From the NCBI RefSeq assembly GCF_030362855.1, contig NZ_JAUCBP010000001.1, positions 69,613-133,612 on the forward strand: DNA of 64,000 nt, written 5' to 3'. This DNA comes from Neoalteromonas arenosi. Its GTDB lineage: Bacteria; Pseudomonadota; Gammaproteobacteria; Enterobacterales; Alteromonadaceae. Shown here one piece after another: positions 1-64,000 of the stretch. A program made the translations under genes and the position numbers. Position 1 is the stretch's first letter, and each line of letters begins with the position of its first letter. The notes under the pieces were generated by a model. The model searched no databases. It saw only the letters and a list, made by a program, of their open reading frames with translations, and was not told the DNA's origin.

Positions 1-660
1 ATCAGCAGGCACTGACGATTAGTAAGCAACTGGTGGCACAAGACCCGCAAAACGCCGGTAATCAGCGTGACCTGTCGGTATATTATGAGCGAATGGGCGA
101 TACCCAGTGGCAGTTAGGTAATACCGAAGCAGCGCTAGAGGCCTATCAGCAGGCACTGACGATTAGTAAGCAACTGGTGGCACAAGACCCGCAAAACGCC
201 GGTAATCAGCGTGACCTGTCGCTATCTTATAAGCGAATGGGCGATACCCAGTGGCAGTTAGGTAATACCGAAGCAGCGCTAGAGGCCTATCAGCAGGCAC
301 TGACGATTAGTAAGCAACTGGTGGCACAAGACCCGCAAAACGCCGGTAATCAGCGTGACCTGTCGGTATATTATGAGCGAATGGGCGATATCCAGTGGCA
401 ATTAGGTAATACCGAAGCAGCACTAGAGGCCTATCAGCAGTCTCAGGCGATTTTTGAGCAACTGGTGGCACAAGACCCGCAAAACACCGATTTTCAGCGT
501 GGCCTGTCGATATCTTATGAGCGAATGGGCGATACCCAGCGGCAGTTAGGTAATACCGATGCCGCCCTTGAGGCTTATCAGCAGGCGCTGACGATTAGAG
601 AACAACTCATTGCACAAGACCCGCAAAATACCGGGTTTCAGCGTGATTTGTTAGTAAGTT
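1..660 (+). repeat. 144-bp in-frame tandem repeats in TPR gene
   Basis: Unit boundaries recur at 1, 145, 289, 433 and 577, a period of exactly 144 bp (48 codons). Units 1-3 are nearly identical at the DNA level. Unit 4 differs in its helix (SQAIFEQ instead of ALTISKQ). Unit 5 is more diverged and incomplete. Identity at silent positions, not only at protein level, indicates recent duplication. The array probably continues upstream of the window. Confidence 0.9.
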
Positions 661-830
661 TGGGGAAATTGGCAGATACCCTGGATAGCTTAGAAAGATA
701 TGAAGAGGCTAAGAATTTCTGGCAAAAATGCCTTGAGCAACTGTTATTAATACAGAGTAATGACACACTCCAAACCGACGACGCCCGATTCATTGAAATA
801 GTCAGAAGTCGACTAGCTAACTACAACTGA
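1..830 (+). CDS. TPR-repeat protein, 3' part (5' end outside window)
   Basis: The reading frame is open to the first base of the window, so the gene begins upstream. A GTG at 33 is internal to a repeat and is not a credible start. The visible part is about five copies of a 48-residue unit containing a tetratricopeptide helix pair (core ERMGDTQWQLGNTEAALEAY), then a degenerate C-terminal cap from about base 640 to the TGA at 828-830. TPR arrays form superhelical protein-binding scaffolds. Proteins with this repeat type often carry a signalling or NTPase domain at the N terminus, but that part is not visible, so the function is unknown. The first three units are almost identical, which points to recent expansion or gene conversion. 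Confidence 0.85.
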   Translation, partial: QQALTISKQLVAQDPQNAGNQRDLSVYYERMGDTQWQLGNTEAALEAYQQALTISKQLVAQDPQNAGNQRDLSLSYKRMGDTQWQLGNTEAALEAYQQALTISKQLVAQDPQNAGNQRDLSVYYERMGDIQWQLGNTEAALEAYQQSQAIFEQLVAQDPQNTDFQRGLSISYERMGDTQRQLGNTDAALEAYQQALTIREQLIAQDPQNTGFQRDLLVSLGKLADTLDSLERYEEAKNFWQKCLEQLLLIQSNDTLQTDDARFIEIVRSRLANYN

Positions 831-1309
831 AACGCATGAATTTACTGTCTGCTTTTCCCTTCTTTGCCGTTGACTACCAATCAAACCTGAACGGCTGAAA
901 TACGTACTTTATTGCCCTACAAACTGCATTTATCTGTTGAAATCAAGACAAAAAACGGACACTGAGGCTTCTTCAAAAGTAAGTTAACAATCGAGTAACC
1001 TGAATTGAAAGTGCCTGTTCAGTTATTTAATTATGCAGCATGGGGTTGCTTTACACATTAGGCGGTGTAATCGCATTAATTTTGGTCCCATTGCTATCAG
1101 CTTTATTTCAGCAGCTGTTCATTAGTTAATTTGGCGCGAAAAATAGACGGTAACGAATTATTAATCGGCACGGTGTGGGCGTTTAGTTGCCATTCATTGG
1201 TACTTGCGGGCCTGAACAACGTAATTGCTTAATCCTTCAACAACATGTTAGGCACCAGACACAAAAATACAATGGGCCTGCTTATGCAGCGGCCCCGTAT
1301 GAGAAAAAA
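831..1309. other. Gene-poor stretch between TPR and GGDEF genes
   Basis: No convincing gene in about 480 bp. It contains one short hydrophobic open frame at 1040-1129 (29 codons, ATG to TAA) without a clear ribosome binding site, and a hairpin near 1274-1295 that may end the leftward GGDEF transcript. AT-rich and otherwise featureless. Confidence 0.5.
1263..1296 (-). terminator. Possible terminator of GAF-GGDEF gene
   Basis: On the minus strand a GGGC...GCCC outer stem and a CTGC-ATAA-GCAG inner stem, with a two-base bulge, are followed after a few bases by TTTTT. It lies just past the stop of the GAF-GGDEF gene. The bulge and spaced T-run make it a weak example. Confidence 0.4.
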
Positions 1310-2272
1310 CTAGCGCGATCGTGTACCTTTTTGTGCATACATGGCGTCATCAGCTTGCTTAATCATGTCTTCTATCGGTCGTTCATTATCAGCTGTGAAA
1401 GTTGCCGCACCAGCACTATAGGTAATTTTGTAAGGTTTATCATTGGAATCATTTTCTTGATTAACCGCGTCAGCAAACCTCGCCAGTATTGCTTCAATTT
1501 GCTGATTGGATGCGTCCGCTAACATTACAATAAATTCATCGCCACCAAGCCGCGCAACAATATCCGACTCTCGAAAGGTCTGGAGCATAAGTTGAGCAAA
1601 TGCTTTTAAAACATAATCCCCTTCGTGATGTCCATAATCATCATTGATAGGCTTAAACTTATTGAGATCAAAGAGGATGAAGGTAATGTCGACTTTTTGG
1701 CGTCTACACATCTTAATCGAATGGTCGGCAAGTGTCAGAAAACCACGTCGATTTGATATCAGGGTCAGTTCGTCCAACGTTGCCATTTGGATTGATTTTA
1801 CTTCCTGTTCAATCATTGCCCCCAAATCAGCGAGTAATTGTTGGTCTTCCTCGTCCATTTCTCGAGGCTTAGAGTCAATTAGGCATAAAGTACCAATATT
1901 TATCCCCTGTCGAAGTTTAATAGGATACCCAGCATAAAAACGTATTTCCGGTGCATCAGTCACAAGAGGATTGTCATGGAACCTTTCATCTTCAACTGCG
2001 TTAGGTACTATAAATAGACTACTTTCATTGATTGCATGACCACAGAACGATATCTCACGTGGTGTTTCGGTAGCGTCTAAGCCTTGTTTCGATTTAAACC
2101 ACTGTCGATCACTATCTACCAGACTGACCAGGGATATCTCAACACCAAACATTCGTTTGGCCATGCGTGTTACGCGGTCAAATCGCTCTTCATGGGTCGT
2201 ATCCAGTATTTCTAGGGTTCTAAGCGCGTGAAGGCGTTCGGCTTCATTTTCTGGGATTAAGGGAGTTTGCAT
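1310..2272 (-). CDS. GAF-GGDEF diguanylate cyclase
   Basis: Predicted cytoplasmic enzyme making cyclic di-GMP from two GTP. The 320-residue protein has an N-terminal GAF domain (about 20-155, including a SFCGHAI segment typical of this GAF subgroup) and a C-terminal GGDEF domain (about 160-318). The active-site motif is intact (ARLGGDEF), and the product-inhibition I-site RESD sits five residues before it, so an active, feedback-controlled cyclase is expected. There is no membrane segment or EAL domain. The ATG at 2270-2272 is preceded by GGAG at good spacing. It is monocistronic, with gene-poor gaps on both sides. The GAF ligand is unknown. Confidence 0.93.
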   Translation of the reverse strand: MQTPLIPENEAERLHALRTLEILDTTHEERFDRVTRMAKRMFGVEISLVSLVDSDRQWFKSKQGLDATETPREISFCGHAINESSLFIVPNAVEDERFHDNPLVTDAPEIRFYAGYPIKLRQGINIGTLCLIDSKPREMDEEDQQLLADLGAMIEQEVKSIQMATLDELTLISNRRGFLTLADHSIKMCRRQKVDITFILFDLNKFKPINDDYGHHEGDYVLKAFAQLMLQTFRESDIVARLGGDEFIVMLADASNQQIEAILARFADAVNQENDSNDKPYKITYSAGAATFTADNERPIEDMIKQADDAMYAQKGTRSR

Positions 2273-2694
2273 TGGTACTCCAACAGCAGTATTGACAGAA
2301 CACAGTATGCAAGATGCGAAGGACTTGTCAAATAATTACCAAGTAATGCTTAGTGAGTCTGTTTGTAGTAAGTTTTCTAGCCAAAGTGCCGCTTGTTACT
2401 AAGACATCAAAGTAACCACAATGATCGTCACTTTATTTAAATTAAAATGTCACAATGAGCTTAATAGAGAGCGGGCGAAAGTCCGCTTTTCAAGTATATG
2501 GAAGGAAATCGAGTCTTTAGCCAACTTTGGCTATACGTACATTTTGAGCATTCATTGCTTTGAGTCTTGATTCAGGCATAACAACCTTATCTTGTCTCTC
2601 AAAGACAACGAGTTATGAATCGAGTTTGTATCAAGCTATTTTAATTGCGATAGTCTGGTAAAGAACTAAAGGACCTTAATCAAGTGCGGGTCAT
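2273..2694. other. Gene-poor stretch with orphan hairpins
   Basis: About 420 bp without a supportable gene. It should contain the promoter of the leftward GGDEF gene. Visible structure is a terminator-like hairpin at 2471-2490 that has no obvious rightward gene before it, and a perfect 16-bp inverted repeat (TAGCCAA-CT-TTGGCTA) at 2518-2533 upstream of the membrane-protein gene at 2695. Confidence 0.45.
2471..2490 (+). terminator. Orphan terminator-like hairpin
   Basis: GCGGGC-GAAA-GTCCGC forms a six-pair stem (one G-U pair) closed by a GAAA loop and followed by TTTT. The orientation is rightward, but no rightward gene precedes it after the TPR gene at 830. Short T-run, so moderate support only. 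Confidence 0.4.
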
Positions 2695-3243
2695 ATGGCT
2701 AAATTAAGCAAAGATGTCATATATGAATTTGTTAAAACTAGACAACAGCGGTCTCGTTTATTTGTCAACATGGCAATCATGTGCCTGCTCTATAATTTAG
2801 GCTTGTCGCTTTACGTTAAATTTGGGTCAGTTGAAATACCGGAGTCATTCAGGCTTATCGCTTACTGGGTTTTTTCAGTTGCTAGCTTGGTATTTTTCTA
2901 CATTGCCTACTGGCACCGAAAACATCCAGCAACTTATCGAGCTTTAGTGACAAAAGAGCGGCTAATCGTTGAATATCCGCAATCAGAACAGTGGTCATTC
3001 AATATTGCTATTGAAGATATAGAGCGTTTTGAATCCCGCCAAAGCCTTAGCCATGCAGGAAGCGGTGTTATGCAAACAGGGGTTTTATTATCAGATGGCC
3101 GTTTTTACTCAATACCGGTCAATTATGGTCTTAATCTTGGCAAACTTCACAAAGCAATTAAGACCATTCGGCCAGAACTTGAATTCCCCACCAAGGTTAA
3201 TAAGCGTATCGAAGGTTTTTTAGCTAAAGACTACGACCGTTAG
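2695..3243 (+). CDS. Unknown membrane protein, two TM segments
   Basis: Not recognised. The 182-residue protein has two hydrophobic segments (about 22-42 and 52-75), then a soluble region of about 105 residues rich in beta-strand pattern (KERLIVEYPQ, GVLLSDGRFYSIP). That layout, two membrane helices followed by a small beta domain, resembles bacterial PH-like membrane proteins, but this is inference from pattern only. The ATG at 2695 has no good ribosome binding site close by (an AAAGGA lies too far upstream), so the start is uncertain. No operon partner; the next gene is on the other strand. Confidence 0.7.
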   Translation: MAKLSKDVIYEFVKTRQQRSRLFVNMAIMCLLYNLGLSLYVKFGSVEIPESFRLIAYWVFSVASLVFFYIAYWHRKHPATYRALVTKERLIVEYPQSEQWSFNIAIEDIERFESRQSLSHAGSGVMQTGVLLSDGRFYSIPVNYGLNLGKLHKAIKTIRPELEFPTKVNKRIEGFLAKDYDR

Positions 3244-3368
3244 TCAAATTGATTGTCAATTTAGAACAGCAGTATCAGATGAGAGATGCTTTAAAGATCT
3301 ACCATTTTGCGCGTTAATATTGCGGGGCGTTAGACCATCATAGGTCCTAAGTCATCAGAATAATTTAG

Positions 3369-3851
3369 TTAAGGCGTGTTGCTGTTGGTATCAGACTTTT
3401 CAAGTTCAGCCATGCGCGCTTCCCACTCAGCAAACTTCTTAGCCGTGTTTTGATCAACGTCTGACTTGTGAGTTTCAATCCACCAACGTTCCAATAGCTG
3501 TACATTCTTGCGATTAGCTTTATAGAAGATATCGACAACATCCCCCACCAGCGGGATAAAACCAAGACCAAAATCGATCATTACGTTACGCAACATCTTA
3601 CTCTGGATGTGTTCTGGCGCTCCGAGTTTTTTACCAAGATAAACAATTCGCAAAGACGCCAGCAGCATGCTGGCGTCTCCGACTCCGGGGATCAGACCAA
3701 TAATAGAGTCTAGACCAACTGGGATGCCGATAATGGGCAGTTTAATGGCGGTATCAAGTAAATTGGCGATATCCTGCGCCTTACGCAGTTCGGCCGGTGC
3801 CATGGCATCGGCTTGGTCATTTTGTTCAAAGACAACAGGTTCTCGCGCCAT
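3369..3851 (-). CDS. DUF4112 domain protein
   Basis: 160 residues. The centre matches the DUF4112 family: two hydrophobic glycine/proline-rich stretches (IGLIPGVGDASMLLASL and IDFGLGFIPLVGDVVDIFYK) that probably form hairpin-like membrane segments, followed by a basic, charged tail. The biochemical role of the family is unknown. It starts two bases after the hemH stop codon on the same strand and is almost certainly co-transcribed with hemH. The context does not establish a haem role, since DUF4112 genes occur in many neighbourhoods. Confidence 0.88.
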   Translation of the reverse strand: MAREPVVFEQNDQADAMAPAELRKAQDIANLLDTAIKLPIIGIPVGLDSIIGLIPGVGDASMLLASLRIVYLGKKLGAPEHIQSKMLRNVMIDFGLGFIPLVGDVVDIFYKANRKNVQLLERWWIETHKSDVDQNTAKKFAEWEARMAELEKSDTNSNTP

Positions 3852-3853
3852 AA

Positions 3854-4933
3854 TTATTTCTCCGCGCCTAATTGTTTGGCGAGTGCTTCGCGCTGCTGAT
3901 AATCATCACCTACGCACCAATCGGCTAAATTGCGCGCAATCAGCGTAAATAGCATATCTAAATGCGCATCGTCACTGTTAAGTGCTTCAATGTATTCGTA
4001 TCGCTCACCGCCAGATTCCATAAAGTATTCGCGGTTTTCTTCACCAATCTCTTCAATGGTTTCCAGGCAATCCGCAGAGAAACCTGGGCAGACGATTTGC
4101 ACCGACTTCACCCCTTGTGCAGGTAAGGATTTTAGCGTTTCATCAGTGTAAGGTTTTAACCACTCCTCGCGGCCAAAACGCGATTGGAATGTTGTTATGT
4201 ACTCGTCTTTATTCAGGCCTAAACTCTCAGCCAATAAGCGTGACGTTTTATGGCATTCGCAATGATAAGGGTCACCATTGAGTAAGTAGCGTTTTGGAAT
4301 ACCGTGATACGAGAAAATCAACTTTTCTGCGCGCCCGTGCTCTTCCCAATGCACTTTAATTTTTTCAGCTTGAACATGAATAAATTCAGACTCATCGTGA
4401 TAATGACTAATAAAGCGAAAGTCCGGTAGCCAGCGAGAGCGTTGAAAGTAAGCACTAACTGCGTCAAAGGTACTCCCCGTTGTTGAGGCACAATACTGTG
4501 GATATAGTGGTAAAACTAATAACTTGCGTACACCTTGTTGTTGCATCTTCTCTATGGTGTCGCTAATTGCTGGTTGCCCATAACGCATCGCAAAATCGAC
4601 GATGACATCGTCGCCAAATACCTGTTTGCAACGTTCAGCGATGCCAGCCGCTTGATTCTGGGTGTGAACCATTAATGGTGATCCCTGCTCTGTCCATACA
4701 GTCGAGTATGCGGCTGCCGAACGCTTCGGTCGAATATTCAAAATAACGCCATTGAGGATCATCCACCACAGCAGTCGGGGCACTTCGACTACCCGAGGGT
4801 CAGATAAAAACTCGCGCAAATACACCTTCAAGGCTTTTTTCGTAGGCGCTTGTGGTGTTCCGAGGTTAGTAATTAAAACACCTATTTTATCGGCTTGCGA
4901 ATGGCTAAAACCGGTATTGCTCTGATACTTCAT
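3854..4933 (-). CDS. hemH: Ferrochelatase
   Basis: Inserts ferrous iron into protoporphyrin IX, the last step of haem b synthesis. The 359-residue protein has the family start (IGVLITNLGTPQAPT), the metal-binding histidine motif LIFSYHGIPKRY, and the conserved C-terminal acidic motif (PGFSADCLETIEEI) carrying the second catalytic residue. It is somewhat longer than the roughly 320-residue E. coli enzyme, the extra residues being at the C terminus. First gene of a two-gene unit with DUF4112. The upstream AbgT gene on the same strand is separated by a strong terminator, so hemH must have its own promoter within about 100 bp. Confidence 0.97.
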   Translation of the reverse strand: MKYQSNTGFSHSQADKIGVLITNLGTPQAPTKKALKVYLREFLSDPRVVEVPRLLWWMILNGVILNIRPKRSAAAYSTVWTEQGSPLMVHTQNQAAGIAERCKQVFGDDVIVDFAMRYGQPAISDTIEKMQQQGVRKLLVLPLYPQYCASTTGSTFDAVSAYFQRSRWLPDFRFISHYHDESEFIHVQAEKIKVHWEEHGRAEKLIFSYHGIPKRYLLNGDPYHCECHKTSRLLAESLGLNKDEYITTFQSRFGREEWLKPYTDETLKSLPAQGVKSVQIVCPGFSADCLETIEEIGEENREYFMESGGERYEYIEALNSDDAHLDMLFTLIARNLADWCVGDDYQQREALAKQLGAEK

Positions 4934-4957
4934 ATACGTTTATCTATAACTAGATTC

Positions 4958-4991
4958 AAAAAAAGGGTTAACAGCAATACGCTATTAACCC
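4958..4991 (-). terminator. Terminator of AbgT transporter gene
   Basis: Minus-strand stem GGGTTAATAGC / GCTGTTAACCC (11 pairs, one G-U) with loop GTATT, followed directly by TTTTTTT. It lies between the AbgT stop codon and hemH and insulates the two genes. Confidence 0.88.
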
Positions 4992-5033
4992 CAATTTAGA
5001 CTTTTTCTTCGTTAACTCGCAACCACAAAGGTG

Positions 5034-6677
5034 TTACGGTGTGTAATAAGTCGCTGCACCTGGTCCTACAGGTAGGCCAAATACAAAGACCCACAAATAG
5101 AATAATAATGTCCAACCGACGATAAAGACCATCGAATACGGTAGCATGGTTGCTATCAGTGTCCCCATTCCCAGGTCTTTTTTGTATCGCGCCGCAATTG
5201 CTAGGATCAAACCGAAGTAACTCATCATCGGTGAGATTACGTTGGTAACAGAATCACCAATTCGATAAGCCGCCTGAATCACCTCGGGAGCAAAACCAAT
5301 TAGCATTAACATCGGTACGAATATTGGGGCAGTAACTGCCCACTGCGCTGATGCACTGCCTAACGATAAGTTCACAATACCGCACATAATGATAAATAAG
5401 AAAAAGACCTCCGGACCATCTAACCCCAAAGTCTGTAACAACGTTGCACCTTTAACCGCCAATACCGTGCCCAAGTTAGTCCACTTGAAAAATGCCACAA
5501 ACTGCGCTGCGAAAAACACTAGTGTGATGTAAAGGCCCATAGAGCCCATACTTTTCGACATCGCGTTGATAATATCTTTGTCGTTTTTCATGGTCCCGGC
5601 AACGCGGCCATACACAAACCCCGGCACCGCAAAAGTGATAAAGATAAATGCCACGATGCCTTTTAAGAATGGCGAGCCAGCAACCGCGCCCGTTTCGGGG
5701 TGACGCAAAATACCATTTTCCGGCACAATGGTGAGTGCCAAGATCGCACACATCACGGCAAAAGAAACACCTGCCCATGCCAGCGCTTTGCGCTCCTGTG
5801 CAGTAGGCGCCTCCATTTTCTGCTCGCCCAAATCAATTGATGCTTCACTGGGATCATAAGCACCTAATCGCGGCTCGACGATTTTTTCAGTCACAAACGC
5901 GCCCATAAATGCCACTGCGAAAGTACTAACAACCATAAAGTACCAATTGACTTCGGGGCCTACGACGTATGAAGGATCGAGCATGTGCGAAGCGGCTTCG
6001 GTGATCCCCGAGAGCAACGGATCAACTGTACCCAACAATAAGTTGGCACTATAACCACCAGATACACCAGCAAAGGCAGCCGCGAGTCCGGCCAAGGGGT
6101 GACGTCCCAGTGAGTGAAATATCATTGCTGCCAGTGGGATAAGAACGACATAGCCAAGCTCTGAAGCGGTATTTGAAATAATGCCAGCGAACACAACGGT
6201 CACCGTTACAGCCCGCTTTGAAGCATTCATTACCAATGCGCGCATGGCCGTTGATAGGAGGCCGGAATGCTCCGCCACAGAAACACCGAGAAGAGCTACA
6301 AGCACCGTACCTAATGGCGCAAAGCCCGTAAAGTTTGTCACTAACCCAGTCACAATGCGCTGCAGCCCCTCTGCGTTAAGTAGGGAGATAACTTCGATCA
6401 TACCGTCTGGGTCACGGCCAATAGCCCCCAAGGGACGAGGATCTGCTACGCCGTAATCGAAAAAGCCAAGTAAACCGCTTAGCAAAACGATAAACAGGGC
6501 CAGCATTGCAAATAATGTAATTGGGTGCGGAAGTAAGTTACCTAACCACTCTACCGTAGCGAGGAAACGATTAAACCAGCCACTACCATTTCCCGCCTGT
6601 GGCGGCTTTGATACATCTGAAGAAGCCAAAAGAAACCCTCTGTCATGGCGATGCTCAGGCGATTGAATTGCCGGCAT
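5034..6677 (-). CDS. AbgT-family transporter
   Basis: Inner-membrane transporter of the AbgT family, whose members import p-aminobenzoyl-glutamate or export sulfonamides (MtrF type). About 547 residues with many membrane helices from residue 45 on; family segments include LPHPITLFAMLALF, SNTASELGYVVLIPLAA and GDSVTNVISPMMSYFGL. Substrate cannot be decided. Start: the ATG at 6675-6677 has no ribosome binding site, while an in-frame TTG at 6627-6629 (codon 17) is preceded by AGAGGG at good spacing. The true protein may therefore begin MASSDVSKPP and be about 531 residues. Monocistronic and terminated at 4958-4991. Confidence 0.93.
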   Translation of the reverse strand: MPAIQSPEHRHDRGFLLASSDVSKPPQAGNGSGWFNRFLATVEWLGNLLPHPITLFAMLALFIVLLSGLLGFFDYGVADPRPLGAIGRDPDGMIEVISLLNAEGLQRIVTGLVTNFTGFAPLGTVLVALLGVSVAEHSGLLSTAMRALVMNASKRAVTVTVVFAGIISNTASELGYVVLIPLAAMIFHSLGRHPLAGLAAAFAGVSGGYSANLLLGTVDPLLSGITEAASHMLDPSYVVGPEVNWYFMVVSTFAVAFMGAFVTEKIVEPRLGAYDPSEASIDLGEQKMEAPTAQERKALAWAGVSFAVMCAILALTIVPENGILRHPETGAVAGSPFLKGIVAFIFITFAVPGFVYGRVAGTMKNDKDIINAMSKSMGSMGLYITLVFFAAQFVAFFKWTNLGTVLAVKGATLLQTLGLDGPEVFFLFIIMCGIVNLSLGSASAQWAVTAPIFVPMLMLIGFAPEVIQAAYRIGDSVTNVISPMMSYFGLILAIAARYKKDLGMGTLIATMLPYSMVFIVGWTLLFYLWVFVFGLPVGPGAATYYTP

Positions 6678-6893
6678 CGTTATAATAATTATTTTTTAAG
6701 AAGCTTAAGCTCTAACGGCTATGTTACCTAATTTAGCGTTAGATGTGCAGTGAATAACAAAGTCGCCAACCTTGAAGTGGTTATAAATTGTTCAAACGTA
6801 AAAAAACAGTTTATATTTCAATCTAGTGTCAAGAAATGTTGGGTGGTTTGAAAACCCTAAAACTTGGCTAATTCTGCTGACAAGGAGGCTGTA

Positions 6894-7433
6894 ATGGCTG
6901 ATTCAAAGCAAAAAACTAAGAAGAATGATAGCTCAGCGCCCGATAATGAACTTGGCCAATTACGCGAAATAGTATTCGGTGCGGCTAAGCGCGACATTGA
7001 AGCGCGTATCAATGCACTTGAGGCAAGCATGCAAAAAGGCTTTACCGAACTCCAACAAAGTCAATCTGACAATGTCGCCATGCTGCAAAAGACACTGAAT
7101 GACACCGCCAATCAATTGGCCCAAAAGCTAGAAGGTGTAGACCAGAGTCATCAGCAAAAATCCGAAGAGCTCAATCAATATGTCGACCGCTTAGCTTCTG
7201 AATTAGAGATGTCCGACACCTCCAGTAAAGAAGATGCAGAGCAGTTACATGCGCGCATGGACAAGGAGGTGCGCGAGTTAACACAAAACTTCAACGACAA
7301 GTACGCAGATGCAATGGCGAAACTGGAGCAAGTCACTCAAGAGTTAACCTCGACCAAAACCGATCGCAAAACGCTGGCGAAGCTTCTTGCAACTATGGCG
7401 GTTAATCTCGAGACCGATGCGGACAACGCGTAA
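6894..7433 (+). CDS. Coiled-coil protein of GTPase/OmpA operon
   Basis: Not a named family that I recognise. 179 residues from the ATG at 6894, chosen over an upstream in-frame TTG at 6864 because AAGGAGG lies five bases before it. Highly charged, with no signal peptide or membrane segment. Residues about 30-175 have heptad-like spacing expected of a long coiled coil. The N terminus contains LGQLREIVFG at residues 20-29, matched by LAQLRAIIHG at residues 19-28 of the next protein. First gene of a tight four-gene operon (5-bp gap to the next). Probably a cytoplasmic scaffold or adaptor for the GTPase or membrane protein; this is inference. Confidence 0.85.
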   Translation: MADSKQKTKKNDSSAPDNELGQLREIVFGAAKRDIEARINALEASMQKGFTELQQSQSDNVAMLQKTLNDTANQLAQKLEGVDQSHQQKSEELNQYVDRLASELEMSDTSSKEDAEQLHARMDKEVRELTQNFNDKYADAMAKLEQVTQELTSTKTDRKTLAKLLATMAVNLETDADNA

Positions 7434-7438
7434 CAGTC

Positions 7439-9226
7439 ATGTCTGCTGCGGATAACGATCTTCCAGAATCAGAGCCGCAAGCTTCTGATCAACTGGCGCA
7501 ATTGCGGGCCATTATTCATGGTCGCGATGGTGAGCATTTAATTGCAGCTATACAACCACACACACGCAAATTGGTAGGCGATGTTTTAATACAAGCATTG
7601 CACGATAAGCAACAGTCGGGTGAAGCCATTAATCGCGTCGTTGCACCGATGGTAGAAAAAACAGTTGAGCGTTCAGTCGCTAATCACAGCGAACAGTTCA
7701 CCAGTATTCTCTACCCTTTAGTGGGTAGCTTAGTGCGCAAGGCTGTGAGTGCCTTTCTCTCGCAATTTATTGAACGCACCAATGACATTATCGAGAATGC
7801 CTTGTCACCGAAAGGTTTAAAATGGCGCTTTCAAGCGTGGCAAGCAGGGGTCAATTATTCTCAGTTCGTTGCCGCTCAAACCTATATTTATAAAGTAGAG
7901 CAATTGCTGCTTATTCACCGTGATACCGGGTTATTATTAAAATCCGTGTCAGCGGATGTCGAAGATGACAGTGATGCAGATTTGATCTCTTCAATGTTGT
8001 CGGCCATCAATGACTTCGTAGCCGATTCATTTAATCCACAAAATGCTGAACAACAATTAGGTGAAGTTAAGACGGACGACTTTACGTTGTTGATATGTCA
8101 TAGTCCTCATGCGCTGCTGGTCGCGGCGGTGACCGGTAATGTGCCAAACTCTGTGCGGGTAAATTTGCAAGCTACACTGGATGAAATCCATGCGATGTAT
8201 CGCGAAGATTTACTCGCATTTCAGGGCGATACTCTGGCGTTTGAAGTTACCGACACTACATTACGTGACTCACTTACCGCCGAAGTAAAACCTGAATATG
8301 AAAAGAAAAAACGCATACCCTGGTTTGGCTGGCTATTCTTCGTTGCCATCCTCTGTGGTATCGGCTGGTGGGCTTGGCAGCAATACGAGGATTATACGAT
8401 TGCACAGAAAGTAACCGAGCTTAACGCAGAGCCTGGCATATTGATCACCGAACTAATACAAGCCGATGATGGCTATTTTGACGTCACGATATTGCGCGAC
8501 TCAGCGAGCATCTCACTAGAGCGTTGGTTGCGCGAGCATGGATTAGCTAACGCTGATATCCGATTTAATCAGCAAGCGTTTATTTCGGTGGAGCCCACGA
8601 TTGTGGTTCGCAAGCTCAAAAACTTGCAGCAGCGCTTTCCTGAAGTCGCCATGCACGGCGCACAGCCGATAGTCCTAAGCGGTGAGCTAGGCTGGCGAAA
8701 AATGCAGGCATTTAATGCAGAACTGGCAGCGCTTCCAGGTATTCACACGATACACATTGATCGCACGGCATTGAAGTTAAGTGAAGTCAGTATCCAAGCC
8801 GCCGATCAACCGGCAATTCAACGCCAACTGTTCGAACAATTAGTCGGTGAAATTTCAAGAATTAACATTGAATTTGCTAGCGGGGCTGCACAACTAGACG
8901 ACATTGCGATTGAGAATGTTGTAGCACTGAAAAAGCTACTCGATGACGCCTTGAAAACTGCGCAATCGTTAAATTTAAGTGCTAACCTAATTATTATAGG
9001 GGCAAGTGATGCTACGGGCAGTTCGTCAGCCAATCAGCGCCTGAGTTTAGCGCGTGCCAACGCGGTAAAAACGGCTTTAATCAATCAAGGTATCAATGTC
9101 AGTCAATTATTTGCAACAGGCATAGGCGAAATCAACCTGTCAGATGACGCAGTTGCTACTCGTCGAGTGATGTTTAACTTAATGTACGCTGAAACTAGCC
9201 GCATTTCGGAGTTACAGGGAGAGTAA
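7439..9226 (+). CDS. Inner-membrane protein with periplasmic OmpA-like domain
   Basis: 595 residues without a signal peptide. Residues 1-290 are soluble and, by the positive-inside rule (EKKKR just before the helix), cytoplasmic. One membrane helix lies at about 294-313 (WFGWLFFVAILCGIGWWAW). Residues 315-470 form a periplasmic linker region, and 476-585 an OmpA-like peptidoglycan-binding domain (INIEFASGAAQLDD start, then NQRLSLARANAVKTAL). The architecture bridges cytoplasm and cell wall. It sits between the coiled-coil gene (5-bp gap, shared N-terminal motif) and the GTPase gene (1-bp overlap TAATG). Likely the envelope anchor of the module. The cytoplasmic half has no family I recognise. 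Confidence 0.9.
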   Translation: MSAADNDLPESEPQASDQLAQLRAIIHGRDGEHLIAAIQPHTRKLVGDVLIQALHDKQQSGEAINRVVAPMVEKTVERSVANHSEQFTSILYPLVGSLVRKAVSAFLSQFIERTNDIIENALSPKGLKWRFQAWQAGVNYSQFVAAQTYIYKVEQLLLIHRDTGLLLKSVSADVEDDSDADLISSMLSAINDFVADSFNPQNAEQQLGEVKTDDFTLLICHSPHALLVAAVTGNVPNSVRVNLQATLDEIHAMYREDLLAFQGDTLAFEVTDTTLRDSLTAEVKPEYEKKKRIPWFGWLFFVAILCGIGWWAWQQYEDYTIAQKVTELNAEPGILITELIQADDGYFDVTILRDSASISLERWLREHGLANADIRFNQQAFISVEPTIVVRKLKNLQQRFPEVAMHGAQPIVLSGELGWRKMQAFNAELAALPGIHTIHIDRTALKLSEVSIQAADQPAIQRQLFEQLVGEISRINIEFASGAAQLDDIAIENVVALKKLLDDALKTAQSLNLSANLIIIGASDATGSSSANQRLSLARANAVKTALINQGINVSQLFATGIGEINLSDDAVATRRVMFNLMYAETSRISELQGE

Positions 9227-9717
9227 TGATTCAAAAAAAGGTATGCATTCTTGGCGCTACGGGGGTCGGAAAAACGAGCTTAATTCGGCAGTTTGTCGAA
9301 GGCAGCTTTTCTGAAAAATACCTGACGACCATTGGCGTTAAGATTGACAAGAAACAAGTTGACGTTGACCAAACCAGTACCCAACTTTTGATCTGGGATT
9401 TGGAGGGAATCGATCGCTATTGTGGTTTTAATCCGCGATATCTTCGCGGTACCAGTGCCTTCTTCGTTGTCATGGACCAAACGAGGTCACAATCCCTGAT
9501 TGAAGGGATGGAAATCCTTCACATGGCGCGAGACCACACTGCCGTACCTGCCATCATGATCATAAATAAGTGCGATTTAGATTCGGCTTGGCATTGGGAT
9601 GCTGACAGTGTTAATCAGCGAGCGAGTGAATTTGATAATTGTTTTTATACTAGTGCGAAAACCGGTGAAAATGTCGAGCAAATGTTCACTGAAATTGCGC
9701 GACTTAGTCTTGGATAA
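9226..9717 (+). CDS. Ras/Rab-like small GTPase
   Basis: 163-residue single-domain GTPase resembling eukaryotic Rab/Ras proteins. G1 P-loop GATGVGKT (10-17); G2 threonine in YLTTIG (Thr35); G3 DLEG (58-61) after W57; G4 NKCD (114-117); G5 TSAK (142-145). All nucleotide-binding motifs are present. Two active-site positions are unusual: the residue after the G3 glycine, glutamine in Ras, is isoleucine here, and the DTAG of Rabs is DLEG. Slow intrinsic hydrolysis or dependence on a partner is a reasonable inference. There is no C-terminal cysteine lipidation site. The start overlaps the preceding stop by one base and the next gene begins 3 bp downstream, so it is translationally coupled. No MglB/roadblock gene is adjacent. 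Confidence 0.93.
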   Translation: MIQKKVCILGATGVGKTSLIRQFVEGSFSEKYLTTIGVKIDKKQVDVDQTSTQLLIWDLEGIDRYCGFNPRYLRGTSAFFVVMDQTRSQSLIEGMEILHMARDHTAVPAIMIINKCDLDSAWHWDADSVNQRASEFDNCFYTSAKTGENVEQMFTEIARLSLG

Positions 9718-9720
9718 CCC

Positions 9721-11856
9721 ATGAATTCGTCATTGTTCCAAGCCCTAGGTATTATCGATTGTGCAATCCTGCGTTACATGGGACGCAAGCATTTCGAAGT
9801 GATCTTTACCAAAGACGAATGGTTCTTTGACTTACTACCAGAAGCCACCGGGAATAGTAAGTTTGAACTTGCCGAGAACTCCGCTTTTCTGAATGACTTC
9901 TTACTCGACGCTGAAGACTTTTGGCAAAAACACAATACCGGCCAAATTCACTCTGGGATCTGGACTGAAAACACCGCTAACCGACAATTGCACCTTGAAG
10001 CGATTGCGGCCTACGCGGGTGGCGAACGGTTTATTGTTATCAACAATATGCAGCACGAGTACAAAGAACAGCAGAAGACCCTGCAAGTCGCGCGTGAACT
10101 GCTAATTAGTAACGATAAAATCCAAGCGCAACACCAATATCTCAATGACCGGTTGAGTAAGGTTCTATCTCAAAACGCAAGCTTGTTAGAATTAAACCTA
10201 CCCATTCAGCAAGCAATTGAGCATGCATCTATTGGCGTTATCATCACTGATCAGAAGTTTAAACCTATCACCTTTAACCCTGCATCATGGAGTATCTTCG
10301 AGCTTGACCCGCAAAGCGCTGATACAACACCATTGGCAATTGTCACCGATATGTTTGACGACCAGTTTCCGGAAATAGAGCGTCTGAAAGCTCACCGCTC
10401 TAGCTGGAGTGGTGACCTTTATTGGCACTATCCACCGCGTTATCACAAGTGGCTCCAATGTGAGATACACCCCGTCATGGATGAGGGATTAGGCCTTAAG
10501 CATTGGGTGATCACATTAGCAGACGTCACGCGAATTAAATACCTGTTACAAACCAACGAAGATTTAGCGTTACATGATTCATTAACAGGATTGCCCAATC
10601 GTCAGTATTTTTGGCAAACGTTAGAGCAATCAATTCGCGCAGAGGAACACTTCTTCGTGATGTATGTAGATATCGATAAATTCAAAAATATCAATGAGCT
10701 ACATGGCCATCTTACCGGTGACTCAATGCTTATTTCCGTAAGTAAACGGATTAAGAAGCGCTTGCAAAGAAGTGACTTTTTGGCGCGTATTGGCGCCGAT
10801 GAATTCGCAATTGTGATTAAACCAAGTCCCGACATAGAACTGGAGCCCGGTTCAGATATCCTCGACCGAGTCACCGATATCGCAGCAGTCTTACGAGAAG
10901 ATTCCCGCTCTCCTCACTTTACCGAGCGAGATGAACGCTGCAACTTACCTCTGCGCATTGGTATTGCTAGTTACCCCGCTGATGCATCAACGACAGAGGC
11001 GATAATGAAGGCTGCTGATCTGGCTTTACATGCAGCTAAGCTGTTCTCACAAGATCCAATCCAGTTTTACTCCTCCGATTTAAAGACTGCATCTGAAGCG
11101 CGTTTACGGCTGGAATCTCAGCTCCGCGAGGCGATCGCCAAAGAGCAACTGCAAGTTTATTTGCAACCTATATACGATTTAAGTTCAGGTCGGATCGTCA
11201 AAGCTGAAGCATTACTGCGCTGGTTCCCCACTAAGGATTCCAGTATCGGTCCTGATGTATTTATTCCGATCGCCGAGCAGACCGGGTTAATTTACCCTCT
11301 CGGTAAATGGGTGATAACCAAAGTGTGTGAATTACTCACCGTGTTTAAGCAACACAACATCAATATAAAGCTTGCTATGAACGTAAGCCCTCGCCAAGTG
11401 AGTGACCGTCATTTATTTGAATTTATTAAGTCAACTGCTGAGCGACTCGGTGTTGATGCGCATAAGTTAGAGTTAGAATTAACCGAAGGCGTATTGGTTG
11501 ATAACTACAATAAAGCACAGAAGCTGCTCAACTCGCTGCGAGAGATGGGCGTAACCATTGCAATTGACGATTTTGGTACTGGCTACAGCTCGCTGTCATA
11601 TCTAAAACATTTACCCATTGATCACCTCAAAATCGATCGTTCTTTAATCAGTGATATTGATACCAATGAGGATGATCGGGCAATCGTTTTAGCAATACTC
11701 GCTATGGCGACGCAACTGAGGTTGAAAGTCATTGCTGAAGGGGTTGAAACGATGGAGCAACAAGAGTTTCTTAAGCAGCACCGTTGCGCCTCAGCTCAGG
11801 GCTTTTATTACGCCAAGCCAATGCCATTGGAATCCTTCATAGCCTTCATGAAATAA
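9721..11856 (+). CDS. PAS-GGDEF-EAL cyclic di-GMP protein
   Basis: 711 residues, cytoplasmic. Order: a PAS-like N-terminal region (about 5-110, weak similarity by pattern), a coiled coil (112-150), a second PAS (163-275), GGDEF (280-455) and EAL (466-711). The GGDEF active site reads GADEF (358-362), and the I-site position is QRSD rather than RxxD, so cyclase activity is doubtful. The EAL domain keeps EALLRW (496-501), the NVSPRQ segment, DDFGTGYSS (616-624) and KIDRS, so phosphodiesterase activity (c-di-GMP to pGpG) is expected. Last gene of the GTPase/OmpA operon, 3 bp after the GTPase, and the likely output enzyme. Confidence 0.95.
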   Translation: MNSSLFQALGIIDCAILRYMGRKHFEVIFTKDEWFFDLLPEATGNSKFELAENSAFLNDFLLDAEDFWQKHNTGQIHSGIWTENTANRQLHLEAIAAYAGGERFIVINNMQHEYKEQQKTLQVARELLISNDKIQAQHQYLNDRLSKVLSQNASLLELNLPIQQAIEHASIGVIITDQKFKPITFNPASWSIFELDPQSADTTPLAIVTDMFDDQFPEIERLKAHRSSWSGDLYWHYPPRYHKWLQCEIHPVMDEGLGLKHWVITLADVTRIKYLLQTNEDLALHDSLTGLPNRQYFWQTLEQSIRAEEHFFVMYVDIDKFKNINELHGHLTGDSMLISVSKRIKKRLQRSDFLARIGADEFAIVIKPSPDIELEPGSDILDRVTDIAAVLREDSRSPHFTERDERCNLPLRIGIASYPADASTTEAIMKAADLALHAAKLFSQDPIQFYSSDLKTASEARLRLESQLREAIAKEQLQVYLQPIYDLSSGRIVKAEALLRWFPTKDSSIGPDVFIPIAEQTGLIYPLGKWVITKVCELLTVFKQHNINIKLAMNVSPRQVSDRHLFEFIKSTAERLGVDAHKLELELTEGVLVDNYNKAQKLLNSLREMGVTIAIDDFGTGYSSLSYLKHLPIDHLKIDRSLISDIDTNEDDRAIVLAILAMATQLRLKVIAEGVETMEQQEFLKQHRCASAQGFYYAKPMPLESFIAFMK

Positions 11857-11867
11857 AATTAAGGCGT

Positions 11868-11895
11868 AAAAAAAGCGCCTCAAAAGGCGCTTTCT
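11868..11895. terminator. Bidirectional terminator between EAL gene and hflC
   Basis: Stem AGCGCCT / AGGCGCT (11874-11880 with 11885-11891) and a CAAA loop. On the minus strand it is followed by TTTTTTT, a strong end for hflC. On the plus strand the tail is TTCTATT, a weaker end for the GTPase operon. Confidence 0.85.
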
Positions 11896-11911
11896 ATTGT
11901 ACCTCAACAAC

Positions 11912-12799
11912 TTATTGCGTCTCGCCGCCTTGAGAATTCAAATAGCGGAAGAAGTCGCTATTTGGCTCAACCACCAAGACGTCTTGTTTGCTATTAAAGC
12001 TGGCGCGATAAGCATCCATGCTTCTTAAAAAGCTATAAAACTCAGGATTCTTGCTGTATGCACTAGCATAAATGTTGGCAGCCAGAGCATCACCCTCACC
12101 GCGCAAACGACGCGCTTCTCGCTCTGCGGTAGCTAACATTACTTCGACCGTTGCATCGATATTAGAGCGCAAAACTTCCGCTTGCTCTTGACCTTCTGAA
12201 CGGTGTTCACGAGCAACACCCGCCCGCTCAGCGCGCATGCGTTGGAAGATAGAAGCACTGACCTCTGTTGGTAAATTAATTTGCTTCACCCGAACATCGA
12301 CGATCTCGATACCTAATTCATCAGAACTGCTTGACGCTTGTTCCATGGCTTGGTCCATTAACGCTGAACGCTCGCCCGATACGATTTGAGCAATGGTACG
12401 CGCACCGAATTCAGAACGCAGGCCATTATTCACCTTCTGCTTCAACAGGGCTTCCGCTTGGAATTTATTGCCGCCAGTAGATAAGTAATAACGCTCAAAA
12501 TCTTCGATTCGCCACTTCACATAAGAGTCGACGATCAAGTCTTTCTTCTCCGATGTTACGAAGCGATCTGGCGCATCATCAAGTGTTTGAACACGCGCAT
12601 CTAGCGGGCGAACTGTATCGATAAACGGGATCTTAAAGTGCAACCCAGGTTCAAACACTTTAGTTTCACCTGTTTGACTGTCTTTTTGAACTTTACCAAA
12701 TTGAATCACAATCGCTTTGTTGCCTTCAGAAACAACAAATAGCGAGTTAAATCCCAAGAAGATAAGTACTGCGATAATAATTAATCCAAAATTCTTCAT
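11912..12799 (-). CDS. hflC: HflC, SPFH/band-7 membrane protein
   Basis: Partner of HflK in the large periplasm-facing SPFH cage that surrounds the membrane protease FtsH and modulates its access to substrates. 295 residues: an N-terminal membrane anchor (about 4-23), then an SPFH/band-7 domain (GNKAIVIQFGKV onward) and a helical region rich in Ala/Glu/Arg (about 185-260). Slightly shorter than E. coli HflC (334). It begins two bases after the hflK stop, with AGGAGG within the end of hflK. Last gene of the mutL-to-hflC series, ended by the hairpin at 11868-11895. Confidence 0.97.
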   Translation of the reverse strand: MKNFGLIIIAVLIFLGFNSLFVVSEGNKAIVIQFGKVQKDSQTGETKVFEPGLHFKIPFIDTVRPLDARVQTLDDAPDRFVTSEKKDLIVDSYVKWRIEDFERYYLSTGGNKFQAEALLKQKVNNGLRSEFGARTIAQIVSGERSALMDQAMEQASSSSDELGIEIVDVRVKQINLPTEVSASIFQRMRAERAGVAREHRSEGQEQAEVLRSNIDATVEVMLATAEREARRLRGEGDALAANIYASAYSKNPEFYSFLRSMDAYRASFNSKQDVLVVEPNSDFFRYLNSQGGETQ

Positions 12800-12801
12800 G
12801 A

Positions 12802-13953
12802 TTAATTGCCTCCTCGGCCAAAACGGTCACCACGGGTACTTTGACGATTAGTCGTTGTCACCGGAGTGTCTGGTGTTGCAGCATTACGTAGGGTTTCAAG
12901 TGCATTGCGTGACTCATCTTGCGTTTGTTGCGTGCCTTGACGTTCTAGAATCTTATCTAATGGCAAGTACATCATGTTGCCACCCCCTTCAGAATCGATC
13001 ATCACCTTGGTGGTATTACTAAACACGCTTTCCATTGTTTCTAGGTAAATCCGCTGACGGGTGACTTGTGGTGCAGCTTCGTATTGAGGTAGTAGCTCCT
13101 CAAATCGAGCCACTTCACCTTCGGCTTGCAAGATAACCCGCTCTTTATAGGCTTGCGCTTCTTCGTTCATCCGATTGACTCGACCACGAGCACGCGGCTC
13201 TAACTCGCGCGCATACGCTTCGGCTTCACGAATGAAGCGTTGTTCGTCCTCTTGTGCAGCGATTGCGTCATCGAACGCATCTTTTACTTCTTCTGGTGGA
13301 CGTGCGTCTTTGAAGTTCATATCAATGATTTGCACGCCCATATCGTAAGGCTCAATAATGTCCTGCAACTCCTGCCAAACACGTTGACGCGTCTCTTCAC
13401 GGCCATCAGTTAATACGTCGTCCATTTTAGAGTGACCCACAACGTAACGAATCGCGCTATCTAATGCTTGGCTCAAACTCACCTCGGGCTCCACCACCGC
13501 ATATATCCAGCGGTAAGGGTCGATCACTCGAAACTGCATTTCCATCTGTACACGGACGAGGTTTTCATCTTCGGTTAGCATTGAACCCGATGACGATTGG
13601 TCGCGAATAGACTGGATGTCTACCGGAATTACCCGATCTATAAAACGTGGTGCCCAACGCAATCCAGGCTCAACCTGGGTGTAATACTCACCAAATCGCA
13701 ACACTACGCCACGCTCAGCTTCACGAATGGTGTAGAATCCGCTAACGGCCCAGATCACTACAATCAGGCCGACTACTAGCCCGATACCAGCACTGCTGAC
13801 CCCCTTGCCTGATCCGCCAGAGCCACCAGTACTCTTCGAAAACTTACCAAATAAATTCTTAAACACATCGTCAAGGTCGGGTGGACCTTGGTCGCGCCCC
13901 CCCTTGTTTTTCCAAGGGTCGTTGTTGTTACCACCCGGCTCATTCCAGGCCAT
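12802..13953 (-). CDS. hflK: HflK, SPFH/band-7 membrane protein
   Basis: Forms the HflKC complex with HflC, regulating FtsH. 383 residues: a Gly/Asn-rich cytoplasmic N terminus (WNEPGGNNNDPW, typical of HflK), one membrane helix (about 55-74), an SPFH domain, a helical Glu/Arg/Ala-rich segment (about 225-290) and a disordered Thr/Arg/Gly tail. The tail is shorter than in E. coli HflK (419). Transcribed ahead of hflC with a 2-bp gap. An 83-bp gap to hflX upstream could hold an extra promoter. Confidence 0.97.
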   Translation of the reverse strand: MAWNEPGGNNNDPWKNKGGRDQGPPDLDDVFKNLFGKFSKSTGGSGGSGKGVSSAGIGLVVGLIVVIWAVSGFYTIREAERGVVLRFGEYYTQVEPGLRWAPRFIDRVIPVDIQSIRDQSSSGSMLTEDENLVRVQMEMQFRVIDPYRWIYAVVEPEVSLSQALDSAIRYVVGHSKMDDVLTDGREETRQRVWQELQDIIEPYDMGVQIIDMNFKDARPPEEVKDAFDDAIAAQEDEQRFIREAEAYARELEPRARGRVNRMNEEAQAYKERVILQAEGEVARFEELLPQYEAAPQVTRQRIYLETMESVFSNTTKVMIDSEGGGNMMYLPLDKILERQGTQQTQDESRNALETLRNAATPDTPVTTTNRQSTRGDRFGRGGN

Positions 13954-14036
13954 AGATACACTCCGTAAACTACTGATTTAAAATTAACTACGTTTTTGCT
14001 AACAATTCAGTTTTATTTCACTGCGATTATAGTCGT

Positions 14037-15326
14037 CTAATTTGTCAAAATTAGGTCTTCCAACGCGCCTTTTTCACGTTTCAACAGACGTTGCCAGTCA
14101 GCACTTGGCATTCTTACGTCTACTACCCAGTCGCCCTGCTCGTTATATTCTTCGGCAGTTATGCAATTAAGCCCAAACAATACACCGCGTAGATGACTTG
14201 CTTGGGGTGGGATCCGTAAGCGTCGCTCAACAATAGACTGTGATAGTCTTTCAATGAGGGCTTGCTGCAATAATTCAATGCCCAAATTTTCCTGGGCTGA
14301 GATCCATACGCGGATAGGCTTGTCCATTTCATCACGATCAATACGTGGCTGCATCCCTTCCATGCGATCTATTTTGTTACAAACCATTAGCTGAGGCACT
14401 TCATCAGCATCGATTTCCTCTAACACCGCCTGTACTTGATCAGTATTTTCCTGATACTTATCATCAGCATAGTCAACCACGTGTAAAAGTAAATCGGCTT
14501 CTTGCGTTTCCTGCAAAGTCGCTTTAAACGCAGCCACTAGATCATGCGGCAAGTGGCGAATAAACCCTACTGTATCAGCGAGGATAATTGGTCCTACGTC
14601 ACTGAGTTCGAGTTTGCGTAACGTCGGATCTAAGGTTGCAAACAATTGATCCGCCGCGTAAACCGACGCTTCGGTTAAGGTATTAAATAGTGTCGATTTG
14701 CCGGCATTGGTGTAGCCGACCAGTGAAACCGTAGGTATTTCTGCGCGCTTACGCGACCGACGCCCTTGCTCACGCTGCTTAGCCACTTTTTCCAAGCGCC
14801 GCAAAATGGCCTTTATTCTGCCGCGTAACAAACGGCGGTCAGTTTCCAACTGCGTTTCACCCGGGCCGCGCAATCCAATACCGCCTTTTTGACGCTCAAG
14901 GTGAGTCCAGCCACGGATCAAGCGCGTGGATATGTGCTTCAACTGAGCCAATTCCACCTGCAACTTACCTTCGTGGGTGCGTGCGCGCTGGGCGAAAATA
15001 TCCAAAATGAGTCCAGTGCGATCAATCACTCGACATTTAAACACTTTTTCCAGATTGCGTTCTTGCGAGGGTGATAGCGCATGATTGAATATCACAACGT
15101 CAGCATTGAGGGTTCGCACGATATCGGCAATCTCGTCTGCTTTACCAGAACCTATAAATAGTTTTGCACTGGGGGCGTTGCGTGAGGTGGTCACTACATC
15201 GAGGGTGTTAACCCCTGCTGATGAAACCAACATCTCCAACTCAGAAAGGGCTTCCTTACTGGCTTCATCAGAGAATTCAACATGCACCAGTACTGCCTGC
15301 TCTCCTGATGCATAACGATCAAACAA
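14037..15326 (-). CDS. hflX: Ribosome-splitting GTPase HflX
   Basis: GTPase that binds 50S/70S ribosomes and splits stalled or heat-damaged ribosomes. 429 residues (E. coli 426). An N-terminal HflX domain and the family glycine motif GGIGLRGPGETQLE precede the G domain: G1 GYTNAGKST, G3 DTVGF, G4 NKID. A C-terminal region of about 70 residues completes the family layout. Located 17 bp downstream of hfq on the same strand, the standard order. Confidence 0.97.
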   Translation of the reverse strand: MFDRYASGEQAVLVHVEFSDEASKEALSELEMLVSSAGVNTLDVVTTSRNAPSAKLFIGSGKADEIADIVRTLNADVVIFNHALSPSQERNLEKVFKCRVIDRTGLILDIFAQRARTHEGKLQVELAQLKHISTRLIRGWTHLERQKGGIGLRGPGETQLETDRRLLRGRIKAILRRLEKVAKQREQGRRSRKRAEIPTVSLVGYTNAGKSTLFNTLTEASVYAADQLFATLDPTLRKLELSDVGPIILADTVGFIRHLPHDLVAAFKATLQETQEADLLLHVVDYADDKYQENTDQVQAVLEEIDADEVPQLMVCNKIDRMEGMQPRIDRDEMDKPIRVWISAQENLGIELLQQALIERLSQSIVERRLRIPPQASHLRGVLFGLNCITAEEYNEQGDWVVDVRMPSADWQRLLKREKGALEDLILTN

Positions 15327-15343
15327 AATGTACTCCGGTTGAT

Positions 15344-15592
15344 TTAATCCGCAGCGTTATTCTCATCACCTTGGGAAGGCATTTGAATCGCGCGAGATGG
15401 CACGACTGTTGAGATTGCGTGCTTGTAAACCATTTGACTCACAGTGTTCTTTAACAAAATTACAAACTGATCAAACGATTCTACTTGGCCTTGTAATTTG
15501 ATCCCGTTTACTAAATAAATCGATACTGGGATCCGCTCCTTTCTTAGCGCATTTAAGAATGGATCTTGTAGTGATTGCCCTTTAGCCATCAT
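15344..15592 (-). CDS. hfq: RNA chaperone Hfq
   Basis: Hexameric Sm-like RNA chaperone that pairs small RNAs with mRNAs. 82 residues: the Sm core ([19 protein letters not shown] ... KHAISTVVP) is complete with the Sm2 YKHAIST signature. The disordered C-terminal tail is short (about 16 residues, ending GDENNAAD) compared with E. coli's 102-residue protein. Between miaA (77-bp gap) and hflX (17-bp gap). The miaA-hfq gap contains a small palindrome (AGCAAG-TTAC-CTTGCT, 15655-15670) and may hold an hfq promoter. Confidence 0.98.
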
Positions 15593-15669
15593 GAGTCCTT
15601 AATTTATTATCATTGTTCTAAGTGAGAGGATACACCCCAACCCACTGATTGTATAGCAAGTTACCTTGC

Positions 15670-16602
15670 TTAAATAGTGACCATTTCTACTATCTTAGTC
15701 GAATTTTCTTCGTCAAAGGTATCCAACCACTGTACCTTTGGCCAATTATTGAGCCAAGTGTGTTGTCTTTTGGCCAGCTGCCGCGTAGCAATTACGCCTT
15801 TTTCGCGCATAGTCTGACGGTCAAACTCACCGTCTAAGTACTGCCAGACCTGCCGATAACCCACACAACGCATTGAGGGTAAATCCAAGTGCAAATCACC
15901 GCGTGCTCGAAGAACCATCACTTCTTCAACAAAGCCGTTAGCTAACATTTGGTCGTAACGTAAAGCTATACGCTCGTGCAGCACCTTTCGATCGCTCGGC
16001 GCAATTGCAAATTGCCATAACTGAATATCAGCTTCTGCATCAATACCCAGTGTTTTTTGCGCCTGCCAATAGCTTAGCGGTTTGCCACTGGAGCGAAAAA
16101 CTTCTAACGCTCTGCCAATACGCTGTGGGTCATTCGGATGTACTCGCTCAGCGACTTGCGGATCCACCTGCCGTAACTCAGCGTGTAAACTTGCCCAACC
16201 AGACTCCGCGGCTTCTTTTTGCAATACATCACGAATAGTTGGGTCCGCTGCTGGTATTTCGGAAATACCGTGAACCAGCGCATTGTAATACATCATGGTG
16301 CCACCGACTAACAGCGGGATTTTTCCCCGTTGATGGATCTCGCCAATTAAACGTTTAGTGTCGCGACAAAAATCAGCGACTGAATAACTATCGGCAGGAT
16401 CAACAATATCGATGAGGTGATGTGGCACCAAAGCCTGTTCGGCCGCCGTTGGTTTTGCCGTTCCTATATCCATGTTGGTGTAGATCAGCGCAGAATCAAC
16501 ACTGATGATCTCACAGTTTAAACGCTGTCCGATATCGAGCGAAAGGCCAGTTTTACCTGATGCCGTCGGCCCCATCAGGGTTATTACGGGGTGGCGACTC
16601 AC
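15670..16602 (-). CDS. miaA: tRNA dimethylallyltransferase MiaA
   Basis: Transfers a dimethylallyl group to N6 of A37 in tRNAs that read U-starting codons. P-loop GPTASGKT near the N terminus, then [16 protein letters not shown], matching the family. The GTG at 16600-16602 is preferred: it overlaps the mutL TGA in a GTGA arrangement (4 bp), giving 310 residues beginning [11 protein letters not shown], close to the 316 of E. coli. An upstream in-frame ATG at 16645-16647 inside mutL would add 15 residues and cannot be excluded. Translation is likely coupled to mutL. Confidence 0.95.
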
Positions 16603-18305
16603 GACACCTGGCCTCGAGCCACTGACGACTGACCTAAATCTATCCACACCCCGTGATTAGCGAGTAATGTGTGTTGATGCTCCACAGCCATCGATGCCCA
16701 CCACTGCAACGCCTCTTCGATCAACGACTCTCGCTCTACCAGCTGGGCAGCGCATAATTGACACAACTGCTCGGCTATATTACTGAGGCAAGTGCTGAGT
16801 AATGGTGCAAGCACCATCGACCATGGCATGCCGCGCCACCCAGCTGGCACCTGCTTTAAAATTAATTTGCTCGCGACCTTATCAACATGGATATTTAACT
16901 CAGCTAACGCTTGGCGCAAACTTTCTGACCACGATTCCGTTGACGGAATGGCCACTGGCATTAGTAACGGCTGTGACGTGCTGCACTGAGCCAAGCTTTG
17001 CTGCAGGTATAGATGCAGGAATACAGAATTTGATACCACCCAAAGACCATTGTCATCACGCTTGGCAAATGCTAACTGATTAGCGAGACGCATACTGGCA
17101 AAACCTGAAATGCGTTGTGATGCCTCTGTTACCGACATTAACTGGGTATAGGATTGACCTGCCCGAGCGATGTCGCTGGTACTTTGCGTCCGTGCATGTT
17201 GATGACTACTGCTACTTGCGCTCCTGGATTGGGGGGTCAGCTGCTGGGGCGGCGAGTACTGATGGCTTTTTAATGGTTCTAGTGGCGCTAGCGATTCTTC
17301 AATTTTTCCAGCAGCGGCAGCTGTAGACAATGTCTGCTTAACCTGGCTGACGATAAAATCGTGCACTGTACGGGCGTGATGAAAGCGCACCTCATGCTTG
17401 GCCGGGTGAACGTTAACGTCAACGTCACTGGGTTCAACTTCGACAAACAAGACATATTGCGCTTCGACGTCTGTCAAACCAAGTAGCTCAAATGCCTGTC
17501 GGATTGCATGATTAATCAGCTTATCTCGCATCGGTCGATGGTTGACGAAACTGTACTGCCAGTCTTGACCCGTTTGCGGCGCAGAAGGATTTACAATAAA
17601 GCCTTGCAGCGTCGCTTCTTCGCATTGTGCCTCAAGGGCCAGCAGTTGACGTTCATCAGTTTTGCCAAGCAAGTCAGAAACCCGTTTATACAATGACTCC
17701 GTTGCTTTCACTTGCTTAACGCGCTTGCCATTGTGTTTCAGGGTAAAACCAATGTTTTGGTGGCCAAGTGCTATGCGTCGGAAAACGGTTTCAATATGAC
17801 TAAATTCGGTTTTTTCCGTGCGTAGAAAGCGTCGCCGAGCCGGCGTATTAAAAAACAAATCATCCACTCGCACACTGGTACCCACCGGATGGGCGGCGGG
17901 CAAGATTTCAACCTCCATATCGCGGCCTTGTGCCTGTGCCTGCCAGGCTTCATTTTGCACCGCGGTTTTGGATGTTAAGGTCAAGCGGCTGACTGAGCTA
18001 ATACTCGCCAGAGCCTCACCGCGAAATCCCATACTGGCAATGGCTTCTAAATCATCCAGAGACTTGATCTTACTGGTTGCATGACGACTCAAGGCAAGCT
18101 CTAGTTCGTCTCTGGGGATGCCTTTACCGTTGTCGCGGATCAGTATCTGCTTATGGCCGCCCTGATAGATTTCGACCTCTATCATTGTAGCCCCTGCATC
18201 AATGCTATTTTCAACAAGCTCTTTAACTACAGAAGCAGGGCGCTCAACGACTTCTCCGGCCGCAATTTGGTTTGCCAACTCAGCAGGCAAGCGTTGGATC
18301 GACAC
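16599..18305 (-). CDS. mutL: DNA mismatch repair protein MutL
   Basis: Couples MutS mismatch recognition to strand processing. 568 residues (E. coli 615). GHKL ATPase N terminus: [27 protein letters not shown] and [11 protein letters not shown] Ser/Gln-rich linker lies at about 335-390, with a dimerisation domain at the C terminus. I see no DQHA-type endonuclease motif, as expected for a MutH-dependent MutL. GTG start at 18303-18305; the amiC stop is 12 bp upstream. It overlaps miaA by 4 bp. Confidence 0.97.
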
Positions 18306-18317
18306 TCAAATACCTAA

Positions 18318-19679
18318 TTAAATCGTCGGGATAGTTAACACTTGGCCAATGCGCACTACATCGTTGGTCAAGTTGTTAGCTGCTTTGATACTACTTACCT
18401 TAACGTTGTAGCGTTGTGCAAGCAATGACAATGATTCGCCGCTTACCACTTTGTGCTGGCGTACGGAGTTTTTGTTTGCCGCCCACAATGTCCCGTCAGG
18501 CGGAACCGCTTGAAAATAGCGTTTGGTTGCTGTGAACACAGATTCAGCCAGACGCTGACGGTGCTTTGCCCAGTTTAAGTTTTTCTCTTCCTGAGGGTTA
18601 GAGATAAACCCAACTTCAACCAATATAGAGGGAATATCAGGCGATGTTAGAACGGCCAAACTCGCAGCTTGCGGTCTGGTTTTATGCATACGTGTTATTT
18701 TTCGCATTTCAGCGATAACTTTTTCGGATAAATCATGACTGGTGGCCATCGAATGATCCATCGATAAACCGAGTATTGTCTCGGCTAAGTAGCGCTCACT
18801 GGTAGCGTCATTTATGACCTCAGCAGCACCGCCTAAGAGCTCTGAGTGACGCTCGGTACGCTCCATCCAGCGACCTAACTCAGTGTCAGCTCGACCGGTT
18901 GAAAGAACCCAAACAGAGCCACCTCGAGGTTGTGGCGTTGTAAATGCATCGGCGTGAATTGAGATCAACAAATCGGCTTTGTGTTCACGCGCCAGCTCAG
19001 GACGACGATTGGGCGAAATATAATAATCGCCGGTGCGGATCAATACTGCTCGCATACCCTCCTCGCCATCAACCAACCCGGCTAACTTTTTAGCAATACT
19101 CAGGACAATATTTTTCTCATAGGTACCGGTAGGACCAATCGACCCTGGATCTTCTCCACCGTGACCCGCGTCAATAGCAATAATGATATCGCGGTCACGA
19201 TCGCTCTCATCGCTGCGCTTGACCACCGTGGGCTGGCTTTGCTGAATAGCGTACGGCAAATCAACGACCAACCGGTGACCGTAGGGTTCCGTTGGCGGCA
19301 TCGCGAATAAATTTGGGGTCACCGGACTCGCTAAATCCAAAACTATGCGAGTACTTTGCTGGTTCTTTGGTGTACTTGTACGAATGCGTTGCAAAAGCTC
19401 ATTGAGATGCTCGGGACCAGACAAATCGGCAGTCAGTGACGTCTCGCTGAAGTCAATAACTAGGCGATCTGGGTTTTGCAGTGTGAAATAAGTAAAACTC
19501 GGCTGTGCCTCAAGGTCAAACACCACTCGAGTATTGGTTGGCGAAGGCCAAACGCGCACGCCTTCAATACTATTTGATGCAGAAATCGTCGCACTAAAAA
19601 ATAATAGAAACAAACAGCTGGCAAGGCGCAACCAAGCAATCAAACTTTTCTCAAGTTGTCTGTGGGTAAACCCTTCCAT
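18318..19679 (-). CDS. N-acetylmuramoyl-L-alanine amidase (AMIN, Amidase_3, LysM)
   Basis: Zinc amidase that cleaves septal peptidoglycan for daughter-cell separation (AmiB/AmiC type). 453 residues: an export signal with a hydrophobic stretch (about 15-34), an AMIN domain (about 38-145) targeting the divisome, an Amidase_3 catalytic domain (about 165-390, with AIDAGHGGEDPGS, ISIHAD and the E of SILVEVGFISN as zinc and catalytic residues), and one C-terminal LysM (about 408-452). Single LysM plus position next to mutL matches the amiB locus of other gammaproteobacteria. Follows tsaE by about 21 bp. Confidence 0.95.
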   Translation of the reverse strand: MEGFTHRQLEKSLIAWLRLASCLFLLFFSATISASNSIEGVRVWPSPTNTRVVFDLEAQPSFTYFTLQNPDRLVIDFSETSLTADLSGPEHLNELLQRIRTSTPKNQQSTRIVLDLASPVTPNLFAMPPTEPYGHRLVVDLPYAIQQSQPTVVKRSDESDRDRDIIIAIDAGHGGEDPGSIGPTGTYEKNIVLSIAKKLAGLVDGEEGMRAVLIRTGDYYISPNRRPELAREHKADLLISIHADAFTTPQPRGGSVWVLSTGRADTELGRWMERTERHSELLGGAAEVINDATSERYLAETILGLSMDHSMATSHDLSEKVIAEMRKITRMHKTRPQAASLAVLTSPDIPSILVEVGFISNPQEEKNLNWAKHRQRLAESVFTATKRYFQAVPPDGTLWAANKNSVRQHKVVSGESLSLLAQRYNVKVSSIKAANNLTNDVVRIGQVLTIPTI

Positions 19680-19700
19680 CGCTAAATGCCAATACTTATG

Positions 19701-20204
19701 TTATCCGTTATGCGCCTTTTCAACCATTGTAAGTAGGTACTCACCTAGTTGAGATTCTGCAGTGAAATTAATCTGGCGCAAAGAGTCACTGCTGATATCC
19801 ATGTCGATATTAATGCTTAAATCCGCGTCTGCCAAGTGCTGTGCGCCTTTATCCGGCCATTCAAACAAACAGATTGAACGCTGCTGCAAATAGTCGCGAA
19901 TCCCCATAAATTCCAGTTCTTCCGGATCAGCTAACCGATATAGGTCGAAATGATATACAGAAAAGTCTGGTAAATCATAAGGTTCGACCAATGTATAGGT
20001 TGGACTCTTAACCCGACCTGAATGCCCCAGACCGCCAATCAGTCCACGGCTAAAGGTCGTTTTACCTGCGCCCAAATCGCCGCGCAAATAGATGATAAGC
20101 GGAAATTTTGCGACCGCCTGAATCGCCGTTGCTAATTGTTGCGCAACCTGATCTGTCGCCTCAGTGTTCTCGACCGTAACGCGCATGGTTGAAAATTGAC
20201 TCAC
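19701..20204 (-). CDS. tsaE: tRNA threonylcarbamoyladenosine synthesis ATPase TsaE
   Basis: ATPase of the TsaB-TsaD-TsaE complex that makes t6A37 in ANN-decoding tRNAs. 167 residues with Walker A GDLGAGKTT and the family segment SPTYTLVEPY. The start is a GTG at 20202-20204 with AGGG about six bases before it; an ATG six codons later lacks such a site. It lies 12 bp after the nnr stop and 21 bp before amiC, the usual nnr-tsaE-amiB-mutL order. Confidence 0.96.
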   Translation of the reverse strand: MSQFSTMRVTVENTEATDQVAQQLATAIQAVAKFPLIIYLRGDLGAGKTTFSRGLIGGLGHSGRVKSPTYTLVEPYDLPDFSVYHFDLYRLADPEELEFMGIRDYLQQRSICLFEWPDKGAQHLADADLSINIDMDISSDSLRQINFTAESQLGEYLLTMVEKAHNG

Positions 20205-20216
20205 AACCTACCCTGC

Positions 20217-21725
20217 TTAGACAATCTTATGATTGATAAGTGCGCGTAATGCGTCGAAAAGATCACTGGCTAACAAACCTCGTTGGCCAAACTCTTTGGC
20301 CAAAACATCGCCAGCTCTGGCGTGTAAAGAAACACCGTATTTGCATGCTACATCGGCCTTAAGTGCTTGAGCAAACAAAGCGCCTAACACACCACTCAAG
20401 ACATCGCCCATGCCCGCTGTCGCCATACCCGGATTGCCATGACGAACAACCCATGCATGGCGTTCATTGTCGATGATACTGCCTGCGCCTTTGAGCACAC
20501 AGGTGGCATGATAGCGCTGGGACAGCTGCCTAGCAGCATTGAATCGATCGCTCTCGATTTCATCAACACTTACATTTAGCAGCCTTGATGCCTCACCAGC
20601 ATGCGGAGTGAGTACACACTGACTCATATTAAAAGTGCCTGAATACTTCGATAATAAGTTCAAGGCATCAGCATCAATCACAATAGGTTTAGCCTTCGAC
20701 TGACAATACTGTAGCGTTTTATCAAACGCGTTTTGACTCCAATCGTCTTGGCCCAAACCAGGACCTATTACGACACAGGTAGCCCATTCTAGGGCTTGCT
20801 CAAGGCTGTCAGTAATGACCATCAATTCTGGTCGGCCGGCATTTATTTGAATCTTAGAGTCTTCGTGAGCATAGACTTTTACCAGCCCGGTACCACAGCG
20901 CAACGCAGCCTCTCCCGCCAGGCGAATAGCACCCGCAGTGCCCTTGTTACCACCGATACACAAGAGACGCCCATACGTGCCCTTATGAGAATGAATCTGG
21001 CGCGGTGCCATTTGCGCAAAGTTCTCGAGTTCAATAATGGTTGCTGTAGAGCGTGCTAAACTGAGAAACGCCTTACCGATGCCTAGGTCATCAAAAATTA
21101 ATTGACCACAAGACTGCTTACCGGCACCTGTTACCAACCCCGATTTGATTCCGACAAAAGTCACCGTGATATCGGCTTGTATGCAGCGCCCCATCGACTG
21201 ACCAGTATTCGCTTCAAGTCCGGAAGGGACATCAATACTCACCACGGGTTTTGACGATTGATTGACTGTATCGATAATTGTGGCGTATTCATTGCGGATG
21301 TCACTATTCGTTCCAGTGCCTAACAAGGCATCAATGACAACATCACATTTATCCAATAACTCGGGGGAGAAAACCGAGATTTCGCCACCAGAATCCAACC
21401 AACGCTGTTGCGCTTTGGCTGAATCGCCTTGCAACACTCGGTCAGGCTCAACGGCACAAACGACTACATGCTTGCCCGCATTCTTAGCTTCACTTGCAGT
21501 AATGTATCCGTCACCGCCATTGTTCCCATGGCCTACAAGCACTAGATAGTTATCACTGTTAGGCATGTGTAATTGGCATTTTTCAAACACTCTGCGACCA
21601 GCCCGCAACATCAGTGTATACATTTCACAGCCTGACTGTTTAGCCGCTGTTTGTTCGTTGTCTCTTACCTGATCGGCTCGGTAGAGTTTGTGTGCTAAGC
21701 TTTGCGCCAATTCAGTATCTAACAT
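20217..21725 (-). CDS. nnr: Bifunctional NAD(P)H-hydrate epimerase/dehydratase
   Basis: Repairs hydrated NAD(P)H. The N-terminal YjeF_N domain (about 1-215; GHGNNGGDGYI and DALLGTGTN) epimerises R/S hydrates. The C-terminal carbohydrate-kinase-like domain (about 225-500; VIGPGLGQ, TPHAGEASRLL, GNPGMATAGMGDVLSG) is the ADP-dependent dehydratase. 502 residues, normal for the fused form. First gene of the leftward tsaE-amiC-mutL series. Its ATG is only 6 bp from the divergent queG start, so the promoters of both genes must lie inside each other's coding sequence or they rely on more distant signals. Confidence 0.96.
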   Translation of the reverse strand: MLDTELAQSLAHKLYRADQVRDNEQTAAKQSGCEMYTLMLRAGRRVFEKCQLHMPNSDNYLVLVGHGNNGGDGYITASEAKNAGKHVVVCAVEPDRVLQGDSAKAQQRWLDSGGEISVFSPELLDKCDVVIDALLGTGTNSDIRNEYATIIDTVNQSSKPVVSIDVPSGLEANTGQSMGRCIQADITVTFVGIKSGLVTGAGKQSCGQLIFDDLGIGKAFLSLARSTATIIELENFAQMAPRQIHSHKGTYGRLLCIGGNKGTAGAIRLAGEAALRCGTGLVKVYAHEDSKIQINAGRPELMVITDSLEQALEWATCVVIGPGLGQDDWSQNAFDKTLQYCQSKAKPIVIDADALNLLSKYSGTFNMSQCVLTPHAGEASRLLNVSVDEIESDRFNAARQLSQRYHATCVLKGAGSIIDNERHAWVVRHGNPGMATAGMGDVLSGVLGALFAQALKADVACKYGVSLHARAGDVLAKEFGQRGLLASDLFDALRALINHKIV

Positions 21726-21731
21726 TGTCTA

Positions 21732-22874
21732 ATGACCACCATAGATTCGATTGATTTAAATAACTTAGCAGACAATATCAAGGCTTGGGGCAAGGCGCTA
21801 GGTTTTCAGCACGTTGGAATCAGTGATGTTGATCTAGCTCAGCACGAGGCGCATTTGCAGCGATGGTTAGAGGCCGGCTATCACGGCGAGATGACCTATA
21901 TGGAAACTCATGGATTACTCCGAGCGCGTCCGGCTGAGTTGCTACCCGGAACCCTTCGTGCCATCGCTGTTCGCTATGACTACTTACCCCCTGAGGCTAA
22001 GTTCGCAACGGATCTTGCCAACCCAAACACGGCGTACATCAGCCGCTATGCGTTGGGCCGCGACTACCACAAAGTCGTCAGAAAAAAGCTGAAGCAGTTG
22101 GGCGATAGAATTAAAGCCGAGGTCAGCACAACGAATTTCCGTCCTTTTGTTGATTCTGCACCTGTATTGGAGCACGCATTAGCAGAAAAAGCGGGCATCG
22201 GTTGGACGGGAAAACATTCGCTAACACTCAGTCAAGAAGCAGGCTCCTGGTTCTTTTTAGGCGAGTTGCTGATCAATCTGCCGCTACCCGTTGACCAGCC
22301 AGTCGAAGAGCAGTGTGGTACCTGCACCGCATGCATGACTATTTGTCCCACTCAGGCTATTGTCGCACCCTATACCGTCGACGCGCGCAAGTGCATCTCT
22401 TACCTTACGATAGAGCAAGACGGTGATATTCCTGAGGACTTGCGAGCACTAATCGGCAATCGTATTTATGGCTGTGACGATTGCCAATTAGTTTGTCCTT
22501 TCAATCAAGACGCCCCTATTACAACCGACGCGGACTTTTCGCCGCGCCAAGTATTGATGAGTAAGCCGTTAGCTGAGCTTATGAGTTGGACTGAGACTGA
22601 GTTCTTACAAAACACTGAAGGCTCACCCATTCGTCGAATCGGCTATGCGCGCTGGCAGCGCAACATTGCTGTTGGATTGGGCAACGCCGATTGCACTGAG
22701 GACAACTTGGCCGCATTGCGGCAGGCTAAAGGGCGTGTCAATGCCATGGTAGATAACCATATTGACTGGGCACTGGAACAATTAGCAGCGAAAACCGAAC
22801 GCGCTGCTATGGTAACGCGCCAACAGCAACGTTTAGTCCGGTCAATTAGAAAAGGTCTTAAGCGAGACGCATAG
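21732..22874 (+). CDS. queG: Epoxyqueuosine reductase QueG
   Basis: Reduces epoxyqueuosine to queuosine at position 34 of GUN-decoding tRNAs, using cobalamin and two [4Fe-4S] clusters. 380 residues (E. coli 379). Two ferredoxin-like cysteine motifs are visible: CGTCTACMTICP with a later C in ARKC, and CDDCQLVCPF. The N-terminal cobalamin-binding domain and C-terminal HEAT-like region are present by length. Divergent from nnr with 6 bp between start codons. Confidence 0.96.
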   Translation: MTTIDSIDLNNLADNIKAWGKALGFQHVGISDVDLAQHEAHLQRWLEAGYHGEMTYMETHGLLRARPAELLPGTLRAIAVRYDYLPPEAKFATDLANPNTAYISRYALGRDYHKVVRKKLKQLGDRIKAEVSTTNFRPFVDSAPVLEHALAEKAGIGWTGKHSLTLSQEAGSWFFLGELLINLPLPVDQPVEEQCGTCTACMTICPTQAIVAPYTVDARKCISYLTIEQDGDIPEDLRALIGNRIYGCDDCQLVCPFNQDAPITTDADFSPRQVLMSKPLAELMSWTETEFLQNTEGSPIRRIGYARWQRNIAVGLGNADCTEDNLAALRQAKGRVNAMVDNHIDWALEQLAAKTERAAMVTRQQQRLVRSIRKGLKRDA

Positions 22875-22890
22875 CTTGTGCCGCCCTGTT

Positions 22891-22932
22891 GCGGACGCCT
22901 ATTCGGGGACGCCTTTTTAGGGGCGCCTAGTC
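22891..22932. repeat. Three short direct repeats between queG and hemE
   Basis: Three adjacent imperfect units of 13-15 bp built on GGGGACGCCT (GCGGACGCCTATTC, GGGGACGCCTTTTTA, GGGGCGCCTAGTC) fill the space between the convergent stop codons and run into the end of hemE. There is no clear hairpin, so this is not a normal terminator. Confidence 0.5.
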
Positions 22933-23991
22933 TTGGTGATATTGACGACTTAGTTTGTGCACGGCATCGACGAACACTTTGGCATTTTCCGGTGGTACAT
23001 CAAGGTGAATACCATGCCCAAGATTAAACACGTGCCCACTGCCGTGCCCGTAACCTTGTAAAATACCGTCTACCTCTTGCTCGATCCGTTCAGGCGCCGC
23101 GTAAAGCATAGAGGGATCCATATTGCCTTGTAGTGCCACCTTATGACCCACTCGCGCACGTGCCTCTGCGATGTTAATTGTCCAGTCTAGACCAACGGCA
23201 TCACAACCTGTAGCTGCAATAGATTCTAACCACATGCCGCCGTTCTTAGTGAAAAGCGTCACCGGTACTTTACGGCCTTCATTTTCGCGAATAAGGCCAT
23301 CGACAATTTTATGCATGTACTGCAATGAAAAATCACGATAGTCCCGCGGCGTAAGTACACCGCCCCAAGTATCAAATACCATGACTGACTGAGCACCGGC
23401 CTTAATTTGCGCATTGAGGTATAGAATGACCGAATCAGCCAGCTTATCTAACAACGCATGAAGGGACTGCGGATCAGCATACATCATCTTTTTAATTTTA
23501 GTGAACGCTTTGCTTGAACCCCCTTCAACCATGTAAGTTGCCAGAGTCCATGGACTGCCAGAAAAGCCAATTAACGGCACGTCACCATTGAGGCCTTTGC
23601 GGATTGTACGCACCGCATTCATCACATACCCCAGTTCTTGTTCTGGATCGGGAACTGGTAATTGTGCCACAGCCGCTGCGCTGTCAATGACGTGCTGAAA
23701 TCTTGGACCTTCACCCGTTTCAAAGTACAAGCCAAGTCCCATAGCGTCCGGGATAGTCAGAATATCTGAGAAAAGTATTGCCGCATCTAAGTTAAAGCGA
23801 CGCAATGGCTGTAGGGTCACTTCACAAGCCAACTCTGCATTTTTACACAACGACATAAAGTCACCGGCTTCGGCACGCGTCGCCTTGTATTCGGGCAAAT
23901 AGCGGCCGGCTTGACGCATCATCCATACAGGAGTTACATCTACCGGTTGTTTCAATAAAGCCCGTAAGTAGCGATCATTTTTCAGTTGCAT
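22927..23991 (-). CDS. hemE: Uroporphyrinogen decarboxylase
   Basis: Converts uroporphyrinogen III to coproporphyrinogen III in haem synthesis. The ATG at 23989-23991 is chosen (protein [13 protein letters not shown]...). It gives 354 residues, the same as E. coli HemE, whereas the upstream in-frame ATG at 24039 adds 16 residues not found in the family. Motifs: [15 protein letters not shown] near the N terminus and [13 protein letters not shown] in the centre. Convergent with queG. It lies downstream of nudC with a 230-bp gap that holds a candidate small RNA on the other strand. Confidence 0.97.
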
Positions 23992-24106
23992 GCAATGTCT
24001 CAAAAAAACTCTGTCAATATTGGCGCGCGAATATAGCAACTTTTACGCGCTTTTTCAGGATTTCTTATGCTTTTGCCACCGATTCACACTAATTTCTGTC
24101 TAAAAC

Positions 24107-24135
24107 TTGCGCAATAAGTAAGTGTTTGCTATACG
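24107..24135 (+). promoter_or_regulatory. Candidate sigma70-type promoter for intergenic RNA
   Basis: TTGCGC (24107-24112), a 17-base spacer, then TATACG (24130-24135). Three or four matches per hexamer with ideal spacing. It precedes a hairpin and a strong rightward terminator within 80 bp. Found by eye, so moderate support. Confidence 0.4.
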
Positions 24136-24141
24136 TATAAC

Positions 24142-24217
24142 CCATAATAAAAAAAGAATCTCGTTGACGAGACCGCGCTAGAAGTATTTAGGCCCGAAAG
24201 CAATTTCGGGCTTTTTT
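24142..24217 (+). ncRNA. Candidate small RNA between hemE and nudC
   Basis: Between two leftward genes there is a rightward promoter-like element followed by a compact hairpin (TCTCGT-TG-ACGAGA, about 24160-24172) and a textbook intrinsic terminator at 24192-24217. No open frame of any length fits. The expected transcript is about 75 nt, with a 3' U-tail of the kind Hfq binds. It would run antisense to the 5' leader of hemE/3' side of nudC transcripts if these read through. Not matched to any RNA family I know. Confidence 0.4.
24192..24217 (+). terminator. Rightward intrinsic terminator with no rightward gene
   Basis: Perfect stem GCCCGAAA / TTTCGGGC (24192-24199 with 24204-24211), loop GCAA, then TTTTTT. 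In the leftward direction there is no T-run, so it does not serve nudC. Basis for the candidate small RNA. Confidence 0.85.
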
Positions 24218-24221
24218 ATGC

Positions 24222-25034
24222 TTACTCTTTAGCTTTGAGTCTGGCTACCGTGGTTTCGATGAGTTGACCGGCAATTGACAAGGTGGGAGGGACTAACGGT
24301 AATTGATCAATGTGGTACCAATTTGCATCACAGATTTCATTCTCATCAGGCGTAATTTCTCCCCCAGCGTATTCAGCAATGTATCCGACCATCAATGAGT
24401 GCGGGAAAGGCCAAGGTTGACTCCCAAAATATTCGAGATTTTTGACTTTAACACCGACCTCTTCCATTACCTCCCGGTGTACTGCCTCTTCAAGACTCTC
24501 GCCACTCTCGACAAAACCTGCGAGCGTTGAGTACATACCGGTATTTTTATGTCTCGTGCCCATTGCCAGCAGCAACTCTTGCCCGCGATAAATAGCCACA
24601 ATAATGCAAGGCGATACGCGCGGATAACAGCGGTGACCACAACGATCGCAGTGAGTTGCCATTTCCCAGTCCACTTGCCGCATCCTATTGCCACAACTCC
24701 CGCAATATCGGTGGGTTCGCATAAATAATGCGTATTGCCAAGCTTTGGCGAACAAACCAAACTGTTCGGGGCTGCCGTGCATCAAAGCACCACGCAATCC
24801 TACAGTTGGCAGTTCGTGCTCGAGTTGCTCATTTTCAGTGTCGAGTAAAAAAACTGATTTTTTTTCATATTCGCCAAGTACCACAATATTGTCTTCATAG
24901 TGCCTAACAAATGTGAGTGCCGACCAACGGCAAAGCATCATTAAAGATTGATCATCAGGCCTGATCATTCGATCTTTGTTAACAATTATCCAGAATGCTA
25001 AGTGATCGTTTTGTATGGCTTTTTTGATACTCAA
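24222..25034 (-). CDS. nudC: NADH pyrophosphatase NudC
   Basis: Nudix hydrolase that cleaves NAD(H) and removes NAD caps from RNA 5' ends. 270 residues. A four-cysteine zinc site (CGSCGNR ... CDRCGHRCYP) at about 117-140 is followed by a full Nudix box (GFVESGES ... REVMEEVG) and the NudC-specific SQPWPFPHSLM. Start is TTG at 25032-25034, with AGAGG about ten bases upstream. No in-frame ATG is positioned to keep the N-terminal strand (AFWIIVNKDR). Part of the conserved rsd/nudC/hemE neighbourhood, with rsd divergent. Confidence 0.95.
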   Translation of the reverse strand: MSIKKAIQNDHLAFWIIVNKDRMIRPDDQSLMMLCRWSALTFVRHYEDNIVVLGEYEKKSVFLLDTENEQLEHELPTVGLRGALMHGSPEQFGLFAKAWQYALFMRTHRYCGSCGNRMRQVDWEMATHCDRCGHRCYPRVSPCIIVAIYRGQELLLAMGTRHKNTGMYSTLAGFVESGESLEEAVHREVMEEVGVKVKNLEYFGSQPWPFPHSLMVGYIAEYAGGEITPDENEICDANWYHIDQLPLVPPTLSIAGQLIETTVARLKAKE

Positions 25035-25126
25035 AGTGTCTTCGCCTCTGTTTTCTTGTTGTTCATTTTTTGCTCAGTGATATACTCAAAATATCGATTC
25101 GACTGACCTATTAGGGAGGTTCATTC

Positions 25127-25600
25127 ATGCTTAGTCAAGTGGAACCCGCAGCGGCGCGGTTCACAACTATAAATACGACAATCGACACATGGTTAAATGA
25201 GCGCCAGCAGCTGTTGATAGAGTATTGCGCAATAGCCGGGCTTTCCGGGAATAAGCTGGAAAGCGCACAGTCATTGCCTACGGGAAATGATGTTACGCAG
25301 TTTTGCGAGATCATGATGGACTATGTGTCAGCGGGTCATTTCGAAATCTTCGATATTATGGCAAGTGAAGATCCAGCGGGCGAAGAACTGCGTAACGCGC
25401 TTTATCCAAGTATTCTTGAGACCACAGATTTAGCTCTGGCCTTTAACGATCGCTACGCCGACGTCGACACCATTGATGCTCCGGCAGAGTTTGAATCGAT
25501 GGTTGCGAAGCTGGGAGAAAACTTGGCCATTCGATTTGAGTTAGAAGATAAACTGATTCAGCATCTCTCTGATGCGCTACAGGCGAGTGAAGAAAACTGA
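25127..25600 (+). CDS. rsd: Regulator of sigma D (Rsd/AlgQ family)
   Basis: Anti-sigma70 helical protein that sequesters the housekeeping sigma factor and, in enterics, stimulates SpoT. 157 residues (E. coli 158). The family core FCEIMMDYVSAGHFEIFD is plain, preceded by a W-L-R-Q helix (DTWLNERQQLLIEYC). Strong site GGGAGG before the ATG. Divergent from nudC, as in enterics. Confidence 0.94.
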   Translation: MLSQVEPAAARFTTINTTIDTWLNERQQLLIEYCAIAGLSGNKLESAQSLPTGNDVTQFCEIMMDYVSAGHFEIFDIMASEDPAGEELRNALYPSILETTDLALAFNDRYADVDTIDAPAEFESMVAKLGENLAIRFELEDKLIQHLSDALQASEEN

Positions 25601-25707
25601 GCTCTTTTTTAGTCCGTATTTGTGCTAGGCTAATCGCTAGTGACAGATTGTTCGATTGCAGTGCAATCTTTATCTAGTTCAAACAGTTAGCATTTAATGA
25701 AGGTACG

Positions 25708-26151
25708 ATGAAAAGCATTCCTGCATTGATGGAACAAGCCAGCGAGTTTTGTGAGCAAAAAGGCGTTCGCTTTACTCCGCTTAGAGCAAAAGTTTATCAA
25801 TTATTGTTATCCAAAAGCCGTCCGATGGGCGCCTACGAATTACTCGATGTCCTGAGAGAAACTGAAGCTAGCGCTAAACCCGCGACAGTCTATCGTGCAC
25901 TGGATTTCCTACTGGATCACGATCTCATTCACAAACTAGAATCCACCAACAGCTTTGTAGCCTGCCATCACTTTGGTTGCAGTCATCCCGTCCAGTTTCT
26001 TATTTGCGACAGTTGTGGCGATGTGGCAGAGATTCAGTCTGAGGGCATTGAAGATAAACTAAATTCACAAGCACGTGACCGAGGCTTTCAAATCTCTAAA
26101 CAGACCATTGAAGCACATGGCTTGTGCGCACAATGCCTGGAAGAGGAGTAA
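25708..26151 (+). CDS. zur: Zinc uptake regulator Zur (Fur family)
   Basis: Zinc-sensing repressor of zinc import genes. 147 residues: a winged helix (GVRFTPLRAKVYQLLL ... KPATVYRALDFLL) and a dimerisation domain with two CxxC pairs (CDSC, CAQC) that form the structural zinc site, plus CHHFGCSH at the regulatory site. That cysteine pattern and the short length favour Zur over Fur. No target operator is visible here. It ends 5 bp before yjbQ. Confidence 0.9.
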   Translation: MKSIPALMEQASEFCEQKGVRFTPLRAKVYQLLLSKSRPMGAYELLDVLRETEASAKPATVYRALDFLLDHDLIHKLESTNSFVACHHFGCSHPVQFLICDSCGDVAEIQSEGIEDKLNSQARDRGFQISKQTIEAHGLCAQCLEEE

Positions 26152-26156
26152 GCGCC

Positions 26157-26585
26157 ATGCATTGGCAGAGTAAACAAGTAGTGCTGCCAGAATATCGGCG
26201 CGGTTTTCATTTAGTTACCCAGCATATCGTCGACGCGTTACCGCAAATTCGCGAATTAGCCCACGGCATGTTGCACATTAGCCTGTTGCATACCAGTGCC
26301 AGCTTGAGCATCAACGAGAATGCCGACCCGTCGGTTCGAAAAGACATGGAAACCTTCTTCAATCGCTTGGTACCCGATGAAAATAGCTATTTCATTCACA
26401 CCTTCGAAGGACAAGATGACATGCCTGCCCACGTGAAGTCATCCTTGTTGGGCAGCCAATTGAGCTTGGCTATTGAATCTGGTCAGCTGGTATTGGGAAC
26501 ATGGCAGGGGATATATTTAGGCGAACATCGAGATCGAGGTGGAAAACGCAAGCTACACTTGAGTTTGTTCGGAGATCCGGCATGA
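26157..26585 (+). CDS. yjbQ: YjbQ/UPF0047 family protein
   Basis: 142 residues from the ATG at 26157, supported by GAGGAG in the end of zur; an upstream in-frame start at 26124 lies within zur. Family motifs: LLHTSASLSINENADPSV and HVKSSLLGSQLS, ending in GTWQGIYLGEHRDRG. Some members have thiamin-phosphate-synthase activity when overproduced, but the physiological role is unsettled. Same operon as zur (5-bp gap), so zinc-linked expression is possible. Confidence 0.93.
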   Translation: MHWQSKQVVLPEYRRGFHLVTQHIVDALPQIRELAHGMLHISLLHTSASLSINENADPSVRKDMETFFNRLVPDENSYFIHTFEGQDDMPAHVKSSLLGSQLSLAIESGQLVLGTWQGIYLGEHRDRGGKRKLHLSLFGDPA

Positions 26586-26656
26586 TAATTTCATACTAAT
26601 ACCAGTGTGAAGCTTTACAACACACAAAAAAATGACACTACCAAAGGGAACACACC

Positions 26657-27883
26657 ATGTTGAAAATGACAATCAATAGTAAGGTTGCCAAAACCTTAGC
26701 AAGTTGTGCAGTCGCTGCGGCTATCACTGCACCAGTAGCCGCTGAGCACGATGCACCCGCCTATGAAAGATGGGCTGGTGGTTTTATTGAGTATTACAGC
26801 GCCGACAACGACAAACCCGAGCCAAACGGTTATTTCGATGAAGGTTACGGGTTTGGTGGTGAAATAGGTTGGCGCTTCGACCCACATTGGGCCGCTCGTG
26901 TTGAACTTGCGTTTTTAGAAATTGACGCGGATCCGAATCGACCATTTGGGATGGATGAGGATGGCCATAGCTATGGCATTGACGCCGTATATTTCCTTGA
27001 TAACGATGCAGCCTATGTTTTTGGTGGATTACGCCAACAAAGTCTAGACATAACTTATCGCATGGCCGCTGCTGGTATTGGTAAGCACTGGGACTTCAAT
27101 GATCGTGTTAAAATTATCACTGAAGCACAAGCCTTTCACGACTTCGGCGAAGGCTTCAACGATTATGCGGTTAAATTAGGTTTTGCCTATACCTTCGGTG
27201 AAACACCTAAGCCAGTGTCACGTGACAAAGACTCAGATGGCGACGGCGTTATGGACAGTCGTGATCAATGTCCCAATACACCGCGTGGTACTGCTGTAGA
27301 TGCTAACGGTTGTAACAATGATTTGGATGGTGACGGCGTGTTAAATAGTCAAGACCAATGTCCAAACACTCCTCCCGGAACTGCAGTAGATGTGCGAGGC
27401 TGTGCACTCGCAAAAGATTCAGATAACGACGGCGTACCTGATGATATTGATCAGTGCCCCGACTCACTACCCGGTGATCGCGTTGATGAAACGGGTTGTG
27501 TGATTTTTGAAGAAAAAGACTTAAGCGTCTCGCTCAACGTGTTATTTGCCAATAACAGCGCAGAAGTAACTAACCCTGATGATGCACAGATCCGTGAGTT
27601 CGCAGAATTCTTGCAACGCTTCGTGAATACCTCTGCGGTGATTGAAGGTCACACATCAGCGGTTGGTCGTGCAGAGTACAACTTGGCACTATCTGAGCGT
27701 CGTGCACAAGCCGTTAAAGACCTATTAGTGAATAGTTACGGCATTGACGAAGGTCGACTAACTGCCGTTGGCTTTGGTGAGACTCAATTACTCGACAGCA
27801 GTAATACAGCAGAAGCTCACCGCATCAATCGCCGTATTGAGGCGCAAGTTTCGGCCACGGTTAAAGAGAAAGTTACAGAGTAA
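26657..27883 (+). CDS. OmpA-family outer-membrane protein with TSP3 repeats
   Basis: 408 residues: a signal peptide (cleavage after about residue 29, AVAAAITAPVAA), an N-terminal eight-strand-type beta-barrel region (about 35-190), three calcium-binding thrombospondin type 3 repeats (DSDGDGVMDSRDQCPNT, DLDGDGVLNSQDQCPNT, DSDNDGVPDDIDQCPD; about 195-282) and a C-terminal OmpA peptidoglycan-binding domain (about 290-405, NLALSERRAQAVKDLL). It anchors the outer membrane to the cell wall, like Pseudomonas OprF. AAAGGGAA precedes the ATG. Ended by the hairpin at 27904-27929. Confidence 0.95.
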   Translation: MLKMTINSKVAKTLASCAVAAAITAPVAAEHDAPAYERWAGGFIEYYSADNDKPEPNGYFDEGYGFGGEIGWRFDPHWAARVELAFLEIDADPNRPFGMDEDGHSYGIDAVYFLDNDAAYVFGGLRQQSLDITYRMAAAGIGKHWDFNDRVKIITEAQAFHDFGEGFNDYAVKLGFAYTFGETPKPVSRDKDSDGDGVMDSRDQCPNTPRGTAVDANGCNNDLDGDGVLNSQDQCPNTPPGTAVDVRGCALAKDSDNDGVPDDIDQCPDSLPGDRVDETGCVIFEEKDLSVSLNVLFANNSAEVTNPDDAQIREFAEFLQRFVNTSAVIEGHTSAVGRAEYNLALSERRAQAVKDLLVNSYGIDEGRLTAVGFGETQLLDSSNTAEAHRINRRIEAQVSATVKEKVTE

Positions 27884-27903
27884 GTAATCTTTAAATGTAA
27901 AAA

Positions 27904-27929
27904 AAGCCGGTGTTCTCACCGGCTTTTTT
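27904..27929. terminator. Bidirectional terminator between OmpA-like gene and dnaB
   Basis: Stem GCCGGTG / CACCGGC with loop TTCT, flanked by AAAAAA on one side and TTTTTT on the other. It serves both convergent genes. The dnaB stop codon (27928-27930) sits in the T-run. Confidence 0.93.
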
Positions 27930-29319
27930 AATACTCATCGGCCACTGCTGGGCCCGCATAGTTGTCAAATCTGGAAAATTGACCTTGGAAAGTTAAGCGC
28001 GATGTACCAATTGGCCCATTCCGCTGTTTGCCGATGATTATTTCTGCCACGCCTTTGTATTCGCTGTTTTCGTGATACACCTCATCGCGATAGATAAACA
28101 TGATCAAATCGGCATCCTGCTCTATTGAACCTGATTCACGCAAATCCGAGTTTACCGGCCGCTTGTCGGCTCGTTGCTCCAAACTACGGTTTAACTGTGA
28201 CAATGCAACTACAGGTACCTCTAGTTCTTTCGCCAACGCTTTAAGTGAGCGCGAAATTTCGGCAATCTCTAAGGTTCGATTGTCTGCCAAACTAGGCACA
28301 CGCATCAACTGTAAGTAATCCACCATTATCAAGCTGATACCGCCATTATCGCGCGCAATCTTACGCGCTCTTGTTCGGACGTCCATAGGTGTTAGACCCG
28401 ATGAGTCATCGACCCACAGATTGTTCTTTTCTTTGAGCATCGCCATGGTGCGTGAGATCCGCGACCAATCAGTGTCATCCAATTGCGCTGTGCGGATCTT
28501 GGTCTGATCGACACGGCTTAACGACGCCAACATACGCATCATGATCTGTTCTGCCGGCATCTCAAGACTGAAAACCAGCACAGGCTTATCCTCCGCCATC
28601 ATTGCGTTTTCACATAAGTTCATCGCAAAGGTCGTTTTTCCCATAGAAGGACGGGCGGCGACAATAATTAAATCTGAAGGTTGTAAGCCACTGGTTTTTT
28701 TGTCGAGATCCTGAAAGCCCGTAGTGACACCCGTCACTTCCTTGCCTGATTTCACAAGCGCTTCAAGACGATCTACCGTTTTACCCAAAACCTTATCAAT
28801 GTCTTTCGGGCCTTCATTTTCCCCAGTGCGCTTTTCCGCAATTTCAAACACTTTCGATTCGGCTAAATCGAGTAATTCGGCGCTATTGCGCCCTTCAGGG
28901 TTAAAGCCTACTTCAGCAATATTGTGGGCCACGCCAATAAGTTCACGTGTAATGGCTCGCTCTTTGATGATTTGCGCATAGGCCGCGACGTTGGCTGCAC
29001 TGGGGGTGTTTTTCGCAAGCTCGGCAAGATATGCAAAGCCACCAGCCTCTTCCAATTTATCGTGCTTTTCGAGCTGTTCAGATACGGTGATTAAATCGAC
29101 CGGCTGGTTGTGTTTGAGCAAATCGAGTACAGCGATGAAAATAGTCTGGTGCGCACGATTGTAAAAATCGTCAGCGCCGATTATCTCGGTCACAGTGTCC
29201 CAAGACTCTGGCGCAATTAGCATGCTACCTAGAACAGATTGTTCCGCCTCGATTGAATGGGGCGGTATCTTTAGCTTTTCAATATTAGTGTCTTTTGGAG
29301 ACGAGTTTGCCACTTCCAC
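27928..29319 (-). CDS. dnaB: Replicative DNA helicase DnaB
   Basis: Hexameric 5'-3' helicase of the replication fork. 463 residues (E. coli 471). An N-terminal DnaG-interacting domain (PPHSIEAEQSVLGSML start) is followed by a RecA-like motor: Walker A ARPSMGKTT, Walker B LIMVDYLQLM, and the arginine-rich end SRLTFQGQFSRF. No intein. Its usual upstream neighbour rplI is about 4 kb away, with other genes inserted. Confidence 0.98.
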   Translation of the reverse strand: MEVANSSPKDTNIEKLKIPPHSIEAEQSVLGSMLIAPESWDTVTEIIGADDFYNRAHQTIFIAVLDLLKHNQPVDLITVSEQLEKHDKLEEAGGFAYLAELAKNTPSAANVAAYAQIIKERAITRELIGVAHNIAEVGFNPEGRNSAELLDLAESKVFEIAEKRTGENEGPKDIDKVLGKTVDRLEALVKSGKEVTGVTTGFQDLDKKTSGLQPSDLIIVAARPSMGKTTFAMNLCENAMMAEDKPVLVFSLEMPAEQIMMRMLASLSRVDQTKIRTAQLDDTDWSRISRTMAMLKEKNNLWVDDSSGLTPMDVRTRARKIARDNGGISLIMVDYLQLMRVPSLADNRTLEIAEISRSLKALAKELEVPVVALSQLNRSLEQRADKRPVNSDLRESGSIEQDADLIMFIYRDEVYHENSEYKGVAEIIIGKQRNGPIGTSRLTFQGQFSRFDNYAGPAVADEY

Positions 29320-29359
29320 AATTGGTCACGCGATAACAAAACGGTCGAGTATTATGCGC

Positions 29360-30358
29360 TTATTGATAGCGCAACTCAACTCGACCATTGACTGTTGACA
29401 CTTCAACTTCAGCGGCACCATTACCTGTACTGAATTCTAGCCAACGACGCGGTCCATACTTAGCTTTTTGCGTTTTGTCATCGGTTAAGCGATTGACAAA
29501 CTTACCTCCTGCATGGCCTTCAATATCAAAGTGCGCTGATACCCCTTCCTGAAAGATAAGCTCTACTGAGCCCCCGACGGTAGACACTCGCACGTCACCA
29601 CCGGGTTGTAAGTTCATGCTGACTTCAATGCTGCCGTTCACTGAGGTTAAATCGAGTTCATCAACGGCTTGTAACTCCAGCTCCAAATCACCATTAACAG
29701 TTTCAACATGGATCTCTCGGCTATCAGAACTGATGCGAATATCGCCGTTTACGGATTCGAACTTGATATCGCCCTCGCCACTGTGGCGCCCCTCTATCGA
29801 ACCATTAACCGTTTCAATTTTCACATCGCCCGATAAGTTACGAGCATTGATACTACCGTTAACTGATTCGAGACGGATCCGACCTTCAATATCATTGACT
29901 GATACTTCGCCGTTGACCACCTCCACATCTAAACCACCGTGCAAACTTTCGCCGTCGAAACTGGCGTTGACAGATGTGTAGTTCACTTCGCTTCCAATCG
30001 GTACATAAATGGTTAAGTCATCACCATGACCATAACCCCACTTTTTCCAGTCACCTTTATAGGAGCTACTTTCCATTTCTACCTTTATTTGCACGTTTCT
30101 GCCGCGACGTTCAAAAATAAACTCGCTTGCTCTATCACTGAGCTCGCCTTCCACTCGAACTTCTTCTCGGTCCCAGCCTTTGACCACAGCTGAACCATTT
30201 AGATGCTCAATTTCAATTCGGCTTTGCGCATCAACATCAAGCGTTTGATCGACCTTCTGCCCCGCTAACACGGGAGTTGTAAACAACATTATTCCAGTTA
30301 ACATTGTCGCACAGAGGCATACACCCTTCGATTGCTGATGTTGTGTTAATTGTTTCAT
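29360..30358 (-). CDS. Secreted DUF4097 repeat protein
   Basis: 332 residues from the ATG at 30356-30358 (AGAGG upstream; start kept out of the preceding gene). Signal peptide about 1-32 (CATMLTGIMLFTTPVLA). The rest is a beta-solenoid-like ladder in which a (S/T)VNG(S/D)I motif recurs about every 18-20 residues (SVNGSINA, TVNGSIEG, SVNGDIRI, TVNGDLEL, SVNGSIEV, TVNGRVEL), the DUF4097 pattern. Probably periplasmic or surface. Function unknown. Third gene of the ECF sigma/anti-sigma operon, so a likely envelope-stress output. Confidence 0.88.
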   Translation of the reverse strand: MKQLTQHQQSKGVCLCATMLTGIMLFTTPVLAGQKVDQTLDVDAQSRIEIEHLNGSAVVKGWDREEVRVEGELSDRASEFIFERRGRNVQIKVEMESSSYKGDWKKWGYGHGDDLTIYVPIGSEVNYTSVNASFDGESLHGGLDVEVVNGEVSVNDIEGRIRLESVNGSINARNLSGDVKIETVNGSIEGRHSGEGDIKFESVNGDIRISSDSREIHVETVNGDLELELQAVDELDLTSVNGSIEVSMNLQPGGDVRVSTVGGSVELIFQEGVSAHFDIEGHAGGKFVNRLTDDKTQKAKYGPRRWLEFSTGNGAAEVEVSTVNGRVELRYQ

Positions 30359-30374
30359 TTCGCTATACCTCTGT

Positions 30375-30893
30375 TTAAATTTGTCGCCACTTCGGTGAAT
30401 GTACCCTTTCAATCAAGCTCATTTGTTGTTGATAGACATTTTGAAGCATCTTCAACAACGCTGTATTGTTGGGGTCTTGGGCCAAAGCGGCCTTAATTGC
30501 ATTTGCCGCACCATCGAGTTCAGCCAATTGTTGCTGCCAATCCTCTGTCAGCGCTGGCTGATCTTTTAAACTCACTAACAAATTATCTCGCTGTGATTGA
30601 TGTTGCGTTGATAGCGCTTCTGCCAGTTGTTGAGCAGTTAACGGCGCATTATTTTCTATTGGTGCAGTGGTTAACTGTTGTGTAACTAACCAACCGGCAA
30701 TCGCTACAATGGCGAAACTGGCGGCCAGACTGATAGGTTTTACCCCAGTCTTAACTGGCTTTTGCTCAGTATTTTGCTTCATTTCCTGACGCTCAATGCC
30801 CAGCTCTATTCCTTGCCACAAGTCTCGCTCGGGCATTTTTTCCCGCGGTAATTGAGTCAATGTCTGTCGTAACTTTTGCTCTGAATTACTCAT
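30375..30893 (-). CDS. Probable membrane anti-sigma factor
   Basis: 172 residues with a charged cytoplasmic N terminus (about 1-50), one membrane helix (about 53-73, ISLAASFAIVAIAGWLV) and a Gln/Leu-rich periplasmic helical region. It overlaps the upstream ECF sigma gene by 8 bp and precedes the DUF4097 gene. The position and single-helix layout indicate an anti-sigma factor. There is no HxxxCxxC zinc motif, so it is not a ZAS-type anti-sigma, and sequence alone would not identify it. Confidence 0.75.
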   Translation of the reverse strand: MSNSEQKLRQTLTQLPREKMPERDLWQGIELGIERQEMKQNTEQKPVKTGVKPISLAASFAIVAIAGWLVTQQLTTAPIENNAPLTAQQLAEALSTQHQSQRDNLLVSLKDQPALTEDWQQQLAELDGAANAIKAALAQDPNNTALLKMLQNVYQQQMSLIERVHSPKWRQI

Positions 30894-31455
30894 TACCCAT
30901 CCACTCCGTAAGCAGTTGTTTAGCCCTGTGAAATTGCGCTTTGCTTGAACCTACTGCCATATTCAGCAGGTCGGCAATCTCTTCGTGTCGATACCCTTCA
31001 ATTGCGTGCAGTACAAATACGTGCCGAGCGCGCTCTGGTAACCGCAGTACATAGTCATCCAGTGACACCGTGTCAGCCGAGGTATCAATCTGTTGGTCAT
31101 GCACGGCTGACTCTTCAATGTTAAATGTGCGCTGAAACCAACCTTTTTGTTTGCGAATATATGAGATCGTAATATTCGAAGTAACGCTGTGTAGCCACGT
31201 CGAAAACTTACTCTGACCATTAAAATTACTCAGCTTATTCCACAGCTGAATGAACACTTCTTGGGTCGCATCTTCAGCCATTGTTCTCTCACCTGTCAGG
31301 CGCAAACAAAGGGCATAAACGCGACCTACATGAGCATCATAGAGCTTCTTATATGCTAGTTTGTCACCCTGCTGGGCAGCAGCTATCACATCACGCTCTG
31401 CTTTTTCAGCAAACGTGTGTTGTGCATCTACTACACTATTCTGCAGTTCTACCAT
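30886..31455 (-). CDS. ECF RNA polymerase sigma factor
   Basis: 189-residue extracytoplasmic-function sigma factor. Region 2 (about 35-100) includes DATQEVFIQLWNKL and FSTWLHSVTSN. Region 4 (about 130-185) includes LPERARHVFVLHAIEGY and a helix-turn-helix, HEEIADLLNM. It directs transcription of a small regulon and is usually self-activating; the operon partner downstream is the likely anti-sigma. ATG at 31453-31455 with a weak ribosome site. Divergent from the MOSC gene, with about 185 bp between. Confidence 0.93.
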   Translation of the reverse strand: MVELQNSVVDAQHTFAEKAERDVIAAAQQGDKLAYKKLYDAHVGRVYALCLRLTGERTMAEDATQEVFIQLWNKLSNFNGQSKFSTWLHSVTSNITISYIRKQKGWFQRTFNIEESAVHDQQIDTSADTVSLDDYVLRLPERARHVFVLHAIEGYRHEEIADLLNMAVGSSKAQFHRAKQLLTEWMGNE

Positions 31456-31641
31456 GTCACTCGTGTTCCACTCTTAGGTGTGTCAAAGCTCACCCGGTTA
31501 ATTATTCGCTTGAGTTACTATCTTTGTCGTTTAGTCGCACAGAAAGGTTTAAACACCTAAAAAATAATTTTCCAAAGTTGAAAATGGTCTAAACTCTGAA
31601 CAACGTTGTGTCTAAGGATAGTATACGAAGTCTTACCAATT

Positions 31642-32292
31642 ATGTTGATAAATCAATTATTTGCCGCCAAACCTATACCTTTTGGGCCCAAAGGAGCACC
31701 CAGTAGTATTGCCAAGCACCCCGTAGAGTCATTGACTGTTTACTACGATGGCACCGATGAAGACGAGCAGGGCAACAAAAAATTGCACGGAGGTGTCGAG
31801 AAAGTACTGCATCAATATTCCCTCGCTAGCTATACGCTGTTTCAACAACACTTCCCCGATGAAGCAACAAAGTTTGTTCCGGGTAGCATTGGCGAAAACA
31901 TTAGTGTCGTGGGGATGGATGATACTAACGTGCGTATCGGCGATGTTTATCGTATGGGTAATGTTGTATTACAGGTCGGTTCGCCCCGCGTACCATGCAA
32001 TAAGATATCGCACCGCTTTGGCATCGATGGCCTAGACCGATTCGTTAATCAGCATGCAATCTCTGGCTGGTATTATCGAGTGTTACAAACGGGTGAAATC
32101 AAAGTTGGTGATAAAGTTGAATTGGAAGCGACAGATAGCAGTAGCATGACCATTGCTGAATTTATGAAGTGTGTAAACGATCGCAATGCATCAAGTGAGC
32201 AGTTAACGCGTGCTGCAAATTTGCTAGATCTGGATCCCGAATGGCGCGAGCGCCTCAGTATGCGTGCCAGGCACGCGAAGAAGACAGCTTAA
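31642..32292 (+). CDS. MOSC domain protein (YiiM-like)
   Basis: 216 residues from the ATG at 31642; an upstream in-frame TTG at 31606 is less likely. MOSC domain (about 20-165) with the motif KKLHGGVEKVLHQY, an acidic GSIGENISV and a conserved cysteine in SPRVPCNKIS, which in this superfamily handles the molybdenum cofactor sulfur or ligand. A C-terminal YiiM-type helical extension follows. YiiM reduces N-hydroxylated compounds using Moco. Ends 11 bp before htpX. Confidence 0.9.
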   Translation: MLINQLFAAKPIPFGPKGAPSSIAKHPVESLTVYYDGTDEDEQGNKKLHGGVEKVLHQYSLASYTLFQQHFPDEATKFVPGSIGENISVVGMDDTNVRIGDVYRMGNVVLQVGSPRVPCNKISHRFGIDGLDRFVNQHAISGWYYRVLQTGEIKVGDKVELEATDSSSMTIAEFMKCVNDRNASSEQLTRAANLLDLDPEWRERLSMRARHAKKTA

Positions 32293-32303
32293 AGGTTACC
32301 GTC

Positions 32304-33179
32304 ATGCTACGAATAGGTTTATTTCTGGCCGTCAATCTAGCCATAATTATGTTATTGAGCCTAACCTTCAGCCTGTTTGGCTTTCAAGGCTTACTGGCTG
32401 AAAATGGTGTAGACCTTAACTTACAAGCCTTATTAGTTTATTCCGCAGTGATTGGTTTCAGTGGCAGCATGATCAGCTTGCTGCTGAGTAAATTTATGGC
32501 CAAGCGCGCCATGAAAGTACAAGTGATTGAGCGACCATCTTCGCGAACTGAACAGTGGTTGCTTGACACCGTTGCACAATTGGCCCAAAAAGCCGGCATC
32601 GGTATGCCAGAAGTTGGCGTGTTTTATTCGCCGTCACCAAATGCGTTCGCGACTGGCGCGTCAAAAAATAATGCTCTGGTTGCCGTTAGCACCGGCCTAC
32701 TCGAGCAAATGAGCGAGAATGAAGTGAAGGCCGTACTGGGACACGAAATTGCACATGTCGCGAACGGCGATATGATCACGCTGTCGTTAATTCAAGGGGT
32801 GGTAAATACGTTTGTAATTTTCTTATCTCGCGTCATCGGTTTTGTTGTAGACCGCGTTATTTTTAAAGTTGAAAGGGGGCACGGGCCCGCATTTTGGATA
32901 GTGTCTATTGTCGCAGAGTTAATCTTGGGGTTCCTCGCCATGATGATTGTCATGTGGTTTTCGCGCTATCGAGAGTTTCGCGCCGATGAAGGTGGTGCTG
33001 ATTTAGCCGGTAATCAAAACATGATTGCAGCTTTACAACGATTACAAAACAGCAAGGGGCAACCCGATATTCCCGATGAGATGGCAGCGTTTGCAATTAA
33101 CGCAGGGAAAATACACAAACTATTTGCCAGTCACCCGCCGTTAGAAGAGCGAATAAAGCATTTACAAAGCCGACGCTGA
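32304..33179 (+). CDS. htpX: Membrane protease HtpX
   Basis: Zinc metalloprotease of the inner membrane that degrades misfolded membrane proteins together with FtsH. 291 residues from the ATG at 32304 (AAAGG upstream), close to E. coli's 293; an open frame from 32241 starts inside the preceding gene. N-terminal membrane helices lie at about 4-24 and 36-55, the zinc motif is HEIAH with a downstream glutamate in EFRADEGGADLA, and two further hydrophobic segments are present. Confidence 0.96.
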   Translation: MLRIGLFLAVNLAIIMLLSLTFSLFGFQGLLAENGVDLNLQALLVYSAVIGFSGSMISLLLSKFMAKRAMKVQVIERPSSRTEQWLLDTVAQLAQKAGIGMPEVGVFYSPSPNAFATGASKNNALVAVSTGLLEQMSENEVKAVLGHEIAHVANGDMITLSLIQGVVNTFVIFLSRVIGFVVDRVIFKVERGHGPAFWIVSIVAELILGFLAMMIVMWFSRYREFRADEGGADLAGNQNMIAALQRLQNSKGQPDIPDEMAAFAINAGKIHKLFASHPPLEERIKHLQSRR

Positions 33180-33196
33180 TCTTTATGACGTACATA

Positions 33197-33226
33197 AAAA
33201 AACCGCCGGCTTTTGCCGGCGGTTTT
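33197..33226. terminator. Bidirectional terminator between htpX and rplI
   Basis: Perfect 10-bp stem AACCGCCGGC / GCCGGCGGTT (33201-33210, 33215-33224) with a TTTT loop, A-run before it and a short T-run after it. It ends htpX and the ribosomal-protein operon from opposite sides. Confidence 0.92.
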
Positions 33227-33246
33227 CGTATTACTTAACGAGTAGC

Positions 33247-33699
33247 TTACGCTTCTGCGATGATGATCAACTTGATAGAAGTCATCACGTCAGAGTGAAG
33301 CTGAAGGTCGATTTCGAACTCACCAGTTTCACGTAAAGTACCTGTAGGTAGCTTGACTTCTGCTTTTGATACTTCTACGCCAGCCGCAGTGATTGCGTCA
33401 GCGATGTCGCGAGTACCAACAGAACCGAATAGCTTGCCTTCGTCGCCAGCTGGTGCAGCGATAGTCACTTCACCTAAACCTTGAACTTTTTCAGCACGCG
33501 CTTCAGCAGCGGCCAATTCTTCAGCAATTTTAGCTTCCAATTCAGCACGACGTGCTTCAAATTTTTCTAGGTTAGCTTTAGTTGCTGGAACTGCTTTACC
33601 CTGTGGGAACAAGAAGTTACGTGCGTAGCCAGACTTAACTGTAACCTTGTCACCTAATCCGCCTAAGTTGGCGATTTTATCTAGTAGAATGATATCCAT
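33247..33699 (-). CDS. rplI: 50S ribosomal protein L9
   Basis: 150 residues (E. coli 149). N-terminal RNA-binding domain ([19 protein letters not shown] ... [13 protein letters not shown]), a long connecting helix rich in Ala/Glu, and a C-terminal domain containing [14 protein letters not shown]. Last gene of rpsF-rpsR-rplI, 25 bp after rpsR. Confidence 0.98.
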
Positions 33700-33724
33700 C
33701 TACAATACCCCTTATTTTCGCCTA

Positions 33725-33952
33725 TTACTTATGTGAATCAGTGTAAGGTAGCAACGCTAAGAAACGTGCACGCTTAATTGCAGTTGACAACTGACGCTGA
33801 TATTTCGCACTTGTGCCAGTAATACGGCTAGGTACGATTTTGCCACTTTCGGTAACGTAGTTTTTCAACGTTGCGATATCTTTGTAATCAATCTCTGCTA
33901 CGCCTTCAGCTGAAAAACGGCAGAATTTACGACGTCTAAAAAAACGAGCCAT
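33725..33952 (-). CDS. rpsR: 30S ribosomal protein S18
   Basis: 75 residues, the normal length. Contains the family signature [19 protein letters not shown] and [19 protein letters not shown]-terminal [12 protein letters not shown] includes one cysteine. Eleven bp after rpsF; priB, which separates rpsF and rpsR in enterics, is absent. Confidence 0.98.
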
Positions 33953-33963
33953 GGTAATTCTCC

Positions 33964-34344
33964 TTATTCTGAATCTGCTGGTGCAGCAGCTGGTTTCGCT
34001 GATGCTTCTTCGCGACGCTCACGACGTTCTTCTTTCATCATTGGTGACGCTTCAGTCACGGCAGACTTAGTACGCATAACTAGGTTACGCAAGATAACAT
34101 CGTTAAAACGGAAAGCAGTTTCAAGTTCTTCGACAGCTTCTGCAGTTGCTTCGGCATTGATTAACACGTAGTGTGCTTTGTGAAGCTTTTCGATTGGGTA
34201 CGCTAATTGGCGACGACCCCAGTCTTCTAAACGGTGGATTTGACCGCCGTCTTGCTTCAGGATGGTCGAATATTTCTCGATCATCGCTGGGACTTGTTCA
34301 CTCTGATCAGGGTGAACCATAAATACGATTTCGTAATGACGCAT
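33964..34344 (-). CDS. rpsF: 30S ribosomal protein S6
   Basis: 126 residues. [19 protein letters not shown] start, [19 protein letters not shown] core, and an acidic/Ala-rich tail (ending AAPADSE) that is a site of glutamylation in E. coli. GAGGAG precedes the ATG. The leader probably carries the S6:S18 autoregulatory RNA. Confidence 0.98.
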
Positions 34345-34395
34345 GTCTGCTCCTCACGGTAGTAGTCTCGGACAGTACAGCCCTCTGTATGGAGA
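34345..34395 (-). promoter_or_regulatory. Probable S6:S18-binding leader of rpsF operon
   Basis: The minus-strand leader contains the stem TACAG-AGGG-CTGTA followed by GTCCGAGACTACTACCG and the ribosome site GAGGAG. A CCG and ACCG pair around a stem just before rpsF is the known form of the gammaproteobacterial S6:S18 autoregulatory motif. The match is from memory of the motif and was not modelled. Confidence 0.5.
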
Positions 34396-34442
34396 CAAGG
34401 AACTAGTTGGTTGGCTGTAAGGGCGCGGAGTATACAGGTGCC

Positions 34443-35321
34443 CTAAGACAAAATCAACACACTCACACCAACAAGTGCGGTTAAGGACCAAATAAAGGTC
34501 TTTTTATTCACTTTATCGCCGACAAATACTGCCACCAGTAGTGATAGCACAACACTTGTGGCAAATAGCGTTTGCACGATTGCCGCCTTGGTGTTGGCAA
34601 ACGCAATCATCTGTAAATAAAGCGCAGCAAAAGTCCCTAGCAGGGTTGCCCATAGAAGCAATTTTACGCCTGATTTACCCAATGGCTTAAGTGGTGTAAA
34701 ACGGCGACGCATAAATAGCATCAAGATACCGATTGCCGCAAGCCCGCCGAGCAGACGATACAGGGAAGCATTCGCCGCATCGATCCCCGTTGAAGTCAAA
34801 ACGTCACGGCTTATAACCGCTCCCACCGCCTGACAGACAGCTGCTAAAGCAGCAAAAACATAACCCGACAACGAAAATAACTGCTGCTCATTGCGCTTTT
34901 GCAATTTAATAATGACGTCCACCGATAGAATGACGATGGCAATGCCGATCCATTGCTGCCAGGTCAGCCATTCATTGATCCAAATCATCGCGAGTAATGC
35001 GGTAAAAATCGGTGCGAGTGTTTCTGCAACTAAAATCGATTGACTGTCGCCAATAGTGTTCAGTGCGCGGAAGAAAAACGTATCACCGAGGCCGATGCCG
35101 ATAAAACCGCTCAATAGTAACCAGTAAATTGTGGTAGAGCTTAAGTCTACATCTATTGGATTGAAGAGTGTAACAATTGACAATACTCCCGCAGCAAGAA
35201 CACCCTTCCACAAGTTCAGAGCCAGCGGGGAAAAGTAAGCGCCCAGCAACTGAAACATGCGCGCAGCTATCGCCCAGCAACAGGCTGTAGTAAGCGCAGC
35301 TATTTCACCAACATACATCAA
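34443..35321 (-). CDS. EamA/DMT-superfamily transporter
   Basis: 292 residues, ten predicted membrane helices in two EamA halves (about 1-135 and 150-292), the usual size of a DMT permease. Segments such as GDTFFFRALNTIGDSQSILVA and FANTKAAIVQTLFATSVVLSLL fit the family. Substrate (metabolite export or uptake) cannot be told. The ATG is at 35319-35321. Upstream of rpsF on the same strand, but a 98-bp gap with the rpsF leader separates them. Confidence 0.9.
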   Translation of the reverse strand: MMYVGEIAALTTACCWAIAARMFQLLGAYFSPLALNLWKGVLAAGVLSIVTLFNPIDVDLSSTTIYWLLLSGFIGIGLGDTFFFRALNTIGDSQSILVAETLAPIFTALLAMIWINEWLTWQQWIGIAIVILSVDVIIKLQKRNEQQLFSLSGYVFAALAAVCQAVGAVISRDVLTSTGIDAANASLYRLLGGLAAIGILMLFMRRRFTPLKPLGKSGVKLLLWATLLGTFAALYLQMIAFANTKAAIVQTLFATSVVLSLLVAVFVGDKVNKKTFIWSLTALVGVSVLILS

Positions 35322-35435
35322 TTAAACACTCTTTGGTTGCCCCGTATTAACGACAAGTTTGTCACCGCTTGGTACGAATTTCGCTTATTAGCATACACAA
35401 ACGATTCAACCTTAGCGGTAGTACACGGGGTATAA

Positions 35436-35639
35436 ATGAAAGTGGCGAGGATATTACTTGTTTTAGTGTTATTTGTCTCAGCACCGATACTGATATTTGC
35501 ACTATTTTACTCACCTAAAGTATCAGGACGCCTAATGCACTGGCTTGTTATCGGGTATTTGCTGGTGTTGGCGGTGAGACTCTATCTTGTTCTGTTAGGC
35601 GGCAAGAGGCGTGCCCCACGAGCCAACAGCTCGTCGTAG
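35436..35639 (+). CDS. Small membrane protein, unknown
   Basis: 67 residues with two hydrophobic segments (about 4-26 and 34-55) joined by a short loop, and a basic tail (GGKRRAPRANSSS). No family recognised. CGGGGT lies a few bases before the ATG. Isolated between leftward genes. Codon pattern and membrane topology support a real gene moderately. Confidence 0.5.
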   Translation: MKVARILLVLVLFVSAPILIFALFYSPKVSGRLMHWLVIGYLLVLAVRLYLVLLGGKRRAPRANSSS

Positions 35640-35667
35640 CGGCAAACCGTTACCCTATAGCGACTAC

Positions 35668-36129
35668 TTAGAGCTCAGGTCGCGGTCGAATAGTAAATTC
35701 CCCCAAATCAGCACGGACAACTTCGACCCAAGTGCCTGCTTTAATTGCATCTTTACTGCGCAATCGCCATGCTATACCTGAATAGTGATGCACGGCTTTG
35801 TGTTTGTCCGATACGTCGTCGACCAGTAAAAAGCGATAACCGACTAAATCACTTGCAGCCCGAGTTGGATCAACACTGGCACGCAAATCTTTAAACGCAG
35901 GGCGAAAAATTAGCAAACTAAATGCTGTCGTTAAAAGCATACAAATACCAATGTAATGCGTTTCATTCGCGAGCAAGCTCCAATCGGCTAAAATACCAGA
36001 GACAAATCCCCCCATGCCAAACGAAAACAAAATCAACGAATTAAATCTAAATAACAGCATTTCCAACAAGATAAGTGCGAGGCCCCCCCACACCAAAGTC
36101 GCGATCAGATTATCTGCTAGCCAAGCCAC
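35668..36129 (-). CDS. NfeD-family membrane protein
   Basis: 153 residues: three hydrophobic segments in the first 80 residues (LVWGGLALILLEMLLF, a second at about 30-48, a third at about 58-75), then a small OB-fold domain (about 90-150, ending GTWVEVVRADLGEFTIRP). This is the short NfeD-like type that normally partners an SPFH/stomatin protein. No SPFH gene is adjacent; the only SPFH genes in the window are hflK/hflC. Divergent from the cupin gene. Confidence 0.85.
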   Translation of the reverse strand: MAWLADNLIATLVWGGLALILLEMLLFRFNSLILFSFGMGGFVSGILADWSLLANETHYIGICMLLTTAFSLLIFRPAFKDLRASVDPTRAASDLVGYRFLLVDDVSDKHKAVHHYSGIAWRLRSKDAIKAGTWVEVVRADLGEFTIRPRPEL

Positions 36130-36213
36130 AAAAATCTCTCCAAAGACAGGTCTACTTGCGTTTTATTATTATTGCGTCACGATACGGTTATAGATTACCG
36201 AATTGTAGATAAA

Positions 36214-36693
36214 ATGCACTCACTGATTGAAAAGTTGAATCTCAAACCTCATCCAGAAGGCGGCTACTATGGCGAGGTTTATCGCTCACAACAAAATGTC
36301 GCCAGCCCAGCTCATCAGCAGCAAAGAAGCGCGGTAACGCACATATATTTTTTATTACTAAAAGGGCAGCGCAGTCGTTTCCATCAGGTTCAACACGATG
36401 AAATTTGGAATTTCTACGCTGGCGCGCCACTCAAGTTACTGCATATCGAAAGCGATTTAGCGCTAAGTAGCCCTGCCAACACAACGACTCAAGCGGTCAC
36501 GATAGGCAAGTCTGACAGTTATGTCCATGTTATCCCCGCAAAACACTGGCAGGCAGCAGAATCTAGTGGAGAATATTCACTGGTGGGGTGCAGTGTTGCG
36601 CCCGGTTTTGATTTTGCTGATTTTCGCTTTATGAGTACCACTCAGGTGGGTTGGATTGAGCAACACCGACCTGAGTGGCAAGACTTCATTTAA
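36214..36693 (+). CDS. Cupin-5 (DUF985) family protein
   Basis: 159 residues from the ATG at 36214; an in-frame TTG at 36172 adds 14 residues without similarity. DUF985/cupin_5 pattern: LKPHPEGGYYGEVYRS start, SRFHQVQHDEIWNFYAGAP core with histidines and glutamate of the cupin metal site, and SLVGCSVAPGFDFADF near the end. Enzymatic role unknown. It converges on the TonB-C/TPR gene with 17 bp between stops. Confidence 0.88.
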   Translation: MHSLIEKLNLKPHPEGGYYGEVYRSQQNVASPAHQQQRSAVTHIYFLLLKGQRSRFHQVQHDEIWNFYAGAPLKLLHIESDLALSSPANTTTQAVTIGKSDSYVHVIPAKHWQAAESSGEYSLVGCSVAPGFDFADFRFMSTTQVGWIEQHRPEWQDFI

Positions 36694-36710
36694 CTATCTA
36701 ACGTTACTGA

Positions 36711-37835
36711 TTAACGCCCGATATAAAAGTCCATTTGTACGCGGCGATTTTTTGCGATTTGAACTTCACCATCTTGAAACTTGGGCGCATATCGCCAGCG
36801 CTGCAATGCCTCAATAGATGAGTCTGCGAATTTTTCGCCGCCGTCAACTTCGAGAACTCTGGGGTTAGTGACAAATCCACCTTCACTAATATCAAACTCA
36901 ATAATTACTTTTCCCTCTTTTCGAGCACGTGCGTAACTTATAGGGTATTCAGGATTTACACGAAACAGCGGTGTAGGCTCAATGACATTTTCATCCCAAG
37001 GTGTCATTTCACCAATCGCTATACAGTGTTCAGTCGCCTCTTCAGAGCGGCCCATGGTTTCATAAATATCAACTAATTGGGCATGCGCAGATAAAGCCCA
37101 AGGGTGAGTAAATTCTACACTCTGCTCAATTACACTGACGATGGTTTCAAACTTTTCTGCAGAGCCTCGCAATTTATTGTTCGTTTTTAGCAATTTGGCT
37201 AAGTAGAATTGTGTTTCGATAACGCGAGTATCGCTGGCTCCAAATGCTTCCAACAAAATACCTTCAGCCTTTTCCGTTAACTTAATCATGCGTCGCAGGG
37301 ACAAGAACCCACTGTTCGATCTTTGCATGATTGCCATTAACGCTGCGTAATAATTTCCTTGCTTTTCAGGCTGCTGTGCTGAGAGTTGCTCAACGAGATC
37401 GACCAATGAGCGACCAATACTTTTCTTGTACTTTTCGTAACTAGGCTCGCTGCTATGAGATTTGACGCTGGCATAGTAACGCTCGATACGCACTTCAAAG
37501 GTTTGTTCAGACACTTCGCCATAGCGGTCCATTGTGGATTGTTCAAGCGCTTCAAGTTCCTCGTACGCTTCGGAAAACTTGCGATTAGCAATAAGCATAT
37601 TGGCATAATTGAAGTGCAAATTTCGCAGGTTCTCTGAGCTTGGATCAAAGCGCTGCTGTCCGGTGCGGAACGAATTCTCGGCGTGCACAAGCGCCGCTTT
37701 GTAGTCTTCGGCTTCGATAGCCTGCAGGTACTGTTGATAAACAGCCTGAAAATTATCCGTTGCACTTGCGTTAAACGGTAATTGGATGAAGAGTGTTATT
37801 ATTGTTGCGGAACAGAGTTTTCTGAATGTCTTCAT
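36711..37835 (-). CDS. Exported TPR protein with TonB C-terminal domain
   Basis: 374 residues: a signal peptide (about 1-25), helical TPR-like repeats (about 28-280, for example EDYKAALVHAENSFRTG and NLHFNYANMLIANRKFSEAYEEL), and a TonB_C-type domain (about 285-374; NPEYPISYARARKEGKVIIEFDI and FADSSIEALQRWRYAPKF). There is no membrane anchor beyond the signal peptide, so it is not a classical TonB energy transducer; probably a periplasmic binding protein. Monocistronic. Confidence 0.85.
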   Translation of the reverse strand: MKTFRKLCSATIITLFIQLPFNASATDNFQAVYQQYLQAIEAEDYKAALVHAENSFRTGQQRFDPSSENLRNLHFNYANMLIANRKFSEAYEELEALEQSTMDRYGEVSEQTFEVRIERYYASVKSHSSEPSYEKYKKSIGRSLVDLVEQLSAQQPEKQGNYYAALMAIMQRSNSGFLSLRRMIKLTEKAEGILLEAFGASDTRVIETQFYLAKLLKTNNKLRGSAEKFETIVSVIEQSVEFTHPWALSAHAQLVDIYETMGRSEEATEHCIAIGEMTPWDENVIEPTPLFRVNPEYPISYARARKEGKVIIEFDISEGGFVTNPRVLEVDGGEKFADSSIEALQRWRYAPKFQDGEVQIAKNRRVQMDFYIGR

Positions 37836-37979
37836 TCGGTGCTAATTCCTTGTGTGGTGTTGCTCCATGATTGGCGAGTATCGCAAACTACACGGCTATT
37901 GAAAAGTATGCATCGATGGCATAACTGCGATTCAGGCCTTAGTGATATCCCTTTGCCACTACAACTGGGGCTTGTGAGA

Positions 37980-40292
37980 TCATTCAAGCCACGCGTAGCT
38001 AAACTTCATAAACACCGATTGCTCAGCGCTGGTTAACCGCGTAAGGCTGTCATCGTTGAAAGATGTATCCGACACGCCAATAAAAAACTTAGTCAGTGGA
38101 TTAACTTTATAGGAATAAAGCAACTGCCACCCCAAATCTTGAGACTCAGCATCCACGGCATCAATATAGTTATCTTGGTTTCTTTCAATATATGAATAAG
38201 ACACTATCAATCGCAAGAACTGACGTGCGTCGACCTGGTAGGTAAATCGTGCATCAAGCAGATTAGCGGTAAACAGAGGTTGATTATCAGCGTCAAATTC
38301 GTTGTGTAAAAAATAGCCACCAACAAACAAATGCTGGCCAACATTCAACTCAACTTCGCCTTCAATAAAAAAGCGCTCACCCAAGCGATTGTTAGCAAAA
38401 TCGATTTGGTCACCGTAACTCATAAACGAATTCAGATACAAAATTTCATTAGGTTGAGTTTCAACAAACATCCGCCACTGGCGTTCAGTAAAACGGTCGC
38501 TATTGCCGTCAATAGCTAGGGTCGATGGATCGAGGCGCAAACCGGCTCGATCACGACGCAAATAACCAATCTCCGCGAAGCTCTGATAATCACCACGGAT
38601 ACTGACATTGGCCTCTAGTTCTTTCTCAAGCAACTCTCCATCGTCATTGTGTGCGATATCCCAATCACCGCTGATACGGATGCGATTCCACCAACTATTT
38701 TCATTCCACCAATAATAGCCGCCACCGATAACACTGGTACTGCGATCGACTCGCGACACAAAACCTAAATCAGCGCGGAAATCTTCACCATTGGAGTAGT
38801 GGTCTGCGCGAAAAAACCAATCGCGAGCCTCGTGGCGATAGTTAATTCTAAAGGCTTGCCCGGTAAAGGCGTCAGTGCGTTGTGTGCGGAGCGCTTCCTC
38901 TGAAAAGTCTTGCGGAACTGAGCAATCCTCAGAACAGAAATCGCGGAATAGGAAGTCGGGATACTGAGTTTCAGACACAACAAACTGCGCACGCAACGTA
39001 TCATTATCGGTAATTAAATAACGGGCATCAATGCCATTGACGTAATTGTGATAACTATCCGATTTTCGCAAAGTACTCACAACACCCACCGAAAAATCGG
39101 ACGAAAAGTCATAGCGGTAGCGAATCGCAGTATTGTTGGAACTCTCTTGAATCTCAGCGACTGATGAGCCTAAGTTACCCGGCACTAAAAACGTGGTCGC
39201 CACATCATCGGCAACAAAGACACCAATGGAGTGATCATCGACCCTACCAGTTACCTTTGCACCGTAGTCCGGAGAGCCGATGTTACGGGTGTACACCAAA
39301 TTCAAATTCGACGAGAAGTAGTCGGCATTTTCAGTAAAAAACGGACGCTGCTCGTCAAAGAATAAAGCAAAGGTATTGTTAATACTCAGCTGTGCAACAT
39401 CGGCCTCGACCTGGGAAAAATCGGGATTTAGCGTAGCTTGCAGCGTAAATTCAGGGGTTATGCCCCAGTTGACATCCAATCCTACTTCTTGATTGTCGTC
39501 ATACGTCCAATCTCGTGTCTCATAAATATCTCGGCTGCGAGACTTTCCGGCGACAATGGTTGGAACTATCGCTAAATTATTGCCTTGGGTGGCATTTTCG
39601 AAGCCACTGATTTCTTCTAACTGACACAGTAAACATGAATTATTGCGGTCGCGGGGAATATTCGAAATACGCAAATAATCTTCGCGTGGATAAAAGCGCA
39701 AAAATTCAGCGCCCCATACTTTGGTGCGCTGGCCTTCGTCGAAGTTCATGGTGCGCAATGGCAGAGCCATTTCAACGATATAGCCACTGTCATTGACTTG
39801 CCCAGCCGACTCCCAAATCGCATTCCACGCATCGCTTTCTTGACCGGTCATTTCATTTTCGATGACATCAGCTTGGACCCCAAAGGGATTTACAAAAAAC
39901 TGATAGGCAAGTCGCGAATCGTTAAAAGTGTCTAATTTAACACCGACCATATCACCGCCAAAAATTAAATCACGGTCGCGATAAAAGGCTCGAATAGCAC
40001 TCGGATCGGGATCATGTGCGCGAAATGCAATGAACAACGAAGTACCATCTTCGTAGATGAACACTTCAGTTGCTACCGGTGAGGCCGTATTCTCAAATGG
40101 CTCGGTAACGTATACTAGGGATTGTTTTGCAGCCTGTTGCCATTGAGGTTCATCCAATACACCATCAAGTGTTGCAGCGCCTTCTAAAAACGGAATAGTG
40201 AGTTGTGAAGTATTTTGCGACTGCTGTTCCTGAGCTGCCGTTGTTGATATCGCGGCCAACAACACGCATAAACCAAATAGGCTTCTTATCAT
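37980..40292 (-). CDS. Outer-membrane DUF5916 protein with CBM9-like domain
   Basis: 770 residues: a signal peptide (about 1-20, ending TTAA), a family-9 carbohydrate-binding-like beta-sandwich (about 32-215; ATLDGVLDEPQWQQAA, MVGVKLDTFNDSRLAYQFFVNPFG), then a long DUF5916 region of amphipathic strands ending FMKFSYAWLE, consistent with an outer-membrane beta-barrel. Common in marine gammaproteobacteria and Bacteroidetes. Ligand unknown; suggested carbohydrate or glycoconjugate binding is inference from the CBM9-like fold. Confidence 0.88.
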   Translation of the reverse strand: MIRSLFGLCVLLAAISTTAAQEQQSQNTSQLTIPFLEGAATLDGVLDEPQWQQAAKQSLVYVTEPFENTASPVATEVFIYEDGTSLFIAFRAHDPDPSAIRAFYRDRDLIFGGDMVGVKLDTFNDSRLAYQFFVNPFGVQADVIENEMTGQESDAWNAIWESAGQVNDSGYIVEMALPLRTMNFDEGQRTKVWGAEFLRFYPREDYLRISNIPRDRNNSCLLCQLEEISGFENATQGNNLAIVPTIVAGKSRSRDIYETRDWTYDDNQEVGLDVNWGITPEFTLQATLNPDFSQVEADVAQLSINNTFALFFDEQRPFFTENADYFSSNLNLVYTRNIGSPDYGAKVTGRVDDHSIGVFVADDVATTFLVPGNLGSSVAEIQESSNNTAIRYRYDFSSDFSVGVVSTLRKSDSYHNYVNGIDARYLITDNDTLRAQFVVSETQYPDFLFRDFCSEDCSVPQDFSEEALRTQRTDAFTGQAFRINYRHEARDWFFRADHYSNGEDFRADLGFVSRVDRSTSVIGGGYYWWNENSWWNRIRISGDWDIAHNDDGELLEKELEANVSIRGDYQSFAEIGYLRRDRAGLRLDPSTLAIDGNSDRFTERQWRMFVETQPNEILYLNSFMSYGDQIDFANNRLGERFFIEGEVELNVGQHLFVGGYFLHNEFDADNQPLFTANLLDARFTYQVDARQFLRLIVSYSYIERNQDNYIDAVDAESQDLGWQLLYSYKVNPLTKFFIGVSDTSFNDDSLTRLTSAEQSVFMKFSYAWLE

Positions 40293-40445
40293 TATTTTTG
40301 TACCAAGGGCTTGATTAGATCCGTGAGAATGTCAGCTGTAGCAGACACTCCTTTTTTACGCCCGGCAAGTATCGCACAAATTGTGTATTTACCAAACGCT
40401 GATCGATAAAGCCGATATTTTGCGCGCTCAGTGATTTACAACTAA

Positions 40446-41105
40446 TTATTGAAACGCCTCGGTGTTGTAATACAGTGGTTTAATAGAGCCGCAAAACAAC
40501 AGCTTCATCAACAGTTCCTGCTCACTCGGCACTGCTTCTGATGTAAAGAACTGAGTCACACAGTTGCGCGCCTCTTCAACCAAAATAATATGGTCAAAAC
40601 TTGGCTTGTGCTTAATGCGATGGACAAACATCCGGTTTTCGCCGCCTAGCTCAATCATATCGTAGGTTTGGCGAAGCCCAGACGGCTCTAGCTTTTCTAA
40701 CGGACGATAGTAAAGCTGCTCAACAAAGTTTATCGGTACCTCAGGGAACATTAGGCTTCCTCCCTGTTCGTAATTACCCAAATAAACATCAACCGCGACT
40801 TCGACAGTTTCGCCGCGCATTAAGCGTTGTAGATTGAAAGGTTTCGTCTTGATAGTGACGCGATCAGCATCGCGGGTTAAGAAAAATACCTCTGGCCCCT
40901 TAGCGTCAATTAAATAAATGAGTTGCTGTTGTTTACTGCCACTTAATTCCGGTAAAAATGACGCGTAAAGATCCGATTCACTGGACATCAGAACCATGCC
41001 ATGACTGCCCATAAACTGAGGGTCTAGAGGCGGCGGAGCTTCCTCTTCGGCTTGAACTTGAGCAAATACCAAAACAAAACCGAGCACAGCCAACAGCTTT
41101 CGCAT
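40446..41105 (-). CDS. Exported protein of unknown function
   Basis: 219 residues with a clear signal peptide (MRKLLAVLGFVLVFAQVQA, cleaved about residue 19). The mature part is a mixed alpha/beta domain with two cysteines (in ARNCVT and LLFCGS) that could form a disulfide. No family recognised from memory; SHGMVLMSSESDLYASFLP looks like a metal- or ligand-facing conserved start. Between the DUF5916 gene (same strand, 153 bp) and the divergent aminotransferase. Confidence 0.75.
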   Translation of the reverse strand: MRKLLAVLGFVLVFAQVQAEEEAPPPLDPQFMGSHGMVLMSSESDLYASFLPELSGSKQQQLIYLIDAKGPEVFFLTRDADRVTIKTKPFNLQRLMRGETVEVAVDVYLGNYEQGGSLMFPEVPINFVEQLYYRPLEKLEPSGLRQTYDMIELGGENRMFVHRIKHKPSFDHIILVEEARNCVTQFFTSEAVPSEQELLMKLLFCGSIKPLYYNTEAFQ

Positions 41106-41226
41106 ACTAAAAACCTTTACCAGATATCAACTCCACTATTATATCGTATTTCTAGTCAGGCTCAGACAAATTTTACCGACTTTCGAGTACTCTAAACTTG
41201 AACTGATTGATTAACACTGTTGAACT

Positions 41227-41267
41227 AGGGCGTGTTTATTTTTGCGGCGTGAAGATCAACACGCCCT
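41227..41267. promoter_or_regulatory. Perfect 10-bp inverted repeat in aminotransferase leader
   Basis: AGGGCGTGTT (41227-41236) and AACACGCCCT (41258-41267) are exact reverse complements with a 21-base loop. The element lies 29 bp before the aminotransferase ATG and 120 bp from the divergent exported-protein gene. It could be an RNA hairpin (tail ACTATTTT, a poor terminator) or a dyad operator. Confidence 0.55.
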
Positions 41268-41296
41268 ACTATTTTAGCTAAAGAGCGGCAATAAAT

Positions 41297-42223
41297 ATGG
41301 CAACAGGTACCCACCAATACGCAGAAGACCCGCGTAACAATGATATTTTGATCAATATTAATGGTGAGCTATTTCATCGTGATGAGGCGAAAATTTCCGT
41401 ATTCGACAGCGGATTTATTCTCGGCGATGGCGTGTGGGAAGGGATCCGCTTACATCACGGACGTTTAGCCTTTATTCAGCAACATATGAAACGACTATAC
41501 GATGGCGCTAAAGCGCTGGATATGAATATCGGCATTAGCCCGGAGGCTATGGTCGAACGCTTATATGCAACTTGCGCAGCGAATAACATGACGGATGGTG
41601 TGCACATTCGTCTCATGGTTACCCGCGGACTGAAAGCGACACCGTATCAAGATCCTCGGGTCACCATTTCGCCAGCAACCATTGTAATAATCGCTGAGCA
41701 TAAAAAGCCCCTGGGCTCGACGCACGGTAAAGGCGTAAAGCTGTACACGTCACATGTGCGCCGCGGTTATCCTGACGTGCAAGATCCGAAACTCAATACG
41801 CACTCCAAACTGAACTGCATTTTTGCCTGTATCCAAGCGGCTAAGGCCCAAGCAGATGAAGCGTTAATGCTCGATCCACATGGCTTTGTAGCGACGTGTA
41901 ATTCGACCCACTTTTTTATTGTCCGCGAGGGCGAGGTGTGGACTTCAACCGGTGACTTTTGTCTGGATGGCATTACGCGTCGCAATGTGATTAATGTCTG
42001 TAAAGCCAACGATATCCCGGTTTTCGAACGCAACTTTTCGCTCGCCGATGTATACGCTGCGGATGAATCCTTTATAACCGGCACCTTCGCTGGTTTAACG
42101 CCTGTGAATAGTGTGGATGGACGCACAATAGGCAATGGTTCTAATCGAATGACCCAACACCTAGAGCAGCTATACATTGCCAAGATTGAAGCTGAAACTG
42201 CGGGAGTGTTGCAGGGTGACTAA
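41297..42223 (+). CDS. Class IV aminotransferase (BCAT/DAAT type)
   Basis: PLP-dependent fold-type IV aminotransferase, 308 residues. Family features: FDSGFILGDGVWEGIRLHHGRL near the N terminus, the PLP lysine in LNTHSKLNCI, and ETAG-type acidic region replaced by MLDPHGFVATCNSTHFFIV. Acts on branched-chain or D-amino acids or 4-amino-4-deoxychorismate; the substrate cannot be set. The stop codon overlaps the start of the next gene, so the two are coupled. Confidence 0.92.
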   Translation: MATGTHQYAEDPRNNDILININGELFHRDEAKISVFDSGFILGDGVWEGIRLHHGRLAFIQQHMKRLYDGAKALDMNIGISPEAMVERLYATCAANNMTDGVHIRLMVTRGLKATPYQDPRVTISPATIVIIAEHKKPLGSTHGKGVKLYTSHVRRGYPDVQDPKLNTHSKLNCIFACIQAAKAQADEALMLDPHGFVATCNSTHFFIVREGEVWTSTGDFCLDGITRRNVINVCKANDIPVFERNFSLADVYAADESFITGTFAGLTPVNSVDGRTIGNGSNRMTQHLEQLYIAKIEAETAGVLQGD

Positions 42224-42944
42224 GCGTATAGCCATGTGGTCTGGCCCGCGAAATATTTCCACCGCAATGATGCGCAGCTTTGAGAATCGACCGGACTGCA
42301 CGGTGTTAGATGAGCCGTTTTATGCCTACTACCTAAGCCAAACCCAAAGCCCTCATCCAATGTTTGACGAAGTGGTAGCCAGCCAACCCGTTGACTATGC
42401 TGAAGTCGCTGAAGCTATGTCCTCAGGTCACTGTCTATCGCCATTACAATATCAAAAACAAATGACCCACCATATGCTACCTGGTTGTGATTTAACCTGG
42501 ACAGTAAACCTACAGCATTGCTTCTTAATCCGCGACCCTGCAGAGGTCATCAATTCATACACTAACGCGCGCGGTATTTGCACCAGTGACGACATCGGTA
42601 TTATTCGCCAATTCGAACTCTACGAGACAATCAGCGCGTTGTCAGGGCAAAATATCCCCGTGGTCGACTGCAAAGATGTACTGCAAAATCCTCAAGTTAT
42701 GTTACCGAAAATATGCCAGGCACTGGGCATAGCATTTGAGCCAAACATGCTGGCATGGCCCCAAGGCCGGCGTGATAGCGATGGCGTATGGGCCGAGCAT
42801 TGGTATGCCAGCGTTGAGCAATCTACTGGCTTCTCACCACGCGTTGTTGCCGAAGTAACACTTAACAACGTACAACGGTCACTGGCAGTGAAACTTCAGC
42901 CGTATTATGAAAAGCTCAAAGCCAAGGCTATCTCTATGAATTAG
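42216..42944 (+). CDS. Sulfotransferase-like P-loop protein
   Basis: 242 residues from the GTG at 42216, which overlaps the aminotransferase stop by 8 bp and has GGGAG upstream. MWSGPRNISTAMMRSF is a PAPS-type 5'-phosphosulfate loop, and FLIRDPAEVINSY the 3'-phosphate motif of sulfotransferases. The family is the branch usually found beside or fused to class IV aminotransferases, not a characterised sulfotransferase. Joint action on one metabolite is inferred from the overlap. Confidence 0.85.
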   Translation: MTKRIAMWSGPRNISTAMMRSFENRPDCTVLDEPFYAYYLSQTQSPHPMFDEVVASQPVDYAEVAEAMSSGHCLSPLQYQKQMTHHMLPGCDLTWTVNLQHCFLIRDPAEVINSYTNARGICTSDDIGIIRQFELYETISALSGQNIPVVDCKDVLQNPQVMLPKICQALGIAFEPNMLAWPQGRRDSDGVWAEHWYASVEQSTGFSPRVVAEVTLNNVQRSLAVKLQPYYEKLKAKAISMN

Positions 42945-43054
42945 TGCCTGTTAGCCATTATCAATTGAGGCGCGGTGTCGAGTAACGCCTCGCTGTCAAA
43001 CAACTGGTCGGCTTGTAATGTTCTCAGTGGCAGCAAGGTGTAAACCAATCGCAT
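42941..43054 (-). CDS. Possible 37-residue small protein
   Basis: A short minus-strand frame from ATG at 43052-43054 to TAA at 42941-42943, whose stop overlaps the TAG of the sulfotransferase-like gene. AAGAGA sits seven bases before the ATG. Product starts MRLVYTLLPLRTLQADQLF and ends IMANRH. No family recognised. The rest of the 246-bp gap has only a GAGGCG/CGCCTC hairpin at about 42967-42992, inside this frame. Weak candidate. Confidence 0.25.
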   Translation of the reverse strand: MRLVYTLLPLRTLQADQLFDSEALLDTAPQLIMANRH

Positions 43055-43190
43055 AAGTAATCTCTTTCAGAAACAAAAAACTCAGCATGCGTGCACATCA
43101 GTATAAATGTCCTGACAAAACTCGCCTATTCTGCTTACAAAGCTCTGATGATACACTGTTAACAAACTATTTAAGCCGCAATAATTCTCA

Positions 43191-44528
43191 ATGAAGGATG
43201 AAAAACTACAGATAAATCAATGGCTAGTAGAGTTAAAGACCGGAGATTTACGCCTGTTTGACACATCAAGCGATATCACGATGTCGTTCGATCCAATTGA
43301 GCGGCTCGATCCCAAAGGCGTTCACCTGCTCGTTTTACTCGCCAAACACCCAGGTGAGCTTGTCGGTAAAGAGCAATTGCTAAATCGAATTTGGTCTGAC
43401 GTGGTTGTCACTGAAGATGCCCTTACCCGCTGTGTTTCGCGTTTGCGTAAGGCGCTTAACGACAGCGCGAAAGCCCCCAGGGTGATAGAAACGTTACCTA
43501 AACGCGGTTATCGATTAGTGGCTGAAACAGTGAAATGGCACCGTATCGCGAGTGAAGTTAGCGCCGAGAGTCAGGATACTGATTTAATTGCCAAAGAAGT
43601 CATTACTCCAGAACCAACGGTAGTTGAAAAAGAACAGCCGGCATGGCAAGTGTGGGGCGTTGCGATATTGATATTTTTTGCGTTTGTAGCAGGCCTTTAC
43701 TTGGTGAATCCGCAAGAAGTTGACGAGGTCAAAGACAATGAAATTGCATTGATCATTAGCCAAGCTGACGATTATTACACGCAAATGCGACGCGCTGACA
43801 ATGAAATGGCGATTGAATTATATCAGCAAGCAATTGCGATGCGGCCTGACTCTGGTCAGGGACAGGCTGGATTGGCTAATGCATTAGTGCAACAAGTTTT
43901 GCGTTGGCCCAACCCGGCGTCAGAGCCAGAGCTATTGACCACCGACCTAGAAGGCGCTATTCAATCCGGGCGAACAGCTACCCCGGAAGCAGAACAAAAG
44001 CTCAACCGGGCATTGTCATTAGCACAACGAGCAGTAAGAGTTTCACCTAATGATGCGCGCTCCCATAAAGCATTAGGATTTGTATATTCGGCCCAGCAAA
44101 AATTCGATTTAGCCTTGGCAAGTTATCATACCGCGGTAGAAAAAGAACCCGATGCATGGGACGCCATGATTAATATCGGTGACGTATTAGAAATAACTGG
44201 TCACGATGCCGAAGCCATCCATTATTTTGAACAAGCATTCGCTGCCATGGGCCGAGTATATTCAAGTCAGACTGCACGAGTGCGCCCTTGGTATGCTGCA
44301 TTAGGTGCTGTCATTGGCGATAAGTATTATTCAATGGGACAAATACAAGACGCAGAGGCCTGGTATCGCCATGTTATGAGTTTTGCGCCGTTCCACGAGC
44401 CTGCAGCTTCTGGACTTGTTGCTGTGCTAATGCAACAAGGCGACGAGCAATCAGCGGCCGTGATTTGCGAGCAGTTTTCTCAGCGTGTTGGCATCAACCC
44501 TTGCAATAACCCAACCCCACAAGATTAA
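43191..44528 (+). CDS. CadC-like winged-helix regulator with TM and TPR
   Basis: 445 residues: an OmpR/PhoB-type winged helix at the N terminus (about 15-112; KEQLLNRIWSDVVVTEDALTRCVSRLRKAL), one membrane helix (about 161-182, WGVAILIFFAFVAGLYLV) and a periplasmic TPR region (about 190-440). A one-component membrane regulator that would bind DNA from the membrane and sense envelope signals through TPRs. It faces the related gene at 44539-46101, 10 bp between stop codons. Target unknown. Confidence 0.9.
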   Translation: MKDEKLQINQWLVELKTGDLRLFDTSSDITMSFDPIERLDPKGVHLLVLLAKHPGELVGKEQLLNRIWSDVVVTEDALTRCVSRLRKALNDSAKAPRVIETLPKRGYRLVAETVKWHRIASEVSAESQDTDLIAKEVITPEPTVVEKEQPAWQVWGVAILIFFAFVAGLYLVNPQEVDEVKDNEIALIISQADDYYTQMRRADNEMAIELYQQAIAMRPDSGQGQAGLANALVQQVLRWPNPASEPELLTTDLEGAIQSGRTATPEAEQKLNRALSLAQRAVRVSPNDARSHKALGFVYSAQQKFDLALASYHTAVEKEPDAWDAMINIGDVLEITGHDAEAIHYFEQAFAAMGRVYSSQTARVRPWYAALGAVIGDKYYSMGQIQDAEAWYRHVMSFAPFHEPAASGLVAVLMQQGDEQSAAVICEQFSQRVGINPCNNPTPQD

Positions 44529-44538
44529 AGAGCTTTTA

Positions 44539-46101
44539 TCAGTCTCCCGATAATGTCGGTATGGTTAGAAGATCAATACGCTCTCGCTGGGTTGCTTGAC
44601 GCGCCTGCATCATAAGTAAAAGTTCGCGGAACAATCGATTATCTGCCAACTGCTCAAACGGCATTAACTGTTCGATGTAGCGATAGTCCATATAACCAAG
44701 CCGTTGGGCACGTGACAACATAACCAGAGCAGTTTCTATATCTTCATGTGCTAACGCTAAGATACTTTTTGCAACGTAGAGCTCCGGATGACTTTGCTCA
44801 GACAATGGGATCCGATCCAACGCCGTTTTTATCGGTTCACCCGCTTGATAATCTAACCAAGCTCGCCATGCTAGAGCATTAAAGTCATTCGGTGATAGTT
44901 GCAATGCCTGCTGTAACGAGTCGGTAACTATTGACTGCTCGTTAAGTAAAAGCGCGGCACTCAGGGTGGTCAAGTGGCTATCGACCGTACCCCCTGTTAA
45001 CCGATGCAGTTCTAACAAAGTATCTAATGCTTGCTGATGCTCGTTTTGTGTGATTAAAAATTGGGCAAAACGAATTCGCGCAGCATCGTTGTCGGGATTT
45101 AACTGCACAGCCGCAGCGTACCATTCACGCGCTAACTCTGGCTGTTCTGTCAGGTGAAAAATATATCCAATAGAAGCGAGCGGGTATCGTTGATTATCAC
45201 TGAGCTGGCGCAAATAAAGTGACATGGCATCGAATAATCGACCTTTTTCTACGTACAAAGACGCCAAGCTCAGACTGACAGAAGCATCGGCACTGTCTAA
45301 CTGAGCCGCTGATTCAAAATGGTCGATAGCCGTAGGTAATTCACCAATTACTTCGAAATAATAACCTCTAAGCCATAAAAAGCGTGGCTCTGTAGGCTGC
45401 TGTAATAACAGCTCGCGACTGATTGCCTCTACTTCGGGTAAGACGGTACGATCGCCGTCAAACTGCGCGACATTATCGATGAGTACACGAGCCAATCCAA
45501 ACGCTACCAGAATGTCGTCTTGGTTATCAGCATATAGATCGCGATACATCTTTATCGCAATACGATTCGCTTCTGCGGTCGGTGCGCTTGCATATTGCTG
45601 CGCTCGAGCGAGTTTAACTCGAGTGTAAACACTGATATCTAGTCCGTGTTCAATGGGTTTTTGTACTGTAGGGATTGCCTCTGGTTGTGGCTTGTATGCG
45701 CTGAACCAGAGCATAAATAGAATGCTGAATACGGCCATAGCCCCAATAGCAAACATGGTTAACGGCGACTTGCGCTTAGGTTCATCTTCCGTCTGCTGTT
45801 TTTTGATTGCTGGTAACCAGCGATAACCCTCGCTACGGACAGATTCGATATAATTCTCGGAGTCATTCGGCAAAGCTTTGCGCAGCAGTGAAATCCGCTG
45901 CGCAATTGTGTCATCACTGACGACTTTTCCTTTCCATACTTGCAGCGATAGCTCTTCGAGCGACACAATATGATTGCGCGCTTCTACAAGTGCCAACAGC
46001 ATATCAAAGGTCAGCCCTTTGATTGGTAATACTTGCTGGTTGTGCGAGACCGTTCTTTGCTCAAGGTTAATTTCGAGCTTAGCAGTAACTAATACATCCA
46101 T
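44539..46101 (-). CDS. CadC-like winged-helix regulator with TM and TPR (second)
   Basis: 520 residues with the same layout as its neighbour: winged helix (about 5-98; LSLQVWKGKVVSDDTIAQRISLLRKAL), membrane helix (about 112-130, TMFAIGAMAVFSILFMLWF) and a long periplasmic TPR part (about 155-500). Last gene of a leftward series lipoprotein, TonB-C-like protein, regulator (41 bp to the gene before). Probably senses or controls the two exported partners. No DNA target is visible. Confidence 0.9.
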   Translation of the reverse strand: MDVLVTAKLEINLEQRTVSHNQQVLPIKGLTFDMLLALVEARNHIVSLEELSLQVWKGKVVSDDTIAQRISLLRKALPNDSENYIESVRSEGYRWLPAIKKQQTEDEPKRKSPLTMFAIGAMAVFSILFMLWFSAYKPQPEAIPTVQKPIEHGLDISVYTRVKLARAQQYASAPTAEANRIAIKMYRDLYADNQDDILVAFGLARVLIDNVAQFDGDRTVLPEVEAISRELLLQQPTEPRFLWLRGYYFEVIGELPTAIDHFESAAQLDSADASVSLSLASLYVEKGRLFDAMSLYLRQLSDNQRYPLASIGYIFHLTEQPELAREWYAAAVQLNPDNDAARIRFAQFLITQNEHQQALDTLLELHRLTGGTVDSHLTTLSAALLLNEQSIVTDSLQQALQLSPNDFNALAWRAWLDYQAGEPIKTALDRIPLSEQSHPELYVAKSILALAHEDIETALVMLSRAQRLGYMDYRYIEQLMPFEQLADNRLFRELLLMMQARQATQRERIDLLTIPTLSGD

Positions 46102-46142
46102 TGTAAATCTAAATACCTAGTGGTGTTCGTTAACTAATGTGA

Positions 46143-46613
46143 TTACTTACTGCAAGGCAAAGTAGCCTGATATTCGCAAATCGCAGTTGCCTCTTCTTGA
46201 GTTGCACCGCCAGTGCAAAAATCTAGACGCAAGAGCACAGACTCCTCAATACCACCATCTTCTGACTTTGGTTCAAACCGCCACGATTCAAGATAATTTT
46301 TGGCGTGACGTCGCAATCCAAAGCTCGGTACGACCTTTTCAGTCGTTATGTTGGTAGGCTCTCCATCGCTATTGATATTAAAACTAAATATCGCGCATCC
46401 TTTCGCTCCCGCACGCACAGCACCCCGTGGCATTGAAAGTTGTTCAGGAAACACTCGCTGCCAAGAGAGTGCGTCTGCGGTTTCTGGAACTAGTAAAGTT
46501 TCAATGACGTCGGTTTGCAAAACAACTCGATCCTGGTTCGCTCCACTTAGCGGGCTGAGCAACAGTCCCGCTGTGGCGACAAAAAGTGCCGCTATTATCG
46601 AGTTTTTCTTCAT
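46143..46613 (-). CDS. Exported TonB-C-like small protein
   Basis: 156 residues: a signal peptide (about 1-25, FVATAGLLLSPLSGA), then a single TonB C-terminal-like domain (GCAIFSFNINSDGEPTN, LRRHAKNYLESWRFEP) and four cysteines (one in GCAIF, three near the end, ending LPCSK) suggesting disulfides. No transmembrane anchor remains after cleavage, so it is not an energy transducer. Between a lipoprotein gene (18 bp) and a winged-helix regulator gene (41 bp). Confidence 0.8.
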   Translation of the reverse strand: MKKNSIIAALFVATAGLLLSPLSGANQDRVVLQTDVIETLLVPETADALSWQRVFPEQLSMPRGAVRAGAKGCAIFSFNINSDGEPTNITTEKVVPSFGLRRHAKNYLESWRFEPKSEDGGIEESVLLRLDFCTGGATQEEATAICEYQATLPCSK

Positions 46614-46631
46614 ACCCGTCTCCGTCTTTAC

Positions 46632-46928
46632 TTAGCCATCTGCATTTGTTGTCATGCTGCCGCGTTGCAACCTTAACATGCCTTCACGGCCTGCTTCTTC
46701 TTGCGCCGCGCGCTGTTCAGCTGTACGACATACGCGCGTCATCATATTTGAACCAACGCGTCGCTCCATCTTACAAATCACGCCATCATCATCTTCAGCG
46801 GTAGCAGAGTTACCTGTTGGCCCTGTCGAAGCAGTTTGGCTGCTTTGACATCCTGCCAAGAAAGTAATTGCAATCGCCCCGACTAGGCCTACAAAATTGC
46901 TTGGTTTTTTGATTGTCAGTGTCTTCAT
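46632..46928 (-). CDS. Small lipoprotein, unknown
   Basis: 98 residues. Lipobox LAGC at residues 24-27 after a hydrophobic segment (VGAIAITFLAGC), so it is lipidated at Cys27. The mature part is Ser/Thr-rich then charged, with two more cysteines (VICKME, TRVCRT). No family recognised. First gene of the series with the TonB-C-like protein and CadC-like regulator. Confidence 0.8.
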   Translation of the reverse strand: MKTLTIKKPSNFVGLVGAIAITFLAGCQSSQTASTGPTGNSATAEDDDGVICKMERRVGSNMMTRVCRTAEQRAAQEEAGREGMLRLQRGSMTTNADG

Positions 46929-47147
46929 GACTTTATCCTCTGTGAAAGTTCACGGTCAATAGTGGATAAAGCGCTATCTAATGCAATTAACAATTATTGA
47001 ATTTCCCTGAAAAACCCAGTTTCAGAAACCTTCAACCAAACTAAAACTACTGTTTTTATTGATTTTTTTCAACTTATGAGCAATTCGTGATAAAGCGACT
47101 AAATTGCTTTACAATTCGCAGCTTAGTTTCGCAACCCTATAATTTTT

Positions 47148-48668
47148 ATGGCAGCTATTGGTATCGACTACGGTACATCAAACTCAGAAGTCGTTTTTTT
47201 TAACGGCGAAGGCCACCAGCATATCAAGCTGGATCCGCATGTTGAAAACAGTAATAAAATCCGTTCTTCAATCTTCATTTATTACGAAGACGACTTGCCA
47301 ACACCACCTGCTTCTATGGTCGAAGCTAAAGTTAGCCAGATCCAACGCTCGATTAGCGAGCAACTAGACAAGGCCAAGCAAGGATACTACGACGCTCAAG
47401 ATCCCAAAGAGCAAGAAGTTTTCAGTCAACGAATCGATAGTTTACGCGGCCAATTTCACGATAAACCAGCGCTGCAACGCCGCGCCATCCAACTATTATT
47501 GAAAGACATGACGGTACAAGAGCTGTCTCTGCAACAATTGGTGGAATCGGGTAAATTTGCGTTTGGTGAAGAAGGGTTTCGGCGCTTCTTAAAGACGCCG
47601 GAAAAAGGCCGGTTAATTTACTCACCGAAAAATTTCTTGGGCGCAAGTTTAGAAGAAAGCCAACAACAAGCATTCGTTGGCATGATTGGCAAACAGCTTA
47701 GTTATTTTAAGCAATGTGCGGAACAGCAACTAGGTCAGCGAGTAACTACTGCGGTTATTGGAAGACCCGTGCGATTCCATGGCACACGGGGCGAAGAAGG
47801 GAATCATCAAGCGATAAACATTATGCGCCAAGCAGCAGCTTTGGCTGGGTTTGATGACGTGAGCTTCTTAGAGGAGCCTATCGCAGCCGCTTATAAGATA
47901 GAACAAACATTAGAGCAACAAACTACAGCGTTAGTAGTCGATATTGGCGGCGGCACGACAGATATTGGTTGTATTAATCTGGACCCTTTAAAAGTACAAG
48001 AGCTTGAGCGGCGCATCGACGTCTTATCGGTCTCAGGCAAACGCCTTGGCGGCATGGAGTGCGATAAAAATCTGGTAATCAAAGCAATAGCACCGCACTT
48101 GGGGCAAAATTTGACTATGCAAAATGGCCTTCCTGTGCCACCGACTTATTTTTCGGATATGTGCGCTGTAGATGATATACCAAAGCTTACCCGATTCTTT
48201 ACGCCAGAATATGGCTTGGACATAGCGCAGACCATGTCAATCACGAAGAATCCCAAAACCTTAGAGCGATTATTGATTATTCAAGAGGAAAAGCTTTCGG
48301 CGCGCGTGGTCAATTCGGCCAGAATGGCCAAAGAGCTGTTGTCGTCAAAAGAGTCAATTACTCTGCCACTGCATTATATTGAGCCTGATTTTGATGTGGC
48401 TATTGATATCGATTTATTGCACCGTTCGATGCGCTCTTGGTTAAGCAAAGTCATTAGTCTCATAGACGAGTGTTTAGAAGGTTCGAGCAAAATGCCAGAA
48501 GTGCTTATGATCACTGGCGGCATGAGCCTATCACCGATAGTCCGTAAAGCGATTTATGCGGAGTTATTCGCAGAGCTACCGTTATTAGAAAACGACGCCT
48601 TTAACTCAGTATGCGAGGGCTTAGCCATTCAGGCAAGTAAGCTGAGTTCGGTCGGCGTCAAATCCTAA
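47148..48668 (+). CDS. Hsp70-like chaperone (YegD type)
   Basis: 506 residues. An actin/Hsp70 ATPase: phosphate-1 loop IGIDYGTSNSEV, FLEEPIAAAYK, phosphate-2 VVDIGGGTTDIG, and adenosine loop MITGGMSLSP. It has no substrate-binding and lid domains, so it is shorter than DnaK (about 640) and close to YegD (450). Role probably in folding, but YegD function is not well defined. Monocistronic, preceded by a 219-bp gap. Confidence 0.88.
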   Translation: MAAIGIDYGTSNSEVVFFNGEGHQHIKLDPHVENSNKIRSSIFIYYEDDLPTPPASMVEAKVSQIQRSISEQLDKAKQGYYDAQDPKEQEVFSQRIDSLRGQFHDKPALQRRAIQLLLKDMTVQELSLQQLVESGKFAFGEEGFRRFLKTPEKGRLIYSPKNFLGASLEESQQQAFVGMIGKQLSYFKQCAEQQLGQRVTTAVIGRPVRFHGTRGEEGNHQAINIMRQAAALAGFDDVSFLEEPIAAAYKIEQTLEQQTTALVVDIGGGTTDIGCINLDPLKVQELERRIDVLSVSGKRLGGMECDKNLVIKAIAPHLGQNLTMQNGLPVPPTYFSDMCAVDDIPKLTRFFTPEYGLDIAQTMSITKNPKTLERLLIIQEEKLSARVVNSARMAKELLSSKESITLPLHYIEPDFDVAIDIDLLHRSMRSWLSKVISLIDECLEGSSKMPEVLMITGGMSLSPIVRKAIYAELFAELPLLENDAFNSVCEGLAIQASKLSSVGVKS

Positions 48669-48699
48669 CAACTAGACCGGGACGACGGAGATCAAATTT

Positions 48700-50019
48700 T
48701 TAAGACCTCCGCCACTGACGCATTTGATGGCCAAAATACGCATAAAACAGAATAAACCCATAACACGGCAGCAACATCCAGTATGCAGACTGCCCGCCAA
48801 TAGTTTCAGATAGTACGCCATAAATTAATGGGATGATGGCACCACCGGCGATGCCCATAATCAGCAATGCTGAACCGCGGGCCGTGAGCTTACCTAAACC
48901 GTCCAGTGCCAGTGGCCAGACAGCTGGCCAAACAAGTGCGTTGGCAAGGCCCAAAAGCGCGATGTAAGCCACTGTGTCAGGTACTGTTGGTATACCCATC
49001 CAGCCCCACAGTAGATTGGCAATCATATACGAATCCGGTGCGGAGAAAACCACTAACAGCGATAAGACCAAACCCAACCAGGCGGACATTGCCAAAGCCT
49101 TAGATTGAGACACAAAACGAGGGATCACGGCCAACCCGATGAGGTAACCCAAGACCATAAAGGCCATAGTGTAACTCGTTAATGAGGTGGCATTTTCGAC
49201 ACCCAACTGTGAACCAAATAGTCCGATGGTATCGCCTGCAACAACTTCAACACCGACATAGACAAATAAGGTCAGTGCACCAAGGATGAGTTGCGGGTAT
49301 GCCAGCAAAGATTGCGACTGGCCGTCTTGGCTTTGCTCATTACTTAAATCAAGCTCTGGCAGAGATGATATCTTCAAGAGTCCTGCTAACAGCACTAGAG
49401 CCACAGCCATACCTAAGTAAGGCATTACCAAGCCATCGGCTAATTGAGCGACTTTATCAGCCCGTGCCGTATCACTAAGCTGTGCAACGGATTGCGCAGT
49501 CACACCGGCAAACTCACCTAAAACCAATGCCGTAAATACGATTGGCGCAATAAATCCAGCTGCTTTATTGAGAAAGCCCATAACCGAAATGCGCACCGCC
49601 GCAGTCTCATGCGGACCAATCTTCACAATGTAGGGGTTTGATGCTGTTTGCAGAATGGTCAACCCCGAGCCCACCACAAACTGTGCAATTAAGAAAATCG
49701 CGAAGGTCTGGCTGTATGCCGCAGGGATGAACAGCAAACAACCAGCCGCGATGATCAACAGTCCAATCACCATTGCCCACTTGTAGCCGGTTTTATCGAG
49801 CACCCAAGACATGGGCAATGCCATTACGGTGTAAGCAATGTAGAACGAGAAGGCAACCAACAATGCTTCGGTCTCTGTTAAATCGCATACAATCTGTAAA
49901 AAAGGAATCAATGCACCATTAAGCCAAGTGATGAAGCCGAAAATGAAAAACAGACCACCGATGATTAGCATTGGCACTAAGGAGCTTTGACTGCTGGCTG
50001 TTATAGGTTTAGTTGTCAT
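48700..50019 (-). CDS. nagP: FucP-type sugar permease, probable GlcNAc permease NagP
   Basis: MFS transporter of the fucose/glucose-H+ symporter branch, 439 residues, 12 predicted membrane helices. FIFGFITWLNGALIPFLQI is the FucP-family start. As last gene of the leftward series GH20-nagK-nagB-nagA-nagP, it is the likely inner-membrane N-acetylglucosamine importer. This locus has no phosphotransferase (PTS) GlcNAc system, which fits its use of a kinase. Six bases from the nagA stop. Confidence 0.9.
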   Translation of the reverse strand: MTTKPITASSQSSLVPMLIIGGLFFIFGFITWLNGALIPFLQIVCDLTETEALLVAFSFYIAYTVMALPMSWVLDKTGYKWAMVIGLLIIAAGCLLFIPAAYSQTFAIFLIAQFVVGSGLTILQTASNPYIVKIGPHETAAVRISVMGFLNKAAGFIAPIVFTALVLGEFAGVTAQSVAQLSDTARADKVAQLADGLVMPYLGMAVALVLLAGLLKISSLPELDLSNEQSQDGQSQSLLAYPQLILGALTLFVYVGVEVVAGDTIGLFGSQLGVENATSLTSYTMAFMVLGYLIGLAVIPRFVSQSKALAMSAWLGLVLSLLVVFSAPDSYMIANLLWGWMGIPTVPDTVAYIALLGLANALVWPAVWPLALDGLGKLTARGSALLIMGIAGGAIIPLIYGVLSETIGGQSAYWMLLPCYGFILFYAYFGHQMRQWRRS

Positions 50020-50024
50020 AGTAA

Positions 50025-51161
50025 TTATGCTCCGGAATTCTCAAATGTGGGCTGCCCCGCTTGATAGACTTCAGTAACTTGTAACTGCTGATCCAACGCG
50101 ACAAAGTTTGCCTGCTGGCCAACTGCAATTGATCCCTGAGATTGCTGCAGATCAAGGGCGGTTGCTGGTGTAGTCGATGCCATATACAAAGCATCCTCTA
50201 ATGCAATGTTGCAATGCTTAACAGTATTGCGAACAGCATCAATCATAGTTAAGCAAGAACCGGCCAGAGTACCATCAGGGGTAGTCAGTCGATTGTCAGA
50301 CTTAGTAATCGTGGTTTCAAAAAACGGCATTTGCGTAGCTTCACTAGCCGCCAGCGCCATAGCATCGGTTACTAAGCAAATTCGCTCCTTGCCTAAAGCG
50401 CGTGCAGCTACCTTGCAACAGATAGGATCGACGTGATAGCCGTCAACAATTAAACCCGCATAGGCGTTTGGCGCTGCCAATGCAGCACCTACCATGCCGG
50501 GTTCACGGGACTGCATTGGGCTCATCGCATTAAATAAATGAGTAAATCCAGTTGCCCCTGCGTCTAATGCAGCACAGGTTTGTTCAGCAGTCGCGGCTGA
50601 ATGACCTAAAAATACAATGATCCCATCTTCAACCAATTCCCTAATCACCGCTGGCGCAACATTTTCGGGAGCAAGCGTCACCAGAACCTGACCTAATCCC
50701 GTTGCGCGCAGCATAGCTAGTTCCGATTCTTTTGGCGCGCGAATATAGCGTTCTGGATGGACACCCTTGCGCGCTCGACTCAACCAGGGCCCTTCAAAGT
50801 GCACCCCCACAATCGCGTTAGGTAAGGACTTTCGTGCAATAGCGATAGCGCAAGTCGCTTCCTGCATCTTGGCTTCGCTATCGGTGATCAAAGTTGGCAA
50901 CATTGCCGTTGTGCCGAAGCGCTGGTGGGCATAAAAGATTTGCTCTACAGCATTCGCGTCGGTTTGTTGATTGAGTAAAAATCCGCCGCCACCATTAACC
51001 TGAATATCGATAAATCCCGGAGCTAATAGCTCGACTGTTTTTGAGCCGGAAGCATCCGATGTCTGTGGCTTAATAGTGGTAATAATACCCTTATCAATGC
51101 ATATCGTTTGGTTTTCCAGCCACCCTTGTGGGCTTAAAACCTTTCGACAATTAATCATCAT
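50025..51161 (-). CDS. nagA: N-acetylglucosamine-6-phosphate deacetylase
   Basis: Converts GlcNAc-6-phosphate to glucosamine-6-phosphate and acetate. 378 residues (E. coli 382). Amidohydrolase motifs: HFEGPWLS with the metal glutamate, LGHSAATAEQT and GFTHLFNAM with metal histidines, and VTDAM with the catalytic aspartate. It overlaps nagB-II by 4 bp (ATGA). Confidence 0.97.
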   Translation of the reverse strand: MMINCRKVLSPQGWLENQTICIDKGIITTIKPQTSDASGSKTVELLAPGFIDIQVNGGGGFLLNQQTDANAVEQIFYAHQRFGTTAMLPTLITDSEAKMQEATCAIAIARKSLPNAIVGVHFEGPWLSRARKGVHPERYIRAPKESELAMLRATGLGQVLVTLAPENVAPAVIRELVEDGIIVFLGHSAATAEQTCAALDAGATGFTHLFNAMSPMQSREPGMVGAALAAPNAYAGLIVDGYHVDPICCKVAARALGKERICLVTDAMALAASEATQMPFFETTITKSDNRLTTPDGTLAGSCLTMIDAVRNTVKHCNIALEDALYMASTTPATALDLQQSQGSIAVGQQANFVALDQQLQVTEVYQAGQPTFENSGA

Positions 51162-52156
51162 AACGTTTGTGTCACTTTCTTAAGCCCAATTGGCTCATCT
51201 GGATTCAATCCCAAGTCAGCGGCAATTGACTCAATATCGAGATAAAAGCGCTGCATTACTAATAATGCGTGTAAACGCGGGTGCAACTCACTCGGTACCG
51301 TTAAGCTACGCACGCGAGCACCGCGCGTTTCCACATCGCGAATTTGCTGCTGGTGCGATTCAAGCGATTCGTCAGCAATACCAATATCCAATACCAATAA
51401 GTGGTTATGCGCGAGCGTTACAGGGCCATGTAAAAATTCAGCACTACTAAAGGCCTCAGCATGAATACCTAAAACCTCTTTGAGCTTTAGCGCTACTTCT
51501 CGTCCAATCGCATACCCGAAGCCACGACCTAACACTACGCAGTGTTTAACATCTTGTAAATCGTCGGCTGTCAGTTGCGCGGGTAACGCCTGAACCCGCT
51601 GCAATTGAGAAGGTAATAAAGTGAGAGAGTGATTTAGCGCTTCATCACCCATCCAGCAGCCGAACAGCTGACACAGCGCATGCAGGGTAGCTAAATAGCT
51701 CTTGGTCGCAGCGACCGCCTTTTCTTGATTGGCGTGTAAGGGTAAAACAAAGTCGACTACTTCAGCCAGCGGAGACTCAACGTCATTTACCAATGCCAAC
51801 GTTGTTGCACCACCGCGTTTTGCTGCTTCTGTCTGACGCAAAATATCGGGGCTACGGCCTGACTGAGAGATTACGATAGCTAATGCACCGCGTAAGTTTA
51901 ATTGACTACCAAATACACCTGCAACGGATGGTGCGGCGGCACACACAGGAATACTGCACCCCACTTCAAACAGATACTTAGCAAAAACGCCCGCGTGATC
52001 AGAGGTGCCACGGCCAATCATAAAAATCATTGTTGGAGGCTGTTGGCGCAAACGCTTCGCCAGAGCCTCACAGGCCTGTTGGTTTGCTTGGCGTTGCTGA
52101 GCGACTACGTTAGGGGTATCGCTCGCTTCTTGGAACATCAAGCTTACATTAGACAT
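51158..52156 (-). CDS. nagB-II: SIS-domain glucosamine-6-phosphate deaminase (NagB-II)
   Basis: Converts glucosamine-6-phosphate to fructose-6-phosphate and ammonia, the non-orthologous replacement for NagB known in Shewanella and relatives. 332 residues, two SIS domains: MIGRGTSDHAGVFAKYLFEVG and VISQSGRSPDI in the first; LGRGFGYAIGREVALKLKEV and FLHGPVTL in the second. No glutaminase domain, so it is not GlmS. Overlaps nagA by 4 bp and nagK by 8 bp, the strong operon core. Confidence 0.93.
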   Translation of the reverse strand: MSNVSLMFQEASDTPNVVAQQRQANQQACEALAKRLRQQPPTMIFMIGRGTSDHAGVFAKYLFEVGCSIPVCAAAPSVAGVFGSQLNLRGALAIVISQSGRSPDILRQTEAAKRGGATTLALVNDVESPLAEVVDFVLPLHANQEKAVAATKSYLATLHALCQLFGCWMGDEALNHSLTLLPSQLQRVQALPAQLTADDLQDVKHCVVLGRGFGYAIGREVALKLKEVLGIHAEAFSSAEFLHGPVTLAHNHLLVLDIGIADESLESHQQQIRDVETRGARVRSLTVPSELHPRLHALLVMQRFYLDIESIAADLGLNPDEPIGLKKVTQTL

Positions 52157-53042
52157 CTGAATCTCCGTGATAAATATGCTGAAAATAATACAGGGCGCCC
52201 CACTCAGGGCTTTCTTTGGGCGAACAACATACAGCTTGAATCGCTGGACTTAACCAAGGCCTAATCGCATTAGCAACGCCACCGACTAGGGCCAACGAGC
52301 CACCTGAACGCTGTAACGCGTGGTCGGCAATAATATTTAAGTAGTCACAGGCTTCATTAACGATAGTCAAACCAATAGGGTCTTTTTGCTGCGCGGCTTC
52401 GATAACCATCGGCGCTAACTGCGCAAATAGTGCTGGCGAGCGCTGATTAAAGGCGTCGACCAGCATTTCTGCTGAATTACACTCATAGTTATCAAACAAT
52501 TGGCAAGTAAGATCGGATTCTGGAACAACACCATCGATGCTGTTTAATGCGTAGCTCACTAAGGCTTTACCTAACCATGCGCCGCTCCCCTTGTCGCCTA
52601 AGAGGAACCCATAACCGCCAAACTGTTGAATTTTGTTAGCGTGCAAAGAAGCCGCACATGAGCCAGTACCTACGATTAAGACTGAACCGTCTTTGCCGGC
52701 ATGTGCACCAATGACGGCAGAGTAGAGATCGGACGTAAATGCAAAAGACTTAAAAGGGTGGTGCCATGCAGAAAGCGCCCCGCTCGCCGATGCAATATTG
52801 GCGCCCGCAAGTCCAGCATAGACAGGCAAATTAGGGACTAAGTCCGCAGGGTCAACTCCGGCGCGTTGTAACGCAAGTTCAATTGACTCAACAATTGACT
52901 GCTGTGCCACTTGAATTTCACGCGATACATTCGCGGGGCCTGCCACTCCGTCGGCTACAGGATTTAAATCTGCATCAAAAACGGTCGCTTTACATTTAGT
53001 TCCGCCACCGTCGACACCGATTAGAAAAGGGGATTGATGCAT
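52149..53042 (-). CDS. nagK: BadF/BadG-type N-acetylglucosamine kinase
   Basis: Phosphorylates imported GlcNAc at O6. 297 residues, actin-like ATPase: phosphate-1 loop GVDGGGTKCKATVFD, IVGTGSCAA for phosphate 2, and LVGGVANAIRPWL for the adenosine motif. The GG(Y)G(F)LLGDKGSGAWLG segment is typical of BadF/NagK-like kinases. The kinase route fits the FucP permease. Overlaps nagB-II by 8 bp, and the GH20 stop is 4 bp upstream. Confidence 0.92.
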   Translation of the reverse strand: MHQSPFLIGVDGGGTKCKATVFDADLNPVADGVAGPANVSREIQVAQQSIVESIELALQRAGVDPADLVPNLPVYAGLAGANIASASGALSAWHHPFKSFAFTSDLYSAVIGAHAGKDGSVLIVGTGSCAASLHANKIQQFGGYGFLLGDKGSGAWLGKALVSYALNSIDGVVPESDLTCQLFDNYECNSAEMLVDAFNQRSPALFAQLAPMVIEAAQQKDPIGLTIVNEACDYLNIIADHALQRSGGSLALVGGVANAIRPWLSPAIQAVCCSPKESPEWGALYYFQHIYHGDSDV

Positions 53043-53046
53043 ATAA

Positions 53047-55626
53047 CTATCTCTTTTTTGGCGCTAAGCAGTCGTCAGCGCACACACTTCGACTCGCGAC
53101 TGAGGTGTCAGGCAAGCGGCTGCGAAATATCGTATCAGCCGCATACGCTTGTTGTTTATTCACCACTTGCCATGCATTGTCGACATAGGCTTCAGTGACT
53201 AAATTAGGATAAAGATTATTGAAACTGTACTCACCTTGGCTGCCTTTCACACCCGGTGGCGGTAAACGGAAATTAACCCCGCGTGCTTCTAAGCGCGGCA
53301 AGTGGAAACGCGTTAACTGCTGGGCAAAACTCACCCATGCCTTTTGCTGGTGCGCTAATAACTGCTCACGGCCCTGACCTTTACTCGTCACCACTTGCTC
53401 AGCGCTTGCGCTCCACTCAGGCTTTGCCCAGGCGCGCTCTGCAAGCGCATAGAGCCGCGGATACAACATGTACTCTAGGGTTTGGGGAGAGCGAATCACT
53501 TCACTCCAAACCTGTCCTTGGATCCCCAATGGCTGGCTGTTGCTGAGTGCATGTTCATATGCAAAATCGTGCCCCTTGCGCTCGGTCCATAACCATTGAT
53601 GGACCGGCAAAACTTGCGGCGTAAACTGGAATACTTTAAAGACATCAGTATTTTTTGACGCCCAATAGTAACCGGGCTCATGGGGATGATTCTGATAAGG
53701 AAAATCAAAATAAAGCACATCAGGGAATGAATATACGCTGTGAGCGGGTGATTCGTTCCAGGCATGCGCAGTTTCGGCGCCACCTGCCGCCAATGTGGTC
53801 CATACAGTCACTAACATATCCGCGGCACGTTGCTCGGTTGGAATAGTGCCCATACCATCACTCCAGCCCGCCAGATTCAGCCCTTTCTGTTGCGTCATTG
53901 CATACACTTTCTGGACAAAGTGGCCGAGTAAATCATGCACATCGTCAAGCGTCAGAACTCGCCCCAATAGTGCCTCACACGCGGGGGAATTGACCCATGC
54001 ACCAGCAGTTTCGTCGGCACCTAAATGGAAAGTCTTAAGTGAGTTACCCGCCTGTTGATGCATAGCCTGAAGTCGCGAGACAACAACATCAACAAAGCGA
54101 TAACTTGAATCGATACATGGGTTGAGAGTATTGTCGTTGTAATACTGAATTGACGAGTAAACAGTCTTATCAGCTGGGTCAACCAAACGATAAGTATGAT
54201 CCCCTGATGCAGACCAACGCTGCTCCATAGCTTGCACCGCAGCGCGCGCGTGACCAGGTGTATCAAACGATGGGATCACTTCGATATTGCGCTGCTGGGC
54301 GTACTGCAATAACTCAATATAGTCTTGCTCGGTTAGATAACCATTCACTTGCGCTGTGCGATGAGGTCCTGCACCCAGTTGAGGTTGTAAACACTGAGTA
54401 TCGTCGGCACAACGAAAGGCGCCCAATGACGTTAACTCAGGAAACTCTTGAATCGCGATACGCCAGCCTTCATCGTCGGCAAAATGCAAATGCAAACGGT
54501 TCAACTTGCCCAAGAACATCTCGTCAAGGAGAGTGAATAGACTATTCTTACCGTTGTAGTTCCGCGCAATATCGATATGCATGCCACGGTAGGCATATTC
54601 GGGCGCATCATCAATCGCGCCGACAGGTATTTGCTGGGTAGGCGCATCGTATAATTGCGCTAGTGACAGCAGTGCATATTGTACAGACTGAAGGTTACTT
54701 GCTTGAACAATAATACTATCTGAGTCAATCACTAAACCGTAGTGTTCATTTGGCAGCTCATTGACTTGCCAATTAACGACTAAACCGTCATCGTTGAACA
54801 CGATTCCCGCTTGTAGAAGCTCATCTAAAGCCGGCTTTACGCCGCGATTAATTAACGCCCGTACATTTAATCCTTTAGTTAACACAATGTGTTCACCTGA
54901 CCACTGTGCAACTTTCACATTAGGAACAATGCGTGGTTCAGAAGGTTCTGAAGCAACGCTAGCAAATGCTGAATAGTAATCGTATAGCCACTCACTGGTC
55001 GCAAGCGGTAATTGATCATCTTCGCCCCGCGTAAGGCGATTTTGATCATTGAAGTCACCAGCATGAGCGGCGTAGTTAATCTTAGTATTTTCATCGACCA
55101 CAGCTTCAGTCGATTTGACAATACGAGGCTGTAAGCCGGCGCCACTGACATACATATTGGGGACAATGTCAGAACGGCTCACATGCCAAAACTGGGCGAT
55201 AAAGGGCACCTTAACAGTCTCACCTGCTGCAATAGCATTGATGAAGTTGACCTTGTGTAAATCACCATTGACGTGCTCTATACTCACCACATTACTATCT
55301 ACATCGCGAATCGGCACAAGATGACTAAAGAACAAGACCCAATCATCTGCGGGCGCTGCGTGTGGGAATGTAAAGGTCAACTCAGCGGTAAAACACTCTG
55401 ACAACTCAACCCTAGCGCAAGCAGCTTTGTCTGTTGTACTCAACACCTGATACTGAACGTCGAGTGTCGCTGCCAATAAATCTAAGTCGGCCTGTTTAAA
55501 AGGTTTAGAGTCTACTGACAGGCAGCCAGTGACAGCCATTACACTTAGTAATGAAAAAGCGCGCACAACCGCTGAAGCACTGTTCAACCTTTTTGCTAAT
55601 ACTGCCATAATTGATAACGCTGTCAT
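53047..55626 (-). CDS. GH20 beta-N-acetylhexosaminidase (chitobiase-like) lipoprotein
   Basis: Splits chitobiose and chitooligosaccharides to GlcNAc. 859 residues: a signal with lipobox VTGC (Cys at about 35), a chitobiase N-terminal CHB_HEX domain (about 50-190), a GH20b domain (about 220-340), the GH20 catalytic barrel (about 345-770; HLGADETAGAW holds the catalytic Asp-Glu pair) and a C-terminal domain. First gene of the leftward nag operon. The annotated ATG (55624-55626) overlaps a NagR operator; an in-frame ATG at 55606-55608 is a reasonable alternative (six residues shorter). Confidence 0.94.
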   Translation of the reverse strand: MTALSIMAVLAKRLNSASAVVRAFSLLSVMAVTGCLSVDSKPFKQADLDLLAATLDVQYQVLSTTDKAACARVELSECFTAELTFTFPHAAPADDWVLFFSHLVPIRDVDSNVVSIEHVNGDLHKVNFINAIAAGETVKVPFIAQFWHVSRSDIVPNMYVSGAGLQPRIVKSTEAVVDENTKINYAAHAGDFNDQNRLTRGEDDQLPLATSEWLYDYYSAFASVASEPSEPRIVPNVKVAQWSGEHIVLTKGLNVRALINRGVKPALDELLQAGIVFNDDGLVVNWQVNELPNEHYGLVIDSDSIIVQASNLQSVQYALLSLAQLYDAPTQQIPVGAIDDAPEYAYRGMHIDIARNYNGKNSLFTLLDEMFLGKLNRLHLHFADDEGWRIAIQEFPELTSLGAFRCADDTQCLQPQLGAGPHRTAQVNGYLTEQDYIELLQYAQQRNIEVIPSFDTPGHARAAVQAMEQRWSASGDHTYRLVDPADKTVYSSIQYYNDNTLNPCIDSSYRFVDVVVSRLQAMHQQAGNSLKTFHLGADETAGAWVNSPACEALLGRVLTLDDVHDLLGHFVQKVYAMTQQKGLNLAGWSDGMGTIPTEQRAADMLVTVWTTLAAGGAETAHAWNESPAHSVYSFPDVLYFDFPYQNHPHEPGYYWASKNTDVFKVFQFTPQVLPVHQWLWTERKGHDFAYEHALSNSQPLGIQGQVWSEVIRSPQTLEYMLYPRLYALAERAWAKPEWSASAEQVVTSKGQGREQLLAHQQKAWVSFAQQLTRFHLPRLEARGVNFRLPPPGVKGSQGEYSFNNLYPNLVTEAYVDNAWQVVNKQQAYAADTIFRSRLPDTSVASRSVCADDCLAPKKR
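55612..55625. promoter_or_regulatory. NagR operator-like palindrome 1
   Basis: TGATAACGCTGTCA, a LacI-family dyad of the TGACA-N4-TGTCA form with one mismatch. It covers the upstream ATG of the GH20 gene, so bound repressor would sit on the start of the nag operon. The shared core AACGCTGTCATT reappears at 55714-55727. Confidence 0.7.
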
Positions 55627-55713
55627 TTTCTTGTCAAACCTTCGTGAACGGTTGTAAATTTGTCTAGAAACACGTCTTTGCGTTGACTTTAGAGAGATTT
55701 AACTCAACCCTTT

Positions 55714-55727
55714 TGACAACGCTGTCA
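55714..55727. promoter_or_regulatory. NagR operator-like palindrome 2
   Basis: TGACAACGCTGTCA, half-sites exact (TGACA/TGTCA), centre CG as in LacI-family operators. Located in the intergenic region between the GH20 gene and the LacI regulator, so it can act on both divergent promoters. Confidence 0.78.
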
Positions 55728-55834
55728 TTAAAATAACTTTACAACATGCAGGTATTGCATGCAAACTTTTGTTAACAATTGCTGAAAATTTTCTTCAATA
55801 ACAATCTAACCAACTGTATTTAATAAGGATTCTG

Positions 55835-56869
55835 GTGAAAACTACCATAAAAGACGTAGCCAAACTGGCCGGTGTATCATTTAAAACGGTCTCTCGCGTC
55901 ATCAATAATGAGGCTTCCGTAAAGCCACAAACGGTAGAAAAAGTTAATCAAGCAATTGCGCAACTCAACTATCAACCTAATACAGCGGCGCGTAATTTGG
56001 CCAGTGCCAACACCTATGCGATTGGTTATGTTTATGACAATCCAAATGCGTATTATGTGATCAACATGCAAAATGGTATTTTGGCTGAATGCCGCAATCG
56101 CGGCTACGAGTTAATCATCCATCCCTGTCATGCCACTTCGCCGACGCTGACCGAAGAAATAATTAAAATGTGCAAACGGTCGCAGCTAGCCGGTTTAGTG
56201 TTGTCACCACCGATGTCAGAAATGGCGGGGGTTATGGACTCATTGGATGAACTAGCCATACCCTACGTGAGGATAGTGTCGGGTAGCGCAACAAAGCGCA
56301 ATCATCGTCCCTGTGTGTTTGTTCACGATAGAGATGCCGCACGCAATATTGTTGAACACTTGATTGCACAAGGTCATACCCGCATCGGCTTTATCTCGGG
56401 AGACCAAGGTCACCGCTCTACAGAAGAGCGCAAATTAGGTTATCGCGAGGCACTGACTAATCACGGTATTCCACTGGATCGCGAGCTGGAAATAGACGGT
56501 ACTTACTCGTTTGAAAGTGGCGTCAAAGGTTTTAAGCAACTCCGCGCCCTGGGCGATCAGCCGACAGCCATTTTTGCCTGTAACGATGAAATTGCCTCAG
56601 GTAGCCTATTCGCTGCCCGTCTCAATGGCTTAGACGTGCCTTCGCAGCTAGCCATTGCTGGCTTTGAAAACAGTCCATTTTCACTGCAAACATGGCCCAA
56701 ATTAACTACAGCTGCGCAACCGACCGGGGAGATTGCCAGTCAGGCGGCAGCTACATTAATTGAAGAAATTCAGTCAAAACGCACAGGGCGTCTGCCAAGC
56801 GAAGTAGCACAGCATACCCACTTCCACCCTGAATTAGTGGTTCGTGAATCGACGTATATACCGGATTAA
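55835..56869 (+). CDS. nagR: LacI-family repressor of GlcNAc genes (NagR)
   Basis: 344 residues: an N-terminal LacI helix-turn-helix (TIKDVAKLAGVSFKTVSRVIN) with hinge (PNTAARNLAS), then a periplasmic-binding-protein-like sensor (about 62-340; ACNDEIASG, IAGFENSP). In related bacteria this regulator releases DNA on binding GlcNAc-6-phosphate. GTG start at 55835 with AAGGA before it. Divergent from the nag operon, with two operator-like palindromes between. No other candidate target operators were seen in the window. Confidence 0.9.
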   Translation: MKTTIKDVAKLAGVSFKTVSRVINNEASVKPQTVEKVNQAIAQLNYQPNTAARNLASANTYAIGYVYDNPNAYYVINMQNGILAECRNRGYELIIHPCHATSPTLTEEIIKMCKRSQLAGLVLSPPMSEMAGVMDSLDELAIPYVRIVSGSATKRNHRPCVFVHDRDAARNIVEHLIAQGHTRIGFISGDQGHRSTEERKLGYREALTNHGIPLDRELEIDGTYSFESGVKGFKQLRALGDQPTAIFACNDEIASGSLFAARLNGLDVPSQLAIAGFENSPFSLQTWPKLTTAAQPTGEIASQAAATLIEEIQSKRTGRLPSEVAQHTHFHPELVVRESTYIPD

Positions 56870-56888
56870 GGAGCCAAAAGCGCTCCTT
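56868..56888. terminator. Weak hairpin between nagR and nagX
   Basis: Stem AAGGAGC / GCTCCTT with a 7-base loop, in the 19 bp between the convergent stop codons. T-runs are poor on both sides. It is the only structure ending nagR and nagX. Confidence 0.4.
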
Positions 56889-57989
56889 CTACAACTTAAT
56901 AAATATCCTTTTCATATAAAGCAGTTTAGCCAGCCCATACAGGATTAACGTGAATGCTAATGCATAAACTAGCGATGCTAATTTGTCTGGCATTAAATCC
57001 GCGAGTTGCTGATAGGCAAAGGTTTTAATCGCAATCGCAGAATCATCCACGGTAATATCGACATCGCGCAATAGTGCTGCGAATAACCACGCAGCGATGT
57101 ACAGTGCTAATGCATTACTACCGTATATTCGCAATGCATTGAACCCCAATTTAATATCTCGCACGTTCCAGCAAGCGACTATTAATGCCATACACAAACA
57201 CGCTATGCCATTGGTCATGAGCACAAATGAACCTGTCCACAGACTCTTGTTGGCCGGATGAATCAGAGACCACACATAACCAATGCATAGAAATGCGACG
57301 CCTACTATCAGCAAGCGTCGCAGCTGTTGAGTATGGTCGGGGTTTGTAAATACTTGTACTGATACTAGGTAACCACTTAACACCGTAATGCTAGCGGGCA
57401 TGGTACTCAACAACCCTTCAGGATCAAACGCCATGCCTTTGCCTTGCCACATATGCTCCGATCCTAGAATGGCTAGATCGATATGTCTGACTAAATTTCC
57501 TGCCACGCTGTAATCAAAGTTACCAACGCCTACTAGCAACCACCAATATGCCAACAACACCAACCCGCCAGTAACTGCCAAAAGTCGCTCAGGAACCACT
57601 GAAATCAGCAGTGCTATTATTAAAAAACATAATGCAATACGCTGTAGCACGCCAAGAATACGCAATTCATCCAATGGTTGAACAAAGGGAAAAGCATGTA
57701 GGGCTAAACCTATTAAAAATAATAGGCAGGCTCGTTTGGTAATTGCGAAATAGTTGAAATCTGGCGTGCCAATTTTCGGTCGCAGTGAACAAGCCATAGA
57801 TGAACCAACGGCAAATAAGAAAAATGGAAAAACCCAATCTGTCGGTGTTATACCATGCCAGTCGGCATGCAGCAGTGGCCAATAGACATGCCCCCACGAG
57901 CCGGGATTGTTAACCAGTAGCATCAGTGCCAGCGCCAAACCACGAAATATATCAATGCTGTCTACGCGTCCTAAAGATGGGTTGCTCAT
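56889..57989 (-). CDS. nagX: NagX-type membrane acyltransferase (DUF5009/HGSNAT-like)
   Basis: 366 residues with about ten membrane helices. The N terminus RVDSIDIFRGLALALMLLVNNPGSWGH is the mark of the heparan-alpha-glucosaminide N-acetyltransferase-like family (COG4299), called NagX in Shewanella-type GlcNAc loci. Role in transport or modification of GlcNAc is not proven. Overlaps the upstream halogenase gene by 4 bp, so it is in one operon with both halogenases. Confidence 0.9.
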   Translation of the reverse strand: MSNPSLGRVDSIDIFRGLALALMLLVNNPGSWGHVYWPLLHADWHGITPTDWVFPFFLFAVGSSMACSLRPKIGTPDFNYFAITKRACLLFLIGLALHAFPFVQPLDELRILGVLQRIALCFLIIALLISVVPERLLAVTGGLVLLAYWWLLVGVGNFDYSVAGNLVRHIDLAILGSEHMWQGKGMAFDPEGLLSTMPASITVLSGYLVSVQVFTNPDHTQQLRRLLIVGVAFLCIGYVWSLIHPANKSLWTGSFVLMTNGIACLCMALIVACWNVRDIKLGFNALRIYGSNALALYIAAWLFAALLRDVDITVDDSAIAIKTFAYQQLADLMPDKLASLVYALAFTLILYGLAKLLYMKRIFIKL

Positions 57990-59506
57990 GCGCTTTGCCG
58001 GTGTAGTTGGGTTAAAAATTCATGATGCCTGATGGCTTGCAGATTCAGGTTACTGGCACCATTTCGAATTGACTGCAATAGAGCTGCATTAGTGTCTTTG
58101 TCAATATGTAGATCAAGCTTGGGATAGTGCTGCATGCCATACAGTACATAGCGATAGTTCTCGTCAGTAAATGTGGTTGAATAACCACCCGCCAAATCCA
58201 TAAATTCACAGACCTTGGCGCGCCATATCTCGAGCTTATCGGCCAATCCTGGCTGGGCCTCTACAGAACGCTGAGCAGCTTGCCAAAAAGCGGTATCGTC
58301 TCTGTCGGTTAAACAATAGTGCAGAACAATAAACTGCTTGAGATCTTCATAAATCCCGGCCATTTTTTCATTGTAACTGGCACGCATAACTGCAGGATTC
58401 GATTGCCCCGAATAGTGGGTGGCAAACAACCGAGCGCCGAGATTGATCAGGTGTAAACCGGTAGATTCCAAAGGTTCAATAAAGCCTGCTGAGAGCCCAA
58501 TGGCTAAACAATTACCAATCCAACTGCGTTTTAGTCGCCCAACGCGCATGGCTAGATGTAATGCTTTTTTGTGCTCTTTGGGATGCCCTAAATGGGCCAA
58601 AAGTTCTTGCTCCGCTTGCTCCGGACTTATCTGGTCTGAGTCATAGACATAACCATTACCACGTCGATTGGCTAAATCAATCTGCCAAGCCCAGCCGTGA
58701 TCGAGTGCAGTAGCGGTAGTGTATGTGCGCGGGGTTTCTCCACTCGCGTAATCACATTGAATAGCAACAGCACGATCACAAGGCAGCTCACGCTTGAAAG
58801 AAATCCAGTTATCGTCATCCAGCGCATTGATAAGTAAGCCCTTAAACCCGCTACAGTCAATGTAAAAGTCAGCGTTCTTGCGCCCCTTATCAGTAACAAT
58901 GGCTGTGATTGTTTCCCCTTCAGCCTCAACATTTTGCACAGTCTCAACCGAGTGACTAACGCCGCGCTCAATCGCTTTTCGTTTTAAATATTCACCTAAT
59001 AGCACAGCATCAATGTGATAGGCATAAGGTAAATACCCTTGATAGTCTCGATGCTGAGAGGTCTTCGCTGCAGCCCCACGCTCGGCCAATAGTGCACTGA
59101 GAGAAACGCCTTGATCATAGCGTTCTCTTTGATAATGCTTTCCTGCTAGCCACTCTGACGCAATATCGTATTGTCCAGCGGCTTGCTGTTGTTCAAAGGG
59201 GTGAAAATACTGATGTATTCCCTGAGCAGTGGGCATCATCCAGTTGTTGAACATGATCCCCAACTTTAATGTCGCGTTGGTTTCTCGCATTAGTTCGCGC
59301 TCATCTAAACCTAACGCTGCAAATAAGAAGCGTATACTATGCACCGTCGCTTCCCCCACACCAATTGGACCTTGATGAGGTGATTCAATTAAAGAAATCG
59401 CTATTTTTTGTCCCGATTTATTAAAATACTGCTGTAAGTACAGGGCAGTTATCCAACCGGCGCTACCGCCACCAACAATTAACAGGGATGAAGGAGGTTG
59501 ACTCAT
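57986..59506 (-). CDS. Flavin-dependent halogenase-family protein 1
   Basis: 506 residues from the ATG at 59504-59506 (an upstream in-frame ATG at 59545 lies inside the next gene). FAD site IVGGGSAGWITALYL, the halogenase lysine in NATLKLGIMF, and the catalytic-site glutamate region GFIEPLESTGLHL. The WxWxIP halogenase motif reads WAWQID, with the proline lost, so halogenation is uncertain. In GlcNAc loci of marine gammaproteobacteria such proteins are annotated tryptophan halogenase, but no chlorinated product is known. Overlaps nagX by 4 bp. Confidence 0.92.
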   Translation of the reverse strand: MSQPPSSLLIVGGGSAGWITALYLQQYFNKSGQKIAISLIESPHQGPIGVGEATVHSIRFLFAALGLDERELMRETNATLKLGIMFNNWMMPTAQGIHQYFHPFEQQQAAGQYDIASEWLAGKHYQRERYDQGVSLSALLAERGAAAKTSQHRDYQGYLPYAYHIDAVLLGEYLKRKAIERGVSHSVETVQNVEAEGETITAIVTDKGRKNADFYIDCSGFKGLLINALDDDNWISFKRELPCDRAVAIQCDYASGETPRTYTTATALDHGWAWQIDLANRRGNGYVYDSDQISPEQAEQELLAHLGHPKEHKKALHLAMRVGRLKRSWIGNCLAIGLSAGFIEPLESTGLHLINLGARLFATHYSGQSNPAVMRASYNEKMAGIYEDLKQFIVLHYCLTDRDDTAFWQAAQRSVEAQPGLADKLEIWRAKVCEFMDLAGGYSTTFTDENYRYVLYGMQHYPKLDLHIDKDTNAALLQSIRNGASNLNLQAIRHHEFLTQLHRQSA

Positions 59507-59507
59507 A

Positions 59508-61103
59508 TTAAATTCTCTGCAGTCCGTATTCGTGGACTTTTTCAATTAGTTCTCGATGGGGCATTAATACCTTGTTCAAGCTCGCCAAATGGGCTTGCAT
59601 AATGCTGCGTTGTTGCCCGCTCAATTGCCCGTCGCTGTTATCAACATTTGTATTCAGTAATGGTCTAACATCCATGCCTAATAACACGTAAAGATGATTG
59701 GCTAGATTGAAAACACCCGGACGTAAATCGATTTGTGATGGCAACTGCGTATGCCATTTAGTCAGCATCTGGATTAGCTGCGGCGACCAAGTATTCATGT
59801 CACGGTGCGCGCGCCAAAAATCGCTATCATCGCGTTGTGACAGGCAGTAATGCAGCTTGATAAAATCAAACACACCTTCCCAAACACTGCATAATTGCTG
59901 GTTGAATCGCCTTTGTAATTGACCTGAACTAAGCGACAGGGTTAATGAGGTTGAGTCGGCTTCGCTTAACATTTGCGCTAATAGTTGTGCGGTTTTGTCG
60001 AACATTAACAAACCGGTTGCTTCCAGTGGCTCAACAAAGCCTTGTGACATTCCAATTGCGACACAATTGTTGCGCCAAAACTGCGCATAATGACCACTGC
60101 GCATGGGGATCTTACGCGGCTCAGTAAGCAGGTTATTCTGGTCTTCTAGACCTATATAATGGGCTAACGTTTCGCGAGCATCTGCTTCGGTCATGTGTTG
60201 CGAAGAATAAACGATTCCAACACCACGGCGTTCTACCAAGCCGATGTCCCAAATCCAACCAGCGCGATGGGCAGTAGCCAGTGTCGCGCACGCAATGGTT
60301 TTTTTAATACTGGAATACGCTACTTGGGTCGCTATCGCGGTATCGGTGAAAATTTCATCCGCTTTACTGATAAATTCGGTTTCCAGGCACTGTCCCAGCA
60401 GCAGTGAACGGCCCCCCGAGCAGTCGATAAATAACTCAGCCTCGATGCGTTGACCGTTTTCAGTCAGCAAATACGCAATACCACCCGCGTTATTTTTAAC
60501 GCCTTTGGCTATTTCTAGTTGCTGATAGTCAACGCCGAGTCTTTGCGTGGCATTCTCTGCGAGTAGCTCGCTAAATTTTGCCGCGTCAAAGTGGTAGGCG
60601 TAGTTACAAACCCCATGGAATTCGGCTTGAATAAACTTTTTCGGCGCCAATCCAGCTTGAACGAGATGTGACTGCACGGAAAACGTGTCGGCAAAATTCG
60701 CTGCTTTAAAACCGTGATTAATCCAATCACAGAGTGCTTCCTCAGATTCTATTTGCGGGTAGTCGAAGATGTGCTGATAAACATGCTGGGCTCCATCGCT
60801 TTGCGGTGGCTGCCAGCCGATAAAATCAATACTTTGCTTGAATGTCGCGGAGCAGCGTTTGATCAATTCAGATTCAGAAATACCAAAATAGTGAAGGCTA
60901 TCGCGGATCGATGGCACGGTTCCTTCACCAACGCCAACAGTCGGTATATTAGGTGATTCGATTAAGGTTATTGAATAAGGCTTGGCGGTCGATGCGGCGA
61001 ACTTTTCATCCAATGCGCGTGCTAAGTGATTCGCAGTTAACCATCCGGCAGTGCCCCCTCCGACAATAACTATTCGTTGCTGAGATGACGCTGCGCTGCA
61101 CAT
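59508..61103 (-). CDS. Flavin-dependent halogenase-family protein 2
   Basis: 531 residues, homologous to the downstream gene. FAD site VIVGGGTAGWLTANHLA, the lysine in SATFKQSIDFIGW, and GFVEPLEATGLL. The WxWxIP position reads WIWDIG, again without proline. The stop lies 1 bp from the start of the other halogenase gene; SapC is 33 bp upstream. The diverged pair suggests a heteromer or two substrates; the reaction is unknown. Confidence 0.92.
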   Translation of the reverse strand: MCSAASSQQRIVIVGGGTAGWLTANHLARALDEKFAASTAKPYSITLIESPNIPTVGVGEGTVPSIRDSLHYFGISESELIKRCSATFKQSIDFIGWQPPQSDGAQHVYQHIFDYPQIESEEALCDWINHGFKAANFADTFSVQSHLVQAGLAPKKFIQAEFHGVCNYAYHFDAAKFSELLAENATQRLGVDYQQLEIAKGVKNNAGGIAYLLTENGQRIEAELFIDCSGGRSLLLGQCLETEFISKADEIFTDTAIATQVAYSSIKKTIACATLATAHRAGWIWDIGLVERRGVGIVYSSQHMTEADARETLAHYIGLEDQNNLLTEPRKIPMRSGHYAQFWRNNCVAIGMSQGFVEPLEATGLLMFDKTAQLLAQMLSEADSTSLTLSLSSGQLQRRFNQQLCSVWEGVFDFIKLHYCLSQRDDSDFWRAHRDMNTWSPQLIQMLTKWHTQLPSQIDLRPGVFNLANHLYVLLGMDVRPLLNTNVDNSDGQLSGQQRSIMQAHLASLNKVLMPHRELIEKVHEYGLQRI

Positions 61104-61136
61104 AGTGGGTCAGTTAGAGCTCTCGTCTATGGAGCG

Positions 61137-61835
61137 CTAACCGTGAGTCCTAACGATCAAGCGGTTAATCTGCTTGAGTGATTGCTGTATTGCATATATC
61201 AATGCCAGTGCGCCGTTGTCGCGTAATTTGACTAGCACATCTGGGGCCAGCGTATTGAGCTTTTGTTGGTTGATCACGTAAATACCGTCAAAACTGATTT
61301 CTTCGCTACCGGTTTTGATATTAATTGCCTGTGCGTGGAGCAGCTCATAGTGCTCAAGTAAATTCATCAGCTGCATTGTTTGGCCAGCCATCTCGGTGTG
61401 AGATTTGAGTAGCTTGATTTGCTGCTCTAGGAACTGACTTTTGTTGCCTTCGGCATCAAACAGCGCTTCACCTGATTCAACACCGACACGAGCAGGGTCG
61501 TCAATTATACAAATCTCGAGTTGTTGCGTTTGTGCGTTTTCGCGCAACGCAAAAGGATACAATCGCAGCGCACGCGGCACATAAATCGCATCATACTGTT
61601 CACGACCGCAATACAAGTTGGTTTCTGGCTTTAAACCTTGGATAGCACACAGTGTAAATGCGCCCGTTTCAGAGTTCTTCACTACCACCAACGGAAACTC
61701 TAGTGCTGCGTCGAATATTTCATCCGTCATAATTGGAATTAAGTGTTGCTCAGCGGCGTGATTAAACTGACGATCGAGAGAAACTTTGTAGTCTTTATGC
61801 TCGTTTTCGTTGAGCGTATGAAGGGCATGAGCCAT
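61137..61835 (-). CDS. SapC-family protein
   Basis: 232 residues, no signal peptide or membrane segment. SapC-family features: LNENEHKDYKVSLDRQFNHA, LVVVKNSETGAFTL and YVPRALRLYPFALRE. Named after a Campylobacter S-layer-related protein, but the function in these bacteria is unknown. Regularly found between a TonB-dependent receptor and halogenase genes in glycan loci. AAAGGAT before the ATG. Preceded by the receptor's terminator, so it has its own promoter or depends on read-through. Confidence 0.92.
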   Translation of the reverse strand: MAHALHTLNENEHKDYKVSLDRQFNHAAEQHLIPIMTDEIFDAALEFPLVVVKNSETGAFTLCAIQGLKPETNLYCGREQYDAIYVPRALRLYPFALRENAQTQQLEICIIDDPARVGVESGEALFDAEGNKSQFLEQQIKLLKSHTEMAGQTMQLMNLLEHYELLHAQAINIKTGSEEISFDGIYVINQQKLNTLAPDVLVKLRDNGALALIYAIQQSLKQINRLIVRTHG

Positions 61836-61907
61836 GTGGATTATCCTTTGTCGGCGAGTTGCCGTGTTGAGCTTTTACAAAAATGACATCCTAACGTATT
61901 CTGCAGT

Positions 61908-61966
61908 AAAAAATGAACTGATTAGCTATGTTGGGCTAGGAAAGCACCCAACATAACTAACCAGTT
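61908..61966 (-). terminator. Long-stem terminator after TonB-dependent receptor
   Basis: Minus-strand stem of 20 pairs with wobbles (AACTGGTTAGTTATGTTGGG with its partner), an 11-base loop, then CA and TTTTTT. It separates the receptor from SapC and the halogenases. Confidence 0.85.
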
Positions 61967-61977
61967 AAACGGCAGGT

Positions 61978-64000
61978 TTAGAACCTGACTAACACACCCG
62001 CAGTAATTCGTCGTGCCATTTCATATTCATACAATGGGAAGCCTCGGGCAAAACCACTGTAGTTGGTCTGGAAGTTGTTGTTACCTTTCTGCACTGAAGA
62101 TTCTTCCGTTAGATTATTAACCGCAAAGCGCACATCGATGTTATCGGTAACACTGTAAATTGCGGTTAAATCCAAGCTGCCAAAGTCGTCATGCAATCGG
62201 TTACCATAAGCACCACTCTCACGCAGCATGTACTCGCTTCGCCAGTTGTAAGAAACGCGAACTTGGAAGTCATCAGTTTCGTAGTAACCCGATACGTTAT
62301 ACGAGTGGCGTGAACTGTCGCTCAACACCGAGTTAGCGTCTGTAAAGGTATCTTCGTCAGCTTTGGTATCAGTGTAGGTATAGTTGAAAATAGTACCGAA
62401 TCCATTTCCAAAGTCTTGTTGATACTGAAGTTCAACACCTTCTATTTCAGCGGCTTTACCATTGTCTTTCTCTTGCACTGTCCACTCAGTTTCGTCTGGG
62501 CGCAAAACGCCCTGGAACTGAATTTCGTCTTGGCTTGCGGTGTATTCATTGATTGTCACGAAATTCTTCACATCTTTCTTAAACAAAGTTGCTGACAACA
62601 GTGAATCATCGTTGAAGTACCACTCTAGCCCTAGGTCGAACTGGTTAGAAACGAATGGTGCAAGACCAACGTTACCAATGATCCAGAACTGGTTGTTGGG
62701 CGTGTCATCATTAGCGCCAACAGGGCTCGGGTTAACATACATATCATCATACTGTGGACGGGCCATCACACGTGCGGCGGAGAAGCGCAAGAGTAAGTCA
62801 TCCTGAAGATCCATAGTCATGTTAAAACTGGGTAGTAGTTCAGCGTAGTCGGCTTCAGTACTGGTATAAACATCGTCAAGATAGTAATTAGATGTAGCGT
62901 CTGTGGTCACATAGCGCACACCAAAGTTACCGCGAATGCCGTCAGTCGAGTAGTTCGCCATCGCGTAAATCGCGAAGTTGTCTTCCTCGATACCACTGTA
63001 CGTACCCAAGTCTTCCGTTTGACCTACGATACTTGCCTTCGCCCATGCTTTTAGTGCCTCGGCATCAAATTGTTGAATCTGATAATTACCCGCCCCCACA
63101 TCATAGGTGCCTAGAGAGAGGCCGCTGGTAGAAATACGATTATCAAAGCCATCTGCTTGATCAAAGAAAAACTGACGACTCGTCGTCTCGTGCTTCGAGA
63201 ACTTGACGCCGGTTTTGATGCTTTCAACTGGACCGTAGTCTACGTTAAATAGCACATCAAACTGTGCATAGGTTTCATCGTCGGTCTTCGGCGTTTTGTT
63301 AAACGCAGCACCTTGTCCCATTACCAAGGAACCTGGGTCGTAGCTTGCGATATCCAAGTTCGGTAAGCTCCAGGTTTGATTGCCATTGGTGAAATCATAA
63401 GTTCCATTTACAATCGGAGTACCACCAGTTCCATCGTCTACAACCATTTCAAAGTCTGTTCCACCCGTTGAGCTTGTATCACCCACCTGAATAGTTAAAT
63501 CGTAATCGTCAGTTGAATAATTAAGGGTTAAATCGATCACATCAGACTTCATCGACGCTTCGCGTGGACGCGCTTGATAGAATGCAACGTTTAGTGGGCC
63601 CGCAGCTTGTGTACCGATCGTCGGCGCTGTGCCGTTACCACCAATCCAAGCCGTGGTCTCGCCAGCACCCCATGATGTGTCTGCTTGAGTCAGCCAAAGC
63701 GCATAGTTGGTGTTATTCGCATCCATTTCCATATCAATAACGTTAAGTACCAATTCGAGAGAATCCGTAGGCTGATATTGGAATGTTGCATTTAATGACT
63801 GGCGGTCACGGTCTTGAGTAAATCCAACGGGGCCTGCCCCCCACTCCCAGAACGCTTCGTTACCCTGACGCTGTAAAGAGCGCTGCTGCTTTACGGCTGA
63901 TACTAGAAAGCCAAAGTTCTCGTCTTCATTTTTCCAGCTGTACAAGCCAGAAAGCTGTGGGTCAGTTTCACCGGAATCACTCTGATATTGACCTTCCACT
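61978..64000 (-). CDS. TonB-dependent receptor, C-terminal part (5' end outside window)
   Basis: 673 visible residues; the frame is open at the right edge, so the plug and signal peptide are missing. Beta-barrel pattern throughout, with TonB-receptor features (NFGVRYVTTDATSNYYLDD, FNMTMDLQDDLLLRFSAARVMARPQYDDM, YNVSGYY) and the C-terminal aromatic residue VRF needed for barrel assembly. Its place beside SapC, halogenases and nag genes marks it as the probable outer-membrane chitooligosaccharide receptor; NagR operators upstream would lie outside the window. Confidence 0.92.
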   Translation of the reverse strand, partial: VEGQYQSDSGETDPQLSGLYSWKNEDENFGFLVSAVKQQRSLQRQGNEAFWEWGAGPVGFTQDRDRQSLNATFQYQPTDSLELVLNVIDMEMDANNTNYALWLTQADTSWGAGETTAWIGGNGTAPTIGTQAAGPLNVAFYQARPREASMKSDVIDLTLNYSTDDYDLTIQVGDTSSTGGTDFEMVVDDGTGGTPIVNGTYDFTNGNQTWSLPNLDIASYDPGSLVMGQGAAFNKTPKTDDETYAQFDVLFNVDYGPVESIKTGVKFSKHETTSRQFFFDQADGFDNRISTSGLSLGTYDVGAGNYQIQQFDAEALKAWAKASIVGQTEDLGTYSGIEEDNFAIYAMANYSTDGIRGNFGVRYVTTDATSNYYLDDVYTSTEADYAELLPSFNMTMDLQDDLLLRFSAARVMARPQYDDMYVNPSPVGANDDTPNNQFWIIGNVGLAPFVSNQFDLGLEWYFNDDSLLSATLFKKDVKNFVTINEYTASQDEIQFQGVLRPDETEWTVQEKDNGKAAEIEGVELQYQQDFGNGFGTIFNYTYTDTKADEDTFTDANSVLSDSSRHSYNVSGYYETDDFQVRVSYNWRSEYMLRESGAYGNRLHDDFGSLDLTAIYSVTDNIDVRFAVNNLTEESSVQKGNNNFQTNYSGFARGFPLYEYEMARRITAGVLVRF

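Follow-up and report, generated by a model that had tools for sequence, protein, structure and literature searches.

Organization of the locus

The window, by which we mean the whole stretch of DNA analysed here, is 64,000 nt of Neoalteromonas arenosi contig NZ_JAUCBP010000001.1 (positions 69,613-133,612, forward strand). It contains an operon of four genes on the + strand (Table 1), which encode a coiled-coil protein, a membrane protein with an OmpA domain that we call the longin-OmpA protein after a predicted domain in its cytoplasmic half, a Ras/Rab-like GTPase that we call Rup, and an output protein. In the ORF list the genes are separated by 5, -1 and 3 bases, as the first-pass annotation had said, and gene 1 is listed there from a TTG at 6864, giving 189 aa. 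A scan for promoters and terminators found sites no more numerous than in shuffled sequences. The genes that face the operon (window 11912-15326, - strand) resemble hflC, hflK and hflX by eye.

Most of what that annotation had said of the four proteins was borne out. The first is a cytoplasmic coiled-coil protein, with the coiled coil judged from the sequence and from weak matches to helical families; its Pfam matches all lie under the Pfam cut-offs, and most are to such families. The second is a single-pass protein with a cytoplasmic half of about 290 residues, as placed by its top hydrophobic segment at 293-311, and a periplasmic OmpA domain that Pfam also detects. An alignment of this domain with Omp38 (3td3) matches both residues that bind diaminopimelate, an Asp and an Arg. 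The third is Ras/Rab-like (Pfam Ras, E 9e-32), and its closest solved relatives are Rabs, with Rab22A as the best PDB match (E 1.3e-21). For the fourth, described as a PAS-GGDEF-EAL protein, those domains are present (GGDEF, E 1e-35; EAL, E 2e-71; PAS_9 weak and below the cut-off), but an additional PAS-like fold, predicted at the N-terminus, had been overlooked.

Table 1. Positions of genes, domains and motifs of the operon within the window
Feature	Position	Strand	Remarks
Coiled-coil protein, gene 1	6894..7433	+	179 aa from ATG; without a clear transmembrane segment
N-terminal box LGQLREIVFG of coiled-coil protein	6951..6980	+	Resembles the box of the longin-OmpA protein
C-terminal conserved motif KTDRKTLAKLL of coiled-coil protein	7356..7388	+	Alignments; weaker in L019 and L020
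Longin-TM-OmpA protein (longin domain predicted), gene 2	7439..9226	+	595 aa
N-terminal box LAQLRAIIHG of longin-OmpA protein	7493..7522	+	Resembles the box of the coiled-coil protein
Predicted roadblock/longin domain, residues 150-283	7886..8287	+	AlphaFold2, Foldseek, VIA-align, hhalign with controls
Transmembrane segment, residues 293-311	8315..8371	+	Kyte-Doolittle mean 1.66
Periplasmic OmpA peptidoglycan-binding domain, residues 479-569	8873..9145	+	Pfam OmpA, E 4e-11
Rup (Ras/Rab-like) GTPase, gene 3	9226..9717	+	163 aa
G1 P-loop GATGVGKT	9253..9276	+	
G3 motif DLEGI	9397..9411	+	Isoleucine at the position of Ras Gln61
Output protein PAS-PAS-GGDEF-EAL, gene 4	9721..11856	+	711 aa
N-terminal PAS-like domain, residues 1-110	9721..10050	+	Seen only by structure prediction
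Codon of Gln122	10084..10086	+	Helix after the PAS-like core; Q in 58/58 aligned outputs
GGDEF domain, degenerate motif GADEF	10567..11040	+	Pfam, motif check
EAL phosphodiesterase domain	11119..11820	+	Pfam; EAL and DDFGTG motifs intact

The operon as a Group 1 Rup system

Judged by its gene set and by the motifs of the published description, the operon is almost certainly a Group 1 Rup system. Four-part Group 1 Rup neighbourhoods were predicted by Wuichet and Sogaard-Andersen in 2014 (PMC4316618), who hypothesized that the parts make up a complex signalling system. The passages of that paper on which we draw describe the features found here, namely the four parts, a G3 motif without glutamine, an OmpA domain after a transmembrane helix, an invariant glutamine in the N-terminal region of the output protein, and GGDEF/EAL or histidine-kinase outputs. 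The first-pass annotation had known of no described system with this exact set; since the same four parts stand in those passages, we reject the idea of an undescribed system.

Three points can be added to the 2014 description as given in these passages. The OmpA protein's cytoplasmic domain, which had no assigned function in 2014, is here a predicted roadblock/longin domain; the N-terminal region of the output is assigned a PAS-like fold; and HD, nucleotide cyclase, sigma-54 activator and LytTR outputs join the list, although table S2 of the paper may contain some of them. The same passages report that, as of 2014, no interaction within a Rup system and no Rup member had been characterized experimentally, and that transcription had been shown for one Nostoc Rup member (PMC4316618). 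Two other papers among the matches listed use the word Rup, in passages that cite the classification, and the one further match to Rup phrases was an unrelated genomics paper of 2008. Among the literature matches listed, all from open-licence full text, we found no later experimental study of the four-gene set, no experimentally described role for the operon, and no paper that connects longin domains with OmpA proteins.

Conservation of the gene set

Scanned with the GTPase, the genome collection yielded 17 loci, of which 16 were used (L021, at 25% identity, was dropped). All four proteins occur in the same order in 13 of these 16, with gene 4 of L013 truncated at the end of its contig; L018 is truncated in the same way, and in L019 the set comes with a different output. 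The profile of the coiled-coil protein includes L019 and L020, and that of the output protein includes L018, L019 and L020, so matches in these three loci arise by construction. In L020 (6995-10123), a Cyclobacteriaceae record, the order is Rup, LytTR-type output, coiled-coil protein and longin protein.

To avoid choosing loci by their GTPase, we also searched with the cytoplasmic half of the longin-OmpA protein, using a 291-position profile. Of the genomes searched, 30 of the 369 in the class had a match, as did 46 of 299 in the phylum and 13 of 296 in the phylum to which L020 belongs. We collected 53 neighbourhoods: 28 of the 30 class positives, 12 hand-chosen from the 46 of the phylum, and 13 matches in 12 genomes of the L020 phylum. 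Upstream of the longin-OmpA gene, 48 of the 53 have a match to the coiled-coil profile (gap -47 to 212 bases). Rup lies directly downstream in 42, one of them cut by a contig end, is divergent within 1.8 kb in 4, and is absent nearby in 7, including L074 at a contig end. For five of the genomes Rup is found elsewhere (G413, which holds L074, G429, and G898, G780 and G801 of the L020 phylum), and G323 and G541 have no Rup in the genome at E<=1e-8. Adjacency of the four genes is thus not rare outside the window, and the conservation of the set that the first-pass annotation had proposed to look for is seen in both the GTPase-found and the OmpA-found loci.

Short intergenic distances alone are no proof of interaction, and the four genes might be co-transcribed neighbours with no joint function. 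We consider this extremely improbable and reject it, because the gene order persists as the outputs change, in other families, beyond the class and in a second phylum, and because the genes also co-occur genome-wide. Among the 369 genomes of the class, 27 have Rup at >=140 bits, 30 have the longin-OmpA gene and 26 have both (Fisher p 1.3e-34, a value that overstates independence because the genomes are related to one another, and that uses a 140-bit cut chosen after the scores were seen). The longin-OmpA gene occurs in 4 of the 342 genomes without a >=140-bit Rup, and 3 of these 4 carry a weaker, adjacent Rup (82-94 bits). At E<=1e-15 with no bit cut, Rup is present in 37 of the 369 genomes, 29 with a longin-OmpA gene and 8 without a match to it. 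Even where the operon is divided, in L124, L126 and L132, the coiled-coil and longin-OmpA genes stay together, as do Rup and the output gene.

These three loci are divergent half-operons from the phylum of L020; in L131, from the same phylum, the longin-OmpA gene is alone on one strand and Rup and the output gene are on the other. Coiled-coil and longin-OmpA pairs without a nearby Rup are seen in L105, L080 and L083. Weaker matches to the Rup profile (59-100 bits) occur in G328 (three places), G188 (two), G276, G261 and G151, where each is a single ORF of 300-349 aa encoding a Ras-like GTPase with an extension; these genomes have no longin-OmpA match.

The Rup GTPase and its missing glutamine

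None of the 62 Rup sequences has a glutamine at the Ras Gln61 position, and the remaining G motifs are kept. The stretch after G2 (KIDKK in the window) is conserved well but not strictly, with K39 in 51/62, D41 in 47/62 and K43 in 51/62. We considered and rejected a lipid-anchored GTPase, given that the window protein has no C-terminal tail and only 2 of 62 sequences have a cysteine in the last six residues. Besides Rup, the Ras profile matches the 3.7 Mb genome of N. arenosi at three places, all of them weakly and within ORFs of 464-877 aa, which makes four matches in total. The absence of the G3 glutamine is described for Group 1 Rup in the 2014 passages, where its supply in trans was suggested (PMC4316618).

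Output proteins and Gln122

We aligned 60 genes downstream of Rup, that of the window and 59 others, with L013 omitted because of the contig end; 9 loci without Rup or without a downstream gene by the rule used are absent from the alignment. By Pfam, 25 of the 60 have HisKA, 25 have HATPase_c, 13 have GGDEF and 13 have EAL, followed by HD (8), nucleotide cyclase (7), sigma-54 activator (3) and LytTR (1). The output types sum to 57 on the assumption that no protein is of two types, and a rough motif check found no overlap. L088 is a short ORF with the N-terminal domain and is counted as the 58th output, while L101 and L102 are short ORFs without output domains. Outputs are interchangeable across Rup operons: histidine kinase, GGDEF-EAL, HD, nucleotide cyclase, sigma-54 activator and LytTR. 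The output profile matches only part of these proteins, so many of the histidine-kinase matches rest on the MAFFT alignment. In the Rup operon of Ghiorsea (L018:1223-2254) the output resembles a class III nucleotide cyclase, with a motif that recurs in L107 and L108; these belong to phylum family f220, in which 29 genomes carry a longin-OmpA gene.

Among the intact GGDEF-EAL outputs, 13 of 13 have a degenerate GADEF, GGNEF or GSNEF in place of the GG(D/E)EF motif of a diguanylate cyclase, and in the same 13 the EAL and DDFGTG motifs are intact. The output of this lineage is therefore most likely a phosphodiesterase, and a bifunctional cyclase/phosphodiesterase is rejected. By its motifs the output of the window is probably a c-di-GMP phosphodiesterase, and the net effect of the system there is rather likely to be c-di-GMP breakdown.

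A residue is shared by at least 59 of the 60 rows in only three columns of the alignment: the initiator Met, at 60, and Gln122 and a glycine of the catalytic parts, at 59 each. The Q of L102 is an alignment artefact, which gives the count of outputs in Table 1. Structure prediction places Gln122 in a long helix (111-164) following the PAS-like core, and in many outputs R or N is found three residues, and E or D four residues, past its equivalent. We infer that Gln122 corresponds to the glutamine of the 2014 logo in PMC4316618. A glutamine kept in every output, set beside a Gln61 position filled by glutamine in no Rup, supports the 2014 idea of a residue supplied by the output, and supports placing this residue in the helix after the PAS-like domain. 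Whether Gln122 would act in trans in GTP hydrolysis we put at even odds. Being conserved within a signalling helix does not by itself bring a glutamine into the GTPase site. Gln122 lies in the helix after a PAS-like core, a junction at which PAS proteins often have conserved motifs, and it might be a structural residue that serves signal transmission along the dimer, unconnected with hydrolysis, the outputs being simple effectors or not direct partners of Rup. We regard this as unlikely, because the residue is near-invariant across 60 genes and six output types, in operons whose GTPases lack Gln61.

A predicted roadblock/longin domain in the OmpA protein

MglB, Ragulator and Mon1-Ccz1 share the roadblock/longin fold, a platform for GTPases. 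AlphaFold2, Foldseek and VIA-align gave for residues 150-283 of the longin-OmpA protein a predicted beta-beta-alpha-beta-beta-beta-alpha fold, with MglB among the structural matches in VIA-align, and from these models we think it very probable that the region adopts a longin/roadblock fold. The AlphaFold2 model was built on a shallow alignment of 15 sequences and has a mean pLDDT of 59.9; block means are 71-90 at residues 151-170 and 211-280, 49-61 in the key helix 177-197, and 34-55 in the first 120 residues. Aligned against Robl with hhalign, the domain gave an E of 1.3e-4 and a probability of 53% (10% with the full-length near-set alignment), and the highest control of the Robl profile was 17.2, against a GTPase profile.

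Searching PDB sequences with a profile of the longin-OmpA alignment gave nothing significant: an Asgard roadblock came at E 0.35, after RIB38 and a de novo protein. When 69 members were scanned, Robl_LC7 was absent from the 25 families listed of 154 Pfam families at E<=1; the matches of single members were scattered and weak, and at most 4 of the 69 share any of the 25. The N. arenosi genome also has no match to Pfam Robl_LC7. Because of the fold predicted inside the OmpA protein, the earlier statement that no roadblock partner is present is probably wrong.

In MglA-MglB, according to the part of PMC6785124 that we cite, the beta2 strand of the GTPase contacts the alpha2 helices of the roadblock monomers, and the orientation of the GTPase on roadblock/longin dimers is reported to be conserved from prokaryotes to eukaryotes in the cited part of PMC10933270. 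Helix 177-197, at the alpha2 position, has a mean conservation of 2.33 bits, above the other elements scored except the first strand (2.34 bits) and residues 121-139 (2.27 bits), which are level with it. The conserved helix and the kept stretch after G2 in Rup would fit docking on a longin dimer. The longin domain probably binds and regulates Rup.

Transmembrane segment and probable wall anchor

For the longin-OmpA protein, 62 of 69 partners were aligned, the 7 omitted being near copies, one cut sequence and L020. Pfam detects the OmpA domain in 44 of the 62 full-length partners. A hydrophobic segment after the predicted longin domain exceeds the threshold of 1.5 in 58 of 62; three more fall under it at 1.28-1.48, and L133 has no segment. 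The longin protein of L020 has no OmpA match; the gene that follows it encodes a PG_binding_1 protein (E 1e-7), and another domain may thus provide wall binding there. In L017 (5028-7004) a periplasmic segment of the longin-OmpA protein, lying between the transmembrane segment and the OmpA domain, is duplicated (PGIVLL...RDPLA repeat). That the wall is the source of a signal is a reading we place slightly below even; it could equally be a positional anchor.

The coiled-coil protein and a shared N-terminal box

The coiled-coil and longin-OmpA proteins both start with a box of the approximate form LxxLRxILFG. The pattern, written after viewing the sequences, matches 60 of the 64 coiled-coil proteins and 37 of the 64 longin-OmpA proteins, with both partners matched in 35 of 64, against 0.7-0.8% of shuffled ends. 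Detection of distant coiled-coil proteins may rest on this shared box. Its simplest reading would be a common docking site.

A model of the system

The first-pass annotation had proposed a relay from the OmpA protein through the GTPase to the c-di-GMP enzyme, and we retain this order as the best reading. Gene 2 would span the inner membrane, with its outer OmpA domain gripping peptidoglycan, and its longin domain, as a dimer, would be the platform on which Rup docks and where its nucleotide state is controlled, as MglB is for MglA and the longin GEFs are for Rabs. The coiled-coil protein, sharing the box of gene 2, would probably dock at the same site or assemble the complex. The output would read Rup-GTP through its N-terminal PAS-like domain, and Gln122 would replace the glutamine missing from Rup, making the output both effector and GAP. 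The signalling helix would link hydrolysis to the EAL phosphodiesterase, and the c-di-GMP level would fall. The operon's identity, its conservation, the missing and the conserved glutamine, and the degenerate GGDEF beside an intact EAL are well supported and the longin fold is predicted, while the binding events, the GEF and GAP roles and the nature of the wall signal are all deduced. Taken whole, a wall-anchored longin platform that switches Rup, with the output as effector and GAP, is the best explanation we have, and we hold it as evenly poised between right and wrong.

The longin-OmpA protein might instead be a wall-anchored scaffold and effector only, bound by Rup-GTP to localize the complex, with exchange and hydrolysis being intrinsic or controlled by proteins from outside the operon. 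Ragulator, a scaffold for the Rag GTPases (PMC5680233), offers an analogy, Rup keeps its other G motifs, and a role of the longin domain in exchange or hydrolysis is itself a prediction. However, the loss of Gln61 in 62/62 Rup together with the glutamine kept in the outputs points to a regulator inside the operon, and the genome has no Robl_LC7 match; we consider the scaffold-only reading quite unlikely. A longin/roadblock domain in the OmpA protein would make of these neighbouring genes a machine open to experiment, with domain, residue and enzyme named, and would offer a G-protein path by which the wall could act on c-di-GMP, on cyclic nucleotides or on kinases.

Comparison with other GTPase systems

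Such a domain would also tie Rup systems to the proteins that regulate Rabs in eukaryotes and MglA in bacteria. Like the MglA-MglB pair of Myxococcus and Thermus, the operon combines a Ras-like GTPase with a roadblock-fold partner, here predicted. It differs in that the platform is fused to a transmembrane segment and a wall-binding domain, in the lack of a Robl_LC7 match in the genome, and in G3, which is of the Rup type (DxxG without glutamine, DLEGI), whereas that of MglA is TVPGQ or GTPGQ in the cited passages of PMC4316618.

The Rab longin GEFs (Mon1-Ccz1, Fuzzy-Inturned, TRAPP) likewise pair a Rab-like GTPase with longin-type domains, but the GTPase here has no lipidation tail and the output is a bacterial second-messenger enzyme. 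We tentatively suggest, as the less probable side of the question, that the system is a bacterial, wall-anchored counterpart of the Rab longin GEFs, a trans-envelope protein that senses peptidoglycan and switches Rup for at least six types of output, each donating a glutamine as its own GAP. The roadblock/longin partnership would then be shared by the MglA and Rup branches of Ras-like GTPases and would not be the mark of MglA alone. The actinobacterial conservon (CvnA-D) resembles the operon as a group of signalling enzyme, roadblock protein, GTPase and a further protein; as described in the cited passages of PMC4316618, which mention no wall anchor, it differs in having an MglA-type GTPase and a histidine kinase as its membrane protein.
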